Origin: an uncultured Myxococcales bacterium
GTDB lineage: Bacteria > Myxococcota_A > UBA9042 > DTJE01
Reading direction: 5' to 3'
Assembly: GCA_903847405.1 (NCBI GenBank)
Contig: CAINDP010000170.1
Coordinates: 1-54,040, forward strand
Length of the DNA stretch: 54,040 nucleotides
Numbering within the stretch: the first letter of the stretch is position 1; each line of letters begins with the position of its first letter. Of this stretch, positions 1 through 54,040 are shown piece by piece. The notes below the pieces were generated by a model, which saw only the letters and a list, made by a program, of their open reading frames with translations, did no database searches and had not been told where the DNA came from. A program made the translations under genes and the position numbers.

Positions 1-189
1 CAGCAACGCGGCCTTGGCGTCCGCGACCGGATCCGCCACCAGGGCATCCGCATACCGTTCGAGGACGAGGTCGACCCCCTGCCGGACCAGCTCGGCGACC
101 GCCAGACGGGTCCGCAGGTGGACCTGCTTCAGGTGCGAGTCCTGCTCGGGGGTCAGATACACTGTGGTGGCAACCTTCCGTCCGCCCAC
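1..189 (-). CDS. Ribbon-helix-helix-like DNA-binding protein (3' end off window)
   Basis: Open frame running off the left edge, so only the first 63 residues are seen. It starts with GTG at 189, with GGAGG six bases upstream. The N-terminus reads VGGRKVATTVYLTPEQ followed by two amphipathic helices (HLKQVHLRTRLAVAEL, RQGVDLVLERY). A short beta strand followed by two helices is the pattern of CopG/MetJ ribbon-helix-helix repressors, which dimerise to bind operator DNA. The gene lies 57 bases downstream of the FG-GAP-like gene on the same strand and may be co-transcribed with it. The missing C-terminus prevents a firmer call; an antitoxin role is possible, but no toxin partner is visible in the window. 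Confidence 0.72.
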   Translation of the reverse strand, partial: MGGRKVATTVYLTPEQDSHLKQVHLRTRLAVAELVRQGVDLVLERYADALVADPVADAKAALL

Positions 190-246
190 GTCAACCCTCC
201 GGTGGCCCGCGCGAGGGGGCCAGTGTGCCCCAAGGGGAAATCGAAG

Positions 247-1719
247 TCAAACGCCCCCCCGGACGATCAAACGCGAGGGTCCGGCCGCCGGTTCCAGCCA
301 CGAAATCACCTGTCGGGCCAGCCGCAGGACCCCGTCGATCGGCAGGAGGATCGGTGACAGGACCGGGAAGGCCGCCAGGGCGTCCCAGCGTTCGGCGGCG
401 GCGCCCGGACCGAGGGTGTCGGCCAGGGCCCGGTCGGCCGGAAGCGCGGCGGACAGGGACAGGATCACCGCGACCAGCCAGGCCCGCGGCGACACCAGCG
501 CCAGGTCGTTCGCGGCGCGCTCGCGCAGGCCCAGGGCCGCCATCGGCAGGCCGACGGCGTTCAGGCCCAGGGCGGCCAGGAGGCGTTCCGGGACCTTCCA
601 CGGGGCCGGGCCGACGTCGTTCGCGGCAGCCAGGGCCCGCCGGCAGGCCGTTTCCAGATCCAGGAGCCGTCGGCGCACCTCCATGTCGGCCTCGGCGGGC
701 ACGTCCAGCGGCTGGCACGAGGCCTGGGCCGCAACGTCCCCCCCTTCGGACGCAGGTCCCGCACCGGCGAGGATCTCCCGCCAGCCGTCCCCGAAGTCCG
801 CGACCACGCGAAGGTCCCAGCCCGACCCGACGCCGGCCAGCCGGGCCCGCTCGAACACGCCCGCCAGGGGCATCCCCCGGGCCAGGGCCTCGAAGCGGAA
901 CACGCCCCGGACCGCACCGTCGGGCCCGTCCTCGTCCAGGGGAACGCCATCGAAGATGCTGGTGCCGACCCCCGACAACTTCTCGCCCGACGAGATCAGC
1001 TTTTCGGCCTTCATCGCCGGGAACGCCCACACGTCGCGGGCCGCGATACGCCGGCCGCCGGGCAGTCGCTGATCGTAGGTGTACAGCAGGTCCAGGCTCC
1101 CGTCGCCGTTCACGTCCTGAAGGAGGGTCGAAAGGGCCCGGGCCTCGCGACCGACATACCAGGCGAACGCCGGATGATCGCCTGCGGCCGGCACGGGGCC
1201 GGGAAAGACGAGGGCGCCGTGGAGGGTGCCGGAGGCCACGCCCGCGTCCTCGGACGTCAGTTCGATCAGGACCACCAGGTTGCGGGCCAGGTGGCCCGTG
1301 ACCGCTCCGACGACGGCGCGGCGCAGCAGGACCACGCGGGTGGGACGCCAGGCAAAGTCGCCGCACCGGACGTCCCGGATGCCTTCCAGGGGGCACCTGC
1401 GCCCGTCGCTGAACCCGTCCGCGGGGAACACGAACCCGCGCGGGACCATGCCGGGCTCGCCGACGCGGATCTTCAGGACGCGCCCCGCGATCAGGGCGGC
1501 CTCGGCGGCGGTCAGGGACCGGGCCTCGGGCGCCGGGGGCGGCGGGACCGGGAGGGGGGCATCCTGGCCCGCCGCCGCCATCGGCAACAGCAGGACCAGC
1601 AGGGAGATCAACTGGATCGTCCCGAGTCGGCTTCGGCTCCGGCGAGAGTTTCCTGCGGAAACCCATCGCCTGCGCCTGCGCGCTCGGGAGGAGCAGGGGA
1701 TCGGGGCCACGCGCGTCAT
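247..1719 (-). CDS. Secreted protein with FG-GAP/EF-hand-like repeat
   Basis: 490 residues starting at ATG 1719, which overlaps the stop of the upstream lipoprotein gene (TGATG), so translation is probably coupled. Residues about 1-32 are an unusual Arg/Ser-rich stretch encoded by a dispersed palindromic repeat. A hydrophobic signal segment (LISLLVLLLPMAAAG) follows, then a mature domain containing DVNGDGSLDLLYTYD, a calcium-binding-like loop typical of FG-GAP propeller repeats. A second hydrophobic segment lies near the C-terminus (WLVAVILSLSAALPA). An in-frame TTG just before the signal segment is an alternative start that would skip the repeat-encoded tail. Probably an exported or envelope protein; the specific function is unknown. 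Confidence 0.75.
   Translation of the reverse strand: MTRVAPIPCSSRARRRRRWVSAGNSRRSRSRLGTIQLISLLVLLLPMAAAGQDAPLPVPPPPAPEARSLTAAEAALIAGRVLKIRVGEPGMVPRGFVFPADGFSDGRRCPLEGIRDVRCGDFAWRPTRVVLLRRAVVGAVTGHLARNLVVLIELTSEDAGVASGTLHGALVFPGPVPAAGDHPAFAWYVGREARALSTLLQDVNGDGSLDLLYTYDQRLPGGRRIAARDVWAFPAMKAEKLISSGEKLSGVGTSIFDGVPLDEDGPDGAVRGVFRFEALARGMPLAGVFERARLAGVGSGWDLRVVADFGDGWREILAGAGPASEGGDVAAQASCQPLDVPAEADMEVRRRLLDLETACRRALAAANDVGPAPWKVPERLLAALGLNAVGLPMAALGLRERAANDLALVSPRAWLVAVILSLSAALPADRALADTLGPGAAAERWDALAAFPVLSPILLPIDGVLRLARQVISWLEPAAGPSRLIVRGGV
1614..1688 (-). repeat. Palindromic repeat element, copy 1
   Basis: A 75-base element that matches 10463-10537 at 68 of 75 positions, counted by hand. Read on the minus strand it begins CCCGAGC, contains the hairpin GGCGA-TGG-GTTTCC-GCA-GGAAAC-TC-TCGCC and closes with CTCGGG, so three nested arms can pair. 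It lies wholly inside the 5' coding part of the FG-GAP-like gene, where it encodes an Arg-rich stretch ahead of the signal segment. Confidence 0.85.
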
Positions 1720-3659
1720 TCGCCGGCCTCCACCGCATCGCGATAGAGGACCAGCGTGCCGTCGGGCCCGACGAGGGCCGCGAAGGTGCCATCCGGAGCC
1801 CCGCCCACGGCGCGGAACACCCGCAGGGTCCCCGGATCCAGGGGGGACCATGCCTGGACGGACGTCCGGCGCAGGACCGTGCCCGCCCAGCCGACCGCCA
1901 GGGTGGAGCCGGCCGTACGGCCCAGGCCATAGAGGAAGGTCGCGGGCTGTTCGAAGACGCGGGTGCAGCCGGACGGGACGCATTCCAGGACCAGCCCGTT
2001 GTCCCCCGCCACGACGACCCCGGCCCCCAGGGGCAGCAGGTCCCGCAGGTCCGAGGAGGTCCCGGTGGACAGGGCGCGGAAGCCCTGGCCCTCGTCCACT
2101 TCCAGGCGGCCCTGGTCGCCGGCGATCCAGACGCGGCCACCCTCCATGCACACCGCGCGCAGGGGCAGGACCCGACTGGCGCCGGCGGTCAGGACGCCCG
2201 CGACCAGGTCGAACACGGTGCCCTTCGCCCCGACGGCCACGGTGCCCTCGGACGAGGACCAGACGTCCGTCAGATCCTCGTCGGTGGTCGGGGGAACCAG
2301 GACCGGAAGGGCGCCCGACAGGTCGGCCAGCGCGCCGCCGTCCCCGACGGCCCAGGGCAGGGACACGCTGTTGAAGGCCCCGCCGGAGGCCAGGCGCACG
2401 GCCCCCAGGCGGCCGGCGGCCCCGCGCAGGACCAGGCCGTCGGCGCCCACGATCGCCAGGGAACCGTCGTCCGAAACCGCGACGCCGCGGAGGTCTGCAG
2501 TGACCCCCAGGGAGCGGTCGTACCAGGCGTCTTCCCGCAGTTCGAGGGCCGCGGATCCCAGGCCGGCCGCCGCCAGGAGGGTCGTTCCGGCCGCCGCGGT
2601 CCGCGCCGCCACCCCGCGAAGATCCGCCCGGGAGTTGTAGGGGCCGGCCACCGTCATCACGGACCAGCGCTGGCCATCGTAGTGAAGGACCACGCCCTGG
2701 TCCCCCACGGCCGTGATGTCGTCCGACCCCGCGCCCCAGACGGCGTACAGGTCGCGCCCGGGGTCCGACGGGTCGTTCGTGACCTGGAGGTGCCAGTTCA
2801 GGCCGTCGTACAGGGCGATGCTGCCGCCGCTGCCCACGGCCGCCATCCGTCCGTCGGAGGCCCGCCAGAGGGCCCGCAAGGTCGTCACGGGTCCCGAGAT
2901 CTGCGATCGGACCCAGGCCGTCTGGCCACGTTCGATCAAGGTGCCGTAGGCGCCCACGGCCCGGACGCCGCCCGCGCCCGAGGCCGACACGCCGAAGAGG
3001 TCATACGTGATCCCGGTGGACTCCGTCGTGAACGCGCCCTCCAGGAACCGCAGCACCAGGCCGCCCTTGCCGACGGCGTACGCCTCGACGGCCGACAACG
3101 CGGACACGCCGTACAGGTCGATCCCGTCGGGCTCCCGCAGGACGGCCCAGCCTTCCTCGGGGGTGTGCCGCAGCACGATCCCGCCCGCACCCACCACGAA
3201 CACCGTGTCGCCGTCGCCGGACACGCCGTGGAGGTCCGCGTCGGTCGGCGGGGGCGGGAAGATCGGCAGGAACGCGTCGCCGTCGCTGCGCAGGACCAGG
3301 CCCTTCGCGCCCACCGCCCAGGCGGACCCGTCGGCGGCGGACCACATGGCGTACACGTCGCCCACGGCGGAAAGGTCGATCCGCTGGAACGTGGGGCCGG
3401 GGACGCCCGGGTCGGGAATCGCATCGGGCGGCGCGTCGACCGGAAGGTCGCCGGACGTCGTGTCGTCGTCCGGCAGCGCGTCGGCCGGGTCGGGGGTGTC
3501 CAGGGCGTCCCGAGCGTCGGCGATGTCCGGCGTGTCGAGGCGCGCGTCGGCATCCACCGAGTCGGGGACGTCCACCGGCCCGACGTCTCCCCCCCCTGCG
3601 CCGCCGCAGGCGGTCACGAGGAGGAGGATGAGGACGGCAACGGGAAGCCTGGCGATCAC
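1716..3659 (-). CDS. Lipoprotein with beta-propeller-like repeats
   Basis: 647 residues from GTG 3659, with GAGGGG six bases upstream. The N-terminus is a lipoprotein signal with lipobox VTAC (Cys18). A glycine run and an Asp/Pro/Ala-rich linker (about 20-100) follow, and probably space the protein from the membrane. The rest is about thirteen repeats of roughly 40 residues with the pattern L-x-G-V ... AVG-x-x-G-x-V-L ... W, resembling Ycf48/BNR-type propeller blades. It is probably a surface or periplasmic lipoprotein with one or two propellers, perhaps for protein binding; no catalytic motif is visible. First gene of an operon with the downstream FG-GAP-like gene. The promoter at 3686-3714 places the start well. 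Confidence 0.82.
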   Translation of the reverse strand: MIARLPVAVLILLLVTACGGAGGGDVGPVDVPDSVDADARLDTPDIADARDALDTPDPADALPDDDTTSGDLPVDAPPDAIPDPGVPGPTFQRIDLSAVGDVYAMWSAADGSAWAVGAKGLVLRSDGDAFLPIFPPPPTDADLHGVSGDGDTVFVVGAGGIVLRHTPEEGWAVLREPDGIDLYGVSALSAVEAYAVGKGGLVLRFLEGAFTTESTGITYDLFGVSASGAGGVRAVGAYGTLIERGQTAWVRSQISGPVTTLRALWRASDGRMAAVGSGGSIALYDGLNWHLQVTNDPSDPGRDLYAVWGAGSDDITAVGDQGVVLHYDGQRWSVMTVAGPYNSRADLRGVAARTAAAGTTLLAAAGLGSAALELREDAWYDRSLGVTADLRGVAVSDDGSLAIVGADGLVLRGAAGRLGAVRLASGGAFNSVSLPWAVGDGGALADLSGALPVLVPPTTDEDLTDVWSSSEGTVAVGAKGTVFDLVAGVLTAGASRVLPLRAVCMEGGRVWIAGDQGRLEVDEGQGFRALSTGTSSDLRDLLPLGAGVVVAGDNGLVLECVPSGCTRVFEQPATFLYGLGRTAGSTLAVGWAGTVLRRTSVQAWSPLDPGTLRVFRAVGGAPDGTFAALVGPDGTLVLYRDAVEAGE

Positions 3660-3685
3660 GACACACCCCTCGAACGAACCCCTGC

Positions 3686-3714
3686 ATTCTAGGTCGGGCA
3701 TCCCCGTGAGTCTA
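3686..3714 (-). promoter_or_regulatory. Promoter of the propeller lipoprotein operon
   Basis: On the minus strand, -35 TAGACT (3714-3709) and -10 TAGAAT (3691-3686) are separated by 17 bases. It abuts the divergent promoter at 3715-3743, so the two -35 boxes touch. Confidence 0.6.
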
Positions 3715-3743
3715 TTGATCGCCCGCCGGACCACGGCTAGACT
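3715..3743 (+). promoter_or_regulatory. Promoter of the MFS transporter gene
   Basis: -35 TTGATC (3715-3720), a 17-base spacer and -10 TAGACT (3738-3743), about 33 bases before the ATG at 3776. Confidence 0.62.
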
Positions 3744-3775
3744 CCTTCGCGCGTTTCCCCATTGAAAGGTGTGTC

Positions 3776-5173
3776 ATGGTCGATGCCGTCCGGAAGTCCC
3801 TGCGCGATTCGAAGGCGGCGCGCTGGACCGCGATGCTCCTGGTGTCCTTCGCGATGCTCTGCGGCTACTTCGTGGCCGACGTGGCCTCGCCGCTGAAGCC
3901 GTTCATCGAGCAGCAACTGCACTGGACCAGTTCCGACTACGGGTTCTTCACCAGCGCCTATGGCTGGTTCAACGTGTTCCTGGGCATGCTGGTCCTGGGC
4001 GGCATCATCCTGGATCGGTGGGGCGCCCGCTTCGCCGGGATCCTGGCCTCGGTCACGATGCTGGTGGGCTGCGGCCTGAAGTGGTGGGCGATGAACACCC
4101 ACACGCTGGACGGCCAGACGTGGCTGGGCGTCAACGCGCAGGTCATGGCGGCCTCGCTGGGCTACGCGACCTTCGGCATGGGCCTCGAACTGATCGGCAT
4201 CACCGCCACCAAGGTCATCGTCCGGTGGTTCAAGGGCTACGAGGTCGCGCTGGCCATGGGCCTGCAGGTCGCCGTCGCCCGCATCGGGACGGGCCTCGCG
4301 CTGGGCAGCAGCGCCCCCATCGCCAAGGCGTTCAAGGTTTCGACGCCCATCCTGGTCGGCACCCTGGCGCTGGCGGTGGGCCTGATCGCCTACCTGGCCT
4401 ACTGCGTGATGGACCGCCGGCTGGACGCCTCGGAACCCGACAAGGGCCCGGCCAACCCCGACGAGGCGTTCCGCCTTTCGGACATCGGCTCCATCCTGGC
4501 GAACCGCGGCTTCTGGTACATCGCCATCCTGTGCGCCCTGTTCTATTCCGCGGTGTTCCCGTTCCTGAAGTACGCGCCCGACCTCATGGTGCAGAAGTTC
4601 GGCGTGGACGAGGGCCTGTCGGGCCTCATCCCGGCGATGCTGCCCTTCGGCACGATGCTGCTGACGCCCGTCTTCGGCCGCTACTACGACGAAAAGGGCA
4701 AGGGCGCCAGCATCATGATCCTCGGGTCGGCCCTGATCATGGCGTCGCACCTCCTGTTCACCGTCCCGCTGTTCAACCACTGGCTGGTGGCGCTGTTCGC
4801 GGTGCTGCTGCTGGGCGTCGGCTTCTCGCTGGTCCCCTCGGCCATGTGGCCCTCGGTGCCCAAGCTGATCCCCGAACGGCAACTGGGCACGGCCTACTCG
4901 CTGATCTTCTACCTCCAGAACCTGATCGCCCTGATGGGCGCCCCGTACCTCATCGGCTGGGTCCTGGACGCGTACTGCGTCACGGGCCGGACGGTGTCGC
5001 AGCAGGAGGTCGACGGCGTCCTGCAGAACGTGACCAGCGTCCAGTACGACTACACGCTCCCCATGATCATCTTCTTCGGCTTCGGGGTGCTGGCCATGAT
5101 CTTCGCGCTGCTGTTGAAGGCCGAGGACCGCCGGAGGAAGTACGGGCTCGAGGAGCCCTGCCACGTCCGCTAG
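3776..5173 (+). CDS. MFS transporter
   Basis: 465 residues from ATG 3776, with AAAGG seven bases upstream. About twelve hydrophobic segments are seen, with the MFS signature in the first cytoplasmic loop (GGIILDRWGARFAG, about 80-93) and a long hydrophilic central loop near 220-240 (DRRLDASEPDKGPANPDEAF) between the two halves. Length and layout are typical of major facilitator superfamily secondary transporters in the inner membrane. The substrate cannot be told from sequence; the closest resemblance is to organic-anion or sugar-phosphate-type carriers, weakly. It is transcribed alone from its own promoter, divergent from the lipoprotein operon. Confidence 0.88.
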   Translation: MVDAVRKSLRDSKAARWTAMLLVSFAMLCGYFVADVASPLKPFIEQQLHWTSSDYGFFTSAYGWFNVFLGMLVLGGIILDRWGARFAGILASVTMLVGCGLKWWAMNTHTLDGQTWLGVNAQVMAASLGYATFGMGLELIGITATKVIVRWFKGYEVALAMGLQVAVARIGTGLALGSSAPIAKAFKVSTPILVGTLALAVGLIAYLAYCVMDRRLDASEPDKGPANPDEAFRLSDIGSILANRGFWYIAILCALFYSAVFPFLKYAPDLMVQKFGVDEGLSGLIPAMLPFGTMLLTPVFGRYYDEKGKGASIMILGSALIMASHLLFTVPLFNHWLVALFAVLLLGVGFSLVPSAMWPSVPKLIPERQLGTAYSLIFYLQNLIALMGAPYLIGWVLDAYCVTGRTVSQQEVDGVLQNVTSVQYDYTLPMIIFFGFGVLAMIFALLLKAEDRRRKYGLEEPCHVR

Positions 5174-5238
5174 ACTCCAGCCTTCGTCCCCGTACCCGTC
5201 CCCGTGACCGCCGTCCCCTCTTTCCGTCCACGTCCACC

Positions 5239-5422
5239 AGGAAAATGGGGACAGGAAAATGGGGACAGACACCATTTTTCGCAAACCCCTGTTCTGACAG
5301 GCAACCTCTGACGCATGAACTATCGGAGGATCTCCTCTTCGTCACACACGGTTTTCGCAAGTCCCTGTCCACCGGCCCGCGGCCGGCGCCCGAGAAATCG
5401 GTGTCTGTCCCCATTTTCCTGT
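5239..5422. repeat. Inverted-repeat element (MITE-like)
   Basis: A 23-base perfect inverted repeat bounds this segment: left arm 5251-5273 (core ATGGGGACAGACACC) and right arm 5400-5422 (core GGTGTCTGTCCCCAT). The left arm is preceded by a partial direct copy of itself at 5239-5253. Inside are two near-identical direct repeats, TTTTCGCAAACCCCTGT (5275-5291) and TTTTCGCAAGTCCCTGT (5352-5368). It encodes nothing convincing. The GGGGACAGACACC-type arm is familiar from repeats mobilised by REP-associated (IS200-like) tyrosine transposases, but no transposase is present here. Confidence 0.7.
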
Positions 5423-5425
5423 GGC

Positions 5426-5454
5426 TTGACTACTGAACATCCGTTTAGTATTCT
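5426..5454 (+). promoter_or_regulatory. SOS promoter of imuA-imuB-dnaE2
   Basis: -35 TTGACT (5426-5431), a 17-base spacer and -10 TATTCT (5449-5454). The -35 begins four bases after the inverted-repeat element ends. The LexA-like operator fills the spacer exactly. Confidence 0.78.
5433..5448 (-). promoter_or_regulatory. LexA operator (deltaproteobacterial type)
   Basis: Read on the minus strand, the site is CTAAACGGATGTTCAG. It matches the Myxococcus xanthus LexA consensus CTRHAMRYBYGTTCAGS at 14 of 17 positions, including the whole GTTCAG half. It occupies the spacer of the imuA promoter, the expected place for a repressor of an SOS mutagenesis cassette. Confidence 0.75.
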
Positions 5455-5482
5455 GGGAACGGGAAGGGATTCGAGGCGGGAC

Positions 5483-6301
5483 GTGGGGACGCGGGAAGGC
5501 ATGGCGAGGGCGCTGCAGGACCTGCCGTCGGGCATGGTCCGCTGGGCCTCCGCACCCCGCGAGTCGCTGCCCCGCCGGACGACGGGCGTGACGGTCCTGG
5601 ACACGTTGCTGGGAGGCGGGTGGCCCCGGGGGCGGATGGCGGTCCTGCGGGCCGCGGCGCCCGGGGCGGCCGGCCGGACGACCCTGGCGACGGCGGCCGT
5701 GGCCGCCACCACGGCGGAAGGCCGCACGGCGGCGTGGATCGACGGGGACGCCTCGCTGGACCCGGCGTCCCTGGCCGCCGCCGGGGCCGACCTGTCGCGG
5801 ATCCTGTGGGTCCGGGGTCCCCTGTCCCTGGAATCGACCCTCGCCGCGGCCGAGGAGGTGCTGGCGGCCGGGGATTTCGCCGTGACGGTGGTCCGGCCGC
5901 CCGAGGGATCGGCGCGGGGCGGGGCCACGGCAGGCTGGGTGCGCCTGGCCCGGGGGGCGGAACGGGCCCGGGTCGTCCTGCTGGTCCTGGACCGGGGCGG
6001 GACTGCCGCCGCCGCAGGGGGGATCCTGGTCCGCGTGGGCACCCTGCAAGGCCGATGGGCGGGTCTTCCGGGACCCGGCAGCCTCCTGGTGGGGGCCGAG
6101 GTCCCGGTGGAAGCCGACGAGGGGGCCGCGGACCTCCGCCTGTCCGTCGCCGAAACCCTCGACGGCGGCGGGCCGCCCCCCGCCCCGGCGCGGGACGAAC
6201 GCCCCGCCGTGCCCCGGCCGTCGGCACGCCCGGTCGGGGTGGCCCGCCCCTGGTGGGCCGGCGTCCGGGGGGCCGGCAGCGCGCTGGAGTTTTCCCCATG
6301 A
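5483..6301 (+). CDS. imuA: ImuA, RecA-like mutasome subunit
   Basis: 272 residues from GTG 5483 (GAGG six bases upstream); ATG 5501 is an alternative. The start lies about 22 bases after the predicted transcription start. The protein has a RecA/SulA-like fold pattern: GVTVLDTLLGGGWPRGRMAVL, then a degenerate P-loop in which the expected GKT reads AAGRTT, then AAWIDGDASLDP. ImuA is the RecA-related accessory protein that joins ImuB and DnaE2 in damage-induced translesion synthesis. The Pro-rich C-terminus is typical of these high-GC proteins. The stop overlaps the start of imuB (ATGA), so the two are translationally coupled. Confidence 0.85.
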   Translation: MGTREGMARALQDLPSGMVRWASAPRESLPRRTTGVTVLDTLLGGGWPRGRMAVLRAAAPGAAGRTTLATAAVAATTAEGRTAAWIDGDASLDPASLAAAGADLSRILWVRGPLSLESTLAAAEEVLAAGDFAVTVVRPPEGSARGGATAGWVRLARGAERARVVLLVLDRGGTAAAAGGILVRVGTLQGRWAGLPGPGSLLVGAEVPVEADEGAADLRLSVAETLDGGGPPPAPARDERPAVPRPSARPVGVARPWWAGVRGAGSALEFSP

Positions 6302-7830
6302 AACCCGCCAACAACCGGCGCACGATCCCCCGTGAATACGCCTGCGCCCTGGCCACGGCGCTGCCGCTCCAGGCCCTGCTGCGGTCCCAGCCGGACCTGG
6401 CCGGCCAGCCCTTGGCCGTGGTGGCCGGGGAAGGAACGCGGGCGATCCTGGCCCACGCCTCCCGGGCCGCCCGGGCCCTGGGCGCGGTCCCCGGGATGAC
6501 CCCCTCCCAGGCGCGGTCCGTGGCCCCCGGGGTGCTCCTGCGACCCGTGGCCCCACCGGTGATCGCGGCCGCCCGGCAGGCCCTGGTGGACGCCGCCCTC
6601 GCCTTTTCGCCCGAGGTCGACGCCTGCGACGCCGATGCGGTCGTGCTGGACGTCCGGGGGACGCGGGGCCGGTACCCCACGCCCGAGGCCCTGGGATGCG
6701 CCCTGGAAGCCGCCTGCGCCCGGGCGGGCCTGCGGGTCCGGGTGGGGATCGCCCGGGGACCGCGCCTGGCCCGCATCGCGGCCCGGGCCCGGGCAGGCGT
6801 CACGGTCCTGCCCCCCGGCGACGAGGCTGCGGCCCTGGCGGACCTGCCGATCGACGCCCTGGACCTTTCCCCCGCCCTGGCCGACACCCTCGGCCACCTG
6901 GGCCTCCGGACCGTCGGCGACCTCGCCCGCATCGACCCCCGGGGCCTGGGGATCCGCCTGGGTCCGGAAGGGATGGACCGGCACCGCCTGGCCCGGGGGA
7001 TCGACGAGTCGGTGATCACGCCGCTGCCCCCTTCCGAGTCGTTCGAGGAGGCCGTCGCCCTGGAATGGACCCTGGACCGTCTGGACTCCCTGGTGTTCCT
7101 GCTGTCTGCCGCCCTGGACCGGCTGTCCGCCCGCCTGGAGGGGCGGGGGATGGCGCCCGCGGCACTGCGCCTGGACCTGGACCTGGATCCGGAAGGCACC
7201 CACACGGTCCCGGTGCGGCCGCCGGCCCCGACGACAGACCTCCGGTCCCTGCTGGCCCTCATCCGGCTGGCCCTGGAGGCCGACCCGCCACCGGGGCCGA
7301 TCCGGGGGTTCACCCTGCGGGCCGAGGGCGGACGGGTCGCCGGCGGGCAGGGACACCTGTTCGGCCCCCCGGTTCCACCACCGTCGCGCCTGGCCCTGCT
7401 GATGGGCCGCCTGGGCGCCCTGGCCGGCCCCGACGGCGTCGGTGCACCCGTGGTCCTGGACGACGCCGGCTCCGACTCCGCCTCCCTGGCCCCCTTCGCG
7501 CCCCGGGCCCTCCCCGAGACCCGATCCCCCGTCCCCCCGGCACCGGGAAGGGCGGGCCCGGCGGCGCCCCCTCTCGCCCTGCGGCGCCTGCGCCCCCCGC
7601 TGGAGGTCGCGGTGCGGCTGCGGGCGGGACGTCCGGCCGAAGTCCAGGGCAGCGGCCCGGCCGGTCCCGTGGCCCGGGCCGCGGGACCCTGGTTCGCCGA
7701 GGTCCGGTGGTGGGCCGAACGGCCCGAGGCGGGGGCCTGCTGGGACGTGGAGGTCACGGGCAGGGGCCTGTACCGGCTCTGGCAGGATCTGCGCTCGGGC
7801 CGGTGGTTCGTGGACGGGCAGTACGACTGA
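6298..7830 (+). CDS. imuB: ImuB, Y-family polymerase-like mutasome subunit
   Basis: 510 residues. The N-terminus (ACALATALPLQALLRSQPDL) matches the palm start of Y-family polymerases but lacks the acidic residues that bind metal, as is usual for ImuB. Residues about 160-250 contain helix-hairpin-helix-like segments (LADTLGHLGLRTVGDLARID), followed by a little-finger region around EWTLDRLDSLVFLLSAALDRL. The C-terminal part contains GPWFAEVRWW and ends YRLWQDLRSGRWFVDGQYD, the signature tail of ImuB. Its known role is as an adaptor that links the beta clamp, ImuA and DnaE2. Start ATG 6298 overlaps imuA, and dnaE2 follows after one base. Confidence 0.92.
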   Translation: MKPANNRRTIPREYACALATALPLQALLRSQPDLAGQPLAVVAGEGTRAILAHASRAARALGAVPGMTPSQARSVAPGVLLRPVAPPVIAAARQALVDAALAFSPEVDACDADAVVLDVRGTRGRYPTPEALGCALEAACARAGLRVRVGIARGPRLARIAARARAGVTVLPPGDEAAALADLPIDALDLSPALADTLGHLGLRTVGDLARIDPRGLGIRLGPEGMDRHRLARGIDESVITPLPPSESFEEAVALEWTLDRLDSLVFLLSAALDRLSARLEGRGMAPAALRLDLDLDPEGTHTVPVRPPAPTTDLRSLLALIRLALEADPPPGPIRGFTLRAEGGRVAGGQGHLFGPPVPPPSRLALLMGRLGALAGPDGVGAPVVLDDAGSDSASLAPFAPRALPETRSPVPPAPGRAGPAAPPLALRRLRPPLEVAVRLRAGRPAEVQGSGPAGPVARAAGPWFAEVRWWAERPEAGACWDVEVTGRGLYRLWQDLRSGRWFVDGQYD

Positions 7831-7831
7831 C

Positions 7832-10800
7832 ATGGCAGGCGATCGACATCCCCCCTGGGTCGAACTGCGGGCCTCCAGCGCCTTCCGGTTCCTGGAAGCC
7901 GCCTCCCTGCCCGAGGACCTGGCGACCCGGGCGGCCGAACTGGGACAGCCCGCCCTGGCCCTGGCAGACCTGGGCGGGGTCTACGGCATCCCCCGGTTCG
8001 TCAAGGCGGCCCGGGCCGCGGGCATCCGCCCCCTGGTGGGCGCCACCGTCCCCCTGGACCTCGGGGACCTGCTGGGACCGGGTGCGGGGCGGACCGCGGC
8101 CGGACCGGGCGAACCGGCCCGCGGGCGGAATCCCGCGTCGGCGCCCGTCGCCCCCACCCTCCTCGGCGGCTCGCCCATCCGCCCCGACGAGGCCACGTCC
8201 CTGCCCCCCACGTCCCCGGGAGCCGGCCGTCCCCGCCTGCTGCTGCTGTGCCGCGACAAGGAGGGCTGGGCCAACCTGTGCGAGTTGCTGACCGAATCCC
8301 ACCGGAACCGCGAAAAGGGCGATTGCCTGGCCACGCTGGGCCAGATGGAACGCCTGGGCGGAGGGCTGGTGGCGATCGCCGGCGGCCTGGACGGCCCCGT
8401 CGCGACCGCCGCCCGGACCGCGGGACGGGAAGTCGCCCGGGCGGTGGCCGACCGCCTGGCCGGGATCTTCGGCCGGCGGAACGTCGCCCTGGACCTCCAG
8501 CGCCACGGACGCCGGGACGAGGAGCACGTCAACCGCCTGCTGCAGGATCTGGCCGGGTCCCTCGGGCTGGCCTGCATCGCCACCAACGACGTCCGCTACG
8601 CCACGCCCGACCGGGCGCCGGTCCTGGACGCCCTGCTGGCCCTGCGGCACCACGTTTCCCTGGATACGGCAGGCCGGCTGCTGCCCGCCGATCGCCGGCG
8701 GCACCTGCTGTCCGCCGCCGAAATGGGGGAGCGCTTCGCCGACCTGCCCGGGGTGCTCACGGCCACGGGCGACTTCGCCGCCCGGCTGGAGTTCACCCTC
8801 GCGGACCCGGGCTACACCTTCCCCCGCTTCCCGACGCCGGCCGGGGACACGGAATTCGGCCTCCTGCACCAGTTGACCCAGCAGGGCGTCCGGGACCGCT
8901 ACCGCCCCGTGACGCCCCGGGTCATGCACCAGGTCACCCACGAACTGGACCTGATCCAGAAGCTGGATCTGGCGGGATACTTCCTGCTGGTCCACGACAT
9001 CGCCCGCTTCTGCCGGGACAACGGCATCCTGGCCCAGGGACGCGGGTCCGCCGCGAACAGCGCCGTCTGCTATTCCCTGGGCATCACGGCCGTGGACCCC
9101 ATCGCCTTCGACCTCCTCTTCGAGCGCTTCCTGTCCGAGGAGCGCGGCGAATGGCCCGACATCGACCTGGACCTCCCCTCGGGCGACGACCGCGAGCGGG
9201 TCATCCAGTACGTGTACCAGCGCTACGGCCCGCAGTCCGTGGGCATGGCCGCCGCGGTGAACACCTACCACGGCCGCGGCGCCGCCCGGGACATCGGCAA
9301 GGTCCTGGGCCTGGACCCGGAACGCATCGGCCGCCTGGCCGGGCTGGTCGGCCACTTCGAGTTCCCGGACGACCCCCTGGAACGGTCCGCGCGGCTGACG
9401 GAGGCCGGCCTGGACGTCACCGACACCCGCGTCCGCCACTTCCTGGACCTCTGGGGCGCGGTCCGCCACCTGCCGCGCCACCTGTCCCAGCACAACGGCG
9501 GCATGGTGATCTGCGGCGGCCGCCTGGACCGCGTGGTCCCCCTGGAACCCGCCGCCATGCCGGGCCGCGTCTGCGTGCAGTGGGACAAGGACGACCTGGC
9601 CGACCTCCGGCTGATCAAGGTGGACCTGCTGGGCCTGGGGATGCTGGCGGTCCTGCGGGAAACCATCGACCTCGTGCGGCAGGCCGAGCACGTCGAGGTG
9701 GACCTGGCCCACCTGCCCCCCGACGACCCCGCGACCTACGACATGCTGCGCAAGGCGGACACCGTCGGCGTGTTCCAGGTCGAGTCCCGGGCCCAGATGG
9801 CCACCCTGCCCCGCCTGCAGCCCCGGCGCTTCTACGACCTCGTGGTGGAGGTCGCCCTGATCCGTCCCGGCCCGATCGTCGGCAAGATGGTGCACCCGTA
9901 TCTCGCCCGCCGCGCCGGCCGGGAGGCCGTCACCTACGACGACCCCTGCCTGGAACCGATCCTCGCCCGGACCCTCGGGGTGCCCCTGTTCCAGGAGCAG
10001 TTGATGCGGATGGCGATGACCGCCGCGGGCTTCACGGGCGGGCAGGCCGAGGAACTGCGCCGTGCGCTGGGTTCCCGTAGATCCCGGGAGCAGATGGACC
10101 GCATGGTGGTCCAGATGAAGGAGGGCATGACCGTCCGGGGCATCCCGCCCGACGCCCAGGAGCGGATCGTCGGATCCGTGGCCTCCTTCGCGCTGTACGG
10201 GTTCCCCGAAAGCCACGCGGCGTCGTTCGCCCTGATCGCCTACGCCAGCGCGTACCTCAAGCGCCACCACCCGGCGGCCTTCCTGGCGGCGCTGCTGGAC
10301 CAGTGGCCCATGGGCTTCTACCACCCGTCCACCCTCGTCCAGGACGCGGTCCGGCACGGGGTGACGGTCCGGCCCGTGGACGCCGACCGATCGGGATGGG
10401 ACTGCACGCTGGAAACGGACGCCGACGACGGAAAGGAAGGGCGCCCCGGGACCGTGACCCCGCCCGAGCACGCAGGCGCAGGCGATGGGTTTCCGCAGGA
10501 AACTCTCGCCGCAGCCGGAGTCGCCTCGGGCCGATCAATATCGCCCTCCCGCAGCGGCCCGGCCGTGCGCCTGGGGCTGAAGTACGTCAAGGGCCTGTCG
10601 CGCCAGACGGGCCTGCGCGTCCAGGAGGAGCGGGCCCGGGGCCCCTTCGACGGCGTCACGGACCTGGGCCGGCGCACGGGGGCCACGTCGGCCGAACTGT
10701 TCGCGCTGGCCGAGGCGGGCGTCCTGGGCGCGAACCGCCGGGACGCGATGTGGCAGGCCCTGGCCCTCCCCGCCACGAAGGACCTGCTGGCGGGCACGCT

Positions 10801-11245
10801 CCAGGAAACCCCGGAACCGGCCCTGCCCGCCCTGGGCGATTCGCAGACGATGGCCGCCGACTACGCCCGGACGGGCCTCACCACCGGCGCCCATCCCGTG
10901 GCGTTCCTGCGCGCGGGCATCGATCGGACCGGCGCCCTGCGGGCCGCCGACCTCCCCGCCGTCGCCGACGGGCGCCGGGTCCGCGTGGCCGGGATGGTCA
11001 TCGTGCGCCAGCGGCCCTACACGGCCAAGGGCATGTTCTTCGCCACGCTGGAGGACGAAACGGGCCTGTCGAACGTGGTCGTGATGCCCGACCTGTTCGC
11101 CGCGAACCGGCGCCTGCTGTCCGTGGAACCGTTCCTGCTGGTGGAAGGCGTGGCCCAGAACCGCGAGGGCGTGGTCAGCGTGCGGGCCGACCGCTTCCGC
11201 GCCCTGACCGGCGGACCGCCCCACGAAGGCAGGAATTTCTGCTAG
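7832..11245 (+). CDS. dnaE2: Error-prone DNA polymerase III alpha subunit DnaE2
   Basis: 1137 residues from ATG 7832. Order: PHP domain (from WVELRASSAFRFLEAAS, about 9-340) with a Pro/Ala-rich insertion near 85-130; palm with catalytic acids in PDIDLDLPSGDDRE (about 441-454) and the RPGPIVGKMVHPY motif; fingers and helix-hairpin-helix; then a C-terminal OB fold (VRVAGMVIVRQRPYTAKGMFFATLEDETG). It extends bypass synthesis after DNA damage with ImuA and ImuB. Between CTLETDADD and AVRLGLKYVKG it carries about 25 codons supplied by the palindromic repeat copy 2, in frame and without a stop. The 3' end overlaps the converging kinase gene by four bases (shared CTAG). Confidence 0.94.
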   Translation: MAGDRHPPWVELRASSAFRFLEAASLPEDLATRAAELGQPALALADLGGVYGIPRFVKAARAAGIRPLVGATVPLDLGDLLGPGAGRTAAGPGEPARGRNPASAPVAPTLLGGSPIRPDEATSLPPTSPGAGRPRLLLLCRDKEGWANLCELLTESHRNREKGDCLATLGQMERLGGGLVAIAGGLDGPVATAARTAGREVARAVADRLAGIFGRRNVALDLQRHGRRDEEHVNRLLQDLAGSLGLACIATNDVRYATPDRAPVLDALLALRHHVSLDTAGRLLPADRRRHLLSAAEMGERFADLPGVLTATGDFAARLEFTLADPGYTFPRFPTPAGDTEFGLLHQLTQQGVRDRYRPVTPRVMHQVTHELDLIQKLDLAGYFLLVHDIARFCRDNGILAQGRGSAANSAVCYSLGITAVDPIAFDLLFERFLSEERGEWPDIDLDLPSGDDRERVIQYVYQRYGPQSVGMAAAVNTYHGRGAARDIGKVLGLDPERIGRLAGLVGHFEFPDDPLERSARLTEAGLDVTDTRVRHFLDLWGAVRHLPRHLSQHNGGMVICGGRLDRVVPLEPAAMPGRVCVQWDKDDLADLRLIKVDLLGLGMLAVLRETIDLVRQAEHVEVDLAHLPPDDPATYDMLRKADTVGVFQVESRAQMATLPRLQPRRFYDLVVEVALIRPGPIVGKMVHPYLARRAGREAVTYDDPCLEPILARTLGVPLFQEQLMRMAMTAAGFTGGQAEELRRALGSRRSREQMDRMVVQMKEGMTVRGIPPDAQERIVGSVASFALYGFPESHAASFALIAYASAYLKRHHPAAFLAALLDQWPMGFYHPSTLVQDAVRHGVTVRPVDADRSGWDCTLETDADDGKEGRPGTVTPPEHAGAGDGFPQETLAAAGVASGRSISPSRSGPAVRLGLKYVKGLSRQTGLRVQEERARGPFDGVTDLGRRTGATSAELFALAEAGVLGANRRDAMWQALALPATKDLLAGTLQETPEPALPALGDSQTMAADYARTGLTTGAHPVAFLRAGIDRTGALRAADLPAVADGRRVRVAGMVIVRQRPYTAKGMFFATLEDETGLSNVVVMPDLFAANRRLLSVEPFLLVEGVAQNREGVVSVRADRFRALTGGPPHEGRNFC
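10463..10537 (+). repeat. Palindromic repeat element, copy 2 (inside dnaE2)
   Basis: Same 75-base element as 1614-1688, in plus orientation, with seven differences. It contributes residues about 878-902 of DnaE2 (PEHAGAGDGFPQETLAAAG...), between well conserved polymerase segments. Its length is a multiple of three and the frame stays open. Confidence 0.88.
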
Positions 11246-12855
11246 CTGCCGCCCTGGGCATACGAAATGATCCGCGCCAGCGCCGCCTTCAGGACGTCCA
11301 CGTTGAAGGGCTTCGGCAGGATCAGGGTCCCCGGAAGGGCCTGCACGCGGGCCTGGACCTCGGGCGAGGTATAGCCCGTGCACACCAGGACCGGCAGGTC
11401 GAACTCGGCGCGCCGCAGGGCCTCCACCAGTTCCAGCCCCGATTTCTCGGGCAGGAAGACGTCCACGATCAGGACGTCGAACCGCGATCGATCCCGCATC
11501 AGCAGATCCATCGCCGGCTCCATGCCGTCCACCGCCACGGCCTGGTGGCCCAGCCGCGCCAGCATTTCCGTCAGCACGCGGCGGACGATGGCTTCGTCGT
11601 CGATGACCAGCACCGAGAGGGGGCCGATCACCTCAGGCTGCAGGACCGACGCGGCAACGGGCGCGACCGAAACGGTGGGTGCCTGCCGACTGCGGGGCAG
11701 GTACACCGAAAAGACGCTTCCCTGTTCCGGACGGCTGACCGCCACGATGAATCCCCGGTGGGCCTTGACGATCCCGTGGACGACCGCCAGCCCCAGGCCC
11801 GTCCCCGGCCCCATCGGCTTGGTGGTGAAGAACGGTTCGAAAATCCGGGCCGCGACCTCGGGGGTCATGCCCACGCCCTGGTCCACGACGTCCAATTGCA
11901 CGTATTCGCCGGAGGGCATGTTGGCCAACGGTCGCCGCTCGCCGGACCCGAACCGCCGGTTCCGGGCGCGGATGCTGACCGGCCCACCCTCGGGCATGGA
12001 GTCCCGTGCGTTCAGGCAAAGGTTGGTCAGCACCTGCTCCAGCATCGGACGGTCGCCATCCACGTCGGCAAGGTCCGGGGCGACGTCCAGACGCAGGGGA
12101 TGATCGGACCCCAGCAGCCGGGCCAGCAGCGAGGCCATGCGCGGGAGCGCGTCGCCCAGGTCGATGGTCACCCGTTGCGGGGCGGACCTCCGGGCAATCG
12201 TCATCAACTGGTTCGCAAGGTTGGCCGCCCGGTCCGCCGAATCCAGGATCGTCATCGCGGCTTCGTGGTCCGTGGACCCCCGGGCCAGCCGGCTGGCCAG
12301 CAGCGATGCGTACCCCACGACGCCGGACAGGATGTTGTTCACGTCATGGGCCAGACCGCCCGCCATGGTCGAGATGGCTTCCATCTTCTGGGCCTGGACC
12401 AGCAGCGCCTCCAGTTCGCGCCGCTCCGTGACGTCATCCAGCAGGATCGCGGCATACCGGACGGTGCCTTCCGCATCGCGCAGCGGCCACGCCCGCGCCC
12501 AGACCCAGAATCCCCGGGAAAGCCGGTCGGACGACGGCTTCCCGGTCACGCTGGCCGGAACCTGCAGGAAGAACTCGGGCAGGTCCACGGACTCGCCGAC
12601 GATCGCACGGTCCAGGTCCCGCATCCCTTCCGGCCGCAACCGGCGCAGGACGTCCCGCACGTTGACCGGGAATTCCCCCAGGACCAGTTCCCGGGGCATC
12701 CCCACCAGGCGGAGCAGGGCGTCGTTCACGCCGACCAGGACCGCGTTGGAATCGACCAGGGCCAGGGCGGCAGGGGCGGTCCCCAGGACCTGGGCCAGCC
12801 ACGGCATCGCATGGTCGTCGGCGAGACGGAGGTGCAGGGAATCGTTCGCCGCCAT
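11242..12855 (-). CDS. PAS-domain histidine kinase with C-terminal receiver
   Basis: 537 residues, no membrane segment, so a cytoplasmic sensor. PAS domain about 20-145; HisKA with phospho-acceptor His170 (GGLAHDVNNILSG); HATPase with N box LTNLCLNARDSM (277-287), G1 DQGVGM and G2 GTGLGL; receiver about 414-537 with acidic DD419-420, acceptor Asp465 and Lys in LPKPF. This layout is that of a hybrid kinase that passes phosphate to its own receiver and needs a further partner; none is adjacent. The start ATG 12855 was chosen over an in-frame TTG at 12906 because that TTG is the -35 box of the likely promoter. Confidence 0.88.
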   Translation of the reverse strand: MAANDSLHLRLADDHAMPWLAQVLGTAPAALALVDSNAVLVGVNDALLRLVGMPRELVLGEFPVNVRDVLRRLRPEGMRDLDRAIVGESVDLPEFFLQVPASVTGKPSSDRLSRGFWVWARAWPLRDAEGTVRYAAILLDDVTERRELEALLVQAQKMEAISTMAGGLAHDVNNILSGVVGYASLLASRLARGSTDHEAAMTILDSADRAANLANQLMTIARRSAPQRVTIDLGDALPRMASLLARLLGSDHPLRLDVAPDLADVDGDRPMLEQVLTNLCLNARDSMPEGGPVSIRARNRRFGSGERRPLANMPSGEYVQLDVVDQGVGMTPEVAARIFEPFFTTKPMGPGTGLGLAVVHGIVKAHRGFIVAVSRPEQGSVFSVYLPRSRQAPTVSVAPVAASVLQPEVIGPLSVLVIDDEAIVRRVLTEMLARLGHQAVAVDGMEPAMDLLMRDRSRFDVLIVDVFLPEKSGLELVEALRRAEFDLPVLVCTGYTSPEVQARVQALPGTLILPKPFNVDVLKAALARIISYAQGGS

Positions 12856-12878
12856 ATGCCACCCGTGAGGTCTGAAAC

Positions 12879-12906
12879 ACGGTATCACGGACCATTTCCA
12901 TGTCAA
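12879..12906 (-). promoter_or_regulatory. Promoter of the PAS histidine kinase
   Basis: Minus strand -35 TTGACA (12906-12901), a 16-base spacer and -10 TACCGT (12884-12879). A half copy of the palindromic repeat lies two bases upstream. Confidence 0.5.
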
Positions 12907-12908
12907 AT

Positions 12909-12937
12909 GGATCGTCCCGAGGCGGCTTCGGCTCCGG
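12909..12937 (-). repeat. Palindromic repeat element, half copy 3
   Basis: The 29 bases match the 1614-1642 end of copy 1 with one difference, then the similarity stops. It lies between the divergent kinase and greA promoters, in the same orientation as copy 1. Confidence 0.7.
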
Positions 12938-12976
12938 GGGATACGATCGGGGATATGGGGCCCGTGGCGGTTCCGC

Positions 12977-12982
12977 TATACT
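12977..12982 (+). promoter_or_regulatory. Putative -10 box of greA
   Basis: TATACT lies 26 bases before the greA start, just ahead of the GAGGAGG ribosome-binding site. No good -35 hexamer is visible at the usual distance. Confidence 0.4.
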
Positions 12983-13007
12983 AGCCGCCGTCCGCGAGGA
13001 GGCCCTC

Positions 13008-13487
13008 ATGGCCGATGACATCCGGGTACCGATCACCCCTGAAGGCCTGGTCCGCCTGGAGGCCGAACTGCGCAAGTGGAAGGACGAGCGCCCCCTGGTC
13101 ATCAAGGCCATCGGGGAGGCCCGCGCCCACGGCGACCTGTCCGAAAACGCCGAGTACCACGCGGCCCGCGAGCGCCAGGGCATCATCGAGGCCAACGTCA
13201 ACAAGCTGGAGGACATCCTGGGACGCGCCGAGGTCATCGACCCGCGCAAGTTCCAGGGCCCCCGGATCCGCTTTGGCGCCACCGTCTGCCTGTTCGAGGA
13301 AGAACGCGGCGAGGAGGTCACCTACCAGATCGTGGGGGATCCCGAAGCGGACATCGACAACGGCCGGATCTCGGTCCAGGCGCCGCTGGGGCGCGCCCTG
13401 GTCGGCAAGGAAGAGGGCGACGACATCGTGTTCACGGCGCCGGGCCGCGTCCGCCACTTGTCCATCATCAAGGTTGAATACATCTGA
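13008..13487 (+). CDS. greA: Transcription elongation factor GreA
   Basis: 159 residues from ATG 13008, with GAGGAGG five bases upstream. The N-terminal coiled coil contains the GreA signature GEARAHGDLSENAEYHAARERQ (about 42-63), with the acidic DLSENAEY tip that enters the RNA polymerase secondary channel. The C-terminal FKBP-like domain ends PGRVRHLSIIKVEYI. GreA stimulates cleavage of backtracked transcripts. Full length for the family. First gene of a run continuing through tsaE. Confidence 0.96.
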   Translation: MADDIRVPITPEGLVRLEAELRKWKDERPLVIKAIGEARAHGDLSENAEYHAARERQGIIEANVNKLEDILGRAEVIDPRKFQGPRIRFGATVCLFEEERGEEVTYQIVGDPEADIDNGRISVQAPLGRALVGKEEGDDIVFTAPGRVRHLSIIKVEYI

Positions 13488-13507
13488 CCCGCCACCCCGG
13501 GGGACCC

Positions 13508-13954
13508 ATGCGCACCTTTCACACCGACGACGAAGCCGGCACCGAGGCGGTCGGCGCCCAGGTCGCAGCCGCGCTGGGCGCCGGTGCGGTGATCGGCCTG
13601 GCCGGCCCGCTGGGCGCGGGAAAGACCGTGTTCGTCCGCGGCGCCCTTCGCGCGCTGGGAGGCAACCCCAGGGACGTCCGATCGCCCACCTTCACGCTGA
13701 TGAACCTGTACGCGGCCGACATGCCGATCTACCACTTCGACCTGTATCGCCTGGCAAAGGGCGCGGAGCTGGACGGCATCGGCTTCTACGAGTTCGCCCG
13801 GGGCGACGGCCTGACGATCGTCGAGTGGGCCGATCGTTTTCCCGACGCCGCCCCCGAGATAACCCTCTGGGTCCGCATCGAATTCGACGGAACCGAGTGC
13901 GGCCGCCGCATCCTGGTCAGCGATGTTCCATTACCCGACACGCCCGGTTCGTGA
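13508..13954 (+). CDS. tsaE: tRNA t6A ATPase TsaE
   Basis: 148 residues from ATG 13508. P-loop GPLGAGKT (33-40), then SPTFTLMNLY, the conserved HFDLYRL and EWADRF, all hallmarks of TsaE (YjeE). It is the ATPase that works with TsaB and TsaD to make N6-threonylcarbamoyladenosine at position 37 of ANN-decoding tRNAs. Twenty bases separate it from greA, so it is probably in the same transcript. Confidence 0.95.
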   Translation: MRTFHTDDEAGTEAVGAQVAAALGAGAVIGLAGPLGAGKTVFVRGALRALGGNPRDVRSPTFTLMNLYAADMPIYHFDLYRLAKGAELDGIGFYEFARGDGLTIVEWADRFPDAAPEITLWVRIEFDGTECGRRILVSDVPLPDTPGS

Positions 13955-14013
13955 TATCCATGCCGTCCCGGCTGGAAACTGTCCGGACGCAATCACTGTA
14001 GTAGAGGAGTCCC

Positions 14014-14658
14014 ATGGGATTCGCGACGAGCACGATGTCCTACACGACATGGCAGGTCCTGGCCGGCCCCCTTCCGGAGCACCGCCAGGACTTTCTGGAC
14101 GGCCTGGTCCGGGGCCGGATCGGCGGAATCGACGTTGACGTGGGCCGCGATCGCGCGGGCGGCTTCGCGATCTTCGACGACCCGCTGGACACGGGCTTCC
14201 TGGAAGCCAACGTCTTCTTCGACCCGCTGGTCCTGTTCTGCTTCCGCATGGACAAGCTGACGGTACCCGCGTCCACGCTGAAGCTGTACATCCGCAAGCG
14301 GCTGAACGAGAACCTGGCCGCGACGCGGCGCGAGCGGATGCCCCGCGCCGAGCGTGAGGAACTGATCGAGCAGGTGCGCCACGACCTGCTGCGCAAGGCG
14401 ATTCCCGCCATCGCGGCGTACGACGTCGTCTGGGACACGGTCTCGGGCCGGCTTCGCCTGTTTTCGACCTCCGCCGCCGTCCGCGAGGAGTTCGTCGCCC
14501 GGTGCCACGAGTACCTGGGTCTGGAGATGCGCTGCCTGGACACGGTCGGCGTCCTGGAATCCCGACTGGACGAGCGCGAACTGATCGAGGCCTTCCACCT
14601 GCTGCCGTTCCGCTTCGGAATCGGCGGCGCGCTGGCGGACGGCGAGGAGGAGGCGTGA
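14014..14658 (+). CDS. RdgC-like protein, N-terminal half
   Basis: 214 residues from ATG 14014 (GAGGAG four bases upstream). The segment from LYIRKRLNENL to EEFVARCHEYLGLEM aligns in order with the middle of E. coli RdgC (the ALEAKIAKLE, KDEVLHSLLPRAF, WIDTVNGLIMVD region): a coiled basic stretch, an acidic helix ending in a 'DLLRKAIP' turn, then W-DT-SG-LRLF-TSAA. RdgC is a ring-shaped dimer that binds DNA and restrains RecA. The protein lacks RdgC's C-terminal half, which seems to be the next gene, overlapping by one base. Assignment rests on pattern matching from memory, without alignment software. Confidence 0.62.
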   Translation: MGFATSTMSYTTWQVLAGPLPEHRQDFLDGLVRGRIGGIDVDVGRDRAGGFAIFDDPLDTGFLEANVFFDPLVLFCFRMDKLTVPASTLKLYIRKRLNENLAATRRERMPRAEREELIEQVRHDLLRKAIPAIAAYDVVWDTVSGRLRLFSTSAAVREEFVARCHEYLGLEMRCLDTVGVLESRLDERELIEAFHLLPFRFGIGGALADGEEEA

Positions 14659-15200
14659 TGCTGGAAATGAGCCTGGCCGACAAGATCCGGCGTACCGCGT
14701 TCCTGGGACGCGAGTTCCTGACCTGGTTGATGTATCGCTCGTCGCACGACGAAGGCGTCTTCCGCCTGGACAACGGCGAGGTCGTGGAGGTCTTCTTCGA
14801 GAGGGCCCTGACGCTGGACGGCGAAAACCCGGCCCGCGAGATGAGTTCCCTGAAGGTCGACGACCCGACGCGATCCGAGGAGGTCCTGCTGTCGCTGCGC
14901 CTGGGCAAGAAGGTCAGCCGCGCCCGCCTGCAGATCATCCGGGATGGCCGCGAGTTCGGCTTCGTCCTGGATTCGGCGGGGCTGGGATTGCGGTCGGTGA
15001 AGCTGCCCGAAACCCAGGCCATGGACCCGGTCGAAACCATGGCCGAAAAGGCCGGACTCTGCTCGGAACTGGAAGACGTCGTTCACGAACTGTTCGTGCG
15101 CTTCATCCGGTTGCGGCTGGACCCGGACGCCTGGGCCGCCGAAACCGCGCCCATCGCCGGGTGGATCGAGGGCGGCGTGCTCCCCGAAGGCGACGACTGA
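14658..15200 (+). CDS. RdgC-like protein, C-terminal half
   Basis: 180 residues from ATG 14658, overlapping the previous stop (TGATG). The sequence follows the order of the C-terminal part of RdgC: FLTWLMYRS, a short strand GVFRL, ... VDDPTRSEEVLLSLRLGKKVSRARLQI (compare DLTSEE...GKVVTKLAL), a strand GREFGFVLDSAGLGLRSVKLP, then an acidic helix. On its own it matches no other family I know. Adjacent coupled translation suggests that the two products form one complex. The alternative is two unrelated conserved hypothetical proteins. Confidence 0.6.
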   Translation: MLEMSLADKIRRTAFLGREFLTWLMYRSSHDEGVFRLDNGEVVEVFFERALTLDGENPAREMSSLKVDDPTRSEEVLLSLRLGKKVSRARLQIIRDGREFGFVLDSAGLGLRSVKLPETQAMDPVETMAEKAGLCSELEDVVHELFVRFIRLRLDPDAWAAETAPIAGWIEGGVLPEGDD

Positions 15201-15224
15201 ACCTGTCCTTCGAAATGCTTCAGG

Positions 15225-16388
15225 CTACGACCGCGGCACCCGGTTCTTCTTCAGCGTCACGAAGGTCTCCAGCGCCCAGCGAGCCAGGTGTCCCGCCTTG
15301 AAGGGGCCGGGACCGTTCGTCGACACCAGGGCGGCGAAGGCGATTTCGGGCTTGTTCGCGGGAAAGAACCCCACCATCCAGGTATTGAACAGCCCCGAGC
15401 CGTCCCGGCTGTTCAGCGTCCCGGACTTCACGGCGACGCGGCCGCCGTTCGATCGCGACGGCATGCCCCCGAAGTACTTGGTCCCGGTACCGCCGCTGCT
15501 GGTTTCCATCATCATTCCGCGCAGGCGCTCGACCGTGTCGGCCCGAAGGACCTGTTCCGCCTGGCCGGGCTTGCCGTCGACGGAAATTCCGGCCGGCCGC
15601 ACTCCGCCGTTGGCCACGATGGCGGCCATGACCGCACCGGCCAGCGGGGACATGGACGCGTTGACGAACCCCGCCGCCATGCGGGCCAGTTCCAGGTTGC
15701 CATGGGCCTTCCGGGCCGTGGACCGCGTTCGCAGCCCGCCCACGTCGAGGTCGTGGTTGAACCCGAGGGCCTCGGCCGTGCGCATCAGGACATCGGGGTC
15801 CAGGTGCTTCACGGCCAGCTTGCCGAAGATCGCGTTGGTGCTGTGGGCGAAGGCCGACGACAGGGTGCGGCAGGCCCGATCGCGGCGGTTGTCCACCAGG
15901 TGCGATGCGTCCAGCCACGACGAACCCCCGTGGTAGCAGGTCGTCGTTCCCGGGCCCACCGACGTGTTCTCCAGAAGGGCGCTGGACGTCACGATCTTGA
16001 AGATCGAGGCCGCAGGGAACCCCGCCGTCGTTGCCGGATGGGGGTACCGGGCCCCCGGCGCCGCATACTCGGAGGACACCAGGACCTTCCCGGTCGACGG
16101 GTCGATGGCCACGAACGCGCCGTGGAACGGGCGGGCCGACTTCAGGAAGGCATCCATCCGCTGGGACCAGGCCTGCGCAAGCGGGGTGGACGGGTCGTCG
16201 GGAAGCGATGGCGACGGGATCACGGCACGGCCGACCCGGGCCGCTCGATGGCCGCCCCTGGCGCCTCCGGCCGCCTTTCGAGGGGCCGCCACGACTTCGG
16301 GAACACCCAGCGCCGATGCACCGGGAATCAGGTCCCCCGCCGTGATCAACAGCCCAACGGCCAATGCCGTGAGGAGCCTTGCTTTCAT
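15225..16388 (-). CDS. Penicillin-binding transpeptidase domain protein
   Basis: 387 residues with a signal peptide at 1-27. A single transpeptidase domain carries all three active-site motifs: S128-I-F-K131, S183-T-N185 and K321-S-G-T324. It lacks a glycosyltransferase domain and the large N-terminal module of class B PBPs, so it resembles the short PbpA/FtsI-like or class D-like secreted transpeptidases. It is expected to act on peptidoglycan in the periplasm, as crosslinker or accessory enzyme; a beta-lactamase-like activity cannot be excluded. Residues 35-75 are an Ala/Arg/Pro-rich linker. Its promoter lies at 16429-16458. Confidence 0.87.
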   Translation of the reverse strand: MKARLLTALAVGLLITAGDLIPGASALGVPEVVAAPRKAAGGARGGHRAARVGRAVIPSPSLPDDPSTPLAQAWSQRMDAFLKSARPFHGAFVAIDPSTGKVLVSSEYAAPGARYPHPATTAGFPAASIFKIVTSSALLENTSVGPGTTTCYHGGSSWLDASHLVDNRRDRACRTLSSAFAHSTNAIFGKLAVKHLDPDVLMRTAEALGFNHDLDVGGLRTRSTARKAHGNLELARMAAGFVNASMSPLAGAVMAAIVANGGVRPAGISVDGKPGQAEQVLRADTVERLRGMMMETSSGGTGTKYFGGMPSRSNGGRVAVKSGTLNSRDGSGLFNTWMVGFFPANKPEIAFAALVSTNGPGPFKAGHLARWALETFVTLKKNRVPRS

Positions 16389-16428
16389 CGAGCCTCCTGC
16401 CGCGGGACTCTGAACCCGTGGTCCGGGG

Positions 16429-16458
16429 ATTCTAGCATCCGGGTCCGGCGTGTCCCAA
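16429..16458 (-). promoter_or_regulatory. Promoter of the transpeptidase gene
   Basis: Minus strand -35 TTGGGA (16458-16453), an 18-base spacer and -10 TAGAAT (16434-16429), about 40 bases upstream of the start. Confidence 0.55.
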
Positions 16459-16523
16459 GGGAACGTCGAACAACGGCTGCGGTCCGGGGCCTTGGGCGGT
16501 GGGTTGGAAGACGCCGCGGGACG

Positions 16524-19500
16524 TCACGGGTTCGTGGGGAGCACCTCGACCACCAGCGCTTCCGAAGAAACCCAGGGGGTGGCCGCGGGAATGCCCTTCC
16601 GGCCGTATTGATAGCGAAGCCCGCCGTCCACCGAGAACCGGAAGGCGACCAGGTAGGTCCCGGTCACCGGCGGCTGGACGGTCGCCGTGAACTCGTAGAC
16701 GTCCGTGCAGGACGCGCACTGCGGGTTGTGCTGCGCAGGCTCCCAGCTCCAGCCCCAGTCGAGGTAGGGGTCGGATTGCAGGTCGTCCACCGGACCGAAG
16801 CCGATTTCCGCGACGATGGCGGCGGGATCGGCGGGAGTGGGTCCGTTCGTGAACCCGTCGGCGAACACCCGGCCCGAGATCGTGGGCGTCGGCATGCCCA
16901 GCGAGACCTGCAGCGGGTCCAGGGGGAACTGGGTGTTCGCAAGGACCGTCGGCGCCAGGTCGATCACGCGCACGGCGCCGGCCAGGTTGACGACGTTGGT
17001 CCCATCCGTGACGGTGACGTCCCGGTCCCCCACGTCGGGCTGGGCGGGCGCCGGGAACGTGATGGTGCCGCCGTCGACCAGCGTGAACGAGTCGGCTGGA
17101 ATGCCGCCCAGCGACACCCCCGTGACGATGCCGAAGCCCAGGCCCGTCAGGGTCATTTCCCAGCCGCCGGTCGCCGGCACCTGGGAAGGCGTCACCGCGA
17201 TCAGCGACAGGTTGCACCCCGGATCCGCAAGGTCCGTCAGGCCGTCGCAGTCGTTGTCGGTCCCGTCGCTGCAGGATTCCGAGCCCCCGGGGCCCTCGGC
17301 CGTCGCCGGATCCGTTTCGTGGGCACAGACGTCCAGGGTTTCGTCGCAATGATCGATGGTGCATCGGGCCGTCGGCCCGGCATCGGCACAGTCCCGGGCC
17401 ACGCCGCCACCGCAGGAACCCGCGGTGCAGACTTCGCCCACCGTGCAGAACAGGCCGTCCTCGCAGGCCCCACCCTCGACTGCCTGCGCAATGCCGCATC
17501 GGCCCCCGGGCAGAACGCACGAATTGTATTCGCACGGCCCCAGTTCGGACCGCGGGTACACGCCCTCGCAGTCCGCGTCGCTCGCGCACAGCGGGATGTC
17601 GCTGTTCGGCGCCCCCGGGGTGCCCATGTTCTTCGTCTGGCGCGGGTCGCCCTTCCAGCCCGTCGCCACGAACGCCGTGTGCCAGTCGGTGTCCAGGAGG
17701 CCCGAACCGGGCACGACGTTGCGTTCCATCGACTGGACCGGCTTTCCGTTCGTGTCGTCACCATGCACGCCGATCTTGCCCGTGAACTTCGCCTCGTCCA
17801 CGACCGTGCCGTCCGGACCCTTCAACTGGTAGGTCAACGTCGGGGTGTTCGTCAGGCGCAGGTTCTTCTGGGAGGAACTGGCCGCCTGGATCGCGACGTC
17901 CGGGACCACCGCCAACTGGGACTTCGACATCTCGAATTGCGAAACCAGGAAGGTGCCGTAGGGCTCCAGGACGATGTTGGTCACCACCTGCCCCACCTGG
18001 TCCAGGATGATTTCGCCGGGAGGCAGGCCCGGCAGGTACTTCGCGTTGGTGACCTTCCAGCCCGACAGCACGTAGGGCGCCCGGGTCGTGTTCCGCAACT
18101 CGATCCATTCGTCGAAGTCTTCCTGGTACGAGCCCATCCAAAGCAGTTCGTTGATCACGATCGCCCCGGCCTTCGGAACCCCTTGCACCGTCAGTTTGAG
18201 GGCCTGGGCCACGCTGTACCCGTTCGCGGTGCCGTCGACGTCGGCGTAGACCCACGTCGCGCCGCCGTCCAGGGAGAACCGTGCCGCGACGTCGAGGTAG
18301 CCGCCAACCGACACCGTGAAGGAACCGGAGAACAGCATCGAACCGGTGCCGGTCGACGCCCCGACGACGTCCACGAACCGCCACGACGGATCCGACCAGG
18401 GGTTCGTGTTGCGCAGGCCGTACCCGAACTGCCCCAAGATGGCGGACGTGGCGGGCGGGTCGGCGTCCGTCACGCCGGGCACGGTGATTTCCGCCTGGTA
18501 CGTCGGCGACGCCACGTTTTCCAGAATCGTCGCCTCGCCCAGGGGCCCCACGAGGTGGGCCGTCACGTTCGGGTTCTCGCTGCGGGCCACGTACCGGAAC
18601 GCCAGCGGGAGGCTGGACGAAACCGTGCCGGCCTGGACCCGGAAGCCCACGAAGCCCAGGGCATGGGCCGGCATCGTGACCGCGATGGTCGCCGGGGACG
18701 TCAGCACGAAGGCCGTGTCCACCTCGTCGACGAACACCTGCGTCGCCTGGTCCAGGTACGGCCCCGAAAGCGTGACCACGGTCCCCCCGGTCACCGGGCC
18801 GTCGGTCGGGTCCGCCGTGTTCAGACCGAAGCGGCACTGCGGATCCACGCCGTCCGTCAGCCCGTCGCAGTCGTTGTCGATGCCGTCCGAGCAGTTCGGC
18901 GCGCCCCGCGGGCCTTCGAAATTGTCCGTGCGCGGCGTGTACACGCAGGCGCGCAACACGTCGCTGCACTGGTCGTCCGTGCACCGGCTGCCGTCGTTGC
19001 AGACCGGGGGCGTTCCGACGACGCACCCCTGCGCCTGGGTCCGGTCGCAGGTTTCGGTGCCGTTGCAGAACAGGCCGTCGTCACAGACCCGCGGGCTGCC
19101 CGAACGACAGATGCTTCCCGCGCACGCGTCGTCCACCGTGCAGGGGTTGCCGTCGTCGCAGGGGTCCGTGTTCGGCACGCGGACGCAGCCGTTCAAGGGA
19201 TCGCACGAGGCGGTTTCACACGGGTTGCCGAGGCTGCACTCCCTGTCCAGGGTGCTGGTGCAGACGCCGTCCAGGCAGGCGGCCGTCACCACGCACTTGT
19301 CGACGAAGTTGTTGACCTTGACCACGCACGCCTCGCCGGTGTGGACGGGCTGGGGCGCGCAGGTGCCGGTGGCAGGCGCGCACTGGCTGGCCATGCAGTC
19401 GGTGTCCTGGGTGGTTCCGCACTTCACGATCGTCGATTCCAGCACCTTGCAGGTGTAGGGGAACTGCAGCCGGTCGCAGGCCAGCGTCCCGTTGCACAGA

Positions 19501-19985
19501 TTGCCGTCCTCCAGGGACGCGCAGTCCGCGTCGATCGAGCATTCGCAGATGGATGCACCGCCGACGCACGCGCCGCCGGCGCACTTGTCGCCCTTGGTGC
19601 AGACGTCGCCGTCCTCGCACGTCGTGTCCGCGGGCGCATCGACCACTTCGCAGGTGCCGCCGTCCAGGGCCAGGTTGCAGGTGCACTTCCGGCAGGGGTC
19701 CAGGTCCGTACAGATCTCGGCGCAATCGACGTCGACGGTGTCGGACGTGCACTGCGCCGTCGAAATCTCCTCCTTCGGAACGTCCAGGATCTCGGGTGCG
19801 TCCAGAAGGACGTCGGGCGTGTCCAGGACATCAGGCGTCACGTCGGGGATTGCGTCGGCCGCGTCCGTGACGTCGGGAACGTCCTTCAACCCGTCGTCCG
19901 TGCCGCTGCCGCCGCCTCCGCAGGCCAGCGCCCACACGGTCGCAAGGGCAACGGTCGTCCGGTTCAGTCGTGGATTCACGCGCAT
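16524..19985 (-). CDS. Giant Cys-rich lipoprotein with IPT/TIG and lamin-tail domains
   Basis: 1153 residues from ATG 19985 (GGAGG five bases upstream). Lipobox ALAC (Cys22), then a repetitive Asp/Val/Pro linker (DVPDVTDAADAIPDV...). Residues about 75-360 are dense with Cys in C-x-D-G/C-x-x-G spacing, ending in CSDGIDNDCDGLTDGVDPQC; a second DNDCDG motif occurs near 950. This MopE-type motif is common in myxobacterial surface proteins. An IPT/TIG-like domain follows (GPVTGGTVVTLSGP), then a lamin-tail-like domain (IVINELLWMGS...EWIELRNTT), a further Cys block and a second TIG (PSQVPATGGWEMTLTGLGF). Probably a surface-exposed binding protein; no enzyme motif is seen. Confidence 0.88.
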   Translation of the reverse strand: MRVNPRLNRTTVALATVWALACGGGGSGTDDGLKDVPDVTDAADAIPDVTPDVLDTPDVLLDAPEILDVPKEEISTAQCTSDTVDVDCAEICTDLDPCRKCTCNLALDGGTCEVVDAPADTTCEDGDVCTKGDKCAGGACVGGASICECSIDADCASLEDGNLCNGTLACDRLQFPYTCKVLESTIVKCGTTQDTDCMASQCAPATGTCAPQPVHTGEACVVKVNNFVDKCVVTAACLDGVCTSTLDRECSLGNPCETASCDPLNGCVRVPNTDPCDDGNPCTVDDACAGSICRSGSPRVCDDGLFCNGTETCDRTQAQGCVVGTPPVCNDGSRCTDDQCSDVLRACVYTPRTDNFEGPRGAPNCSDGIDNDCDGLTDGVDPQCRFGLNTADPTDGPVTGGTVVTLSGPYLDQATQVFVDEVDTAFVLTSPATIAVTMPAHALGFVGFRVQAGTVSSSLPLAFRYVARSENPNVTAHLVGPLGEATILENVASPTYQAEITVPGVTDADPPATSAILGQFGYGLRNTNPWSDPSWRFVDVVGASTGTGSMLFSGSFTVSVGGYLDVAARFSLDGGATWVYADVDGTANGYSVAQALKLTVQGVPKAGAIVINELLWMGSYQEDFDEWIELRNTTRAPYVLSGWKVTNAKYLPGLPPGEIILDQVGQVVTNIVLEPYGTFLVSQFEMSKSQLAVVPDVAIQAASSSQKNLRLTNTPTLTYQLKGPDGTVVDEAKFTGKIGVHGDDTNGKPVQSMERNVVPGSGLLDTDWHTAFVATGWKGDPRQTKNMGTPGAPNSDIPLCASDADCEGVYPRSELGPCEYNSCVLPGGRCGIAQAVEGGACEDGLFCTVGEVCTAGSCGGGVARDCADAGPTARCTIDHCDETLDVCAHETDPATAEGPGGSESCSDGTDNDCDGLTDLADPGCNLSLIAVTPSQVPATGGWEMTLTGLGFGIVTGVSLGGIPADSFTLVDGGTITFPAPAQPDVGDRDVTVTDGTNVVNLAGAVRVIDLAPTVLANTQFPLDPLQVSLGMPTPTISGRVFADGFTNGPTPADPAAIVAEIGFGPVDDLQSDPYLDWGWSWEPAQHNPQCASCTDVYEFTATVQPPVTGTYLVAFRFSVDGGLRYQYGRKGIPAATPWVSSEALVVEVLPTNP

Positions 19986-20090
19986 CGAGGCCTCCGAGTG
20001 CTGGAACGCCGGCAGAATACCTTTTTCGCGCCGGGATTGGCAAGGAAGGGCAGGTGCGGGAAGCCCGCAGCCGGCCAGCGCCGGAAGGCT

Positions 20091-20867
20091 CTAGCGATAC
20101 AGCAGGAGCGTCAGGAAGTAGTCCACGACCAGGATGAGGATGGACGACAGCACGACGCTCTGGGTGGTGGCCAGGCCCACGCCCCGGGCGCCTCCGGACG
20201 CATTCAACCCCTTGTGGCATCCCACCAGCGTCAGGATCAATCCGAAGACCGAGGCCTTGATCAGGCCCGAGATCACGTCCCACGAATCGGCGTACATCCG
20301 GATCTTGTCCAGGAACATGCCGCCGTCCACGCCCATCAGGTTCACGCTGACGTAGTAGGCGCCGCCGATGCCCACCAGGTCGCAGAACCCCGTCAGGACC
20401 GGCAGCATGATGATCCCTGCGACCACGCGCGGCGTGACCAGGTACTGGACCGGGTTCACGGCCATCGTGTACAGCGCGTCCACCTGCTCGGTGACGCGCA
20501 TCGTGCCCAGTTCCGTCGCGATGGCCGAGCCCACCCGGGCCGTGACCATCAGCGACGTCAGGACCGGCGCCAGTTCGCGCATCAGGGCCAGGGACACGAC
20601 GGAACCGACCAGGGTTTCGGCGTTGAACAAGCGGAAGGTGTTGATCGTCTGGACGGCAAAGACCATGCCGGTGAACAATCCGGTCAGGATCACGATGAAC
20701 AGCGACCCGGCGCCCGTGAACTCCATCGCCTGGAAGAACAGGCGCCAGCGAAACGGGGGGCGGAACAGCCACAGCAGCGCCTCCCACAGGAGGATGAGGG
20801 CCGAGCCGAACCCTTCGAGGAGGCCCAGGATCCGTCCGAGGGCGAGCGTGGCGAGCCGTCGCATCAT
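20091..20867 (-). CDS. mlaE: MlaE-type ABC transporter permease
   Basis: 258 residues from ATG 20867, with about five membrane segments. The family signature is clear: MRELAPVLTSLMVTARVGSA, then ATELGTMRVTEQVDAL and NPVQYLVTPRVVA. MlaE permeases move phospholipids between the membranes with an MlaF ATPase and an MCE-domain MlaD; neither lies next to it, so the partners are elsewhere. The start is uncertain: GTG 20885 has a GAGG upstream, while ATG 20867 lies only eight bases past a possible -10 box (TACAAT, 20881-20876), which would give an almost leaderless message. Confidence 0.92.
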   Translation of the reverse strand: MMRRLATLALGRILGLLEGFGSALILLWEALLWLFRPPFRWRLFFQAMEFTGAGSLFIVILTGLFTGMVFAVQTINTFRLFNAETLVGSVVSLALMRELAPVLTSLMVTARVGSAIATELGTMRVTEQVDALYTMAVNPVQYLVTPRVVAGIIMLPVLTGFCDLVGIGGAYYVSVNLMGVDGGMFLDKIRMYADSWDVISGLIKASVFGLILTLVGCHKGLNASGGARGVGLATTQSVVLSSILILVVDYFLTLLLYR

Positions 20868-20900
20868 GGCGCGGGATTGTAGCACGTGAAGCCGCCTCGG

Positions 20901-20951
20901 AAGGATGTCACATCAACGACTGTTGACGCATCCTTCGGCTTCGGTTAAATT
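20901..20951 (+). promoter_or_regulatory. rpmB promoter with overlapping dyad
   Basis: -35 TTGACG (20923-20928), a 17-base spacer and -10 TAAATT (20946-20951). AAGGATG (20901-20907) pairs with CATCCTT (20929-20935), and inside these arms CAAC-GACT-GTTG (20913-20924) forms a second dyad covering the start of the -35. This could be an operator for the divergent mlaE/rpmB region. Confidence 0.6.
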
Positions 20952-20980
20952 ACGCCGCCCTTGTTCTGGGAGGATGACCC

Positions 20981-21220
20981 ATGGCGAAGTGCGTACTGAC
21001 CGGCAAGCGCCGGATCCCCGCGATGAACGTGTCGCATGCGAACAATCGCACCAAGCGCTGGCAGCACCCCAACGTGCAGTCCAAGCGGATCTGGGTCGAG
21101 GAGCTCGGGCGTTTTGTCCGCCTCTCGCTTTCGACACGGGCCATCCGTACGATTACGAAGGTTGGATTGGTCGCCTACGCCCGGAAGCGTGGCCTCGATC
21201 TCGCCGCGATCGTGGACTAG
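20981..21220 (+). CDS. rpmB: Ribosomal protein bL28
   Basis: 79 residues from ATG 20981 (GGAGG seven bases upstream). The sequence KCVLTGKRRIPAMNVSHANNRTKRWQHPN, continuing to RLSTRAIRTITKVG in consensus form, is diagnostic of bL28 of the large ribosomal subunit. It has a single cysteine, so it is the zinc-free form. It is not accompanied by rpmG. Confidence 0.97.
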   Translation: MAKCVLTGKRRIPAMNVSHANNRTKRWQHPNVQSKRIWVEELGRFVRLSLSTRAIRTITKVGLVAYARKRGLDLAAIVD

Positions 21221-21246
21221 GCCGCGCTCGGGACGGCACGTGACTC

Positions 21247-21271
21247 CCGCGGACGGCACGCCGTACCGCGG
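21247..21271 (+). other. GC-rich hairpin after rpmB
   Basis: CCGCGG-ACGGC-AC-GCCGT-A-CCGCGG can fold into an 11-pair stem with one bulge. No T-run follows, so it is at best a weak terminator or an RNA-processing or attenuation hairpin between rpmB and dusB. Confidence 0.45.
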
Positions 21272-21321
21272 ATCGGGCCGCCCACTCGCCAGCGTGCGGG
21301 TGCCGGCCGGAAAGGAGCCCT

Positions 21322-22413
21322 ACGTCCTCCCCTTCGTCCCTTCGAACGCGCCCCGAGGCGCCTTCGCCGCCGCGTGCGTCCGGCCTGGATATCCGCGCCC
21401 TGCTTGCCCGCAACCCCTTTGTCGCCGCGCCGCTTGACGGCTACTCCGACTATCCGTGGCGGACCATGTGTCGCGAGAGCGGCGCCGGGCTGTGCTTTTC
21501 CGAAATGATCCCGGCCATCGCCCTGACCTTCGGCGCGACCGACGCGCGGCGCCGGGTGAAGTGCCGCTCCGACGACCACCCCATCGCGGTGCAGATCGAG
21601 GGCAGCAAGCCCGAGATCATGGCCCAGGGCGCGGCCATGGCCGAGGACGCCGGCGCGGATTTCATCGACGTGAACGCCGGGTGCCCCTCGCGACGGGTGA
21701 CCAACGGCGGCGCGGGCTCGGCCCTCCTGTCGGACCTCACGCTGCTGGAACGCATCCTGAAAGAGGTCAAGGCGGCCGTTTCGTGCCCCGTGACCCTCAA
21801 GGTGCGCTCGGGCCCCACGACCGGCCACATCGTGCTGGAGGAGGTCGCCCAGATCGCGGCAGATTGCGGCATCGCCGCGCTGACGCTGCACCCGCGGACC
21901 CGGACCCAGGGGTTCAAGGGCTCCTCCGACTGGAACCACATCACCCGACTGAAGTCCCTGGTGAACATCCCGGTCATCGGCAACGGCGACGTCCTGACGC
22001 CGGCCGACGGGATGCGGATGATGAAGGCCACCGGGTGCGACGGCGTCATGGTGGGCCGCGGGGCCATGGGAAACCCCTGGATCTTCGCCGGCCTGCTGGC
22101 GGCGTGGAAGGACCAGCCCGTCCTGCCCCGCCCGGTCGGGCAGATCTGGCTGCGCACGGTCATGCGCCACTACGACCTCCTGGCCGAGGACATGGGCGGC
22201 GAGGATCGCATCGCCGCGAAGATGTTCCGCAAGCACCTCGCGCGCTACGCCCGGGGCATGCGCGGCGCCGTCAACCTGCGCCGAAGCCTGGCCGAGGTCG
22301 GGTCCCGGGGCACCTTGATGGCCGCGATGCGCCAGGTCCTCGAGGACGAGGAGAAACTGCCTCCCCTCGAAGGCCCCCAGCCCGACGACGACCTGCCGAC
22401 GGAGGAACTGTGA
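21322..22413 (+). CDS. dusB: tRNA-dihydrouridine synthase, DusB type
   Basis: The frame is open from 21244 to 22413. FMN-binding TIM-barrel features: first strand FVAAPLDGYSD, catalytic Cys in VNAGCPSRRVTNGGAGSALL, TLHPRTRTQGFKG, IPVIGNGDV and MVGRGAMGNPWIF. DusB reduces uridines in the tRNA D loop. The start is a puzzle: the first ATG (21466) lies inside the barrel, after the first strand, and no ATG, GTG or TTG exists upstream in frame. An AAAGGAG site (21311-21317) is followed four bases later by ACG (21322), used here as the nominal start; CTG 21385 is another option. A sequencing error is also possible. The end overlaps thiE. Confidence 0.85.
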   Translation, partial: TSSPSSLRTRPEAPSPPRASGLDIRALLARNPFVAAPLDGYSDYPWRTMCRESGAGLCFSEMIPAIALTFGATDARRRVKCRSDDHPIAVQIEGSKPEIMAQGAAMAEDAGADFIDVNAGCPSRRVTNGGAGSALLSDLTLLERILKEVKAAVSCPVTLKVRSGPTTGHIVLEEVAQIAADCGIAALTLHPRTRTQGFKGSSDWNHITRLKSLVNIPVIGNGDVLTPADGMRMMKATGCDGVMVGRGAMGNPWIFAGLLAAWKDQPVLPRPVGQIWLRTVMRHYDLLAEDMGGEDRIAAKMFRKHLARYARGMRGAVNLRRSLAEVGSRGTLMAAMRQVLEDEEKLPPLEGPQPDDDLPTEEL

Positions 22414-23075
22414 CGCAGCTCCCCTCCCCTCTCGGCATCTACGGAATCCTGGACACCGGCACCCTGGCGCCGGATCGCCTCCCGGCGGCGGCGGCAGCCA
22501 TGGCGGCCGCGGGTGTGAAGGTCTTCCAGGTCCGGGGCAAGGACCTCCCGGGCGGGGCCTTGGCGCACCTGGTTCGCGCCGTCCAGGCCGTCCTTCCGAC
22601 CGACACGGTGCTGCTGGTGAACGATCGCGCGGACGTGGCCCGGGTGACCGGCGCTGACGGCGTCCACGTGGGCGACGAGGACCTGGCGGTGGCGGACGCG
22701 CGACGGATCCTGGAGGACGGCGGCCGCGGGCCCCGGGTGACGGGCTTTTCGACGCACTCCCCGGAACAGGCGGCCCGGGCGGCAGGCGATGGGCCGGACT
22801 ACATCGGCGTGGGCCCGATCTTCGCCTCGCGGACCAAGGTCACCGGTCGCGCGGCCCTGGGCCTCGACGGCCTGCGGGCAGCCTGCGCGGCCACCCGCCT
22901 TCCGGTCGTGGCCATCGGCGGAATCACGCTGGCGGACGTGGCCGCGGTGCGGGCCGCCGGCGCCTCCGGGATCGCCCTCATCGCGGACCTCCTGGTCGAT
23001 GGCGAAGTCGAGGCCCGGGCACGGCAGGCCGTCCGGTCGTTCGCCAACACCCCGCCCGCCGGACAGGGAGGCTGA
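22410..23075 (+). CDS. thiE: Thiamine-phosphate synthase
   Basis: 221 residues from GTG 22410, overlapping the dusB stop (GTGA) with GGAGG four bases upstream. Motifs of the ThiE TIM barrel: FQVRGKD, LVNDRADVARVTGADGVHVGDEDL, phosphate-binding YIGVGPIFASRTK and VVAIGGITLADV. It joins the pyrimidine and thiazole phosphates to make thiamine phosphate. The closely related regulator TenI lacks some of these residues; the full set here favours the enzyme. No thiamine riboswitch is seen, as expected for an internal operon gene. Confidence 0.92.
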   Translation: MTQLPSPLGIYGILDTGTLAPDRLPAAAAAMAAAGVKVFQVRGKDLPGGALAHLVRAVQAVLPTDTVLLVNDRADVARVTGADGVHVGDEDLAVADARRILEDGGRGPRVTGFSTHSPEQAARAAGDGPDYIGVGPIFASRTKVTGRAALGLDGLRAACAATRLPVVAIGGITLADVAAVRAAGASGIALIADLLVDGEVEARARQAVRSFANTPPAGQGG

Positions 23076-23076
23076 C

Positions 23077-23967
23077 GTGGACGAGGTCCTCACCGTCCGC
23101 AGCTTCCTGGACCTGACGGTCAAGTGGCTGGCCCAGAAGGGGTGCGAGTCCCCCCGCCTGGACGCCGAACTGCTGGCCGCCGAGGCCCTGGGCATCCGCC
23201 GGCTGGACCTCTACCTGTCCCCGGAACGGCCCCTGACGCCGACCGAACGGGACCGCCTGCGGGACCTGGTGCGACGCCGCGCGAAGGGCGAGCCCGTGGC
23301 CTACCTGCGCGGTCGCCGCGAGTTCCACGGGATCGATTTCATCGTGACCCCCGCAGTCCTGGTCCCGCGGCCGGAAACGGAAACGATCGTGGACGCGGCC
23401 CTGGAATGGCTGGCCGCAGCGTCCCTGGACGCGCCGCAGGTCGTGGACGTCGGCACCGGCAGCGGCGCGATCGCCTGCGCCATCGCGACGGCCTGTCCCG
23501 CGGCCCGGGTCCTGGCCCTGGACCTGTCGGACGCCGCCCTGGAGGTCGCCGCGCGGAACGTGGCCGCCCTGGGCCTGGGGGACCGCGTGCGGCTGGACCG
23601 TTCGGACCTCCTGGCCGTCCTGCCGACCGACGCCGCCGTGGACATCGTGGTGTCCAATCCGCCTTACGTGGCCGAGGACGAGCGTCCCCTGCTGGACGTG
23701 TCGGCCCGGGACTTCGAGCCCGCCCTGGCACTGTTTTCGGGTCCCGAGGGCACGACCCTCACGGCACGCCTCGCCGACGAGGCCTGGACCCGCCTGCGGC
23801 CGGGGGGCGTCCTGATCGTGGAAACGGGCTCGCCCGCCCAGACCTCCCGCGTCGAAGCCCTCCTGAAGGCGCGCTTCGGCGCCCTTGCAGTCGATCCCCT
23901 CCCTGACATCGGTCGAACGGTGCGGGGCTTCCTGGCCAGGAAATCCCTTGAAGGAGTCGGTCCATGA
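23077..23967 (+). CDS. prmC: Release factor glutamine methyltransferase
   Basis: 296 residues from GTG 23077, with GGGAGG five bases upstream. An N-terminal helical domain includes PRLDAELL and GEPVAYLRGRREFHG; the SAM-binding site is DVGTGSG (124-130); the catalytic NPPY motif is at 194-197, followed by PLLDVSARDFEPALALFSG. PrmC methylates the GGQ glutamine of peptide release factors RF1 and RF2. One base separates it from thiE, and its stop overlaps era (ATGA). Confidence 0.95.
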   Translation: MDEVLTVRSFLDLTVKWLAQKGCESPRLDAELLAAEALGIRRLDLYLSPERPLTPTERDRLRDLVRRRAKGEPVAYLRGRREFHGIDFIVTPAVLVPRPETETIVDAALEWLAAASLDAPQVVDVGTGSGAIACAIATACPAARVLALDLSDAALEVAARNVAALGLGDRVRLDRSDLLAVLPTDAAVDIVVSNPPYVAEDERPLLDVSARDFEPALALFSGPEGTTLTARLADEAWTRLRPGGVLIVETGSPAQTSRVEALLKARFGALAVDPLPDIGRTVRGFLARKSLEGVGP

Positions 23968-24968
23968 GCGAAGAACCCGCTGATCCCGTAGAAGCCGCCG
24001 ATCCCGAAGAAACCGCGGAATTCGTAGAAACCGCGGAACCCTTGGAAGCCGCGGAACCCTCAGAAATCGCAGATTTCGCCGGGCATCGGTGCGGCGTCGT
24101 CGCGATCGCCGGGCGGCCCAACGTGGGCAAGTCCACGCTGCTGAACAAGATGCTGGGCGCCAAGATCGCCATCGTCACGCCCAAGCCGCAGACGACGCGG
24201 GACCGCATCCTGGGCATCCTGACGCGCCCGGAGGCGCAGTTCCTGTTCCAGGACACCCCCGGCATCCACCAGCCGCCCAAGCCCCTGAACCGCCGCATGA
24301 TGGCGGAAGCAGATGCGGCCCTGGCGGACGCGGATGTGGTCCTGGTGATCACCGACGCCTCCAAGGCGGCCTACTGCCTGAAGGAGGACGGGCTGGTCCT
24401 GGAGCGCGTCCGCGCGGCCGGCAAGCCCACCGTCCTGGCGATCAACAAGATCGACCTCCTGGACAAGCCGGCCCTGTTGCCCCTGATGCTGGCCTACGGG
24501 TCCGCCGGGTTCAACACCATCGTCCCGATCAGCGCGGTGACCGGCGACGGCCTGGAAGAAATGATCGCCGAGGTGATCAAGCACCTGCCCGAGGGCCCGT
24601 CGCTGTATCCCGAGGATGAACTGTCGGATCGCTCCCTGCGCTTTCTGGCCACGGAAATCGTGCGGGAAAAGTTGACCCTGAACACCCGCAAGGAAATCCC
24701 CTACTCCACCGCGGTGACCATCGACACCTTCACCGAGCCCGAACTGCCGCTGGCCGTGCTGATCGAGATGACCATCCACGTGGAACGCTCGTCCCAGAAG
24801 GCCATCGTCATCGGGAAGGGCGGATCGATGCTCAAGAGGATCGGCACCGAGGCCCGCATCGACCTCGAGAACCTGATGGAGCGCAAGGTGATGCTGAAGC
24901 TGTTCGTCCGCGTGGACGAGGAGTGGGCGTCGTCGGACGCGGCTCTACGGCGGCTCCTGGACGAGTGA
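23964..24968 (+). CDS. era: GTPase Era
   Basis: 334 residues. G1 GRPNVGKST (50-58), the switch-region KPQTTRDRI, G3 DTPGIH, G4 NKID, G5 SA, then a C-terminal KH domain (AIVIGKGGSMLKRIGTEAR). Era binds the 16S rRNA 3' end and assists 30S assembly. It differs from standard Era (about 300 residues) by an extra acidic N-terminal tail of some 40 residues built from near-repeats of ETAEPx, encoded by 18-base tandem repeats. Start ATG 23964 overlaps the prmC stop. Confidence 0.95.
   Translation: MSEEPADPVEAADPEETAEFVETAEPLEAAEPSEIADFAGHRCGVVAIAGRPNVGKSTLLNKMLGAKIAIVTPKPQTTRDRILGILTRPEAQFLFQDTPGIHQPPKPLNRRMMAEADAALADADVVLVITDASKAAYCLKEDGLVLERVRAAGKPTVLAINKIDLLDKPALLPLMLAYGSAGFNTIVPISAVTGDGLEEMIAEVIKHLPEGPSLYPEDELSDRSLRFLATEIVREKLTLNTRKEIPYSTAVTIDTFTEPELPLAVLIEMTIHVERSSQKAIVIGKGGSMLKRIGTEARIDLENLMERKVMLKLFVRVDEEWASSDAALRRLLDE
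24009..24062 (+). repeat. 18-base tandem repeat in the 5' end of era
   Basis: Three units (24009, 24027, 24045) of the pattern GAARCCGCGGAAYYCNNN, with a decayed fourth unit from 24063. They encode ETAEFV, ETAEPL and EAAEPS. Being multiples of three, changes in copy number would keep the frame. Confidence 0.75.
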
Positions 24969-25041
24969 CGGGGAGGGCATTTCCCCCGGCAGATACGGCG
25001 CGTTCTGCTACAATACGCGCCAAACCGCGACGAGGAACCTG

Positions 25042-26865
25042 GTGCGGATGACCGGCACAGGGCCATTCACAAGGGCCCACGTGACCTACATCACCGTCCT
25101 GACCGTGGTCTCGACGGTCTGGCTGGCGGCGCTGCTGATCACCGAGCCCCGCCTCGTCCAGCACCCGATCCAGCACCACGGCATCGCCATCGTGACCTTC
25201 CTGGTCCTCGCCGTCGCCAGCCGCCTGATGGCGTTCCCGGTGGCCGGCACCGGCAGCTTCGGCCTGGACACCTCGATCTACGTGGCCACGCTGCTCACCC
25301 TCGGGGTCGGGCCGGCAATCCTGATCGTCGTGGCGACGATGCTGCTGCGGGGCGGCCTGGACTGGATGCGCCGCGCCTACCGCGGGACCCGCTGGCCCGT
25401 CCCGGTGTCGCTGGCGCGGCTGCTCTTCGGACCCATGCTGACCGGCGCCGGAATCTCGGTGCTGGGCCTGGTGGCCTCGCCCGAGGCCTTCGCCCTCCAG
25501 ATGAAGTCCCACGCCGTCCTGGCCGTCGGGCTGTTCCTGGCGACCACCGCCGGCCTCATCATTCCCCAGTTCGCGCTGATCATCATGTCCTACCGCCTCA
25601 ACGGCATCCCCTGGCGGACCCTGACCCGGGACGTCCTGTGGCCCGGACTGGCGGCCGAACTGGCGTTCGTGCCCATGGGCTTCGCCCTCGCCTACTCGTA
25701 TCGCGACCGGGATCCGCCGACCCTGATTGCGCTGGGCGTCTCCTACGTCATCTTCGCCTACGTCTTCCGCCGCATGTGGCGCAGCCGGGAATCGCTGCGC
25801 GAGCAGGCCCGGGAGCTGGAAGTCGTCGAGGAAGCCGGTCGCGCGGCCTCGTCCACCCTGGACATCGAGGAAATCGGGCGCCGCATCGGCATCTCGCTGC
25901 TGGCTGCCATCGACCGGGCACAGGGCGTGGTGCTGACGGTCGTGACCAGCGAGGCCGGTGCGGGACGGCACCTGGTCCGCGCGGTGGATCGGCGCCACAA
26001 GCCCGGCGTGATCGCCGCCGTCCGGCACTCCATCGTGGCCGACTTCGACGCCGATCCGGATACCCTGCCCGAAATCGAGGCCACCCCCGCGGAAACCGCG
26101 TCCACCGGCCCGGTGATCTCCCTGGCCTTGACGGGCCCGGACCACGCGCCGACACCCGGCTGGCTGTCCGTGGTCCTTCGCCCCGGTTCGCGCCTCCAGG
26201 ATTCCGATCGTCGCCTCTGCGAGCGCCTCGCCCGCCAGGCCTCCATCGCCGTCGCCAACTGGCGCCTGTACACCATGGCGACCGAGGACGGCCTCACCGG
26301 ACTCTTCGTGCGGCGCTACGTCGATGCGCGCGTGCGCGAGGAGTACGAGCGGTCGACACGCTCCGGAGGATCCTTCGGCCTGCTGATGATCGACGTCGAC
26401 AACCTCAAGACCGTCAACGACCGGTACGGCCATCCCTCGGGCGACCGCCTGCTGCAGGCCGTGGCCGCCGCGATCCGGGCGTCGGTGCGCGGCATGGACG
26501 TCCCCGGCCGATGGGGCGGCGACGAATTCGCGCTGCTGGTGCCCGAAATGGGACTGGAGGAAGGGACGGCCGTCGCCCACCGCCTGTCCAACGAGGTCGG
26601 CCTGCGATCGTTCCAGGTCGGGACCGCCATGGTGATCCCGTCGGTCTGCATCGGCGTGGCGGCCTACCCGGAATGCACGGCGGCGGACCCGGCCGCCCTG
26701 GTCGCCGTGGCGGACCAGGCGCTCTATGTGGCCAAGAAATCCGGTTCGAAGGGACGCGTGGTCGTGGCTGAGGCGACGCGACCGCTGCCGGCGTTGCGCT
26801 CCGGCGGATTGGACGCACCCGCCCCCGAACCTTCCGGCCCCCTGGACGACGCAGCGGATCGGTGA
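25042..26865 (+). CDS. Membrane-bound GAF-GGDEF diguanylate cyclase
   Basis: 607 residues from GTG 25042 (GAGGA five bases upstream). Residues about 13-243 hold six to seven hydrophobic helices, a membrane sensory module of MASE type. A coiled linker (REQARELEVVEEAGRAAS) and a GAF-like domain (about 275-400) follow. The cyclase domain has ATEDGLTGLFVRRY, IDVDNLKTVNDRYGH, an intact active site GGDEF (492-496) and an inhibitory site RGMD (483-486) five residues ahead. It should make cyclic di-GMP and be product-inhibited. A weak promoter (-10 TACAAT, 25009-25014) lies after era. Confidence 0.92.
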   Translation: MRMTGTGPFTRAHVTYITVLTVVSTVWLAALLITEPRLVQHPIQHHGIAIVTFLVLAVASRLMAFPVAGTGSFGLDTSIYVATLLTLGVGPAILIVVATMLLRGGLDWMRRAYRGTRWPVPVSLARLLFGPMLTGAGISVLGLVASPEAFALQMKSHAVLAVGLFLATTAGLIIPQFALIIMSYRLNGIPWRTLTRDVLWPGLAAELAFVPMGFALAYSYRDRDPPTLIALGVSYVIFAYVFRRMWRSRESLREQARELEVVEEAGRAASSTLDIEEIGRRIGISLLAAIDRAQGVVLTVVTSEAGAGRHLVRAVDRRHKPGVIAAVRHSIVADFDADPDTLPEIEATPAETASTGPVISLALTGPDHAPTPGWLSVVLRPGSRLQDSDRRLCERLARQASIAVANWRLYTMATEDGLTGLFVRRYVDARVREEYERSTRSGGSFGLLMIDVDNLKTVNDRYGHPSGDRLLQAVAAAIRASVRGMDVPGRWGGDEFALLVPEMGLEEGTAVAHRLSNEVGLRSFQVGTAMVIPSVCIGVAAYPECTAADPAALVAVADQALYVAKKSGSKGRVVVAEATRPLPALRSGGLDAPAPEPSGPLDDAADR

Positions 26866-26872
26866 CGCGGAA

Positions 26873-27055
26873 TCAGGACCGCGCGATCAGGTTCCGAACG
26901 CGCTGGCCCTGGATGCACTTGAAGCAGGTGGACTCCTTGAACGAGAAAGCGTTCGCCTCCACGAAGGAGTCCAGACACTTCTGTACGTTCACCTCGGAGC
27001 GCAGGTTTTTGCAGAAGAATGGGGCGTCGAGTCGGACTTGCGCTTTCTGCGGCAT
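26873..27055 (-). CDS. Small Cys-containing protein
   Basis: 60 residues, ATG 27055. It has four cysteines arranged as FFCKNL, QKCLDS and a C-terminal CFKC followed by IQGQRVRN, suggesting a small metal site (CxxC plus two). No signal peptide or membrane segment. It is supported by an excellent promoter on the same strand (27106-27134) about 43 bases upstream, and by codon usage unlike the shadow frames opposite it. The reverse-strand frames here show no convincing gene. Function unknown; a zinc-ribbon-like regulator or cofactor protein is possible. Confidence 0.62.
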   Translation of the reverse strand: MPQKAQVRLDAPFFCKNLRSEVNVQKCLDSFVEANAFSFKESTCFKCIQGQRVRNLIARS

Positions 27056-27105
27056 CGGAAGCCACTCCCACCTACGATCTGCGGCCCCCGGGCCGCGCGG
27101 AGGGG

Positions 27106-27134
27106 ATTATTCCGGCCGGCAGGGGCACTGTCAA
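27106..27134 (-). promoter_or_regulatory. Promoter of the small Cys-containing protein
   Basis: Minus strand -35 TTGACA (27134-27129, perfect), a 17-base spacer and -10 AATAAT (27111-27106). One of the strongest promoter matches in the window. Confidence 0.72.
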
Positions 27135-27187
27135 GACGCCTCCTCGCGCTACCGCGCGGAATGTGGCTTTGAACGGGGCAGCACACG

Positions 27188-28180
27188 ATGATTCTGGGAC
27201 TCACCGGTCGCAATGCAGCGGGCAAGGGCGAGGTGGCCGACTTCCTCAAGAAGGGCGGCTTCGAGTACTTCAGCCTTTCGGACGAACTGCGGGAAGGGCT
27301 GCGGGCGCAAGGCGTGCAGCCGACTCGCGACGCGCTGATCGCCGAAGGGCGACGCGTCCGGGTCGAAGAAGGCCACGACTCCCTGGCGCGCCGTGTCGCG
27401 AAACACTTCACCCACGGCCTGAACCAGGCGGTCGACTCGATCCGGAACCCGGAGGAGGTCCGGTTTCTCCAGACGCTCCCGGATTTCTACCTGGTGGCCG
27501 TCGACGCGCCCGTCGCACTCCGCTTCCAGAGGGCCTGCCTTCGGGCGCGCCCTGGCGATCACGTGGACCTGGCCGGCTTCGAGGCGTCCGAGGCCCGCGA
27601 ACTGCAGAGCCTGGATCCGGCAGCGCAGCAACTGGTGGCCACCATCGCGCTGGCCGACTTCCACCTGGAAAACGACGGCGACCTGCCGGCGCTCCACGAC
27701 AAGGTCCGCGAGGTCTTCCGCACGGCAGCCGGCCGCATGACGCGCCTGACCTGGGACCAGTACTTCCTGGCCATCGCCGAGGTCGTGGCGTCCCGGGCCA
27801 ACTGCGCCAAGCGCCGGGTGGCGGCGGTCGTCGTGAAGGATCACCGCATCGTCTCGACGGGCTACAACGGGACGCCCCGCGGCACGAAGAACTGCACCGA
27901 GGGCGGCTGCAAGCGTTGCCTGGACCTGGCGCCCTCGGGCTCAGGCCTCACGGACTGCCTCTGCAGCCACGCCGAGGAAAACGCCATCGTCCAGGCCGCC
28001 TACCACGGCGTCAGCCTGCGCGACGCGACGATCTACACCACGTTCCAGCCCTGCGTGCTGTGCACCAAGATGATCATCAATTCCGGCATCAGCCACGTGG
28101 TCTACCACACCGCCTACCCGCTTCCCGAGGCTGCGGGCAACATGTTCAGCGAAGCCGGTGTGACCGTGCGCTGCGCCTGA
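27188..28180 (+). CDS. Fusion of P-loop kinase-like domain and dCMP deaminase
   Basis: 330 residues. Residues 1-180 resemble a P-loop nucleotide/dephospho-CoA kinase: GRNAAGKG at 7-14 (the last position is Gly instead of Ser/Thr) and YLVAVDAPVALRFQRA. Residues 185-330 are a zinc-dependent deoxycytidylate deaminase: GYNGTPRG, NCTEGGCKRC (extra zinc site), catalytic H261-A-E263 and PC289-x-x-C292. The same order occurs in yeast Dcd1, whose N-terminus also keeps a 'SIDAPVMTRF'-like stretch. Expected to convert dCMP to dUMP for thymidylate synthesis. Larger relatives (AvcD) act in phage defence. It lies about 2 kb upstream of tmk. Confidence 0.85.
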   Translation: MILGLTGRNAAGKGEVADFLKKGGFEYFSLSDELREGLRAQGVQPTRDALIAEGRRVRVEEGHDSLARRVAKHFTHGLNQAVDSIRNPEEVRFLQTLPDFYLVAVDAPVALRFQRACLRARPGDHVDLAGFEASEARELQSLDPAAQQLVATIALADFHLENDGDLPALHDKVREVFRTAAGRMTRLTWDQYFLAIAEVVASRANCAKRRVAAVVVKDHRIVSTGYNGTPRGTKNCTEGGCKRCLDLAPSGSGLTDCLCSHAEENAIVQAAYHGVSLRDATIYTTFQPCVLCTKMIINSGISHVVYHTAYPLPEAAGNMFSEAGVTVRCA

Positions 28181-28215
28181 CGGGAGCGGCGTTGGGGGAA
28201 GGCGGGCCGGCGGCG

Positions 28216-28425
28216 TCACTTCACGTACAGGCGCCCCGTCTCGTCGACGGCCGCGCAGAATTCGCCACTTTCACTGCAGATGGCAATCTTCTGGGGCATC
28301 GTCTTGGCGGCGCCGGCGATCGCCTGGGACGGCGCCAGGAGGCGCACCACCTGCACCGACGCCAGGACCGACAGGGCGATTGCGATGATGGTCAGGATTC
28401 CCTTGGTGTACGTATCCGTCCGCAT
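28216..28425 (-). CDS. Small single-span membrane protein
   Basis: 69 residues from ATG 28425, with GGGGG five bases upstream. One hydrophobic helix (about 9-30, GILTIIAIALSVLASVQVV) follows a short basic/polar N-terminus; the remainder is a small soluble tail with two cysteines (ICSESGEFC) and ends ETGRLYVK. It is probably anchored in the inner membrane with the tail outside. Sixteen bases after the lipoprotein gene at 28442-29029, so likely the second gene of that operon. Family not identified. Confidence 0.75.
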   Translation of the reverse strand: MRTDTYTKGILTIIAIALSVLASVQVVRLLAPSQAIAGAAKTMPQKIAICSESGEFCAAVDETGRLYVK

Positions 28426-28441
28426 GAATTCCCCCTTAAGG

Positions 28442-29029
28442 TCATTCCCCCATGGCCGGGTTTTCCTCGAAGACCTCGGGCTTGCCGTCCCCGTCCTTGT
28501 CCCAGCCCACGCGCGCCAGCTTGCCGCCCGTGAAGTACTGGAACTCGTCGAAGCGCCCGGTCCGGGTCGTATCGACCTGCTTCAGGACCAGCGCGCCTTC
28601 CTCGTAGAACTTGCGCACGTCGAAGCGGCCGTCGAACTGCGTGCTGATGTCCTCGCGCTCGATCTTCCCCTTCTTGAAGTAGCGCACCTCGTCGGCGCGA
28701 CCGTCGAAGTCCAGATCGATGTCCTCGCGGCTGGGATCGCCCTTGTCGTCGAAGTACGTAACGACGTCCACGCGCCCGTCGCCGTTCAGGTCGACCGCCT
28801 TCCGGATCAGGATCTTGTCCTTGGTCCCCTTCCGGATTTCGACCTCCCGGAAGTTCGTCCAGATGTCGGGCTTGCCGTCCCCGTTGAGGTCGGTCGTTTC
28901 GGCGACCGTGCCGTCGGGCCCGCGCGTCGTCAGGACGGGAGCCGTCGCAAGGTACTGGGCGCTGGATCCTCCGCAGGCAAGGCCGGCCAGAACGGGGATC
29001 AGCGCCGCAACCGACGCCACGAATCGCAT
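28442..29029 (-). CDS. Lipoprotein with DxNxDG repeats
   Basis: 195 residues from ATG 29029, with GGAAAG upstream. Lipobox LAGLAC places the modified Cys near residue 17. The mature part has three to five repeats of about 30 residues: DLNGDGKPDIW, DLNGDGRVDVV, DLDFDGRADEV, DKDGDGKPEVF, with strands such as YFKKGKIEREDI between. These acidic loops resemble EF-hand/dockerin-like or FG-GAP calcium sites, so a calcium-stabilised propeller-like surface lipoprotein is likely. Role unknown. Transcribed from 29057-29086, divergent from rpoZ. Confidence 0.82.
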   Translation of the reverse strand: MRFVASVAALIPVLAGLACGGSSAQYLATAPVLTTRGPDGTVAETTDLNGDGKPDIWTNFREVEIRKGTKDKILIRKAVDLNGDGRVDVVTYFDDKGDPSREDIDLDFDGRADEVRYFKKGKIEREDISTQFDGRFDVRKFYEEGALVLKQVDTTRTGRFDEFQYFTGGKLARVGWDKDGDGKPEVFEENPAMGE

Positions 29030-29056
29030 GGGACTTTCCTCGCCAGAACCCGATCC

Positions 29057-29086
29057 AAGGTAGCGGAGGCACACAGCCCATGTCAA
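29057..29086 (-). promoter_or_regulatory. Promoter of the DxNxDG lipoprotein
   Basis: Minus strand -35 TTGACA (29086-29081), an 18-base spacer and -10 TACCTT (29062-29057). Confidence 0.5.
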
Positions 29087-29126
29087 GGAAACGGGCGCCC
29101 CGACTCCCGGCAACGGACCCTTGACG

Positions 29127-29155
29127 TTGACAATCCGGCGCCCTTCCCTCATTAT
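29127..29155 (+). promoter_or_regulatory. Promoter of rpoZ
   Basis: -35 TTGACA (29127-29132), a 17-base spacer and -10 CATTAT (29150-29155), 20 bases before the rpoZ start. A second TTGAC sits six bases upstream. Confidence 0.62.
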
Positions 29156-29174
29156 TCCGCGTCGGAGGTGTTCC

Positions 29175-29396
29175 ATGGCTCGTGTCACGATCGAGGATTG
29201 TCTGGACGCGGTGGACAACCGCTTTGCCCTGACCCTGCTGGCCGCCAAGCGCTCGCGGATGCTGCTGGACGACTCCAAGCCCATGGTCGAGTCCGGCAAC
29301 CGGGAAACCGTCACGGCCCTTCGCGAGGTCGCCGCGGGCAAGGTCACCTTCCGGCGCGACGTCCGCGAACTCCTGAAACTGCCGAAGCAGGGATGA
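29175..29396 (+). CDS. rpoZ: RNA polymerase omega subunit
   Basis: 73 residues from ATG 29175, with GGAGG six bases upstream. The [17 protein letters not shown] start, [13 protein letters not shown] and a C-terminal [11 protein letters not shown] are the signature of omega, which binds beta-prime and helps RNA polymerase assembly. In many bacteria it is a neighbour of gmk; here it is coupled instead to a lipoprotein gene by an ATGA overlap. Confidence 0.95.
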
Positions 29397-30211
29397 GCCC
29401 TTCCAGCCGCCTACCCTTTCCGGGGGTGGTCCGCCGGCTCTTCCTCCTCGCGTTCATCGTCTCAACCTCATCCTGTGGACCCGCCCTGCACCCGCTGCCG
29501 CTGCGTCCGGAAACCGATCCGGCGGTCCTGATCGCCCGGATGCAGGCGCGACAAGCCGGACTGCACGGGTTGTCGGCCGTCGGTCGCGCGGAAAGCAGCA
29601 CGTCCGACGGCACCATGCGGGGCCGGGTGACGGTTCTTGCCGACACGACCGGCCGCCTGCGGGTGGACGCATGGACCCCGACCGACGACCTCGTGGCCGC
29701 CCTCGCCGCGGGCCCCGAGGGCTTCACGTACTTCCAGCGGGGAGGCGCCTGCCTGGTGGGCGACGCCTGCCGGTCGAACCTCGGCCGGGTGCTTCCCAGG
29801 GGCTGGGACCTGGATTCCGTCGTCCGAGGCCTGCTGGGAATCGCTCCCCTGCGGCCGACCGTCGGTCCGTGGCTCCTGGACTTCGATCGAAGGGTCGGAG
29901 CCTACCGCCTGGAATCCAACGTGGTCGGCGGTGGCCGTCAGCGGGTGTGGATCTACGACAGCGGCGCCGCCGCCCGGTACGAGCGGGACGAGGCAGGGAA
30001 ACTGGTGCTGCGCCTGGACATCGAGGAACCGGCACAGGACGCGGGCGCTCCCGCCCGCAAGGTCCGGTTGCGAACCGGGCGCGGGGAAACCGAACTGGCG
30101 GTACGATACCGCGAGGTGGAGTCGAACCCCGAGGTCAGCCCCGACGACTGGATCGTCGAGTGCCCGCCCGGCCTGGACATCCGCTACCTGCCTTGCGAAG
30201 GGGAACCATGA
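29393..30211 (+). CDS. LolB/DUF4292-like outer-membrane lipoprotein
   Basis: 272 residues from ATG 29393, overlapping rpoZ. Signal sequence with lipobox STSSC (Cys near residue 28). The mature domain begins with a helix ([22 protein letters not shown]), then a series of beta strands ([39 protein letters not shown]) as in the half-barrel of LolB, LolA and DUF4292 proteins that bind lipid acyl chains. A role in lipoprotein or lipid handling at the outer membrane is inferred from this pattern only. It overlaps tmk by ATGA. Confidence 0.72.
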
Positions 30212-30852
30212 GCGGTCGTCGCGGTTTCTTCGTGGTGTTCGAGGGTCTGGACGGGGCCGGGACCAGCACGCAGGTGCGGTTGCTGGCCGAACGGATGCGC
30301 CGCGAGCGCCCGGACCTCCCCGTGGCGGTGACCGCCGAACCCAGCACCGGGCCGGCGGGCTCCCTGATACGCCAGGTCCTCAAGGGACGCACGACGGCCG
30401 TGACCGCCCTGGGTCAGCCCCAGCCCTTCGATCGCCGGGCGCTGGCATTGCTGTTCGCCGCGGATCGACTGGACCACGTCGCCTGCGAGATCGAGCCCCT
30501 GGTCCAGGCGGGCTGGCTGGTGGTGTCCGACCGCTACGTGTGGTCGTCCCTTGCCTACCAGTCCCTGGACGCTCCCATGGAGTGGATCTGCCAGGTCAAC
30601 CGGTTCGCGCCCGCTCCGGACCTGCTGGTCGTGCTGGACGTGCCGGCCCAGGTGGGGCTTTCCCGGGTGGACGCCTCCCGTCCCGGCCGCGAAATCTTCG
30701 AGCACGAGGAAACGCTGGGCCGCGTCGCGGACGCCTATCGCCAGTCCCTGGCGACGCTGCCGGCCACGCGCACCTGCGTCCTGGCCGGTGATCGCCCCGT
30801 CGAGGACGTGGCCGAAGGGGTCTGGGCAGCGGTTCGGGAACTCATTGGGTAG
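30208..30852 (+). CDS. tmk: Thymidylate kinase
   Basis: 214 residues from ATG 30208. FEGLDGAGTSTQ (11-22) is the P-loop, TAEPSTGPAGSLIR the dTMP-binding DR/EP region, SDRYVWSSLAYQ the DRY motif, then LVVLDVPAQVGLSR and an R-rich lid. It phosphorylates dTMP to dTDP. The usual P-loop lysine (GAGKTT) is replaced by Thr (GAGTST), a variant that I recall from some other bacterial Tmk sequences. The 3' end overlaps the opposing NlpC-like gene by 11 bases. Confidence 0.92.
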   Translation: MSGRRGFFVVFEGLDGAGTSTQVRLLAERMRRERPDLPVAVTAEPSTGPAGSLIRQVLKGRTTAVTALGQPQPFDRRALALLFAADRLDHVACEIEPLVQAGWLVVSDRYVWSSLAYQSLDAPMEWICQVNRFAPAPDLLVVLDVPAQVGLSRVDASRPGREIFEHEETLGRVADAYRQSLATLPATRTCVLAGDRPVEDVAEGVWAAVRELIG

Positions 30853-31636
30853 GGGCCGGGGCCCGCAGGACCCACGGATCGGCCACGCCCGCCACACCGT
30901 CCAGCCGGGTTTCCCCCTTGCCCTGAACGGTCCCGGCAGCACACCGACGCACCACTCCATCGACGTAGGCGACGACCCGCGCCGAACCGTCGCCCGCGGA
31001 CTCGACGATGCCCGCGGAAATCCCGTCGCCGGCGGTGGCGCCGCACCCGGAAGAACACCGGAAGAACAGCACGTCGCCCGGCCGACCGGTGTCGAGCGGA
31101 CGCAACACGCCCGCCGCCCTGGCCCGCCGCAGTTCCTCGGAGGCCGGGAAGGACGGGGCCGATGCACCGGCCGGCAGCAGGTCGTTCACCCGCAGGATGT
31201 GGCCCAGGAAGGATCGATCGTCAAAGGATCCCGCGATTCCCAGGAGCCGGACCGACGAGGCCACGACCTCGGACCGGGCATCCCCCCGGGCCGGCACCAT
31301 CGAGGGCACCGTGGCCGACGCCGCCAGGACGGCGCCGCCTGCGGGGGCAGCGCCGGTCGCGATGCTCCCGCCCGCCCCCGAGGCGACCGCGGGCGGCGCA
31401 CCGCCGCCACGGCGATCGGCCGGACGATCCCGGGCGGGCTTCGGCCCCTCCAGGCCGCCGGAGGGCGCGGACAGGAACGGGTCCTCCCCGAGGTTCATCG
31501 GGTGCAGGGCCGCCGACTCGACGATGGCGGCCCGGCCAGGGCCCGCGCAGGCCGCCGCATGGGCCAGGACGCAGATCCCCGCCAGCATTCGAGCGATCCT
31601 GAGAACAACGAACCCGGGAGGTCGAGGACGCTTCAT
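30842..31636 (-). CDS. Secreted protein with NlpC/P60- or CHAP-like core
   Basis: 264 residues from ATG 31636, near the predicted transcription start. The signal segment is at 12-28 (ARMLAGICVLAHAAAC); the last residues could be a poor lipobox. A long Ala/Gly/Pro-rich disordered stretch follows (about 40-120), then a small domain: SEELRRARAAGVLRPLD, GRPGDVLFF, GISAGIVES, RVVAYVDGVVRRC. RPGDVLFF followed by xxGIV is the frame of NlpC/P60 or CHAP peptidases, but the His expected just before GIV is missing, so it may be an inactive binder. It would act on or at the cell wall. Confidence 0.6.
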   Translation of the reverse strand: MKRPRPPGFVVLRIARMLAGICVLAHAAACAGPGRAAIVESAALHPMNLGEDPFLSAPSGGLEGPKPARDRPADRRGGGAPPAVASGAGGSIATGAAPAGGAVLAASATVPSMVPARGDARSEVVASSVRLLGIAGSFDDRSFLGHILRVNDLLPAGASAPSFPASEELRRARAAGVLRPLDTGRPGDVLFFRCSSGCGATAGDGISAGIVESAGDGSARVVAYVDGVVRRCAAGTVQGKGETRLDGVAGVADPWVLRAPAPTQ

Positions 31637-31665
31637 TGACACGTTCGTCAACCGGTCCCTAGAAT
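31636..31665 (+). promoter_or_regulatory. Promoter of the 31708 lipoprotein gene
   Basis: -35 TTGACA (31636-31641), an 18-base spacer and -10 TAGAAT (31660-31665). Confidence 0.65.
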
Positions 31666-31693
31666 CGTACGGCCGGCCCATGGTCGGCGTCAA
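31664..31693 (-). promoter_or_regulatory. Promoter of the NlpC-like gene
   Basis: Minus strand -35 TTGACG (31693-31688), an 18-base spacer and -10 TACGAT (31669-31664). Its -10 overlaps the last two bases of the opposing -10, so the two divergent promoters cannot easily be occupied together. Confidence 0.55.
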
Positions 31694-31707
31694 AGTCCGG
31701 AGGTCCC

Positions 31708-32439
31708 ATGCGATTCCTTCGTTCCCGCTTCCCGTCGTTCCCGGCCGCCGCCGCGGGGCTCCTCCTGTTGTCCCTTGCCGCCTGCGACGCCTCGCCGGGC
31801 CCCGGCAGCGTCCGGGCCTACTGGCACCTGGGCAGCCAGGCCTGCGCGGAATCGGGCATCGACACGGTCCGCGTCCGGGTGGTCACCGAGGGCGACGACG
31901 TCGTCACGCCGATCCCGACGACCTGCGACCAGGGCGGCCAGGGGCTGTCGATTGCCGACGTTCCGGCAGGCCTGCGCCAGATCGTCGTGGAAGGTCTGGA
32001 CGACAAGGGCGTCGCCCGGTTCGAAGGTCAGTCCGAACCGGTCACGATCCGATCGGGCCGGGAGACGGTCGTCCCCTCCATCGCACTGGGACTGCGCCGA
32101 GCCGGCGTGCGTGTCCGCTGGGGATTCACCAACAAGCTCGTCTGCGGCGCCAACGGCGTCGCGACCATCCACCTGACCGCCTTCGATCCGCCCGGGAACC
32201 TGGTGGCGGGCACGGACGTCCATCCCTGCGACGTGCCCCTCACGACCGCGGACCCCGAGGGCGGCGCCGTGCTGTCGGGCCTGCCGGCGAACACGGACCT
32301 GACGCTGGTGGTCCTGGGACTCAGCGTGCTGGAGCAACCGACCTTCGGCGCCGCGAAGGACGTCCGGGTGGGTCCCGGCGAAGTCGCCGAACTCTCCATT
32401 CTGCTGGACAAATGTGAAACGGGCGCCGCGTGCCCGTGA
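31708..32439 (+). CDS. Lipoprotein of unknown function
   Basis: 243 residues from ATG 31708 (GGAGG four bases upstream). Lipobox SLAAC gives a modified Cys at about residue 26. The mature part is beta-rich, with two Ig-like or transthyretin-like segments (TVRVRVVTEGDDVV...ADVPAGLRQIVVEGLD; AVLSGLPANTDLTLVVLGL), a pattern of surface adhesion or carbohydrate-associated beta sandwiches. Four of its cysteines could form two disulphides. Function unknown. It overlaps the GspF-like gene by 10 bases. Confidence 0.8.
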   Translation: MRFLRSRFPSFPAAAAGLLLLSLAACDASPGPGSVRAYWHLGSQACAESGIDTVRVRVVTEGDDVVTPIPTTCDQGGQGLSIADVPAGLRQIVVEGLDDKGVARFEGQSEPVTIRSGRETVVPSIALGLRRAGVRVRWGFTNKLVCGANGVATIHLTAFDPPGNLVAGTDVHPCDVPLTTADPEGGAVLSGLPANTDLTLVVLGLSVLEQPTFGAAKDVRVGPGEVAELSILLDKCETGAACP

Positions 32440-33566
32440 CGCCCCCCCAGCGCGGCGGGACACCCCCGTCCGTCGTCAGCGCCCGACGGCAGGTCCCGGG
32501 TCCCCGACCGACCGCGCAGACGCTCCCGGGCGGCCTGCGCCCCCGGGTGCCGATCGCCTTGCGCGTCCGGGTCGCCGAGTCGCTGGCCCGGCTGCTCGGC
32601 GGGGGCCGCTCGCTGCTCGAGGCGCTGGACGACCTTCGATCCGCATCCCGGAACCGCAGGCTGACGGCGGCGCTGACGGCGATGGCCCAGGGCCTGCGCG
32701 ACGGCGCCCTGCTGTCCGACGCCGCCGCCCGGGCACCGGAACTGTTCTCCCCCGGGGAGCGGGGGCTGCTGGAGGTCGGCGAGCGCACGGGCCGCCTGCC
32801 CGAGGTCCTGGGGCGCCTGGCCGCCAGCCTGGGTCGCCAGGCCGAGGTCCGGCGTCGCCTCTGGAAATCGGCGGCCTACCCCGCCTTCCTGCTGGCCACC
32901 TCGGCGCTGTCCCTGCCCCTCCCCAGCCTCGTGTCGTCCTCAGGCGTGAAGGGCTATCTCGTCCAGGCCGCCACCGGCCTCGGGATCCTCGCCCTCGTCG
33001 CCGTTGTCGCCGCCCTGATCCCGACGGTCGTGGCCCGCCTGAACCTCGGCGCGCCCCTGCGCCGTCTGGCCTGGAACCTCCCCCTCGTCCGCAGCCTCTA
33101 TCGGCCCCGGGTCCGCGCCGACACGCTCAACGCGGCCGCCATCGCCCTTTCGTCCGGCCTGGGCCTTCCCGAGACCCTCCGACTGGCCGGCCTGGCCTCG
33201 GCCGACCCGTCGGCGGTCTACGCCTGTCGCGAGATCGCCCGTCGCGTCGAGGCGGGCTCTGACCTCGCCTCCGCCATCGATGCGGCAGACTTCCTTCCCC
33301 CGGCGGACCTCCTGGTGGTCACGGGCGGGGAACGGGGAGGCGATCTGGACGTGGTCCTGGTCGAATTGGCAGAACAGGCCATGGGCGACCACGCGCGACG
33401 CGTGGAAATCGCCCTCCGCGTCACCGGCTGGTTGCTGCTGGTCGGCGTCATGGCCTCCCTGGCGGTCCAGATCCTCGGCCAGGCCCAGGGGGTGACCGGG
33501 ATCCCCGACAGCGTCCTGCGCGACATCGAGCGCGAAACCCGCGGCGTCTTCCAGAAGCCGCACTGA
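32430..33566 (+). CDS. Type II secretion/pilus GspF-like membrane protein
   Basis: 378 residues from GTG 32430 (GTG 32436 is equally possible). After a Pro-rich N-terminus come the two repeated GspF/PilC domains: LRVRVAESLARLLGGGRSLLEALDDLR (about 45-70), ...ERGLLEVGERTGRLPEVL; then LNAAAIALSSGLGLPETLRLAG...LVVTGGERGGDLDVVLVELAE. Membrane segments lie near 155-170, 180-200 and 330-350. GspF is the inner-membrane platform protein of type II secretion and type IV pili. No other secretion gene is adjacent, so this may be an orphan copy working with a system elsewhere or for a specialised pilus. Confidence 0.85.
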   Translation: MPVTPPQRGGTPPSVVSARRQVPGPRPTAQTLPGGLRPRVPIALRVRVAESLARLLGGGRSLLEALDDLRSASRNRRLTAALTAMAQGLRDGALLSDAAARAPELFSPGERGLLEVGERTGRLPEVLGRLAASLGRQAEVRRRLWKSAAYPAFLLATSALSLPLPSLVSSSGVKGYLVQAATGLGILALVAVVAALIPTVVARLNLGAPLRRLAWNLPLVRSLYRPRVRADTLNAAAIALSSGLGLPETLRLAGLASADPSAVYACREIARRVEAGSDLASAIDAADFLPPADLLVVTGGERGGDLDVVLVELAEQAMGDHARRVEIALRVTGWLLLVGVMASLAVQILGQAQGVTGIPDSVLRDIERETRGVFQKPH

Positions 33567-33615
33567 CGGCCCGCCCCGGTGCGCAGGCGGAGGCTGCGGA
33601 ATTGCAGGAATGTGC

Positions 33616-33621
33616 TATCCT
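33616..33621 (+). promoter_or_regulatory. -10 box of rnpB
   Basis: TATCCT ends six bases before the first base of the P1 helix of RNase P RNA, the right distance for transcription start at 33628. No clear -35. Confidence 0.5.
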
Positions 33622-33627
33622 CCGCCC

Positions 33628-34006
33628 GTCGGTCATGGCGGTCCAGGCGGCCGCTGGCGGCCTCGTGCCGTCGGAGGAAAGTCCGGGCTCCACAGGACAG
33701 GGTGCCGGGTAACGCCCGGTGGGGGCAACCCCAAGGAAAGTGCCACAGAAAATAGACCGCCTGGGCCTTCGGGCCTCGGCAAGGGTGAAAACGTGGGGTA
33801 AGAGCCCACGGGCGGTCGTGGTGACACGGCTGTCGGAAAACCCCACCCGGAGCAAGACCGAACAGGGGGCGGGCGGTTCGTCCGATGCCCCCGGGTTGTG
33901 TCGCTGGAGACGCACGGCAACGTGCGCCGTAGAGGAATGGTCGCCATGGGAGCCCCGGTGACGAGGCCCCCAGACAGAACCCGGCTTACGGGCCGCCATG
34001 ACCGAC
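33628..34006 (+). ncRNA. rnpB: RNase P RNA, type A
   Basis: Catalytic RNA that removes the 5' leader of pre-tRNAs. The ends pair: GTCGGTCATGGCGG (33628-33641) with CCGCCATGACCGAC (33993-34006) as helix P1. Universally conserved pieces are present in order: GAGGAAAGTCCGGGC (from 33676), GCCACAGAAAATAGACCGCC (from about 33742), GGCAAGGGTGAAA, the GGGTAAGAGCCCAC loop, AGAGGAATGGTCGCC and ACAGAACCCGGCTTA near the 3' end, which pairs with the first piece to make P4. Length about 379 nucleotides is normal. A protein gene starts 26 bases after. Confidence 0.96.
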
Positions 34007-34031
34007 GCCCCGTATCGCCAACGAGGGACCG

Positions 34032-34688
34032 ATGACCGGTGACGGCCACCGCCCGATTCCCCTGTGGGCCACCAGCCGCGGCCTCCACGTGATGGTCCGC
34101 ATGGCGCTGTCCCAGCAGGGGCGTACCGCTCTTCCGGCCGGTACGCTGGCCGAGTTCCGCAGGGCACTGGACGAGACCCGGTCGCCCGTGGTGATCGTCG
34201 CGGCCGAAGATCTGCTGGCCGGTGGCCTCGATCCGGCGCTCCTCGAGCGTCTGGTCGGGGACGGCACCGCGGTCGTGCTGCTGTCGGCGGTCCGGCCCCT
34301 TCCGGAGCCGCCAGGCCCCCGGACCCGCGTACTCCCCGTGCCCTTCACGACCCGTGACCTGCTGGATGCCCTCGCGGTCGCCCCGGCGCCCCACTGGACA
34401 TCCCGAGGACCCGCCGAGCCGCAGCAGGCGCCCCAGGCGCCCTCCCCTCTCCCGCCGCCTCCCGCGTTCGCCCCGCCCGCCCTGGCTCCGGAAGCCCTCG
34501 CCGACCTGGTTCGCCGCGAGGTCGAACGCCTGGTCGCCGACACTGCCCGGCAGATGGTCGAGGAGGTGGCCCGCCGGGTCGTCCCCGAGCTGGCCGAGGC
34601 GATGATTCGGGCCGAGCTTGCACGTGTGTTGCGGGAATCCGACGAGGCGGCTCTGACCGGACCGGGCGGCCCGGACGACGATCGATAG
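34032..34688 (+). CDS. Pseudo-receiver protein with conserved C-terminal helix
   Basis: 218 residues from ATG 34032, with GAGGG four bases upstream. Residues about 10-110 have alpha/beta alternation like a response-regulator receiver (VVIVAAEDLL, AVVLLSAVRP, RVLPVPFTTRDLLDAL) but no acidic pair or obvious phospho-acceptor, so it is likely a pseudo-receiver. A Pro/Ala linker (about 120-152) precedes a C-terminal helix, LVRREVERLVADTARQMV then VARRVVPELAEAMIRAE, the VVPELAE-type motif known at the ends of many deltaproteobacterial receiver proteins. Role unknown; a scaffold function is plausible. Confidence 0.65.
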   Translation: MTGDGHRPIPLWATSRGLHVMVRMALSQQGRTALPAGTLAEFRRALDETRSPVVIVAAEDLLAGGLDPALLERLVGDGTAVVLLSAVRPLPEPPGPRTRVLPVPFTTRDLLDALAVAPAPHWTSRGPAEPQQAPQAPSPLPPPPAFAPPALAPEALADLVRREVERLVADTARQMVEEVARRVVPELAEAMIRAELARVLRESDEAALTGPGGPDDDR

Positions 34689-34699
34689 GGTCCAGGCTC

Positions 34700-35461
34700 C
34701 TAGACCCCCAGGTCCCCCACGCCCGCCAGACGCGCCGCCAGCCGGCCCGCCAGCAGCAGGGAAGCGCCCCAGACGACCGTGAATGCGATCCCCTGCCAGA
34801 AGGAATGCCGGGTGCCCAGGTGTGTCACCAGGGCCAGCACCAGGGCGATCCCTACGGTCAGCCCGATCTGTGCCCCGGCCGACGCCATCGCAGGCACCGC
34901 CGTCGTCAGGATTCCGCAGCCCAGGGCCGCGCCCATCCCGATCAGCGTGAACATGGCCGCGAAACCGACCCCGCCGAAGAACGTCAGGCGCTCCCCGGGG
35001 AGCAGCGTCGACACCAGGGTCAGCAGCAGCGGCACCAGCACCAGCATCACGATCAGCAGCACCGAGGCCGATTTCACCTGCCGGTAGAAGTCCCCCGACG
35101 ACGAAACCCGGATCCGCCCGGCCTCGACCTCCTGGATCGTGCGGAAGAACAGGTTGTAGTTGAACAGGGGGGGGAACCGGTCCACCGGCACCCCCTCGAT
35201 CTTCGCGATGGACGTGTACGGGATGTCCCGCAGTTCCGCCTTGTTGCCCTGCGCCCGGAACAGGTGGTCCGCGTCGCCCTTCTTGATTTCTTCCGGCTGG
35301 TCCTTGTCCTTTTCCCACAGGAACTTGACGCCGACCTCGGTGACCGCCTCGACGACCCCGCTGTACACGGTCCCGTCGATCGTCTGCAGGGACCCCGCCC
35401 GCGCCTGGCCGCCCAGGACCAGGATCGGAAGCACGGCTGCAACCAGCGCCATCCGCCTCAT
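34700..35461 (-). CDS. Membrane protein with SHS2/SH3-like N-terminal domain
   Basis: 253 residues from ATG 35461 (GGAGG six bases upstream). Signal peptide 1-20 (ALVAAVLPILVLGGQARA); a small beta-rich periplasmic domain begins SLQTIDGTVYSGVVEAVTEVGVKFLWE, resembling an SH3/PRC-barrel-like strand order; then five hydrophobic helices from about 130 onward (SVLLIVMLVLVPLLLTLVSTLL, LTFFGGVGFAAMFTLI and so on). The family is not recognised. An inner-membrane protein with an exported N-terminal domain fits; it ends just past the converging pseudo-receiver gene. Confidence 0.7.
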   Translation of the reverse strand: MRRMALVAAVLPILVLGGQARAGSLQTIDGTVYSGVVEAVTEVGVKFLWEKDKDQPEEIKKGDADHLFRAQGNKAELRDIPYTSIAKIEGVPVDRFPPLFNYNLFFRTIQEVEAGRIRVSSSGDFYRQVKSASVLLIVMLVLVPLLLTLVSTLLPGERLTFFGGVGFAAMFTLIGMGAALGCGILTTAVPAMASAGAQIGLTVGIALVLALVTHLGTRHSFWQGIAFTVVWGASLLLAGRLAARLAGVGDLGV

Positions 35462-35494
35462 GTCGGCCCTCCCATGTGGTTTCAATGCGCGGGT

Positions 35495-35523
35495 AATATC
35501 GTCCGCTTTCGCGGGAGCGTCAA
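35495..35523 (-). promoter_or_regulatory. Promoter of the membrane-protein gene at 34700
   Basis: Minus strand -35 TTGACG (35523-35518), a 17-base spacer and -10 GATATT (35500-35495), 34 bases upstream of the start. Confidence 0.5.
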
Positions 35524-35569
35524 GCGAAGCCACCCGACCAGGGGGATCACGCGGGGATTCCGTGGATTC

Positions 35570-36328
35570 TCAGTTGCAGCCGCTCGGCGGGAAGCACTCC
35601 TGGGTCGGAGTGGGGCAGTTGTGGCCCTGCGCGTACTCTTCGCAGGTCCAGGTGGGCCAACTGTTCGCGCGCAGGTCCGTCTTGGCGCATTCGGTATCCA
35701 GGATGCAGTCCTTGTATTCGACGAACACGGCCTGCTGATCCTTGGATGCCAGGCCGAAGCAGCGCAACGGGCAGGACGGGTCGTCCGGGTCGCACTCCTT
35801 GCGACAGTTCACGATGGCGCAGCACTTGCCGACGGTCGCCGCGAAGCATCCTTCCAGCGCCGCAGGGCAGGCCGTCGTCGCACAGACGCTCAACTGCTCA
35901 TTTTCGAACACGGCGGCACAGGCCGCGGTCGCCAGGCAATCCCGCACGGCCTGCCACTTCGTCACCTCGGCCGCATCCGCCGTCCCCACGCACTCGGTTT
36001 CACGTCCGGCGCCCGTGCACTGCAGGGCGCAAGCCGCAATGGCGTGGCAGGTCGGTCCCGTCACGACGGCCGGGCAACCGGGCGGCACGTCCGCCGGGGG
36101 ATTGTCGACTGCCACGACGTCGGGCGCGCCAGGGTCGCCGGGGCCGGGATCGAAGGTCCCCGGGTCCAGCGGGAGGCCCGGGTCCTCGGGAACGTCCGCA
36201 GGAGGCTGCTGAACGTCGGTCGGGGTATCCGCGGTCACGGCGTCCGCGCTGCCGTTTCCACTGTCACAGGCCCAGAACGCGGTCGTCACGACCATCGCCA
36301 GGAGTGCGAACCACCGAGACGTCTTCAT
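35570..36328 (-). CDS. Cys-rich lipoprotein with DVP linker (A)
   Basis: 252 residues from ATG 36328. Lipobox FWAC (Cys near 21). An Asp/Pro-rich linker (about 28-80, DVPEDPGLPLDPGTFDPG) precedes about 20 cysteines in CxxxC-type pairs (CHAIAACALQC; CFAATVGKCCAIVNCRKEC; CPLRCFG). The pattern matches myxobacterial surface lipoproteins that are heavily disulphide bonded. No enzymatic motif is visible. It lies 22 bases after the terminator-like hairpin at 36351-36382, so it may be made by read-through from the upstream paralogue. A TCA stop complement is at 35570. Confidence 0.82.
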   Translation of the reverse strand: MKTSRWFALLAMVVTTAFWACDSGNGSADAVTADTPTDVQQPPADVPEDPGLPLDPGTFDPGPGDPGAPDVVAVDNPPADVPPGCPAVVTGPTCHAIAACALQCTGAGRETECVGTADAAEVTKWQAVRDCLATAACAAVFENEQLSVCATTACPAALEGCFAATVGKCCAIVNCRKECDPDDPSCPLRCFGLASKDQQAVFVEYKDCILDTECAKTDLRANSWPTWTCEEYAQGHNCPTPTQECFPPSGCN

Positions 36329-36350
36329 TGTCCCCCCTATAAACGAACAG

Positions 36351-36382
36351 GGGGCCGACAGCCCATGGCTGCCGGCCCCCCT
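36351..36382 (-). terminator. Stem-loop between the two Cys-rich lipoprotein genes
   Basis: On the minus strand, GGGGGGCCGGCAGCC pairs with GGCTGTCGGCCCCC around a short loop, followed by TGTTCGTTTAT. An intrinsic terminator for the upstream gene, with incomplete U tract. Confidence 0.6.
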
Positions 36383-36412
36383 TCTTCGGTCAGGTTGCGC
36401 CGGGACCGACGG

Positions 36413-37513
36413 CTACTGGGCCGCCGCGTCGTTCTGGCAGGCCAGCGTCTTGTCCGCGCAGGCGCCGCCCTGGTTGATCGCCGCGTTGAAGCACGTGTTG
36501 CACGCGGTGTTCTGCTCGGGCGTGCCGTTCTCCGGGCATTCGGCGACGCACGCGTCGTTGGCGCAGCCGATCATCGCGTTCCACAGGGTGCCGGCGGTCT
36601 TGGTGCCGTTGGACAGGCAGGCCTGGGTGCAGGGGCCGTCGGCGCAGGCGAACGCGCACGTCAGCATTGCGCCGCACTTGTCGGTGCCGTACGCCACGCA
36701 CTTGTCCCACTGCGTCACGCAGGCGCCGCCGTCCAGGGCGTTGTTGAAGCAGGTGTTGCAGGCCGTCGTCTGGGCCGGCGTCGGGTTGGCCGGGCACTCG
36801 GCGGTGCAGGCGTTGTTCGCGCAAGTGATCACGTTCTGCAGGTCAATCTGGGCCTGGCTCGTGCCGCCGCCCCAGCAATTGCCCACGCACACCTGCTGCT
36901 CGTTCTCGGGCGTGGCCACGACGTCGTCGGGGCAGCCGTTCAGGCAGCCGACCAGCGCCGGGCAACCGTCGTACTGGCAGCCCCAGAAGCAGCCGTAGTA
37001 CTGGTTGATGCACTTGGTATCGATGCACGCGTAGTACTCTTCGTTGGTCGTCGCGGAGGCGCAGTTCTGCTGCAGGCAGGTATTGAAGGCCTGGAAGTCC
37101 GCCAGCCCCTTGGCCGACAACTTCGCCTGGCACTCCTGGCGGCAGGCGTCGCCGGTGGCGTCCTGGTTGCAGTCGCCGGAGCAGGCGTAGAGGGCCTTGC
37201 AGGAACCTTCGGGGTCGTCGAAGCAACCGGTCACGTCGGTGCCCGGATCGCTGACCACGGGAACGTCGGTCACCACGGGAACGTCGACGCCGGTGTCGGG
37301 CGGCGGCGGGTTGTCCACGCCGTTCGTATCGACGGTCGGCGTGTCGCGGGGCGTATCGACGGTGACGCCGTCCGTGCCGCCGTTGTCCTTGACGTCCACG
37401 CCGGCGTTGTCCGGCAGCACCACGCTGCCATCCGTCGTCGTGTTCGAACTGTCACAGGCGCTGAACATACCGGCCAGCGCCAGCACCACGAAAATCCCCA
37501 CGAAACGCTTCAT
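36413..37513 (-). CDS. Cys-rich lipoprotein with DVP linker (B)
   Basis: 366 residues from ATG 37513 (AGGAG eight bases upstream). Lipobox FSAC (Cys20). A Thr/Val/Asp/Pro linker (about 25-95, DVPVVTDVPVV) is followed by about 30 cysteines in two similar halves; a repeated pattern is 'ACNTCFNxAxxxGGAC' (ACNTCFNNALDGGACVTQWDKC and ACNTCFNAAINQGGACADK), so the array arose by internal duplication. The unit resembles the disulphide knots of myxobacterial lipoprotein families. Probably displayed on the cell surface; the binding partner is unknown. Precedes the related gene at 35570-36328. Confidence 0.84.
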   Translation of the reverse strand: MKRFVGIFVVLALAGMFSACDSSNTTTDGSVVLPDNAGVDVKDNGGTDGVTVDTPRDTPTVDTNGVDNPPPPDTGVDVPVVTDVPVVSDPGTDVTGCFDDPEGSCKALYACSGDCNQDATGDACRQECQAKLSAKGLADFQAFNTCLQQNCASATTNEEYYACIDTKCINQYYGCFWGCQYDGCPALVGCLNGCPDDVVATPENEQQVCVGNCWGGGTSQAQIDLQNVITCANNACTAECPANPTPAQTTACNTCFNNALDGGACVTQWDKCVAYGTDKCGAMLTCAFACADGPCTQACLSNGTKTAGTLWNAMIGCANDACVAECPENGTPEQNTACNTCFNAAINQGGACADKTLACQNDAAAQ

Positions 37514-37545
37514 CGTATTCACTCCTGCCAAGCATAAAGAGGCGC

Positions 37546-37560
37546 GGGCAAGCCTTGCCC
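37546..37560. promoter_or_regulatory. Perfect inverted repeat in the leader of lipoprotein B
   Basis: GGGCAAG-C-CTTGCCC, a 7+1+7 palindrome in the untranslated leader. Possible operator or short RNA hairpin. Confidence 0.45.
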
Positions 37561-37573
37561 ATTCAACCGGGGA

Positions 37574-37602
37574 ATAGTCTGCGTTTGCAGCACCGAAGTC
37601 AA
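37574..37602 (-). promoter_or_regulatory. Promoter of Cys-rich lipoprotein B
   Basis: Minus strand -35 TTGACT (37602-37597), a 17-base spacer and -10 GACTAT (37579-37574, only 3 of 6 to consensus). Confidence 0.4.
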
Positions 37603-37654
37603 GACGAATCTGCCGGAACTCGGCGCAGGAAAGAAGGATTGTCGAAACCACGTC

Positions 37655-40342
37655 TCAGGCGGGAACCGCGGCGGGGGCGCTTCCGGACAGCGGAATCTTG
37701 ATCGTGAACTCGGCCCCGGCGCCCTCCTCGCCCCCGACGTCGATGGTGCCCTTGATGGAATGCACCACGCGCCAGACGATGGTCAGCCCCAGGCCCATGC
37801 CCCTGCCCGGCCCCTTGGTCGTGAAGAAGGGCGTGAAGATTCGGTCCCGCTGCTCCCGGGGGATGCCGGCGCCGTTGTCCCGGATCGTCAGCAGCACCTG
37901 TCCGCCATCGACCCGGCCGCGGATCCGCACCAGGCCTCCCTCTTCCGGCGACGCCTCGATAGCGTTCTGGATCAGGTTGGTCAGTACCTGGTGGAACTCC
38001 TCGGGGACACAATCGACGAAGCCCTGGCCCTGGAGGTCCGTTTCGACCCGCACGTCGCGGCCGGTCGCCGGCAGCACGATGTCGATGACGTCGTTCACCG
38101 CGGTGAACACATCGTAGGCCCCGACCCGCCGCGCATAGCCCTCGCGGCTGTACTTCCGCATCAGGTCCACCGTGCCCGCGATACGCCGCACGCCGGCGTC
38201 GGCCGTCTCGAACATCTTCTTGGCGCGCGTTTCCGCGACCTGGACGACCTTCGCCTCCTCGGGGGTCAGTTCCCGGCCCGCAGTCTCCCGCAACAGCGTC
38301 ACGACCTTGCCCATGTCGGTCTTCACCAGGGCGACCGCGTTCTTGATGTAGTTCAACGGGTTGTTGATTTCGTGCGCCATGCCGCTGGCGACCTTTTCCA
38401 GCGAGTCGACCTGCTGGTTCAGCAGGAGGTCCGCGTGCGTGCCCTCGATGTGCAGCAGCGTCCGGACCGATTGCAGCAGTTCCTTGGGGTGGAAGGGCTT
38501 GGTCAGGTACAGGTTGACGCCCGACTCCATGCCCGCGATGCGATCGTCCAGGTCGCCGCGCGCCGTCAGCATGATGATCGGCGCCGCCTTCAGGGACGGG
38601 TCGTTGCGCAGACAGCGCGCCAGTTCCATGCCGTCCATCCCGGGCATCATGTAGTCGGTGATGATCAGGTCGGGCCGCAGCCGCTTCGCCAGTTCGAACC
38701 CCTTCACCCCGTCCTCGGCCGCGAGGATCTTGAAGTGCTGGCGCAGGCTCATGTGGACCAGCCGGATCACGTCCGGCGTGTCCTCCACCACCAGCACCGT
38801 GTAGGGCCGCGAACCCTCGTCCGCGTCGCGCTCCACGATGCGCCGTTCGGTGGCCTCGGCGATGTCCAGCAACCGGTAGTCGTCCCGGGTGGCCAACTGG
38901 ACCGACCAGTCCACGATGTTGTGGTCGTCGGAACGCTGGGCCAGGGACGTGTCGCGGTTCTCGGACCGCCGATCCAGCGCCTCGGGCCGGAAGTGGTCCC
39001 GCCCCTTGAACAACTGCACGTGGAACGCGGCGCCCTTGCCCTCCTCGGCCTCGGCCCAGATCCGCCCGCTGTGCAGGTTGACCAGTTCCTTGGCCAGGGC
39101 CAGGCCAATGCCCGTGCCGCCGTACTTCCGGGTGCCCGCCATGTCGACCTGGTAGAAGCGCTCGAAGACCCGCTCCGCCTTGTCTGCCGGGAAGCCGGGC
39201 CCATTGTCGATCACCGACACCAACACGTGGTCGCTGGCGTCCAGCATGCGGATCCGGATGTGCCCGCCCTCGGGCGTGAACTTGGCGGCATTGGACAGCA
39301 GGTTCACGAACACGCGTTCCAGCCGGTCCTGGTCGTAGGTCATCAAGGACTGCTCGACGTCCGACTCGAAGGTCATCTCGATGCGCTTGCGCTGGGCCAG
39401 CGGCATGACCGACTGGACCAGCCCGCGCAGGTAACCCACCAGGTCGTTGTCGATGACGCGCAGCCGGATCCGGGACTCCTCCAGTTTCGACAGGTCCAGG
39501 AGGTCCTGGATCAGCTTGAGCAGTTTCATCCCGTTGCGGTGCATCGTCTGGATGGTGGCGGACTGCTCCTCCGAGAAATGCCCCATGTCCCCGGACGACA
39601 TCAGTTCCAGCGGCGACAGGATCATCGCCAGCGGAGTCTTCAGCTCGTGCGTGATGTTCGCGAAGAACTGCGACTTGAACTTGTCCAGTTGCTTCAGTTC
39701 CTTGTGCGCCAGTTCCAGCGACGCCTTCGTCTTCTGCAGGATGAACTCCCCGCCGACCTGCTCGTGCTGGGCGTTGAAGGTCAGGACCTGGCCCACGACG
39801 ACCGTGATGGCGATGGACACCAGGAAGAACAGGTTCGACACCGTGGCCTCGATCAGGCCGGTCTGCCCCCAATCCGCGATCAGGGCGTTCGGGATCACGT
39901 AGGACAGGACGATGATCCCGTGCGTCAGCATGACCAGCCAGCGCGGCCAGATATACATCAAGCCCGCGCCCAGCATCACCAGCAGCAGGCCCGCGTAGTA
40001 GCCTGTCATGAAGCCTTCCAGGAACGGGATCATCAGCGAGATCCCGAGGCCCAGCAGGACGGCATGGGCCGACGTCAACCACCGCCAGTTCCGTTCGAAG
40101 AACGCCGTCTTCAGCAACAGCAGGATGACGATGGACACGACCGTGACGAACGCCCGGGCTGCGTAGAATACCGGCAGTCCGATGGCCCCGTCCCGCCCGC
40201 CCAGCATGACGTAATCGAGGATGCCGAACATTGGGTAGATGATGGCGGTCAGGATCAGGGCCAGGCGGGCGCCGTTCCGGTTGCGTTCAACCAGCCATAC
40301 GGCCCATTTCTCCTCGATTTCGGTACTGAACTCGATTGCCAT
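37655..40342 (-). CDS. Membrane hybrid sensor kinase with kinase-receiver-kinase layout
   Basis: 895 residues from ATG 40342, overlapping the methyltransferase stop (TGATG). About six hydrophobic segments (25-190) form a membrane module like 7TM/MASE sensors. Then kinase 1: His232 in ANITHELKTPLAM, ATPase N box VNLLSNAAKF, GTGIGLAL. Receiver about 514-635: acidic EDT, acceptor Asp563 in ITDYMMPGMDG, Lys615 in YLTKPF. Then kinase 2: His657 in ASGMAHEINNPLNYIKN and a second ATPase ending at about 885 (NLIQNAIEA, GMGLGL). Two complete histidine kinase cores flanking one receiver are unusual. It is the last gene of the three-gene signalling operon; a lipid-signal receptor like PhcS is inferred from context. 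Confidence 0.9.
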   Translation of the reverse strand: MAIEFSTEIEEKWAVWLVERNRNGARLALILTAIIYPMFGILDYVMLGGRDGAIGLPVFYAARAFVTVVSIVILLLLKTAFFERNWRWLTSAHAVLLGLGISLMIPFLEGFMTGYYAGLLLVMLGAGLMYIWPRWLVMLTHGIIVLSYVIPNALIADWGQTGLIEATVSNLFFLVSIAITVVVGQVLTFNAQHEQVGGEFILQKTKASLELAHKELKQLDKFKSQFFANITHELKTPLAMILSPLELMSSGDMGHFSEEQSATIQTMHRNGMKLLKLIQDLLDLSKLEESRIRLRVIDNDLVGYLRGLVQSVMPLAQRKRIEMTFESDVEQSLMTYDQDRLERVFVNLLSNAAKFTPEGGHIRIRMLDASDHVLVSVIDNGPGFPADKAERVFERFYQVDMAGTRKYGGTGIGLALAKELVNLHSGRIWAEAEEGKGAAFHVQLFKGRDHFRPEALDRRSENRDTSLAQRSDDHNIVDWSVQLATRDDYRLLDIAEATERRIVERDADEGSRPYTVLVVEDTPDVIRLVHMSLRQHFKILAAEDGVKGFELAKRLRPDLIITDYMMPGMDGMELARCLRNDPSLKAAPIIMLTARGDLDDRIAGMESGVNLYLTKPFHPKELLQSVRTLLHIEGTHADLLLNQQVDSLEKVASGMAHEINNPLNYIKNAVALVKTDMGKVVTLLRETAGRELTPEEAKVVQVAETRAKKMFETADAGVRRIAGTVDLMRKYSREGYARRVGAYDVFTAVNDVIDIVLPATGRDVRVETDLQGQGFVDCVPEEFHQVLTNLIQNAIEASPEEGGLVRIRGRVDGGQVLLTIRDNGAGIPREQRDRIFTPFFTTKGPGRGMGLGLTIVWRVVHSIKGTIDVGGEEGAGAEFTIKIPLSGSAPAAVPA

Positions 40343-42000
40343 CAGTCCCTGCGCACCCTGAGGAAGGGGTTGATGCCCGTCGCCTCTTCCACGATTTCCA
40401 ACTGCGCACCGGGGACGGCGGCCCGCCCGAAGTCCAGCATGTCGCCGTGGCTGCGATACGTCAGGTACCAGTCCAGGTGGTGCTCGAAAATCCACTTCCC
40501 CGGATTCGTCGGCATCATGTTGCCGATGTAGGCCGAACCGCCCGGGGCCAGGTTCGCGTAGAAACTGCGGGTCAGGCCCACGGCGGTGTGGAACCGGAGG
40601 TAGTCGAAGAGGCCCGCGCAGAAGATGATGTCGAACGGACCGAACCCCGCGAACAGCGTCGGGTCGGTCAGCAGGCGCTTGATCGAGTCGAAGAGGTACG
40701 TCACCTTCACGTTGGGATGCCGCTCGACCAGGCGCGACACGCGGCCCTGGGCGTACGACAGCGCCAGCCGGTCCTGGTCGAACAGCAGCAGTTCCAGCGG
40801 GGGCAGCGGCTCCTTGGATTCCGTCAGCATCTCGACGATTTCCTGGGCCGGGCCCGCGGCGACGGACGCCACCTTCAGAGGCCGATCCTGATCCCAGGTC
40901 CGCAGCCGATCCCGCAGCAACCCCTTCACCATGTCCTTGCGGGAACGGACGGCCGCCGGACCGGTACAGGCGCACGCGAACAGGTGCATGGCCTTGCCGA
41001 ACAGCGTGGCGCCTTCGAACTTCTGGTCGTAGACGTACCGCATGACCTCGAAATCGCCCGGGTAGCCCAGGGGCTTGATCCGCGCACGGTGCAGGACCGG
41101 GGCGGTCATGAACAGGTCCTGCACGTTGCGGATCGAAAACTCCTTCAGGCGCTGCCAGTCGTCCCCGGTCGCCGCCCGCAGGGCCGCATCCACCTGGACC
41201 GACTGCTGGAGGCACAGGGGGATGAACTCCGAGCGGATGCGGTGGATCAGGGCGGCCCGAACGGGTGAATCGCTCTCGACATGGACCACGTGCCAGGGCA
41301 GCGACGCCTCGAGGGCGTTCATCTGGCCCCGGAAGTCCTCCAGGAACAGCCGGCACTCGCCGACCATCGACTTGAAGTTTTCGTACCCGGCCACGTACCA
41401 GCCCGAGCCGACGTAGTCGATCCCGCGCTCGTCGAACCCCTTCCAGCGACTGACGTTCTGCAACTGCAGCACGTCGTCGATGCTCATCAGCGAATCCACG
41501 AAGGACGCGCCGACAACCACCTTCCCGTCCGGAAGGGTCCGCACGGAAACGACCCGCGCCTCGCCTGCGTAGGCATCGTACCCGTCGAAACTGACAGCCA
41601 GCCGCGGGATGACGTCGCCGTTGGCGAACGCGACGCCATCGGGCTGCTCGAACCCGACGCCGTTCTGCGAAACGTCACACAGGACGCAAGGCAGGGCGAC
41701 GCCGGACGCATCCTGGATGCAGACCTGCCCCGCCACCGAGCCCAGATCCACCGGACGGTACCGCTGGGGGCGGAAAAACACCTCGCGACCAGCGCCGCCG
41801 TCGAGGTCCTCGCAGTCCCGTCCGCGGACCTCGGCCCGGGCCGGACCTGCGCCGGCAGCCGTTGGCGGAACGACCTCCGCGGTCCGGACGGCCACCGGCG
41901 CGGTGGCGCCGGCCGACTGCTGCGGATTCCGTGGGGCATCCCCCGTCGGATCCTTGCCGGGCACCGAAAGTCCGACCAGGTCTCTCAGATTCGCTTCCAC
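40342..42000 (-). CDS. PilZ-domain SAM methyltransferase, PhcB-like
   Basis: 552 residues from GTG 42000. Residues about 75-170 are PilZ-like: a basic stretch FRPQRYRPVD and the D-x-S-x-x-G site DVSQNG (109-114) that binds c-di-GMP; the companion RxxxR arginines are not cleanly spaced. Residues about 190-540 hold a class I methyltransferase: RIKPLGYPGDFEVMRYVY (308-325), SAM loop KVASVAAGPAQEI (376-388), the acid FDQD (407-410) and DIIFCAGLFDYL. The GYPGD...GPAQE arrangement is that of proteins annotated as 3-hydroxypalmitate methyl ester synthases (PhcB). It probably methylates a fatty-acid-like signal, with PilZ coupling it to c-di-GMP; experiment is lacking. Confidence 0.78.
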   Translation of the reverse strand: MEANLRDLVGLSVPGKDPTGDAPRNPQQSAGATAPVAVRTAEVVPPTAAGAGPARAEVRGRDCEDLDGGAGREVFFRPQRYRPVDLGSVAGQVCIQDASGVALPCVLCDVSQNGVGFEQPDGVAFANGDVIPRLAVSFDGYDAYAGEARVVSVRTLPDGKVVVGASFVDSLMSIDDVLQLQNVSRWKGFDERGIDYVGSGWYVAGYENFKSMVGECRLFLEDFRGQMNALEASLPWHVVHVESDSPVRAALIHRIRSEFIPLCLQQSVQVDAALRAATGDDWQRLKEFSIRNVQDLFMTAPVLHRARIKPLGYPGDFEVMRYVYDQKFEGATLFGKAMHLFACACTGPAAVRSRKDMVKGLLRDRLRTWDQDRPLKVASVAAGPAQEIVEMLTESKEPLPPLELLLFDQDRLALSYAQGRVSRLVERHPNVKVTYLFDSIKRLLTDPTLFAGFGPFDIIFCAGLFDYLRFHTAVGLTRSFYANLAPGGSAYIGNMMPTNPGKWIFEHHLDWYLTYRSHGDMLDFGRAAVPGAQLEIVEEATGINPFLRVRRD

Positions 42001-42024
42001 CCGCTTCCACTCCCGGTCTTGCGA

Positions 42025-43242
42025 CTAGATCGCTCGCGATACAGGGTGATTGTTCGGTGGCAGAGTTACGACGAACCGCGCTCCGCCACCCGGAGTGTCG
42101 CCGCATTCGATGCGGCCTCCATGGGACTCGGCAACCAGCCGGGCCATATACAACCCCATGCCCATGCCGCCCTCGCCCTTCGACGACATGAACGGCTCGA
42201 ACAGGTGTTCGCGAATCTCGGGCGCGACGCCGCTCCCCGAATCCTCGACGGCCAGGATCACGCCGCCGTCCGGCGTCCGGCTGGCCTCCACGACCAGGGT
42301 CGCGCCATGCTGCGTGGCATGCACGGCGTTGCGAATCAGGTTCACCAGGGCCTGCACCAGTTTGCGCGGGTCGCCCAGGACCTCGGGGAGGTCCTCCTCC
42401 AGGCGCAGATCCAGCTTGCGACGCCGGAACTCCATGTCCATGCGCATGACGGTGACCGCGTCACGGACCACCGACGCCGGCTGGACCGGAGCCAGCGCAA
42501 CGCCCAGCCGGCCGCTCCGGGCGAACTGGTTCATCGATTCCAGGGTGGACAGCAGGTTCCGCAGCCCCGACAGCCCGATCTGCACCGACTCGCGGATCTC
42601 GTCCGACACGCCGCCGGACTCGACCTCGACCTCCAGGTACGACAGGCCCATCAGGAAGTTGCGAAGGTCGTGGGTCACTCCGGAAGCCAGGCGGCCCATC
42701 GTGCCCAGTCGCTCCAGGTGCATCAACTGCTGCTGCGCGGCCTGCAGGTCGCCCAGCGCCTTGGCCAGATCGTCGTTGCGCACGGTCACCAGGCCCACCA
42801 ACCCTGCGATCGCGCGGTGCTGATAGACGTGGTCGCTGGCATCGACGACGGCCCGCAGGACCACTTCGGCGTCGAACGGCTTCGTCAGGAACCGGAAGAC
42901 CTGAGCACGGTTGATGGCCGACATGATGGCCGGCGAATCGGTGTACGCCGTCAGGATGATGCCGGCGATGTCCGGCTGGGTCTGGCCGACCTTTTCCAGC
43001 AGCTCGACGCCGGTCATGCCCGGCATGCGCTGGTCGGCCACGATGACGTCGATCGCGTGCGCCTGGCTCAGGGCAAAGGCCTCGGCGGCGCTGTCGGCCC
43101 GGTAGATGACGTACTCGTCCTGCAGGAGCGCCTCGAGCACGTCGAGGTTCTCCGGTTCATCGTCGACCATCAGCACGGCGCGGGACAGCAGTCGTCCCAC
43201 ATCGTACCGCTCGACCATCGATCGTAGTGATTCCTGTACCAT
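42025..43242 (-). CDS. Receiver-histidine kinase, PhcR-like
   Basis: 405 residues. N-terminal receiver: DD27-28, acceptor Asp70 in IVADQRMPGM, Lys121 in FLTKPF; C-terminal HisKA with His191 (ASGVTHDLRNFLMG) and HATPase (NLIRNAVHAT, DSGSGVA, GMGMGLYMA). A receiver fused to the front of a kinase is the layout of Ralstonia PhcR. Start ATG 43242 is close to the transcription start expected from the promoter at 43253-43282; ATG 43218 is an alternative. The gene leads the operon and is 24 bases from the PilZ-methyltransferase gene. Confidence 0.85.
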   Translation of the reverse strand: MVQESLRSMVERYDVGRLLSRAVLMVDDEPENLDVLEALLQDEYVIYRADSAAEAFALSQAHAIDVIVADQRMPGMTGVELLEKVGQTQPDIAGIILTAYTDSPAIMSAINRAQVFRFLTKPFDAEVVLRAVVDASDHVYQHRAIAGLVGLVTVRNDDLAKALGDLQAAQQQLMHLERLGTMGRLASGVTHDLRNFLMGLSYLEVEVESGGVSDEIRESVQIGLSGLRNLLSTLESMNQFARSGRLGVALAPVQPASVVRDAVTVMRMDMEFRRRKLDLRLEEDLPEVLGDPRKLVQALVNLIRNAVHATQHGATLVVEASRTPDGGVILAVEDSGSGVAPEIREHLFEPFMSSKGEGGMGMGLYMARLVAESHGGRIECGDTPGGGARFVVTLPPNNHPVSRAI

Positions 43243-43252
43243 CGCGTTGGCT

Positions 43253-43282
43253 AGTCTAGGGTTCCGCGCTCGCCGGAAGCAA
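43253..43282 (-). promoter_or_regulatory. Promoter of the receiver-kinase operon
   Basis: Minus strand -35 TTGCTT (43282-43277), an 18-base spacer and -10 TAGACT (43258-43253). Confidence 0.55.
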
Positions 43283-43435
43283 GAAAACAGCACCCAATTA
43301 TTCTTTGCCATCGATTCCTGCGTCCAGGCAAGCGCGTTCAGGCGAATCCGCCATTCACTTGCACGCCCGCAAGGCGAATGCTGGTTCCCGTGACGCCGTC
43401 AGGCTAGGATCGGGCCGTTGCTTCTGGAGTCGTTG

Positions 43436-44713
43436 ATGCCCCGATACGACGTGGTATTTCGCGAGGCCCGGATCCTGGCCGAAGGCGGCGAGGAGCGCCA
43501 GGTGGACGTGGCGGTCCGGGACGGCCGCATCCAGACCATCCTTCCCGGGATCCCGGACGAAGGTGCCGACGAGGTGCGCTGCGCCGGCCGCTGGCTGCTC
43601 CCCGGTGCCGTGGACATGCACGTGCACCTGCGGGATCCCGGCATGACCCACAAGGAGGATCTGGCGACCGGAACGGCGGCGGCAGTGGCGTCCGGCGTCA
43701 CTACGGTCTGCGACATGCCCAACACCCGACCGCCGGTCCTGGGCATCGACGAGTTCCGCGCCAAGGCGGCCCGGGCCCGGGAGGTCGCGCACTGCGACGT
43801 CCGCCTCTACGTCGCCCTGGGTCGCGACAACGTGGACGCCATCGCCCGTTGCGCGGCCGAACCCTCCTTCGCCGGCGTGAAGGTCTTCCTGGGAGCCACC
43901 ACCGGGGACATGCTCAGCGACGACCGGACCCTGGAAGCCGCCGTCGACGCCCTGCCCTGCCTGTTCGTGTTCCATGCCGAGGACGAGGGTGTCCTTCGAC
44001 GCAGCCTGGGAACGGCCGGACCCACGCCCGACGCCTCGGCGCACCACGTCCTTCGCCCCGCCGCCGCGGCGATCGAGGGTGCCCGGCGCATCGCCGCCCT
44101 GGCCGCACCGGGTCGCCGCCTGCACATCTGCCACCTGTCGGCCGCCGACGAACTGCCGTTCCTGGCCGGCCCCGACGGCCCTACCGGCGAAGTCGCGCCG
44201 CATCACCTCTGGTTCACCGCCGACGACACGGCGCGAATCGGCAATCTCCTGAAGGTCAACCCACCCGTGCGCCTGGCAACGGACCGCGACGCCCTGCGGA
44301 CGGCCCTGGCCGACGGCCGCATCGCCGCGGTCGCCACCGACCACGCGCCCCACATCCTGCAGGAAAAGGCCGAACCCTACCCGACCGCTCCGTCGGGCGT
44401 GCCCGGACTGGACACGCTGGTTCCCTCGACGCTGCGCCTGGTCCAACTGGGCCTGCTGTCGATGGCGCGGGCCGTGGACGCCCTGTCGGCGGCGCCCGCC
44501 CGACTGCTGGGCCTGCCGGACCGCGGCCGCGTCGCCGAAGGCCTGAAGGCGGACCTCTACCTCTGGGACCCGCGTCGAACCTGGACCGTCAATCGCGGCG
44601 ACCTGCGAACGAAATGCGGCTGGAGCCCCTTCGAGGGCGTCACGCTGGCGGCGCTCCCCGATGCGGTGTGGTTCGACGGCCGAAAGGTGGTCAGCCGCGA
44701 GTCGATCGGATAG
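43436..44713 (+). CDS. pyrC: Dihydroorotase
   Basis: 425 residues from ATG 43436 (GGAG six bases upstream). Amidohydrolase fold: metal ligands in DMHVHLRDPG (60-69), TVCDMPNTRPP, FHAEDEGV, CHLSAADE and catalytic DHAPH. This is the class I type (long, HxHLRDPG) of pyrimidine biosynthesis, converting carbamoyl aspartate to dihydroorotate. No pyrB or other pyr gene is adjacent, so an allantoinase-like relative cannot be entirely excluded, though the motifs favour dihydroorotase. Confidence 0.9.
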   Translation: MPRYDVVFREARILAEGGEERQVDVAVRDGRIQTILPGIPDEGADEVRCAGRWLLPGAVDMHVHLRDPGMTHKEDLATGTAAAVASGVTTVCDMPNTRPPVLGIDEFRAKAARAREVAHCDVRLYVALGRDNVDAIARCAAEPSFAGVKVFLGATTGDMLSDDRTLEAAVDALPCLFVFHAEDEGVLRRSLGTAGPTPDASAHHVLRPAAAAIEGARRIAALAAPGRRLHICHLSAADELPFLAGPDGPTGEVAPHHLWFTADDTARIGNLLKVNPPVRLATDRDALRTALADGRIAAVATDHAPHILQEKAEPYPTAPSGVPGLDTLVPSTLRLVQLGLLSMARAVDALSAAPARLLGLPDRGRVAEGLKADLYLWDPRRTWTVNRGDLRTKCGWSPFEGVTLAALPDAVWFDGRKVVSRESIG

Positions 44714-44752
44714 CGGAGTGGTGCGGGGGAAGTCGCCGGGCCCGGAAGGCGG

Positions 44753-45619
44753 TCAGAGCCCCTGCTCGTTGATCGCCAACTGGACCGTCTGCAGGACCAG
44801 CCGCGCGGGCTCGATCAGGTCGTTCCTGGCGCCGGCGGCCGTGGCCGTGACGATGAACTTCTTCAGGTAGAACATCGCCTCGCGCAGACGCTCCTTCCGG
44901 ATCAGGGCGTTGGCGAGGTTGAACGCGCCGTTCAGGTTTTCGGGGTCCAGTTCCAGGCTGCGGGTCAGTTCCCCGATCGCCGCATCCACGTTCCCCAGGG
45001 ACAGGTACGACAGGCCCAGGTTGTGATGGCACTCGGCGTCATCCGGGTTGATCCGGATGGCTTCCTTGAACACTGCCATCGCCTCGGCCTCGGCCCCGGC
45101 CTCCAGGTACATCGACCCCAGGCCCGCGTAGGCACGGGCGTAGCCCGGGTCCGTCGCGATGGCCTTGCGGAACAACTCGTCCGCCTCGGTCAGCTTGCCC
45201 TTCTTCACCAGGATGTCGGCCGTCCAGTACATCGCGCCGACGTGCTTCGGGTTCAGCTTCTGGGCTTCCTGGAACCGCGTCGTCGCGCCGTCGGTGTCGC
45301 CCTTGGACAGAGCCAAGCGCCCCAACTGGAACGCGATTTCGGCGTCCTTCGGGTTGATCTTGTAGGCCTCGTTCAGTTCCCGCGCCGCGCTTTCGGGGTC
45401 CTTCCGGTCGTGCAGGTAGATCATGCCCAGTTGATAGCGCGCCTGATCGTTCTTCGGGTACAGCGAGATCGCCCCCTCGAACATCGTGATCGCCTCGGGG
45501 ATCTCCTGGTGCTGGTATGCCTTGATGCCCTTGTTCGTCAGGGCGATGGATTCGCTGCGCGCCCGCGAGCAACCGAAAGCCATCAGGGACGCGAGGACGA
45601 GCAATACCGCCTTGCGCAT
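44753..45619 (-). CDS. TPR lipoprotein, GltE-like
   Basis: 288 residues from ATG 45619, with GAGGAGG five bases upstream. Lipobox AFGC (Cys17). The rest is about seven tetratricopeptide repeats, 34 residues each (ALTNKGIKAYQHQEIPEAI, ARYQLGMIYLHDRKDPE, ...), ending with a helix. TPR lipoproteins of this size with an FHA-TonB partner occur in the Glt gliding/envelope clusters of myxobacteria (GltE/AglT). Seventeen bases after the FHA-TonB gene, so last of the cluster. Function by context: an outer-membrane docking component. Confidence 0.8.
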   Translation of the reverse strand: MRKAVLLVLASLMAFGCSRARSESIALTNKGIKAYQHQEIPEAITMFEGAISLYPKNDQARYQLGMIYLHDRKDPESAARELNEAYKINPKDAEIAFQLGRLALSKGDTDGATTRFQEAQKLNPKHVGAMYWTADILVKKGKLTEADELFRKAIATDPGYARAYAGLGSMYLEAGAEAEAMAVFKEAIRINPDDAECHHNLGLSYLSLGNVDAAIGELTRSLELDPENLNGAFNLANALIRKERLREAMFYLKKFIVTATAAGARNDLIEPARLVLQTVQLAINEQGL

Positions 45620-45636
45620 GGGGGCCTCCTCGATGA

Positions 45637-47373
45637 CTACTTGCCGCCGGTGACGCGGAAGATGAACGGGTAGGACACCTTGACCGTGCCGCCGCCCTTC
45701 GGGGACGGGAACTGCCAGGTGGCCACGCGGCTCATCAGGCACTGCTCGACGGCCTGGCTGCCCAGGCTGGAGACGCCGACACGAACGGCCGTGACCTTGC
45801 CCGTCGGAAGGATGATCCACTCGATCTTGACCTGTCCGGCCAGATCGGGGTTCTTCTGGACTTCCTGCTGGTAGCACCAGCGGACCTGGTCCATCTTGGT
45901 CTGGATGTAGCGACGGACGGTTTCCTTGTCCAGTTCGCCGGACACCGTCGAGATGCCGGTGTATACCATCGGCTCGCCGCCGCCCTTGAACTTGATCTTC
46001 GACGCGGCGCCCTCTGCGTCGCTCTTGGACAGGCCCGAAATCCCGCGCAGGTCCGCCGCGCCGAACTCGCCGCCGCCGCCCCACGCGCCGGTCCCGCGGA
46101 ACCCGCCGCCGCCGCCCCCACCCAGGGTGCCGCCGAAGGCGTCCAGGCCCAGGGCCAGTTCGGCGTCCATGCCGCGATCGCCGATCACGCGGATGCCCAT
46201 CATGCCGCCGCCCAGGCCCGGGCCCGCGGCATCCAGCACCTGGTTCAACAGGTCCTGCTGCTGGCCCATCACGCGCGTCAGGGCGGTGTCGGCGATCTTC
46301 TTGTTCTTTTCGACCTGGTCCTCGGTGACCAGCTTCGACGTCGGTTTCTCGTCAACGGGGCGGGGTGTCAGTTCGGTCCCGGGCTTCTGGGCGTCGGCCA
46401 GCTTCTTCGCTTCCTCGGCCTTCTTCTGGTCCTCTTCGACCTTGCGCTCCAGCATGGCGACCTGGATCTTCTTCAGGGCCTGCGTGCGCTTTTCGTAGGG
46501 GTCCCGGACGGACTTCAACTGCTCCTCGGGAACCAGGGTGACCATCACCAGGAACAGGAGGTGCAGGATCAGCGACAGCACAAGGTACATGTGCTCCCGC
46601 ATGTTGAACTTCTTCCACCAGGACGTCTTCGGTGCCTGGGGAATGTGGGTCAGGCCCAGCAGGATGGTGAAGTCGCCGAACTTCAGGCGCGCGCGGGTCT
46701 TCATGTCGATGCGGGCCCACTTGCCCTGCTCGATCTGCTCGCGCCGCTGCATTTCCGGCAGGCGGATGATCTTGCCGTCGACCAGGAAGTCGCCGTCGAT
46801 CTTCGGGCTGGATACGTCCACCAGGAACTGCCGGCCGTCGGCCTTCACGAATTCGATGAGGTCGGTGCCGATGACGTCGGCCGGAAGGAAGAAGTCCACT
46901 CCCGGGGTCGAGCCGATCGTGATGCCGGTGCCCTCGGGGTAGTACTTCGCCTGCAGGACCTTTTCGCCCCACAGCAGCGCGGTTTCCAGCCCGATCTTCG
47001 CGTTGGCCATGTCCTGGACGGCGGCCGGCGCAAAGAATGCGTCCGACGTCGCACGCTCGGTGGCCTGTTCGAAGTCCAGCCGCAGTTTCGTGTCGCCGAT
47101 CTGCACCTCGTCGCCCGGCCGCAGGACGGCCTGGGAGACCTTCACGCCGTTGACCAGCGTTCCGTTGGTGCTTTCGAGATCCGTCAACCGGACCTCGCCG
47201 CTGTCTGCTATCTCGATGACGCAATGCTGGCGTGACACGTTCTGGTCGTTCAGGCGCAGGTGCGCCTGTCCGGCCTTGCCGACCCGGATGGTCTTCTGCG
47301 TGAAGACCTCCTCCCGGACCAGCTTGTCGCCTTCAAAGAGCGTGATGCGAATCGTCGGCGTCTGGGTCTGCAT
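45637..47373 (-). CDS. FHA/TonB-domain protein, GltG (AgmX/PglI)-like
   Basis: 578 residues. N-terminal FHA domain with the phosphothreonine site S47-RQH and STNGT (68-72); a second beta-rich domain (about 130-240); one membrane span (about 255-275, YLVLSLILHLLFLVMVTL). A charged coiled linker and a glycine-rich stretch (GGTLGGGGGGGF) lead to a TonB-like C-terminal domain typical of AgmX/PglI (VRRYIQTKMDQVRWCYQQ, PTGKVTAVRV, ATWQFPSPKGGG). In Myxococcus GltG spans the inner membrane and reaches towards the outer one. Together with the surrounding TPR proteins this points to a Glt-like envelope complex. Confidence 0.85.
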   Translation of the reverse strand: MQTQTPTIRITLFEGDKLVREEVFTQKTIRVGKAGQAHLRLNDQNVSRQHCVIEIADSGEVRLTDLESTNGTLVNGVKVSQAVLRPGDEVQIGDTKLRLDFEQATERATSDAFFAPAAVQDMANAKIGLETALLWGEKVLQAKYYPEGTGITIGSTPGVDFFLPADVIGTDLIEFVKADGRQFLVDVSSPKIDGDFLVDGKIIRLPEMQRREQIEQGKWARIDMKTRARLKFGDFTILLGLTHIPQAPKTSWWKKFNMREHMYLVLSLILHLLFLVMVTLVPEEQLKSVRDPYEKRTQALKKIQVAMLERKVEEDQKKAEEAKKLADAQKPGTELTPRPVDEKPTSKLVTEDQVEKNKKIADTALTRVMGQQQDLLNQVLDAAGPGLGGGMMGIRVIGDRGMDAELALGLDAFGGTLGGGGGGGFRGTGAWGGGGEFGAADLRGISGLSKSDAEGAASKIKFKGGGEPMVYTGISTVSGELDKETVRRYIQTKMDQVRWCYQQEVQKNPDLAGQVKIEWIILPTGKVTAVRVGVSSLGSQAVEQCLMSRVATWQFPSPKGGGTVKVSYPFIFRVTGGK

Positions 47374-47391
47374 TTCTCCCCCCGGCCCGTG

Positions 47392-47697
47392 TCAGAGGTC
47401 TTCGGCGGACTTCAGGATCTCGTCGACGAAATCGGTGCGGACCTTGATCAGGCTGGGACCTTCGTCCAGCCGGATCACTTCCGCCACTCCCTGGTCGGGA
47501 CGGAGGAATTGCGCCTCGACCACATCGCCCTCGAAGTCGAATGACTTTTCCTTGACCGGGACGTCGCCCTTCTTGGCATCCGCCGCCTTGGCCGCCGCAG
47601 GGGGGGCCTTGGCGCCGCTCTTCGACTGTGCCAGCGCAGGCAGAGCCAGAGCCAACATGGCTGCCGTCGCAACCGCGAACATCAGGAAACGCTTCAT
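47392..47697 (-). CDS. Small periplasmic protein of the Glt-like cluster
   Basis: 101 residues from ATG 47697. Signal peptide with AxA cleavage (ALPALAQS, about residue 23); an Ala/Lys linker; then a compact C-terminal region, FDFEGDVVEAQFLRPDQGVAEVIRL followed by RTDFVDEILKSAEDL. Shape and position between the GltG-like and large TPR genes suggest a small partner of the complex. No known domain identified. Confidence 0.78.
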   Translation of the reverse strand: MKRFLMFAVATAAMLALALPALAQSKSGAKAPPAAAKAADAKKGDVPVKEKSFDFEGDVVEAQFLRPDQGVAEVIRLDEGPSLIKVRTDFVDEILKSAEDL

Positions 47698-47716
47698 GGC
47701 GCACCTCTCGGGTCGA

Positions 47717-47745
47717 ATCCTAAACCCGGATCGGGCGAATTACAA
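47717..47745 (-). promoter_or_regulatory. Internal promoter of the Glt-like cluster
   Basis: Minus strand -35 TTGTAA (47745-47740), a 17-base spacer and -10 TAGGAT (47722-47717), 20 bases before the small periplasmic gene. Confidence 0.5.
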
Positions 47746-47780
47746 CCTGCACGGCCCGGGCATTCGCCCAAGTCCGCGTT

Positions 47781-50700
47781 TCACTTCCCCCCTGCCGCCG
47801 CCGCCGGGGCAGGAACCGCTTCCGACGTGGGCGCCGGAGCCGGGGCCGGGGTCGGAGCCGGGGCCGGCGCAGGAGCCGGCATCGGCGCGGGTGACCTCTC
47901 GGCCTCGATCTGCAACCGCAGGGACTCCAGGCGACGCGTCGCCTCCTTGCGCTTCGGATGGTTCGGCGTGGCGAGGCGCAGGAACGCGTCGCACTCGTTC
48001 ACGGCCAGGTCCAGCTTGTTCAGGTTTTCCTGGTAGACCAGGCACAGGTTGAACCGTACGTCGGCGTTGTTCGGGTCACGGGCGAGGTCCAGCAGGATCC
48101 GCAGGGCGTCCTCGCCCTTGTTCAGGCCGCGCAGGGCGACGGCATGGCCCAGGCGGGCCTCGACGCTGGTGGGCCGCAGCCGGGCCGCCTCGGCGAACTG
48201 CTCGACCGCGGTCGTCGCGTCCTTGTAGGCCAGGGTCACGGCGCCGAAGTTCATCCGGGCGTCGAACAGGCGCGGATCGTCGCGAACCGCCTTCTGGAAC
48301 AACTGCACGGCCTGGCGCACTTCGCCGGTCTTCAGGAAGGTCAGGGCCAGCAGGTTCTGGATCGGCCCGTCACTGGGGCTCAGGCTGAGCGCGTTGCGGC
48401 CGACCAGGACGCCGACGTCGGTCAGGCCCAGTTCCAGGTAGGCGGCCCCGAGAACCTCGTAGGCGTCCATGGAATCAGGATCCGAAACGAGGGCCTTCCG
48501 GGCCAGGTTGATGGCCTCCGGGTAGTTCCGGTCGCGCTGCGCCTTGGATGCGTAGTAGTTGTTCGCGACGCTGTTGGCGGGGTCGATCTGCAGCGCCTTG
48601 TCGAACTTCGCGACGGCGTCGGCGGTGCGGCCCTCAGCCAGTTCCAGCCGCCCCTGCTGGGCCAGCGCGTCGCCGTCCTGCGGATTCTTCGCGAAGGCCT
48701 TTTCGAACGCGGCCTTGGCGCCCGCACGATCCCCCTTGAACGCCAGCAGGGCGCCCAGGTTGTACGAAACGTTCGCCGAGGCGTCGGGGGCCGCGGCAGC
48801 CGTCCGGATCCGGTCCTCGATGCCGGTGTCCGTCCACTTCGGCGCATCCGCGCCTTCCTTTTCCGGCTTCAACGTCGCGCGGCCCTCGTTCAGGGTGTAC
48901 GCGCCGGGCTGCGGGCGGATGTCGGGCAGGGTCTTGAACTCGGGGTCCAGGCGCAGCAACTGCTCTTCGGCCTGGGCCGAGTAGCTGTTGTACCACTTCA
49001 ACTGCTGGGCCTGTTCGACGCAGCGGCGGTAGGACTCCTTGGCGCGATCCCAGATCGGACCGGCCTTGTCGGCCAGGCCCTGCTTGAAGAACAGCTTCTG
49101 GTCCTGGTTCAACTGGGGCGGGACCGGCGAGTTCTCGATGGCCTCGGCCAGTTCCTGGAAGCCGGCGCCCTTGCGCGCCCAGGCGGCGATCGTCCAGTTG
49201 GGCTGGCCGAAGGCTTCGACGCTGGTCAGCGTGTCCATCGCTTCCTTGATCAGGCCGATCTTCTTGGCGATGGCCTCGGCAAGGACCTTTTCCGGCAGTT
49301 TCAACTGGACGGCGCGCACGTCGGCGAGGACCGACTCGCCCTTGTAGAACTGGGCTTCGGCCGCCGCGGCCAGGCCGACGGGGGTGACCTTCGTCTTTTC
49401 CTCGTCCGTCAGGTCCTCGTAGGCCTTGACCGTCTTCTTGAACCAGTCGAGGGCCAGGGCTTCCTTCTTCTGGGCCCGCAGGGTCAGGCCGATGCGCAGG
49501 TGGGCCTTGAGGTACAGGTCCAGGCTGGACTTGCCGTACTTCGCCAGCCAGGTCTCGTATTCCTTCTGGGCCAGGGCGTGCTTGCCCTGCTTTTCCAGGG
49601 TGCTGCCGATTTCCAGCGCGACCGCGATGGCATAGGAGGCCTTCGGGAACAGCGTCAGGTACTTGCGCAGATCCTTGATGGCCGCGTCGTACTCGCCCAG
49701 ACCGGTCCGGAAGATCGTCGCGTAGCGCAGCGACTCTTCCGTCAGTTCGTGGGCCGGCTGCAGGCCGACGAACACTTCATAGATGCGCGCGGCTTCGGAG
49801 TAGACCGCCAGGCGGCGGTACGTGTCGGCGATGTTGTACAGGGCGCGGATCGCCAGCGGCGAGTTCGGCATCTCGTTGACCAGCTGCTCGTTGGCCTTCA
49901 GGCTGCGTTCGACCAGGCGGGCCTTGAAGAAGTTGTTCGCCGCGTTGATCAGCGAACGATCCTTCAGGGGCGTGCCGGCGAAGCGCTTCACGTAGTCCAG
50001 GAAGCATTCGGCGGCCACGGTGTAGCGGCCGGCCTGCTCGAACTCGTAGCACTTGTTGAAGTCCTTCTGCTCGTTGATGCGGGTGATGATCCCGGGGACG
50101 TCGCCCTGCATCAACTTGGGATTCTTCGCGATGAGTTCCGTGGCCGCGTACAGGCCCTTGATGTTGCGCTGCAGGGTCAGCGACGACAGCAGCAGGCGGG
50201 CCGAGTCGGGGGCGTTCTCGGCGTCGGGAGCGTCCTCGATGATCGTCCGGAACCCGGCCTCGGCCTTGTCGAAGTGGTTGTAGCGATACCAGATCATGGA
50301 GGCGAGGAAGCGCGCCTCGATCACGTCGGGGGCATCCTTCGGGGCCATCGCCAGGTAGCGCTCGCACGCCTTGACCAGCTTCGTTTCGAAGACCGGGAGT
50401 TCCCTGGGCTCGGTGTCGCCGGAGTCATCCGACTTCGTCTTGTCCTTCGTGAAATCGGCCAGCTTGTAGTAGGCGGAAACGGCATGGTGGGCGGCGTCCT
50501 GCGCCTTCGGCCCGTTGGGCTGCAGTTCGACGATGGTCGTGTAGCGCTCCGCGGCCTCGTTGTACTTGCCCAACTGGAACAGGAGGGCCGCGTAGTTGTA
50601 GGTCATGTTGTAGTACTCAGGCGAATTCGGGAACAGCCGCAGGTACTCGTTGTACAGGAGGTGCGTGAATTCCTTCGTCGCCTCCTCCATCGTCACCGAA

Positions 50701-52022
50701 ACTTCCTTCTGGTAGTTGCTGGCGATGACGCGGACCAGTTCCTCGGCCTTCGACATTTCGGCGTCGATGAAGACCTTCGGGGCGTCGGTCTGGAACTTGT
50801 CCAGCAGGCCGATCAGGCGGCGGGTTTCCTCGACGACGCGGGCCTTGGCGGCCAGCTTGTACACGTTTTCCAGGATGGCGCGCTGGTACTCGACGACCTT
50901 GTACTGGTCCTGCGCATCCTTGTATTCGGCGATGATCTTCTTGTACAACTTCGTGGACTTGTCGTACTCGCCCTGGCTGGCATAGCCTTCCGCCAGGCGG
51001 ACGGCGAGGTCCATGTACCCGGTGGGCGCGATGGCCTTGAAGACCTTGATCGCGTTCTCGGGGCTGCCGACCTGCGAGTAGACCATGACCAGGTCGCGCT
51101 GGGACTCGCGCAGCAACTGGGCGCCGTACCCGATGGACTTGGCCTGGTCGCCCTTCGCGTAGTCGATGACCTTCAGGAACTGGTTCATCGCCTCTTCGTG
51201 CTGGCCCATGTTGTAGAAGCACCAGCCCTTCTTGTAGATGGCCAGGCCGTAGGGCGACGACATCGGGAAGTTTTCGACTTCCGCGTACATCTTCTGGGCT
51301 TCGTCCATGCGCCCGCTGTTGAAGTAGAACTCGCCGATGTTCAGCAGGGCGTCGGGGACGTACCGGCTGTTGGGCGCCTCGCGGATGACGCGGGCGAAGT
51401 AGGGAAAGGCCTGATCCTGGCGGTCCATCTGCACCAGGGTGTAACCCAGCAGGTACAGGACCTGGTCCAGGTTCAGGTAGTTCGGATAGCGATCGACGAC
51501 CATCATGTAGGCGTTGGCCGTTTCTTCCTGCCAGTAGGTCCGCTGCTTCAGCAGTTCCTGCTGTTCGGACTGGACCTGGGCCACGGCCCCGTCGTCGCCG
51601 GCGTCCTGCGCCTTCTTGAGGCGCGTGAACATTTCGTTGCCGTAGGCCTTGTTGAAGAAGTTTTCCGCCTTGTCCCAGTACAGGCGCGCCAGGCGGGCGT
51701 AGTACTCGGGCTTGCCGGGGTCCTCTTCGTCGGTGGTTTCGATCAACTGGTTCAGGGTGGAGATGGCCTGCTCCAGCTTCTCGTCGGCCATGCGCTCGGG
51801 GCGGGAGGCGATCGCCTTGACGCCCATGGGCTTGGCCGGTCCCTTCGGCTTCTGGTCCCCCAGGACGTCCGTCGTGGCCGTCTTCGGGGCGCCCGAGTCG
51901 GGCAGCGAGTACGTCTTGATTTCGGCGCCCGCCTTCTTTTCGTCCTTCTTCTGGGCGAAGGCCGAGGGCGCAACCAGCGTCGCGACAACCAGGAACCCGA
52001 GGGTGCGGGAGAGCATCGTCAT
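47781..52022 (-). CDS. Large TPR periplasmic protein, GltD-like
   Basis: 1413 residues from ATG 52022 (GGAGG six bases upstream); ATG two codons later is an alternative. Signal peptide with PSAFAQ cleavage, a charged linker, then arrays of tetratricopeptide-type helical repeats over about 80-500 and 540-850, a helical middle, and a classic TPR block at about 1070-1350 (NVSYNLGALLAFKGDRAGAKAAFEKAF, ...). It ends in Pro/Ala repeats (PAPAPAPTPAPAP). Size and signal fit a periplasmic scaffold such as GltD of Myxococcus. The order of the genes supports this, but a different TPR scaffold remains possible. Confidence 0.8.
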   Translation of the reverse strand: MTMLSRTLGFLVVATLVAPSAFAQKKDEKKAGAEIKTYSLPDSGAPKTATTDVLGDQKPKGPAKPMGVKAIASRPERMADEKLEQAISTLNQLIETTDEEDPGKPEYYARLARLYWDKAENFFNKAYGNEMFTRLKKAQDAGDDGAVAQVQSEQQELLKQRTYWQEETANAYMMVVDRYPNYLNLDQVLYLLGYTLVQMDRQDQAFPYFARVIREAPNSRYVPDALLNIGEFYFNSGRMDEAQKMYAEVENFPMSSPYGLAIYKKGWCFYNMGQHEEAMNQFLKVIDYAKGDQAKSIGYGAQLLRESQRDLVMVYSQVGSPENAIKVFKAIAPTGYMDLAVRLAEGYASQGEYDKSTKLYKKIIAEYKDAQDQYKVVEYQRAILENVYKLAAKARVVEETRRLIGLLDKFQTDAPKVFIDAEMSKAEELVRVIASNYQKEVSVTMEEATKEFTHLLYNEYLRLFPNSPEYYNMTYNYAALLFQLGKYNEAAERYTTIVELQPNGPKAQDAAHHAVSAYYKLADFTKDKTKSDDSGDTEPRELPVFETKLVKACERYLAMAPKDAPDVIEARFLASMIWYRYNHFDKAEAGFRTIIEDAPDAENAPDSARLLLSSLTLQRNIKGLYAATELIAKNPKLMQGDVPGIITRINEQKDFNKCYEFEQAGRYTVAAECFLDYVKRFAGTPLKDRSLINAANNFFKARLVERSLKANEQLVNEMPNSPLAIRALYNIADTYRRLAVYSEAARIYEVFVGLQPAHELTEESLRYATIFRTGLGEYDAAIKDLRKYLTLFPKASYAIAVALEIGSTLEKQGKHALAQKEYETWLAKYGKSSLDLYLKAHLRIGLTLRAQKKEALALDWFKKTVKAYEDLTDEEKTKVTPVGLAAAAEAQFYKGESVLADVRAVQLKLPEKVLAEAIAKKIGLIKEAMDTLTSVEAFGQPNWTIAAWARKGAGFQELAEAIENSPVPPQLNQDQKLFFKQGLADKAGPIWDRAKESYRRCVEQAQQLKWYNSYSAQAEEQLLRLDPEFKTLPDIRPQPGAYTLNEGRATLKPEKEGADAPKWTDTGIEDRIRTAAAAPDASANVSYNLGALLAFKGDRAGAKAAFEKAFAKNPQDGDALAQQGRLELAEGRTADAVAKFDKALQIDPANSVANNYYASKAQRDRNYPEAINLARKALVSDPDSMDAYEVLGAAYLELGLTDVGVLVGRNALSLSPSDGPIQNLLALTFLKTGEVRQAVQLFQKAVRDDPRLFDARMNFGAVTLAYKDATTAVEQFAEAARLRPTSVEARLGHAVALRGLNKGEDALRILLDLARDPNNADVRFNLCLVYQENLNKLDLAVNECDAFLRLATPNHPKRKEATRRLESLRLQIEAERSPAPMPAPAPAPAPTPAPAPAPTSEAVPAPAAAAGGK

Positions 52023-52074
52023 CGAAGGCCTCCGTTCAGCCCGAGAGAACGGGCCGGGGACGTCATCTGGTCAA

Positions 52075-53694
52075 TCACTTAACGGCGCCGCACGCCGACT
52101 GCAGGGGGTAGTGGTAGGAACCCAGTTCGTCCTTCCAGTATTCGCCGTCCCACACCCAGTAGATGTGCTCGGGGTCCACCTTGAACTCCTCCTTCGGAGC
52201 CGAGGGGCCGCCGGCGGAGACCTGCTGCTTCTTGACCTGCTCTTCCAGGACGCCCTTCTGGGCGTTCAGGCACTCGAAGCGGACCTTCAGGGCCTGCGAC
52301 AGCAGCGACTTCAGTTCGCGGCGCACGCGGGACAGGCGCTCCCGGGCCAACTGGCCGGCCTCGCTCATCGTCAGCGAGCGGTAGGCCAGCAGGTCGGGCA
52401 GCAGGAAGTCCACCAGCCCCTTGGCGACCGGGCTGCTCTTCAGGGATTCCAACTGCTGGATTTCCTTGGAGATCGTCACCACGAACCCGAACAGGCGGCG
52501 CAGCTTCGCATCGGCCAGGGCCGCGTTGAAGATCTTCTTGATCTTCAGCGAATAGGTCCCGCCCTTCTTCGACAGCGAGGCGAGGTACTGGTAGAAGTCC
52601 GTCGGGTCCGTGTGGCCGCCGAGGACCGCTTCCAGTTCCTTGTGGATTTCAAAGAATTCCTTGTAGAACGGGTCGATCGTGGCCAGCGCCTCGTCGTACC
52701 GGCAGTTCTTGAAGAAGATCACCGCGCGCAGGACCGACGCCTCGGGGTAGTACTCTTCCTCGAAGTACGGCGAGTTGACCGTCAGGATGTTGCCCAGGGC
52801 GCGGGAGTAGTTGCCCAACTGGTAGAACGCCCAGGACTTCTCGAACAGGCTGTCCAGCCACTGGTCGGACGTTTCCGGGATCTGGTCATAGAAGCGGACG
52901 GCCGTTTCCACGTTCCCGGGGATGAAGGTCGTCTTGTCGAAGCCGGCGCTGTAGAAGACGCGCGCCAGGGCCAGCGTGGACATTTCGCGATACTTGTCGC
53001 GGCCTTCGAACGGCCCCGAGGCCTTGACGAACCGCAGGACCTCCCGGAAGGCCTCCGAGGCCGGCATGGGCTCGCTGCGACGCACCAGCACGACGCCCTT
53101 GAGGTACATCGCCTTCACGAACAGGTCCGGGCGGCTGGCGCCCACGCGGGACAGGCTTTCCAGGGCGGCGTCGAGATTTCCTTCATAGTAATGGTACTGG
53201 CCGACGTAGAAGGAGATCTCCTCGGCGAGGTCGATCGGGTACTTGTCGGCCGGGTACGACGCCATCCGGAACAGGGTGTTCGTTTCGCCGGGGATTTCCC
53301 GGTGGATCCTGACCAGCCAGGTCAGCGTGTCGATGTAGCGGACGTGCGTGGGGCCGGCCTCGACGACGCGGTCGAAGTACCCGAAGGAACTGACGAAGAA
53401 CTTCAGCGCGAACAGGGCGAGGCCCATTTCGTACTGCGCTTCCTGGAAGTACGGCGCCGCTTCCTCGCCTTCGGAAAGGATCCGGTTGTAGACCAGCGAG
53501 GCGTCGTAGAACTTGCCTTGCGATGACAAGCGCTTGCCTTCGGTCAGGACGAGGGTGAAGGCACTCTGGGCCGCGGCCGGAGCCGCCGTCGGTGCAGCCG
53601 GTGTCGGCTCCGGCGCGGGCGCCTGGGCCAGGGCCGCAACGGTCCAGAAGGTCGCGATCAGGGCGAAAGCCCCGACGTTCGTGGCATGCCGCAT
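52075..53694 (-). CDS. TPR-like periplasmic protein, possibly GltC-like
   Basis: 539 residues from ATG 53694 (AAAGGGG seven bases upstream). Signal peptide with VAALAQ cleavage and a Pro/Ala linker (about 25-42). About ten divergent TPR-like helical hairpins (FTLVLTEGKRLSSQGKFYDASL, YFQEAQYEMGLALF, FYVGQYHYYEGNLDAAL, FEKSWAFYQLGNYSRAL); then a helical/coiled region and a C-terminal cap reading WVWDGEYWKDELGSYHY. First gene of the cluster, directly behind a strong promoter. The GltC match rests on this cap and on context. Confidence 0.72.
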   Translation of the reverse strand: MRHATNVGAFALIATFWTVAALAQAPAPEPTPAAPTAAPAAAQSAFTLVLTEGKRLSSQGKFYDASLVYNRILSEGEEAAPYFQEAQYEMGLALFALKFFVSSFGYFDRVVEAGPTHVRYIDTLTWLVRIHREIPGETNTLFRMASYPADKYPIDLAEEISFYVGQYHYYEGNLDAALESLSRVGASRPDLFVKAMYLKGVVLVRRSEPMPASEAFREVLRFVKASGPFEGRDKYREMSTLALARVFYSAGFDKTTFIPGNVETAVRFYDQIPETSDQWLDSLFEKSWAFYQLGNYSRALGNILTVNSPYFEEEYYPEASVLRAVIFFKNCRYDEALATIDPFYKEFFEIHKELEAVLGGHTDPTDFYQYLASLSKKGGTYSLKIKKIFNAALADAKLRRLFGFVVTISKEIQQLESLKSSPVAKGLVDFLLPDLLAYRSLTMSEAGQLARERLSRVRRELKSLLSQALKVRFECLNAQKGVLEEQVKKQQVSAGGPSAPKEEFKVDPEHIYWVWDGEYWKDELGSYHYPLQSACGAVK

Positions 53695-53729
53695 GTGCGT
53701 ACCCCTTTCAAAGTCCGCGGGTTGTCCGA

Positions 53730-53757
53730 ATTATTGCAGAAGGCGGTGAACTGTCAA
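53730..53757 (-). promoter_or_regulatory. Main promoter of the Glt-like cluster
   Basis: Minus strand -35 TTGACA (53757-53752), a 16-base spacer and -10 AATAAT (53735-53730), 35 bases before the first start. Confidence 0.72.
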
Positions 53758-54040
53758 GGCGAAAGGCCTCGTGGGTTGCGGCCCGCCGCCCTCCACGGGC
53801 GGGGGGGCCTCGCCCGGTTCAACCCCGGGCGCGTTGTCGGCGAGTCGATCCCCCCGGGCGGGTGGGGTCCGGAGGGCGTCCACGTCCACGTGCACGATCA
53901 CGTCTCCCGATTGATCACATCTGAAATCCTCAAGAACCGCTGAGAACTGGCATCCGCGAACTGCTACAGCCTCGACGACACGTCGTGTTCTTGGCACTTT
54001 CTCGAAGAAGAGGAGAATTAATAACCCCGGGTAATACCGG
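53758..54040. other. Unassigned intergenic end with CACGTC microrepeat
   Basis: No gene, RNA or operon signal could be recognised here. 53877-53903 is a degenerate six-base repeat (GTCCAC/GTGCAC units), and a similar loose GTCCAC-rich spacer lies before the inverted-repeat element near 5226-5238. The last 60 bases are less GC-rich and include an AAGAGGAG followed by no start codon before the window ends. Confidence 0.5.

Follow-up and report, generated by a model that had tools for sequence, protein, structure and literature searches.

The window (the whole stretch of DNA analysed, 54,040 nt from an uncultured Myxococcales bacterium) carries a three-gene operon, entirely on the minus strand, in which a receiver-kinase gene is followed by genes for a PilZ-methyltransferase and a membrane hybrid kinase. 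The genes are tightly packed, with a gap of 24 nt between the first and second and an overlap of one base between the second and third, and both the operon and its coordinates were correctly given in the original prediction. The comparisons below are made with Phc, the chemical signalling by which Ralstonia senses its own cell numbers. The features of the operon are:

42025..43242, minus strand, gene 1, PhcR-like receiver plus histidine kinase of 405 aa, with D70 and H191 and without a DNA-binding domain
40342..42000, minus strand, gene 2, PilZ-PhcB-type methyltransferase of 552 aa, with a putative GTG start
41491..41778, minus strand, PilZ domain of gene 2 (approximately residues 75-170), homologous to the N-terminal domain of PhcB
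41761..41772, minus strand, R77-P-Q-R80, first half of the presumed nucleotide site, RxxR and not the canonical RxxxR
41659..41676, minus strand, D109-V-S-Q-N-G114, second half of the presumed c-di-GMP site, DxSxxG
40342..41103, minus strand, class I SAM methyltransferase domain of gene 2 (residues ~300-552), with the PhcB-family motifs KPLGYPGDFEVM and GLFDYL
37655..40342, minus strand, gene 3, PhcS-type sensor hybrid kinase of 895 aa (multi-TM sensor, HK1, receiver, HK2)
39743..40342, minus strand, PhcS-type multi-TM sensor of gene 3 (residues 1-200), motif YYAGL, no Pfam family reported
38993..39709, minus strand, HK1, first kinase module of gene 3, H232
38465..38797, minus strand, receiver domain of gene 3, D563
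37685..38446, minus strand, HK2, second kinase module of gene 3, H657, nearer than HK1 to the PhcS kinase

All domains of the operon were supported by Pfam except the PilZ and methyltransferase domains, which fell below the cut-off in the single gene 2 protein. The three-gene cluster was found again across families of the window's phylum, a recurrence that excludes chance, and the order of the operon is kept in relatives; a lack of such conservation had been named beforehand as a possible refutation. No phcQ gene (a receiver without a kinase) occurs between positions 37655 and 43450, and no phcA-type or DNA-binding regulator lies within the operon. PhcA, the output regulator of Phc, is of the LysR type, a class too generic for assignment by homology. 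A DNA-binding domain is absent from both gene 1 and gene 3, and PhcR and PhcQ likewise have none (PMC8578825).

The PhcB reference set comprised proteins of R. pickettii, R. soli, Cupriavidus and others, the PhcB of R. solanacearum itself not being among them, and a profile search of genome contigs returned named relatives including Ralstonia, Cupriavidus and Paraburkholderia. In the Ralstonia and Cupriavidus relatives the genes lie in B-S-R-Q order, the protein lengths of the reference operons agree with the published ones (PMC8578825), and the conserved PhcS histidine, published as residue 230, also counts to 230 in the reference PhcS (PMC11960443), so that these can be taken as true phc operons.

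Profile-profile comparison (hhalign) of the window's methyltransferase family with PhcB gave an E-value of 4.7e-77 over 446 columns with both ends covered, at an identity between gene 2 and PhcB of 22-26%, and gene 2 was the only protein matched by the PhcB profile in the window's whole genome. The Pfam methyltransferase model is matched by 28 of 33 relatives of gene 2, an NCBIfam search assigned no family to gene 2 itself, and a structure search with it returned methyltransferase chains throughout. In a maximum-likelihood (ML) tree the PhcB set forms one clade (100/100), with four PilZ-methyltransferases as its sister (98/85) and the window protein in the next group out (93/84), while forms with a cNMP-binding domain and most forms without an N-terminal domain are placed further out; the tree was midpoint-rooted and some branches are long, which makes this branching order likely and not proven. 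One PhcB-type relative in the tree, L150, is labelled Myxococcota. The methyltransferase thus groups with PhcB by both hhalign and the tree, where the original prediction had allowed that it might fall among unrelated methylases. Judged from its sequence, gene 2 is a sister-group member of the PhcB family and not a strict orthologue, and from its family the predicted product would be a 3-hydroxy fatty acid methyl ester.

The PilZ domain of gene 2 is only weakly recognised by Pfam in the single protein (E 0.0031, below the cut-off), and 27 of the 33 relatives match the Pfam PilZ model. A profile of the N-terminal domain, compared with the PDB, had PilZ proteins as all 12 of its best matches (YcgR, VCA0042, Alg44 and BcsA), although these were weak, with E-values from 0.0026. 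The AlphaFold model of gene 2 (mean pLDDT 85) shows a six-strand barrel across residues 91-167 followed by a helix (174-185); the barrel lies almost entirely above pLDDT 90, and confidence is low for residues 1-74. When aligned alone, the PilZ region matched the first 95 residues of PhcB at 96% probability (E 3.9e-9), against at most 8.3% for reversed, shuffled and wrong-domain controls. In the predicted models the strands of gene 2 (91-96, 102-110, 114-118, 130-138, 141-155 and 161-167) correspond one to one with those of R. pickettii PhcB (7-14, 20-28, 32-37, 49-57, 60-74 and 79-85). PhcB begins downstream of the arginine box, and an LQRxxL-like stretch takes the place of DxSxxG. Since the N-terminal domains are homologous and the boxes are conserved in the window's family but absent from PhcB, PhcB most likely derives from a PilZ-bearing enzyme and has since lost its nucleotide boxes; its nesting among PilZ-bearing relatives in the tree also suggests that PilZ is probably ancestral. 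Thus the synthase candidate does carry the PilZ domain noted in the original prediction, and the Phc family and layout of the operon stand as well, but PilZ is neither a novel fusion nor a special addition to a Phc-like operon. An adaptive mutation of PhcB, R22C, reduces signal output and maps outside the methyltransferase domain (PMC6989110); residue R22 aligns to strand 2 of the N-terminal domain. The portions of that source used here contain no mention of PilZ (PMC6989110), and to that extent the mutation hints independently at a tuning of the enzyme by this domain.

Both halves of the presumed nucleotide site are conserved. In an alignment of 19 sequences with identities down to 16%, three residues (R77, R80 and G114) never vary and two more (D109 and S111) hardly do, and no other column of the PilZ domain is as conserved. 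The pattern [DN]x[SA]xxG is present in 32 of 33 relatives, with alanine replacing serine in seven. The arginine box of gene 2 reads R72xxxxR77xxR80, that is, RxxR or RxxxxR and not RxxxR, and for this reason c-di-GMP binding may be absent or altered; the canonical RxxxR is found at the same place in five relatives (L053, L054, L057, L059 and L060). Of the c-di-GMP site proposed from DVSQNG, the DxSxxG half is intact, while the partner arginine box is off-consensus. Machinery for c-di-GMP is ample in the window's genome, with 24 GGDEF matches and 18 other PilZ matches, and c-di-GMP gating of gene 2 would be plausible.

In several branches of the methyltransferase family a cNMP-binding N-terminal domain occupies the position of PilZ. 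By alignment, the cNMP-like forms comprise seven homologues from the planctomycete side and another from the window's phylum, and all of the four checked by Pfam were confirmed. A 967-aa protein combines a sensor of the gene 3 family (E 2.9e-22) and a diverged methyltransferase (E 8e-27), both detected with our own profiles, with a class III cyclase and a cNMP-binding domain found by Pfam. Nothing else found outside the window speaks as strongly as this fusion for a single circuit of nucleotide sensing, signal sensing and methyl transfer.

Over its first 205 residues, gene 3 matched the PhcS sensor at 99.7% probability (E 1e-25, hhalign), with reversed and shuffled controls at or below 1.4%. 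The sensor-family profile recovers the PhcS proteins of betaproteobacterial loci, and it also matches the kinase adjoining a Pseudanabaena homologue (E 7.6e-12) and a GGDEF-EAL protein adjoining a Rhizobium homologue (E 6e-9). Across 189 genomes of the window's phylum, 34 methyltransferases matched with an E-value of 1e-100 or lower, and a sensor lies at most 3.3 kb away in 32 of these, by a profile built partly from the same loci, which aids detection there and not adjacency. The remaining two methyltransferases are at contig ends, and in each case a matching sensor is found at another contig end of the same genome. Sensors of this family also occur without an adjoining methyltransferase, indicating that the sensor need not be product-specific; the window's genome has two further examples, one a PAS-kinase and the other a GGDEF protein.

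Gene 1 aligned with the PhcR family over its whole length (E 4.5e-59, 353 columns, hhalign), in agreement with the PhcR layout first assigned to it, and its receiver matches the receivers of PhcR and PhcQ equally, far above that of gene 3. The description of gene 3 as a membrane kinase was right but incomplete, as the protein is of the hybrid type and contains two kinase modules. The PhcS kinase is closer to HK2 (E 1.7e-53) than to HK1 (1e-32, hhalign), so that either PhcS resembles a gene 3 stripped of HK1 and the receiver, or gene 3 resembles a PhcS to which they have been added. A plain PhcS-PhcR fusion was rejected as an explanation of gene 3, since the PhcS kinase fits HK2 and the receiver nearest to PhcR and PhcQ sits in gene 1.

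Among known systems the phcBSRQ genes of Ralstonia are the closest parallel, with a synthase, sensor and receiver-kinase all homologous to those of the window, adjacent synthase and sensor genes, a PhcS-type multi-TM sensor and a common fold of the synthase N-terminal domain. The window differs in keeping the PilZ boxes that PhcB has lost, in the additional HK-receiver module that makes its sensor kinase a hybrid, in having the receiver-kinase gene first, and in the lack of phcQ and a phcA-type gene from the operon. A rhizobial PhcB-like methyltransferase also adjoins a sensor of the gene 3 family, but it has no PilZ domain and its sensor is coupled to c-di-GMP turnover (GGDEF-EAL) instead of a kinase. 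YcgR, VCA0042, Alg44 and BcsA have the PilZ fold and DxSxxG box in common with gene 2 and differ from it in partner domain and in the spacing of the arginine box. That PilZ can control a methyltransferase is known from Pseudomonas aeruginosa, where MapZ with c-di-GMP inhibits the SAM methyltransferase CheR1 (PMC6370697); for the window this is an analogy only, as MapZ is a separate protein and its target a protein methyltransferase, whereas the PilZ domain of gene 2 is in the same chain as a PhcB-like enzyme.

We favour, with modest confidence, the interpretation that the operon is a Phc-type cell-to-cell signalling circuit in which the synthase has retained a nucleotide-sensing domain, is gated by a second messenger and is served by its own sensor. 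For the substrate, product and ligand, the direction of gating, the phosphate path and the output of such a circuit, we infer the following scheme. Gene 2 would use SAM to methylate a small acyl acid, with a 3-hydroxy fatty acid the most likely substrate, and binding of c-di-GMP by its N-terminal PilZ domain would turn this activity up or down. The product would leave the cell and be bound by the membrane sensor of gene 3, and phosphate would then pass from HK1 to the receiver, on to HK2 and finally to the receiver of gene 1.

It is rather unlikely, though the strongest of the alternatives, that a diffusible signal is made by methylation of some other acyl or polyketide-derived acid, giving a product other than a 3-hydroxy fatty acid methyl ester. 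The low identity to PhcB leaves room for this, a related domain terminates a polyketide synthase on Enterobacter plasmids, and synthase and sensor diverge in parallel across phyla; however, the homology to PhcB is full-length and includes the motifs, and the same kind of sensor adjoins the methyltransferase. Slightly less probable is a Phc-type synthase and sensor in which PilZ no longer binds c-di-GMP and serves instead for folding or for docking a protein such as the receiver of gene 1; the degenerate domain of PhcB may have a similar role. The off-consensus arginine box and the ability of PhcB to function without either box are consistent with such a role, and the output of PhcB in vivo is reported to be influenced by the receiver protein PhcQ (PMC6989110), making a receiver-synthase contact possible. 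Against loss of binding stand the conservation of the box residues, which alone in the domain are invariant or nearly so, the canonical RxxxR of the five relatives named above, and the presence of a cNMP domain at the same place in other branches.

The least probable of the alternatives, to which we give little weight, is that the methyltransferase acts on one of the operon's own proteins, a receiver or kinase, much as CheR acts on chemoreceptors, with no diffusible signal at all. The few sequence-level PDB matches of gene 2 are indeed CheR methyltransferases (E 0.005), and the control of CheR1 by MapZ is on record (PMC6370697). A CheR-type protein methylase was rejected as an assignment for gene 2, however, as PhcB is by far the closer family and the closest solved fold is 3ocj, not CheR; a PhcS-type multi-TM sensor beside nearly all strong methyltransferase matches also argues against a protein target.

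The literature searched contained no report linking PhcB with PilZ, and nothing relevant on 3-hydroxy fatty acid methyl esters in myxobacteria. The usual link between quorum sensing and c-di-GMP is gene expression or a sensor that synthesises or degrades c-di-GMP. If the favoured interpretation of the operon is true, an autoinducer synthase under direct second-messenger control would join the two by a short route that is new. More tentatively, and with the balance slightly against it, PhcB-type enzymes may form a broad class of second-messenger-gated autoinducer synthases with PilZ or cNMP N-terminal domains, paired with one sensor family that has outputs as diverse as kinases and the turnover of c-di-GMP or cyclic nucleotides, and Ralstonia PhcB would then be a derived member in which the site was lost and the domain kept as a regulator. 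The comparison assigns the N-terminal domain of PhcB, hitherto unexplained and the site of the R22C mutation, to a fold, and extends the PhcB-PhcS pair well beyond the betaproteobacteria.

Around the operon, the window carries a GGDEF domain about 11 kb away and, past a dihydroorotase-like gene, what look by eye to be long proteins of TPR repeats and one protein of FHA type:

Window 26281-26748, + strand, GGDEF domain (E = 1.9e-38)
Window 43418-44713, + strand, dihydroorotase-like gene
Window 45637-52022, - strand, FHA-type protein and long TPR-repeat proteins

Elsewhere in the same genome are two additional, distant PhcS-type sensor proteins, one with a GGDEF domain and the other with a PAS-kinase-receiver arrangement:

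L192, 5131-6582, distant PhcS-type sensor protein
L191, 6596-8923, distant PhcS-type sensor protein

PhcB-like methyltransferases were also found in other settings. On Rhizobium and Roseateles plasmids (L034, L073 and L072) the methyltransferase adjoins a membrane GGDEF-EAL protein, the sensor of which belongs to the PhcS sensor family by matches of weak or moderate strength (E = 5e-10 to 5e-6), and the methyltransferase is present on more than 120 rhizobial plasmids. A PhcB-related methyltransferase domain forms the end of a type I polyketide synthase on an Enterobacter ludwigii plasmid:

L033, 5655-8792, + strand, type I polyketide synthase with PhcB-related methyltransferase domain

Eight PhcB-like methyltransferases (L175-L181 and L067) appear by alignment to have a cyclic-nucleotide-binding domain at the N-terminus, which Pfam confirmed in the four that were checked, and no PhcS-type sensor was found near the planctomycete examples within the stretches read around them. 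In a single chain of 967 aa, a class III nucleotide cyclase and a cNMP-binding domain are joined to a PhcS-type sensor and to a PhcB-like methyltransferase that has diverged:

L187, 4152-7052, + strand, sensor-cyclase-cNMP-methyltransferase fusion protein

This protein possibly represents a signalling loop contained within one chain.
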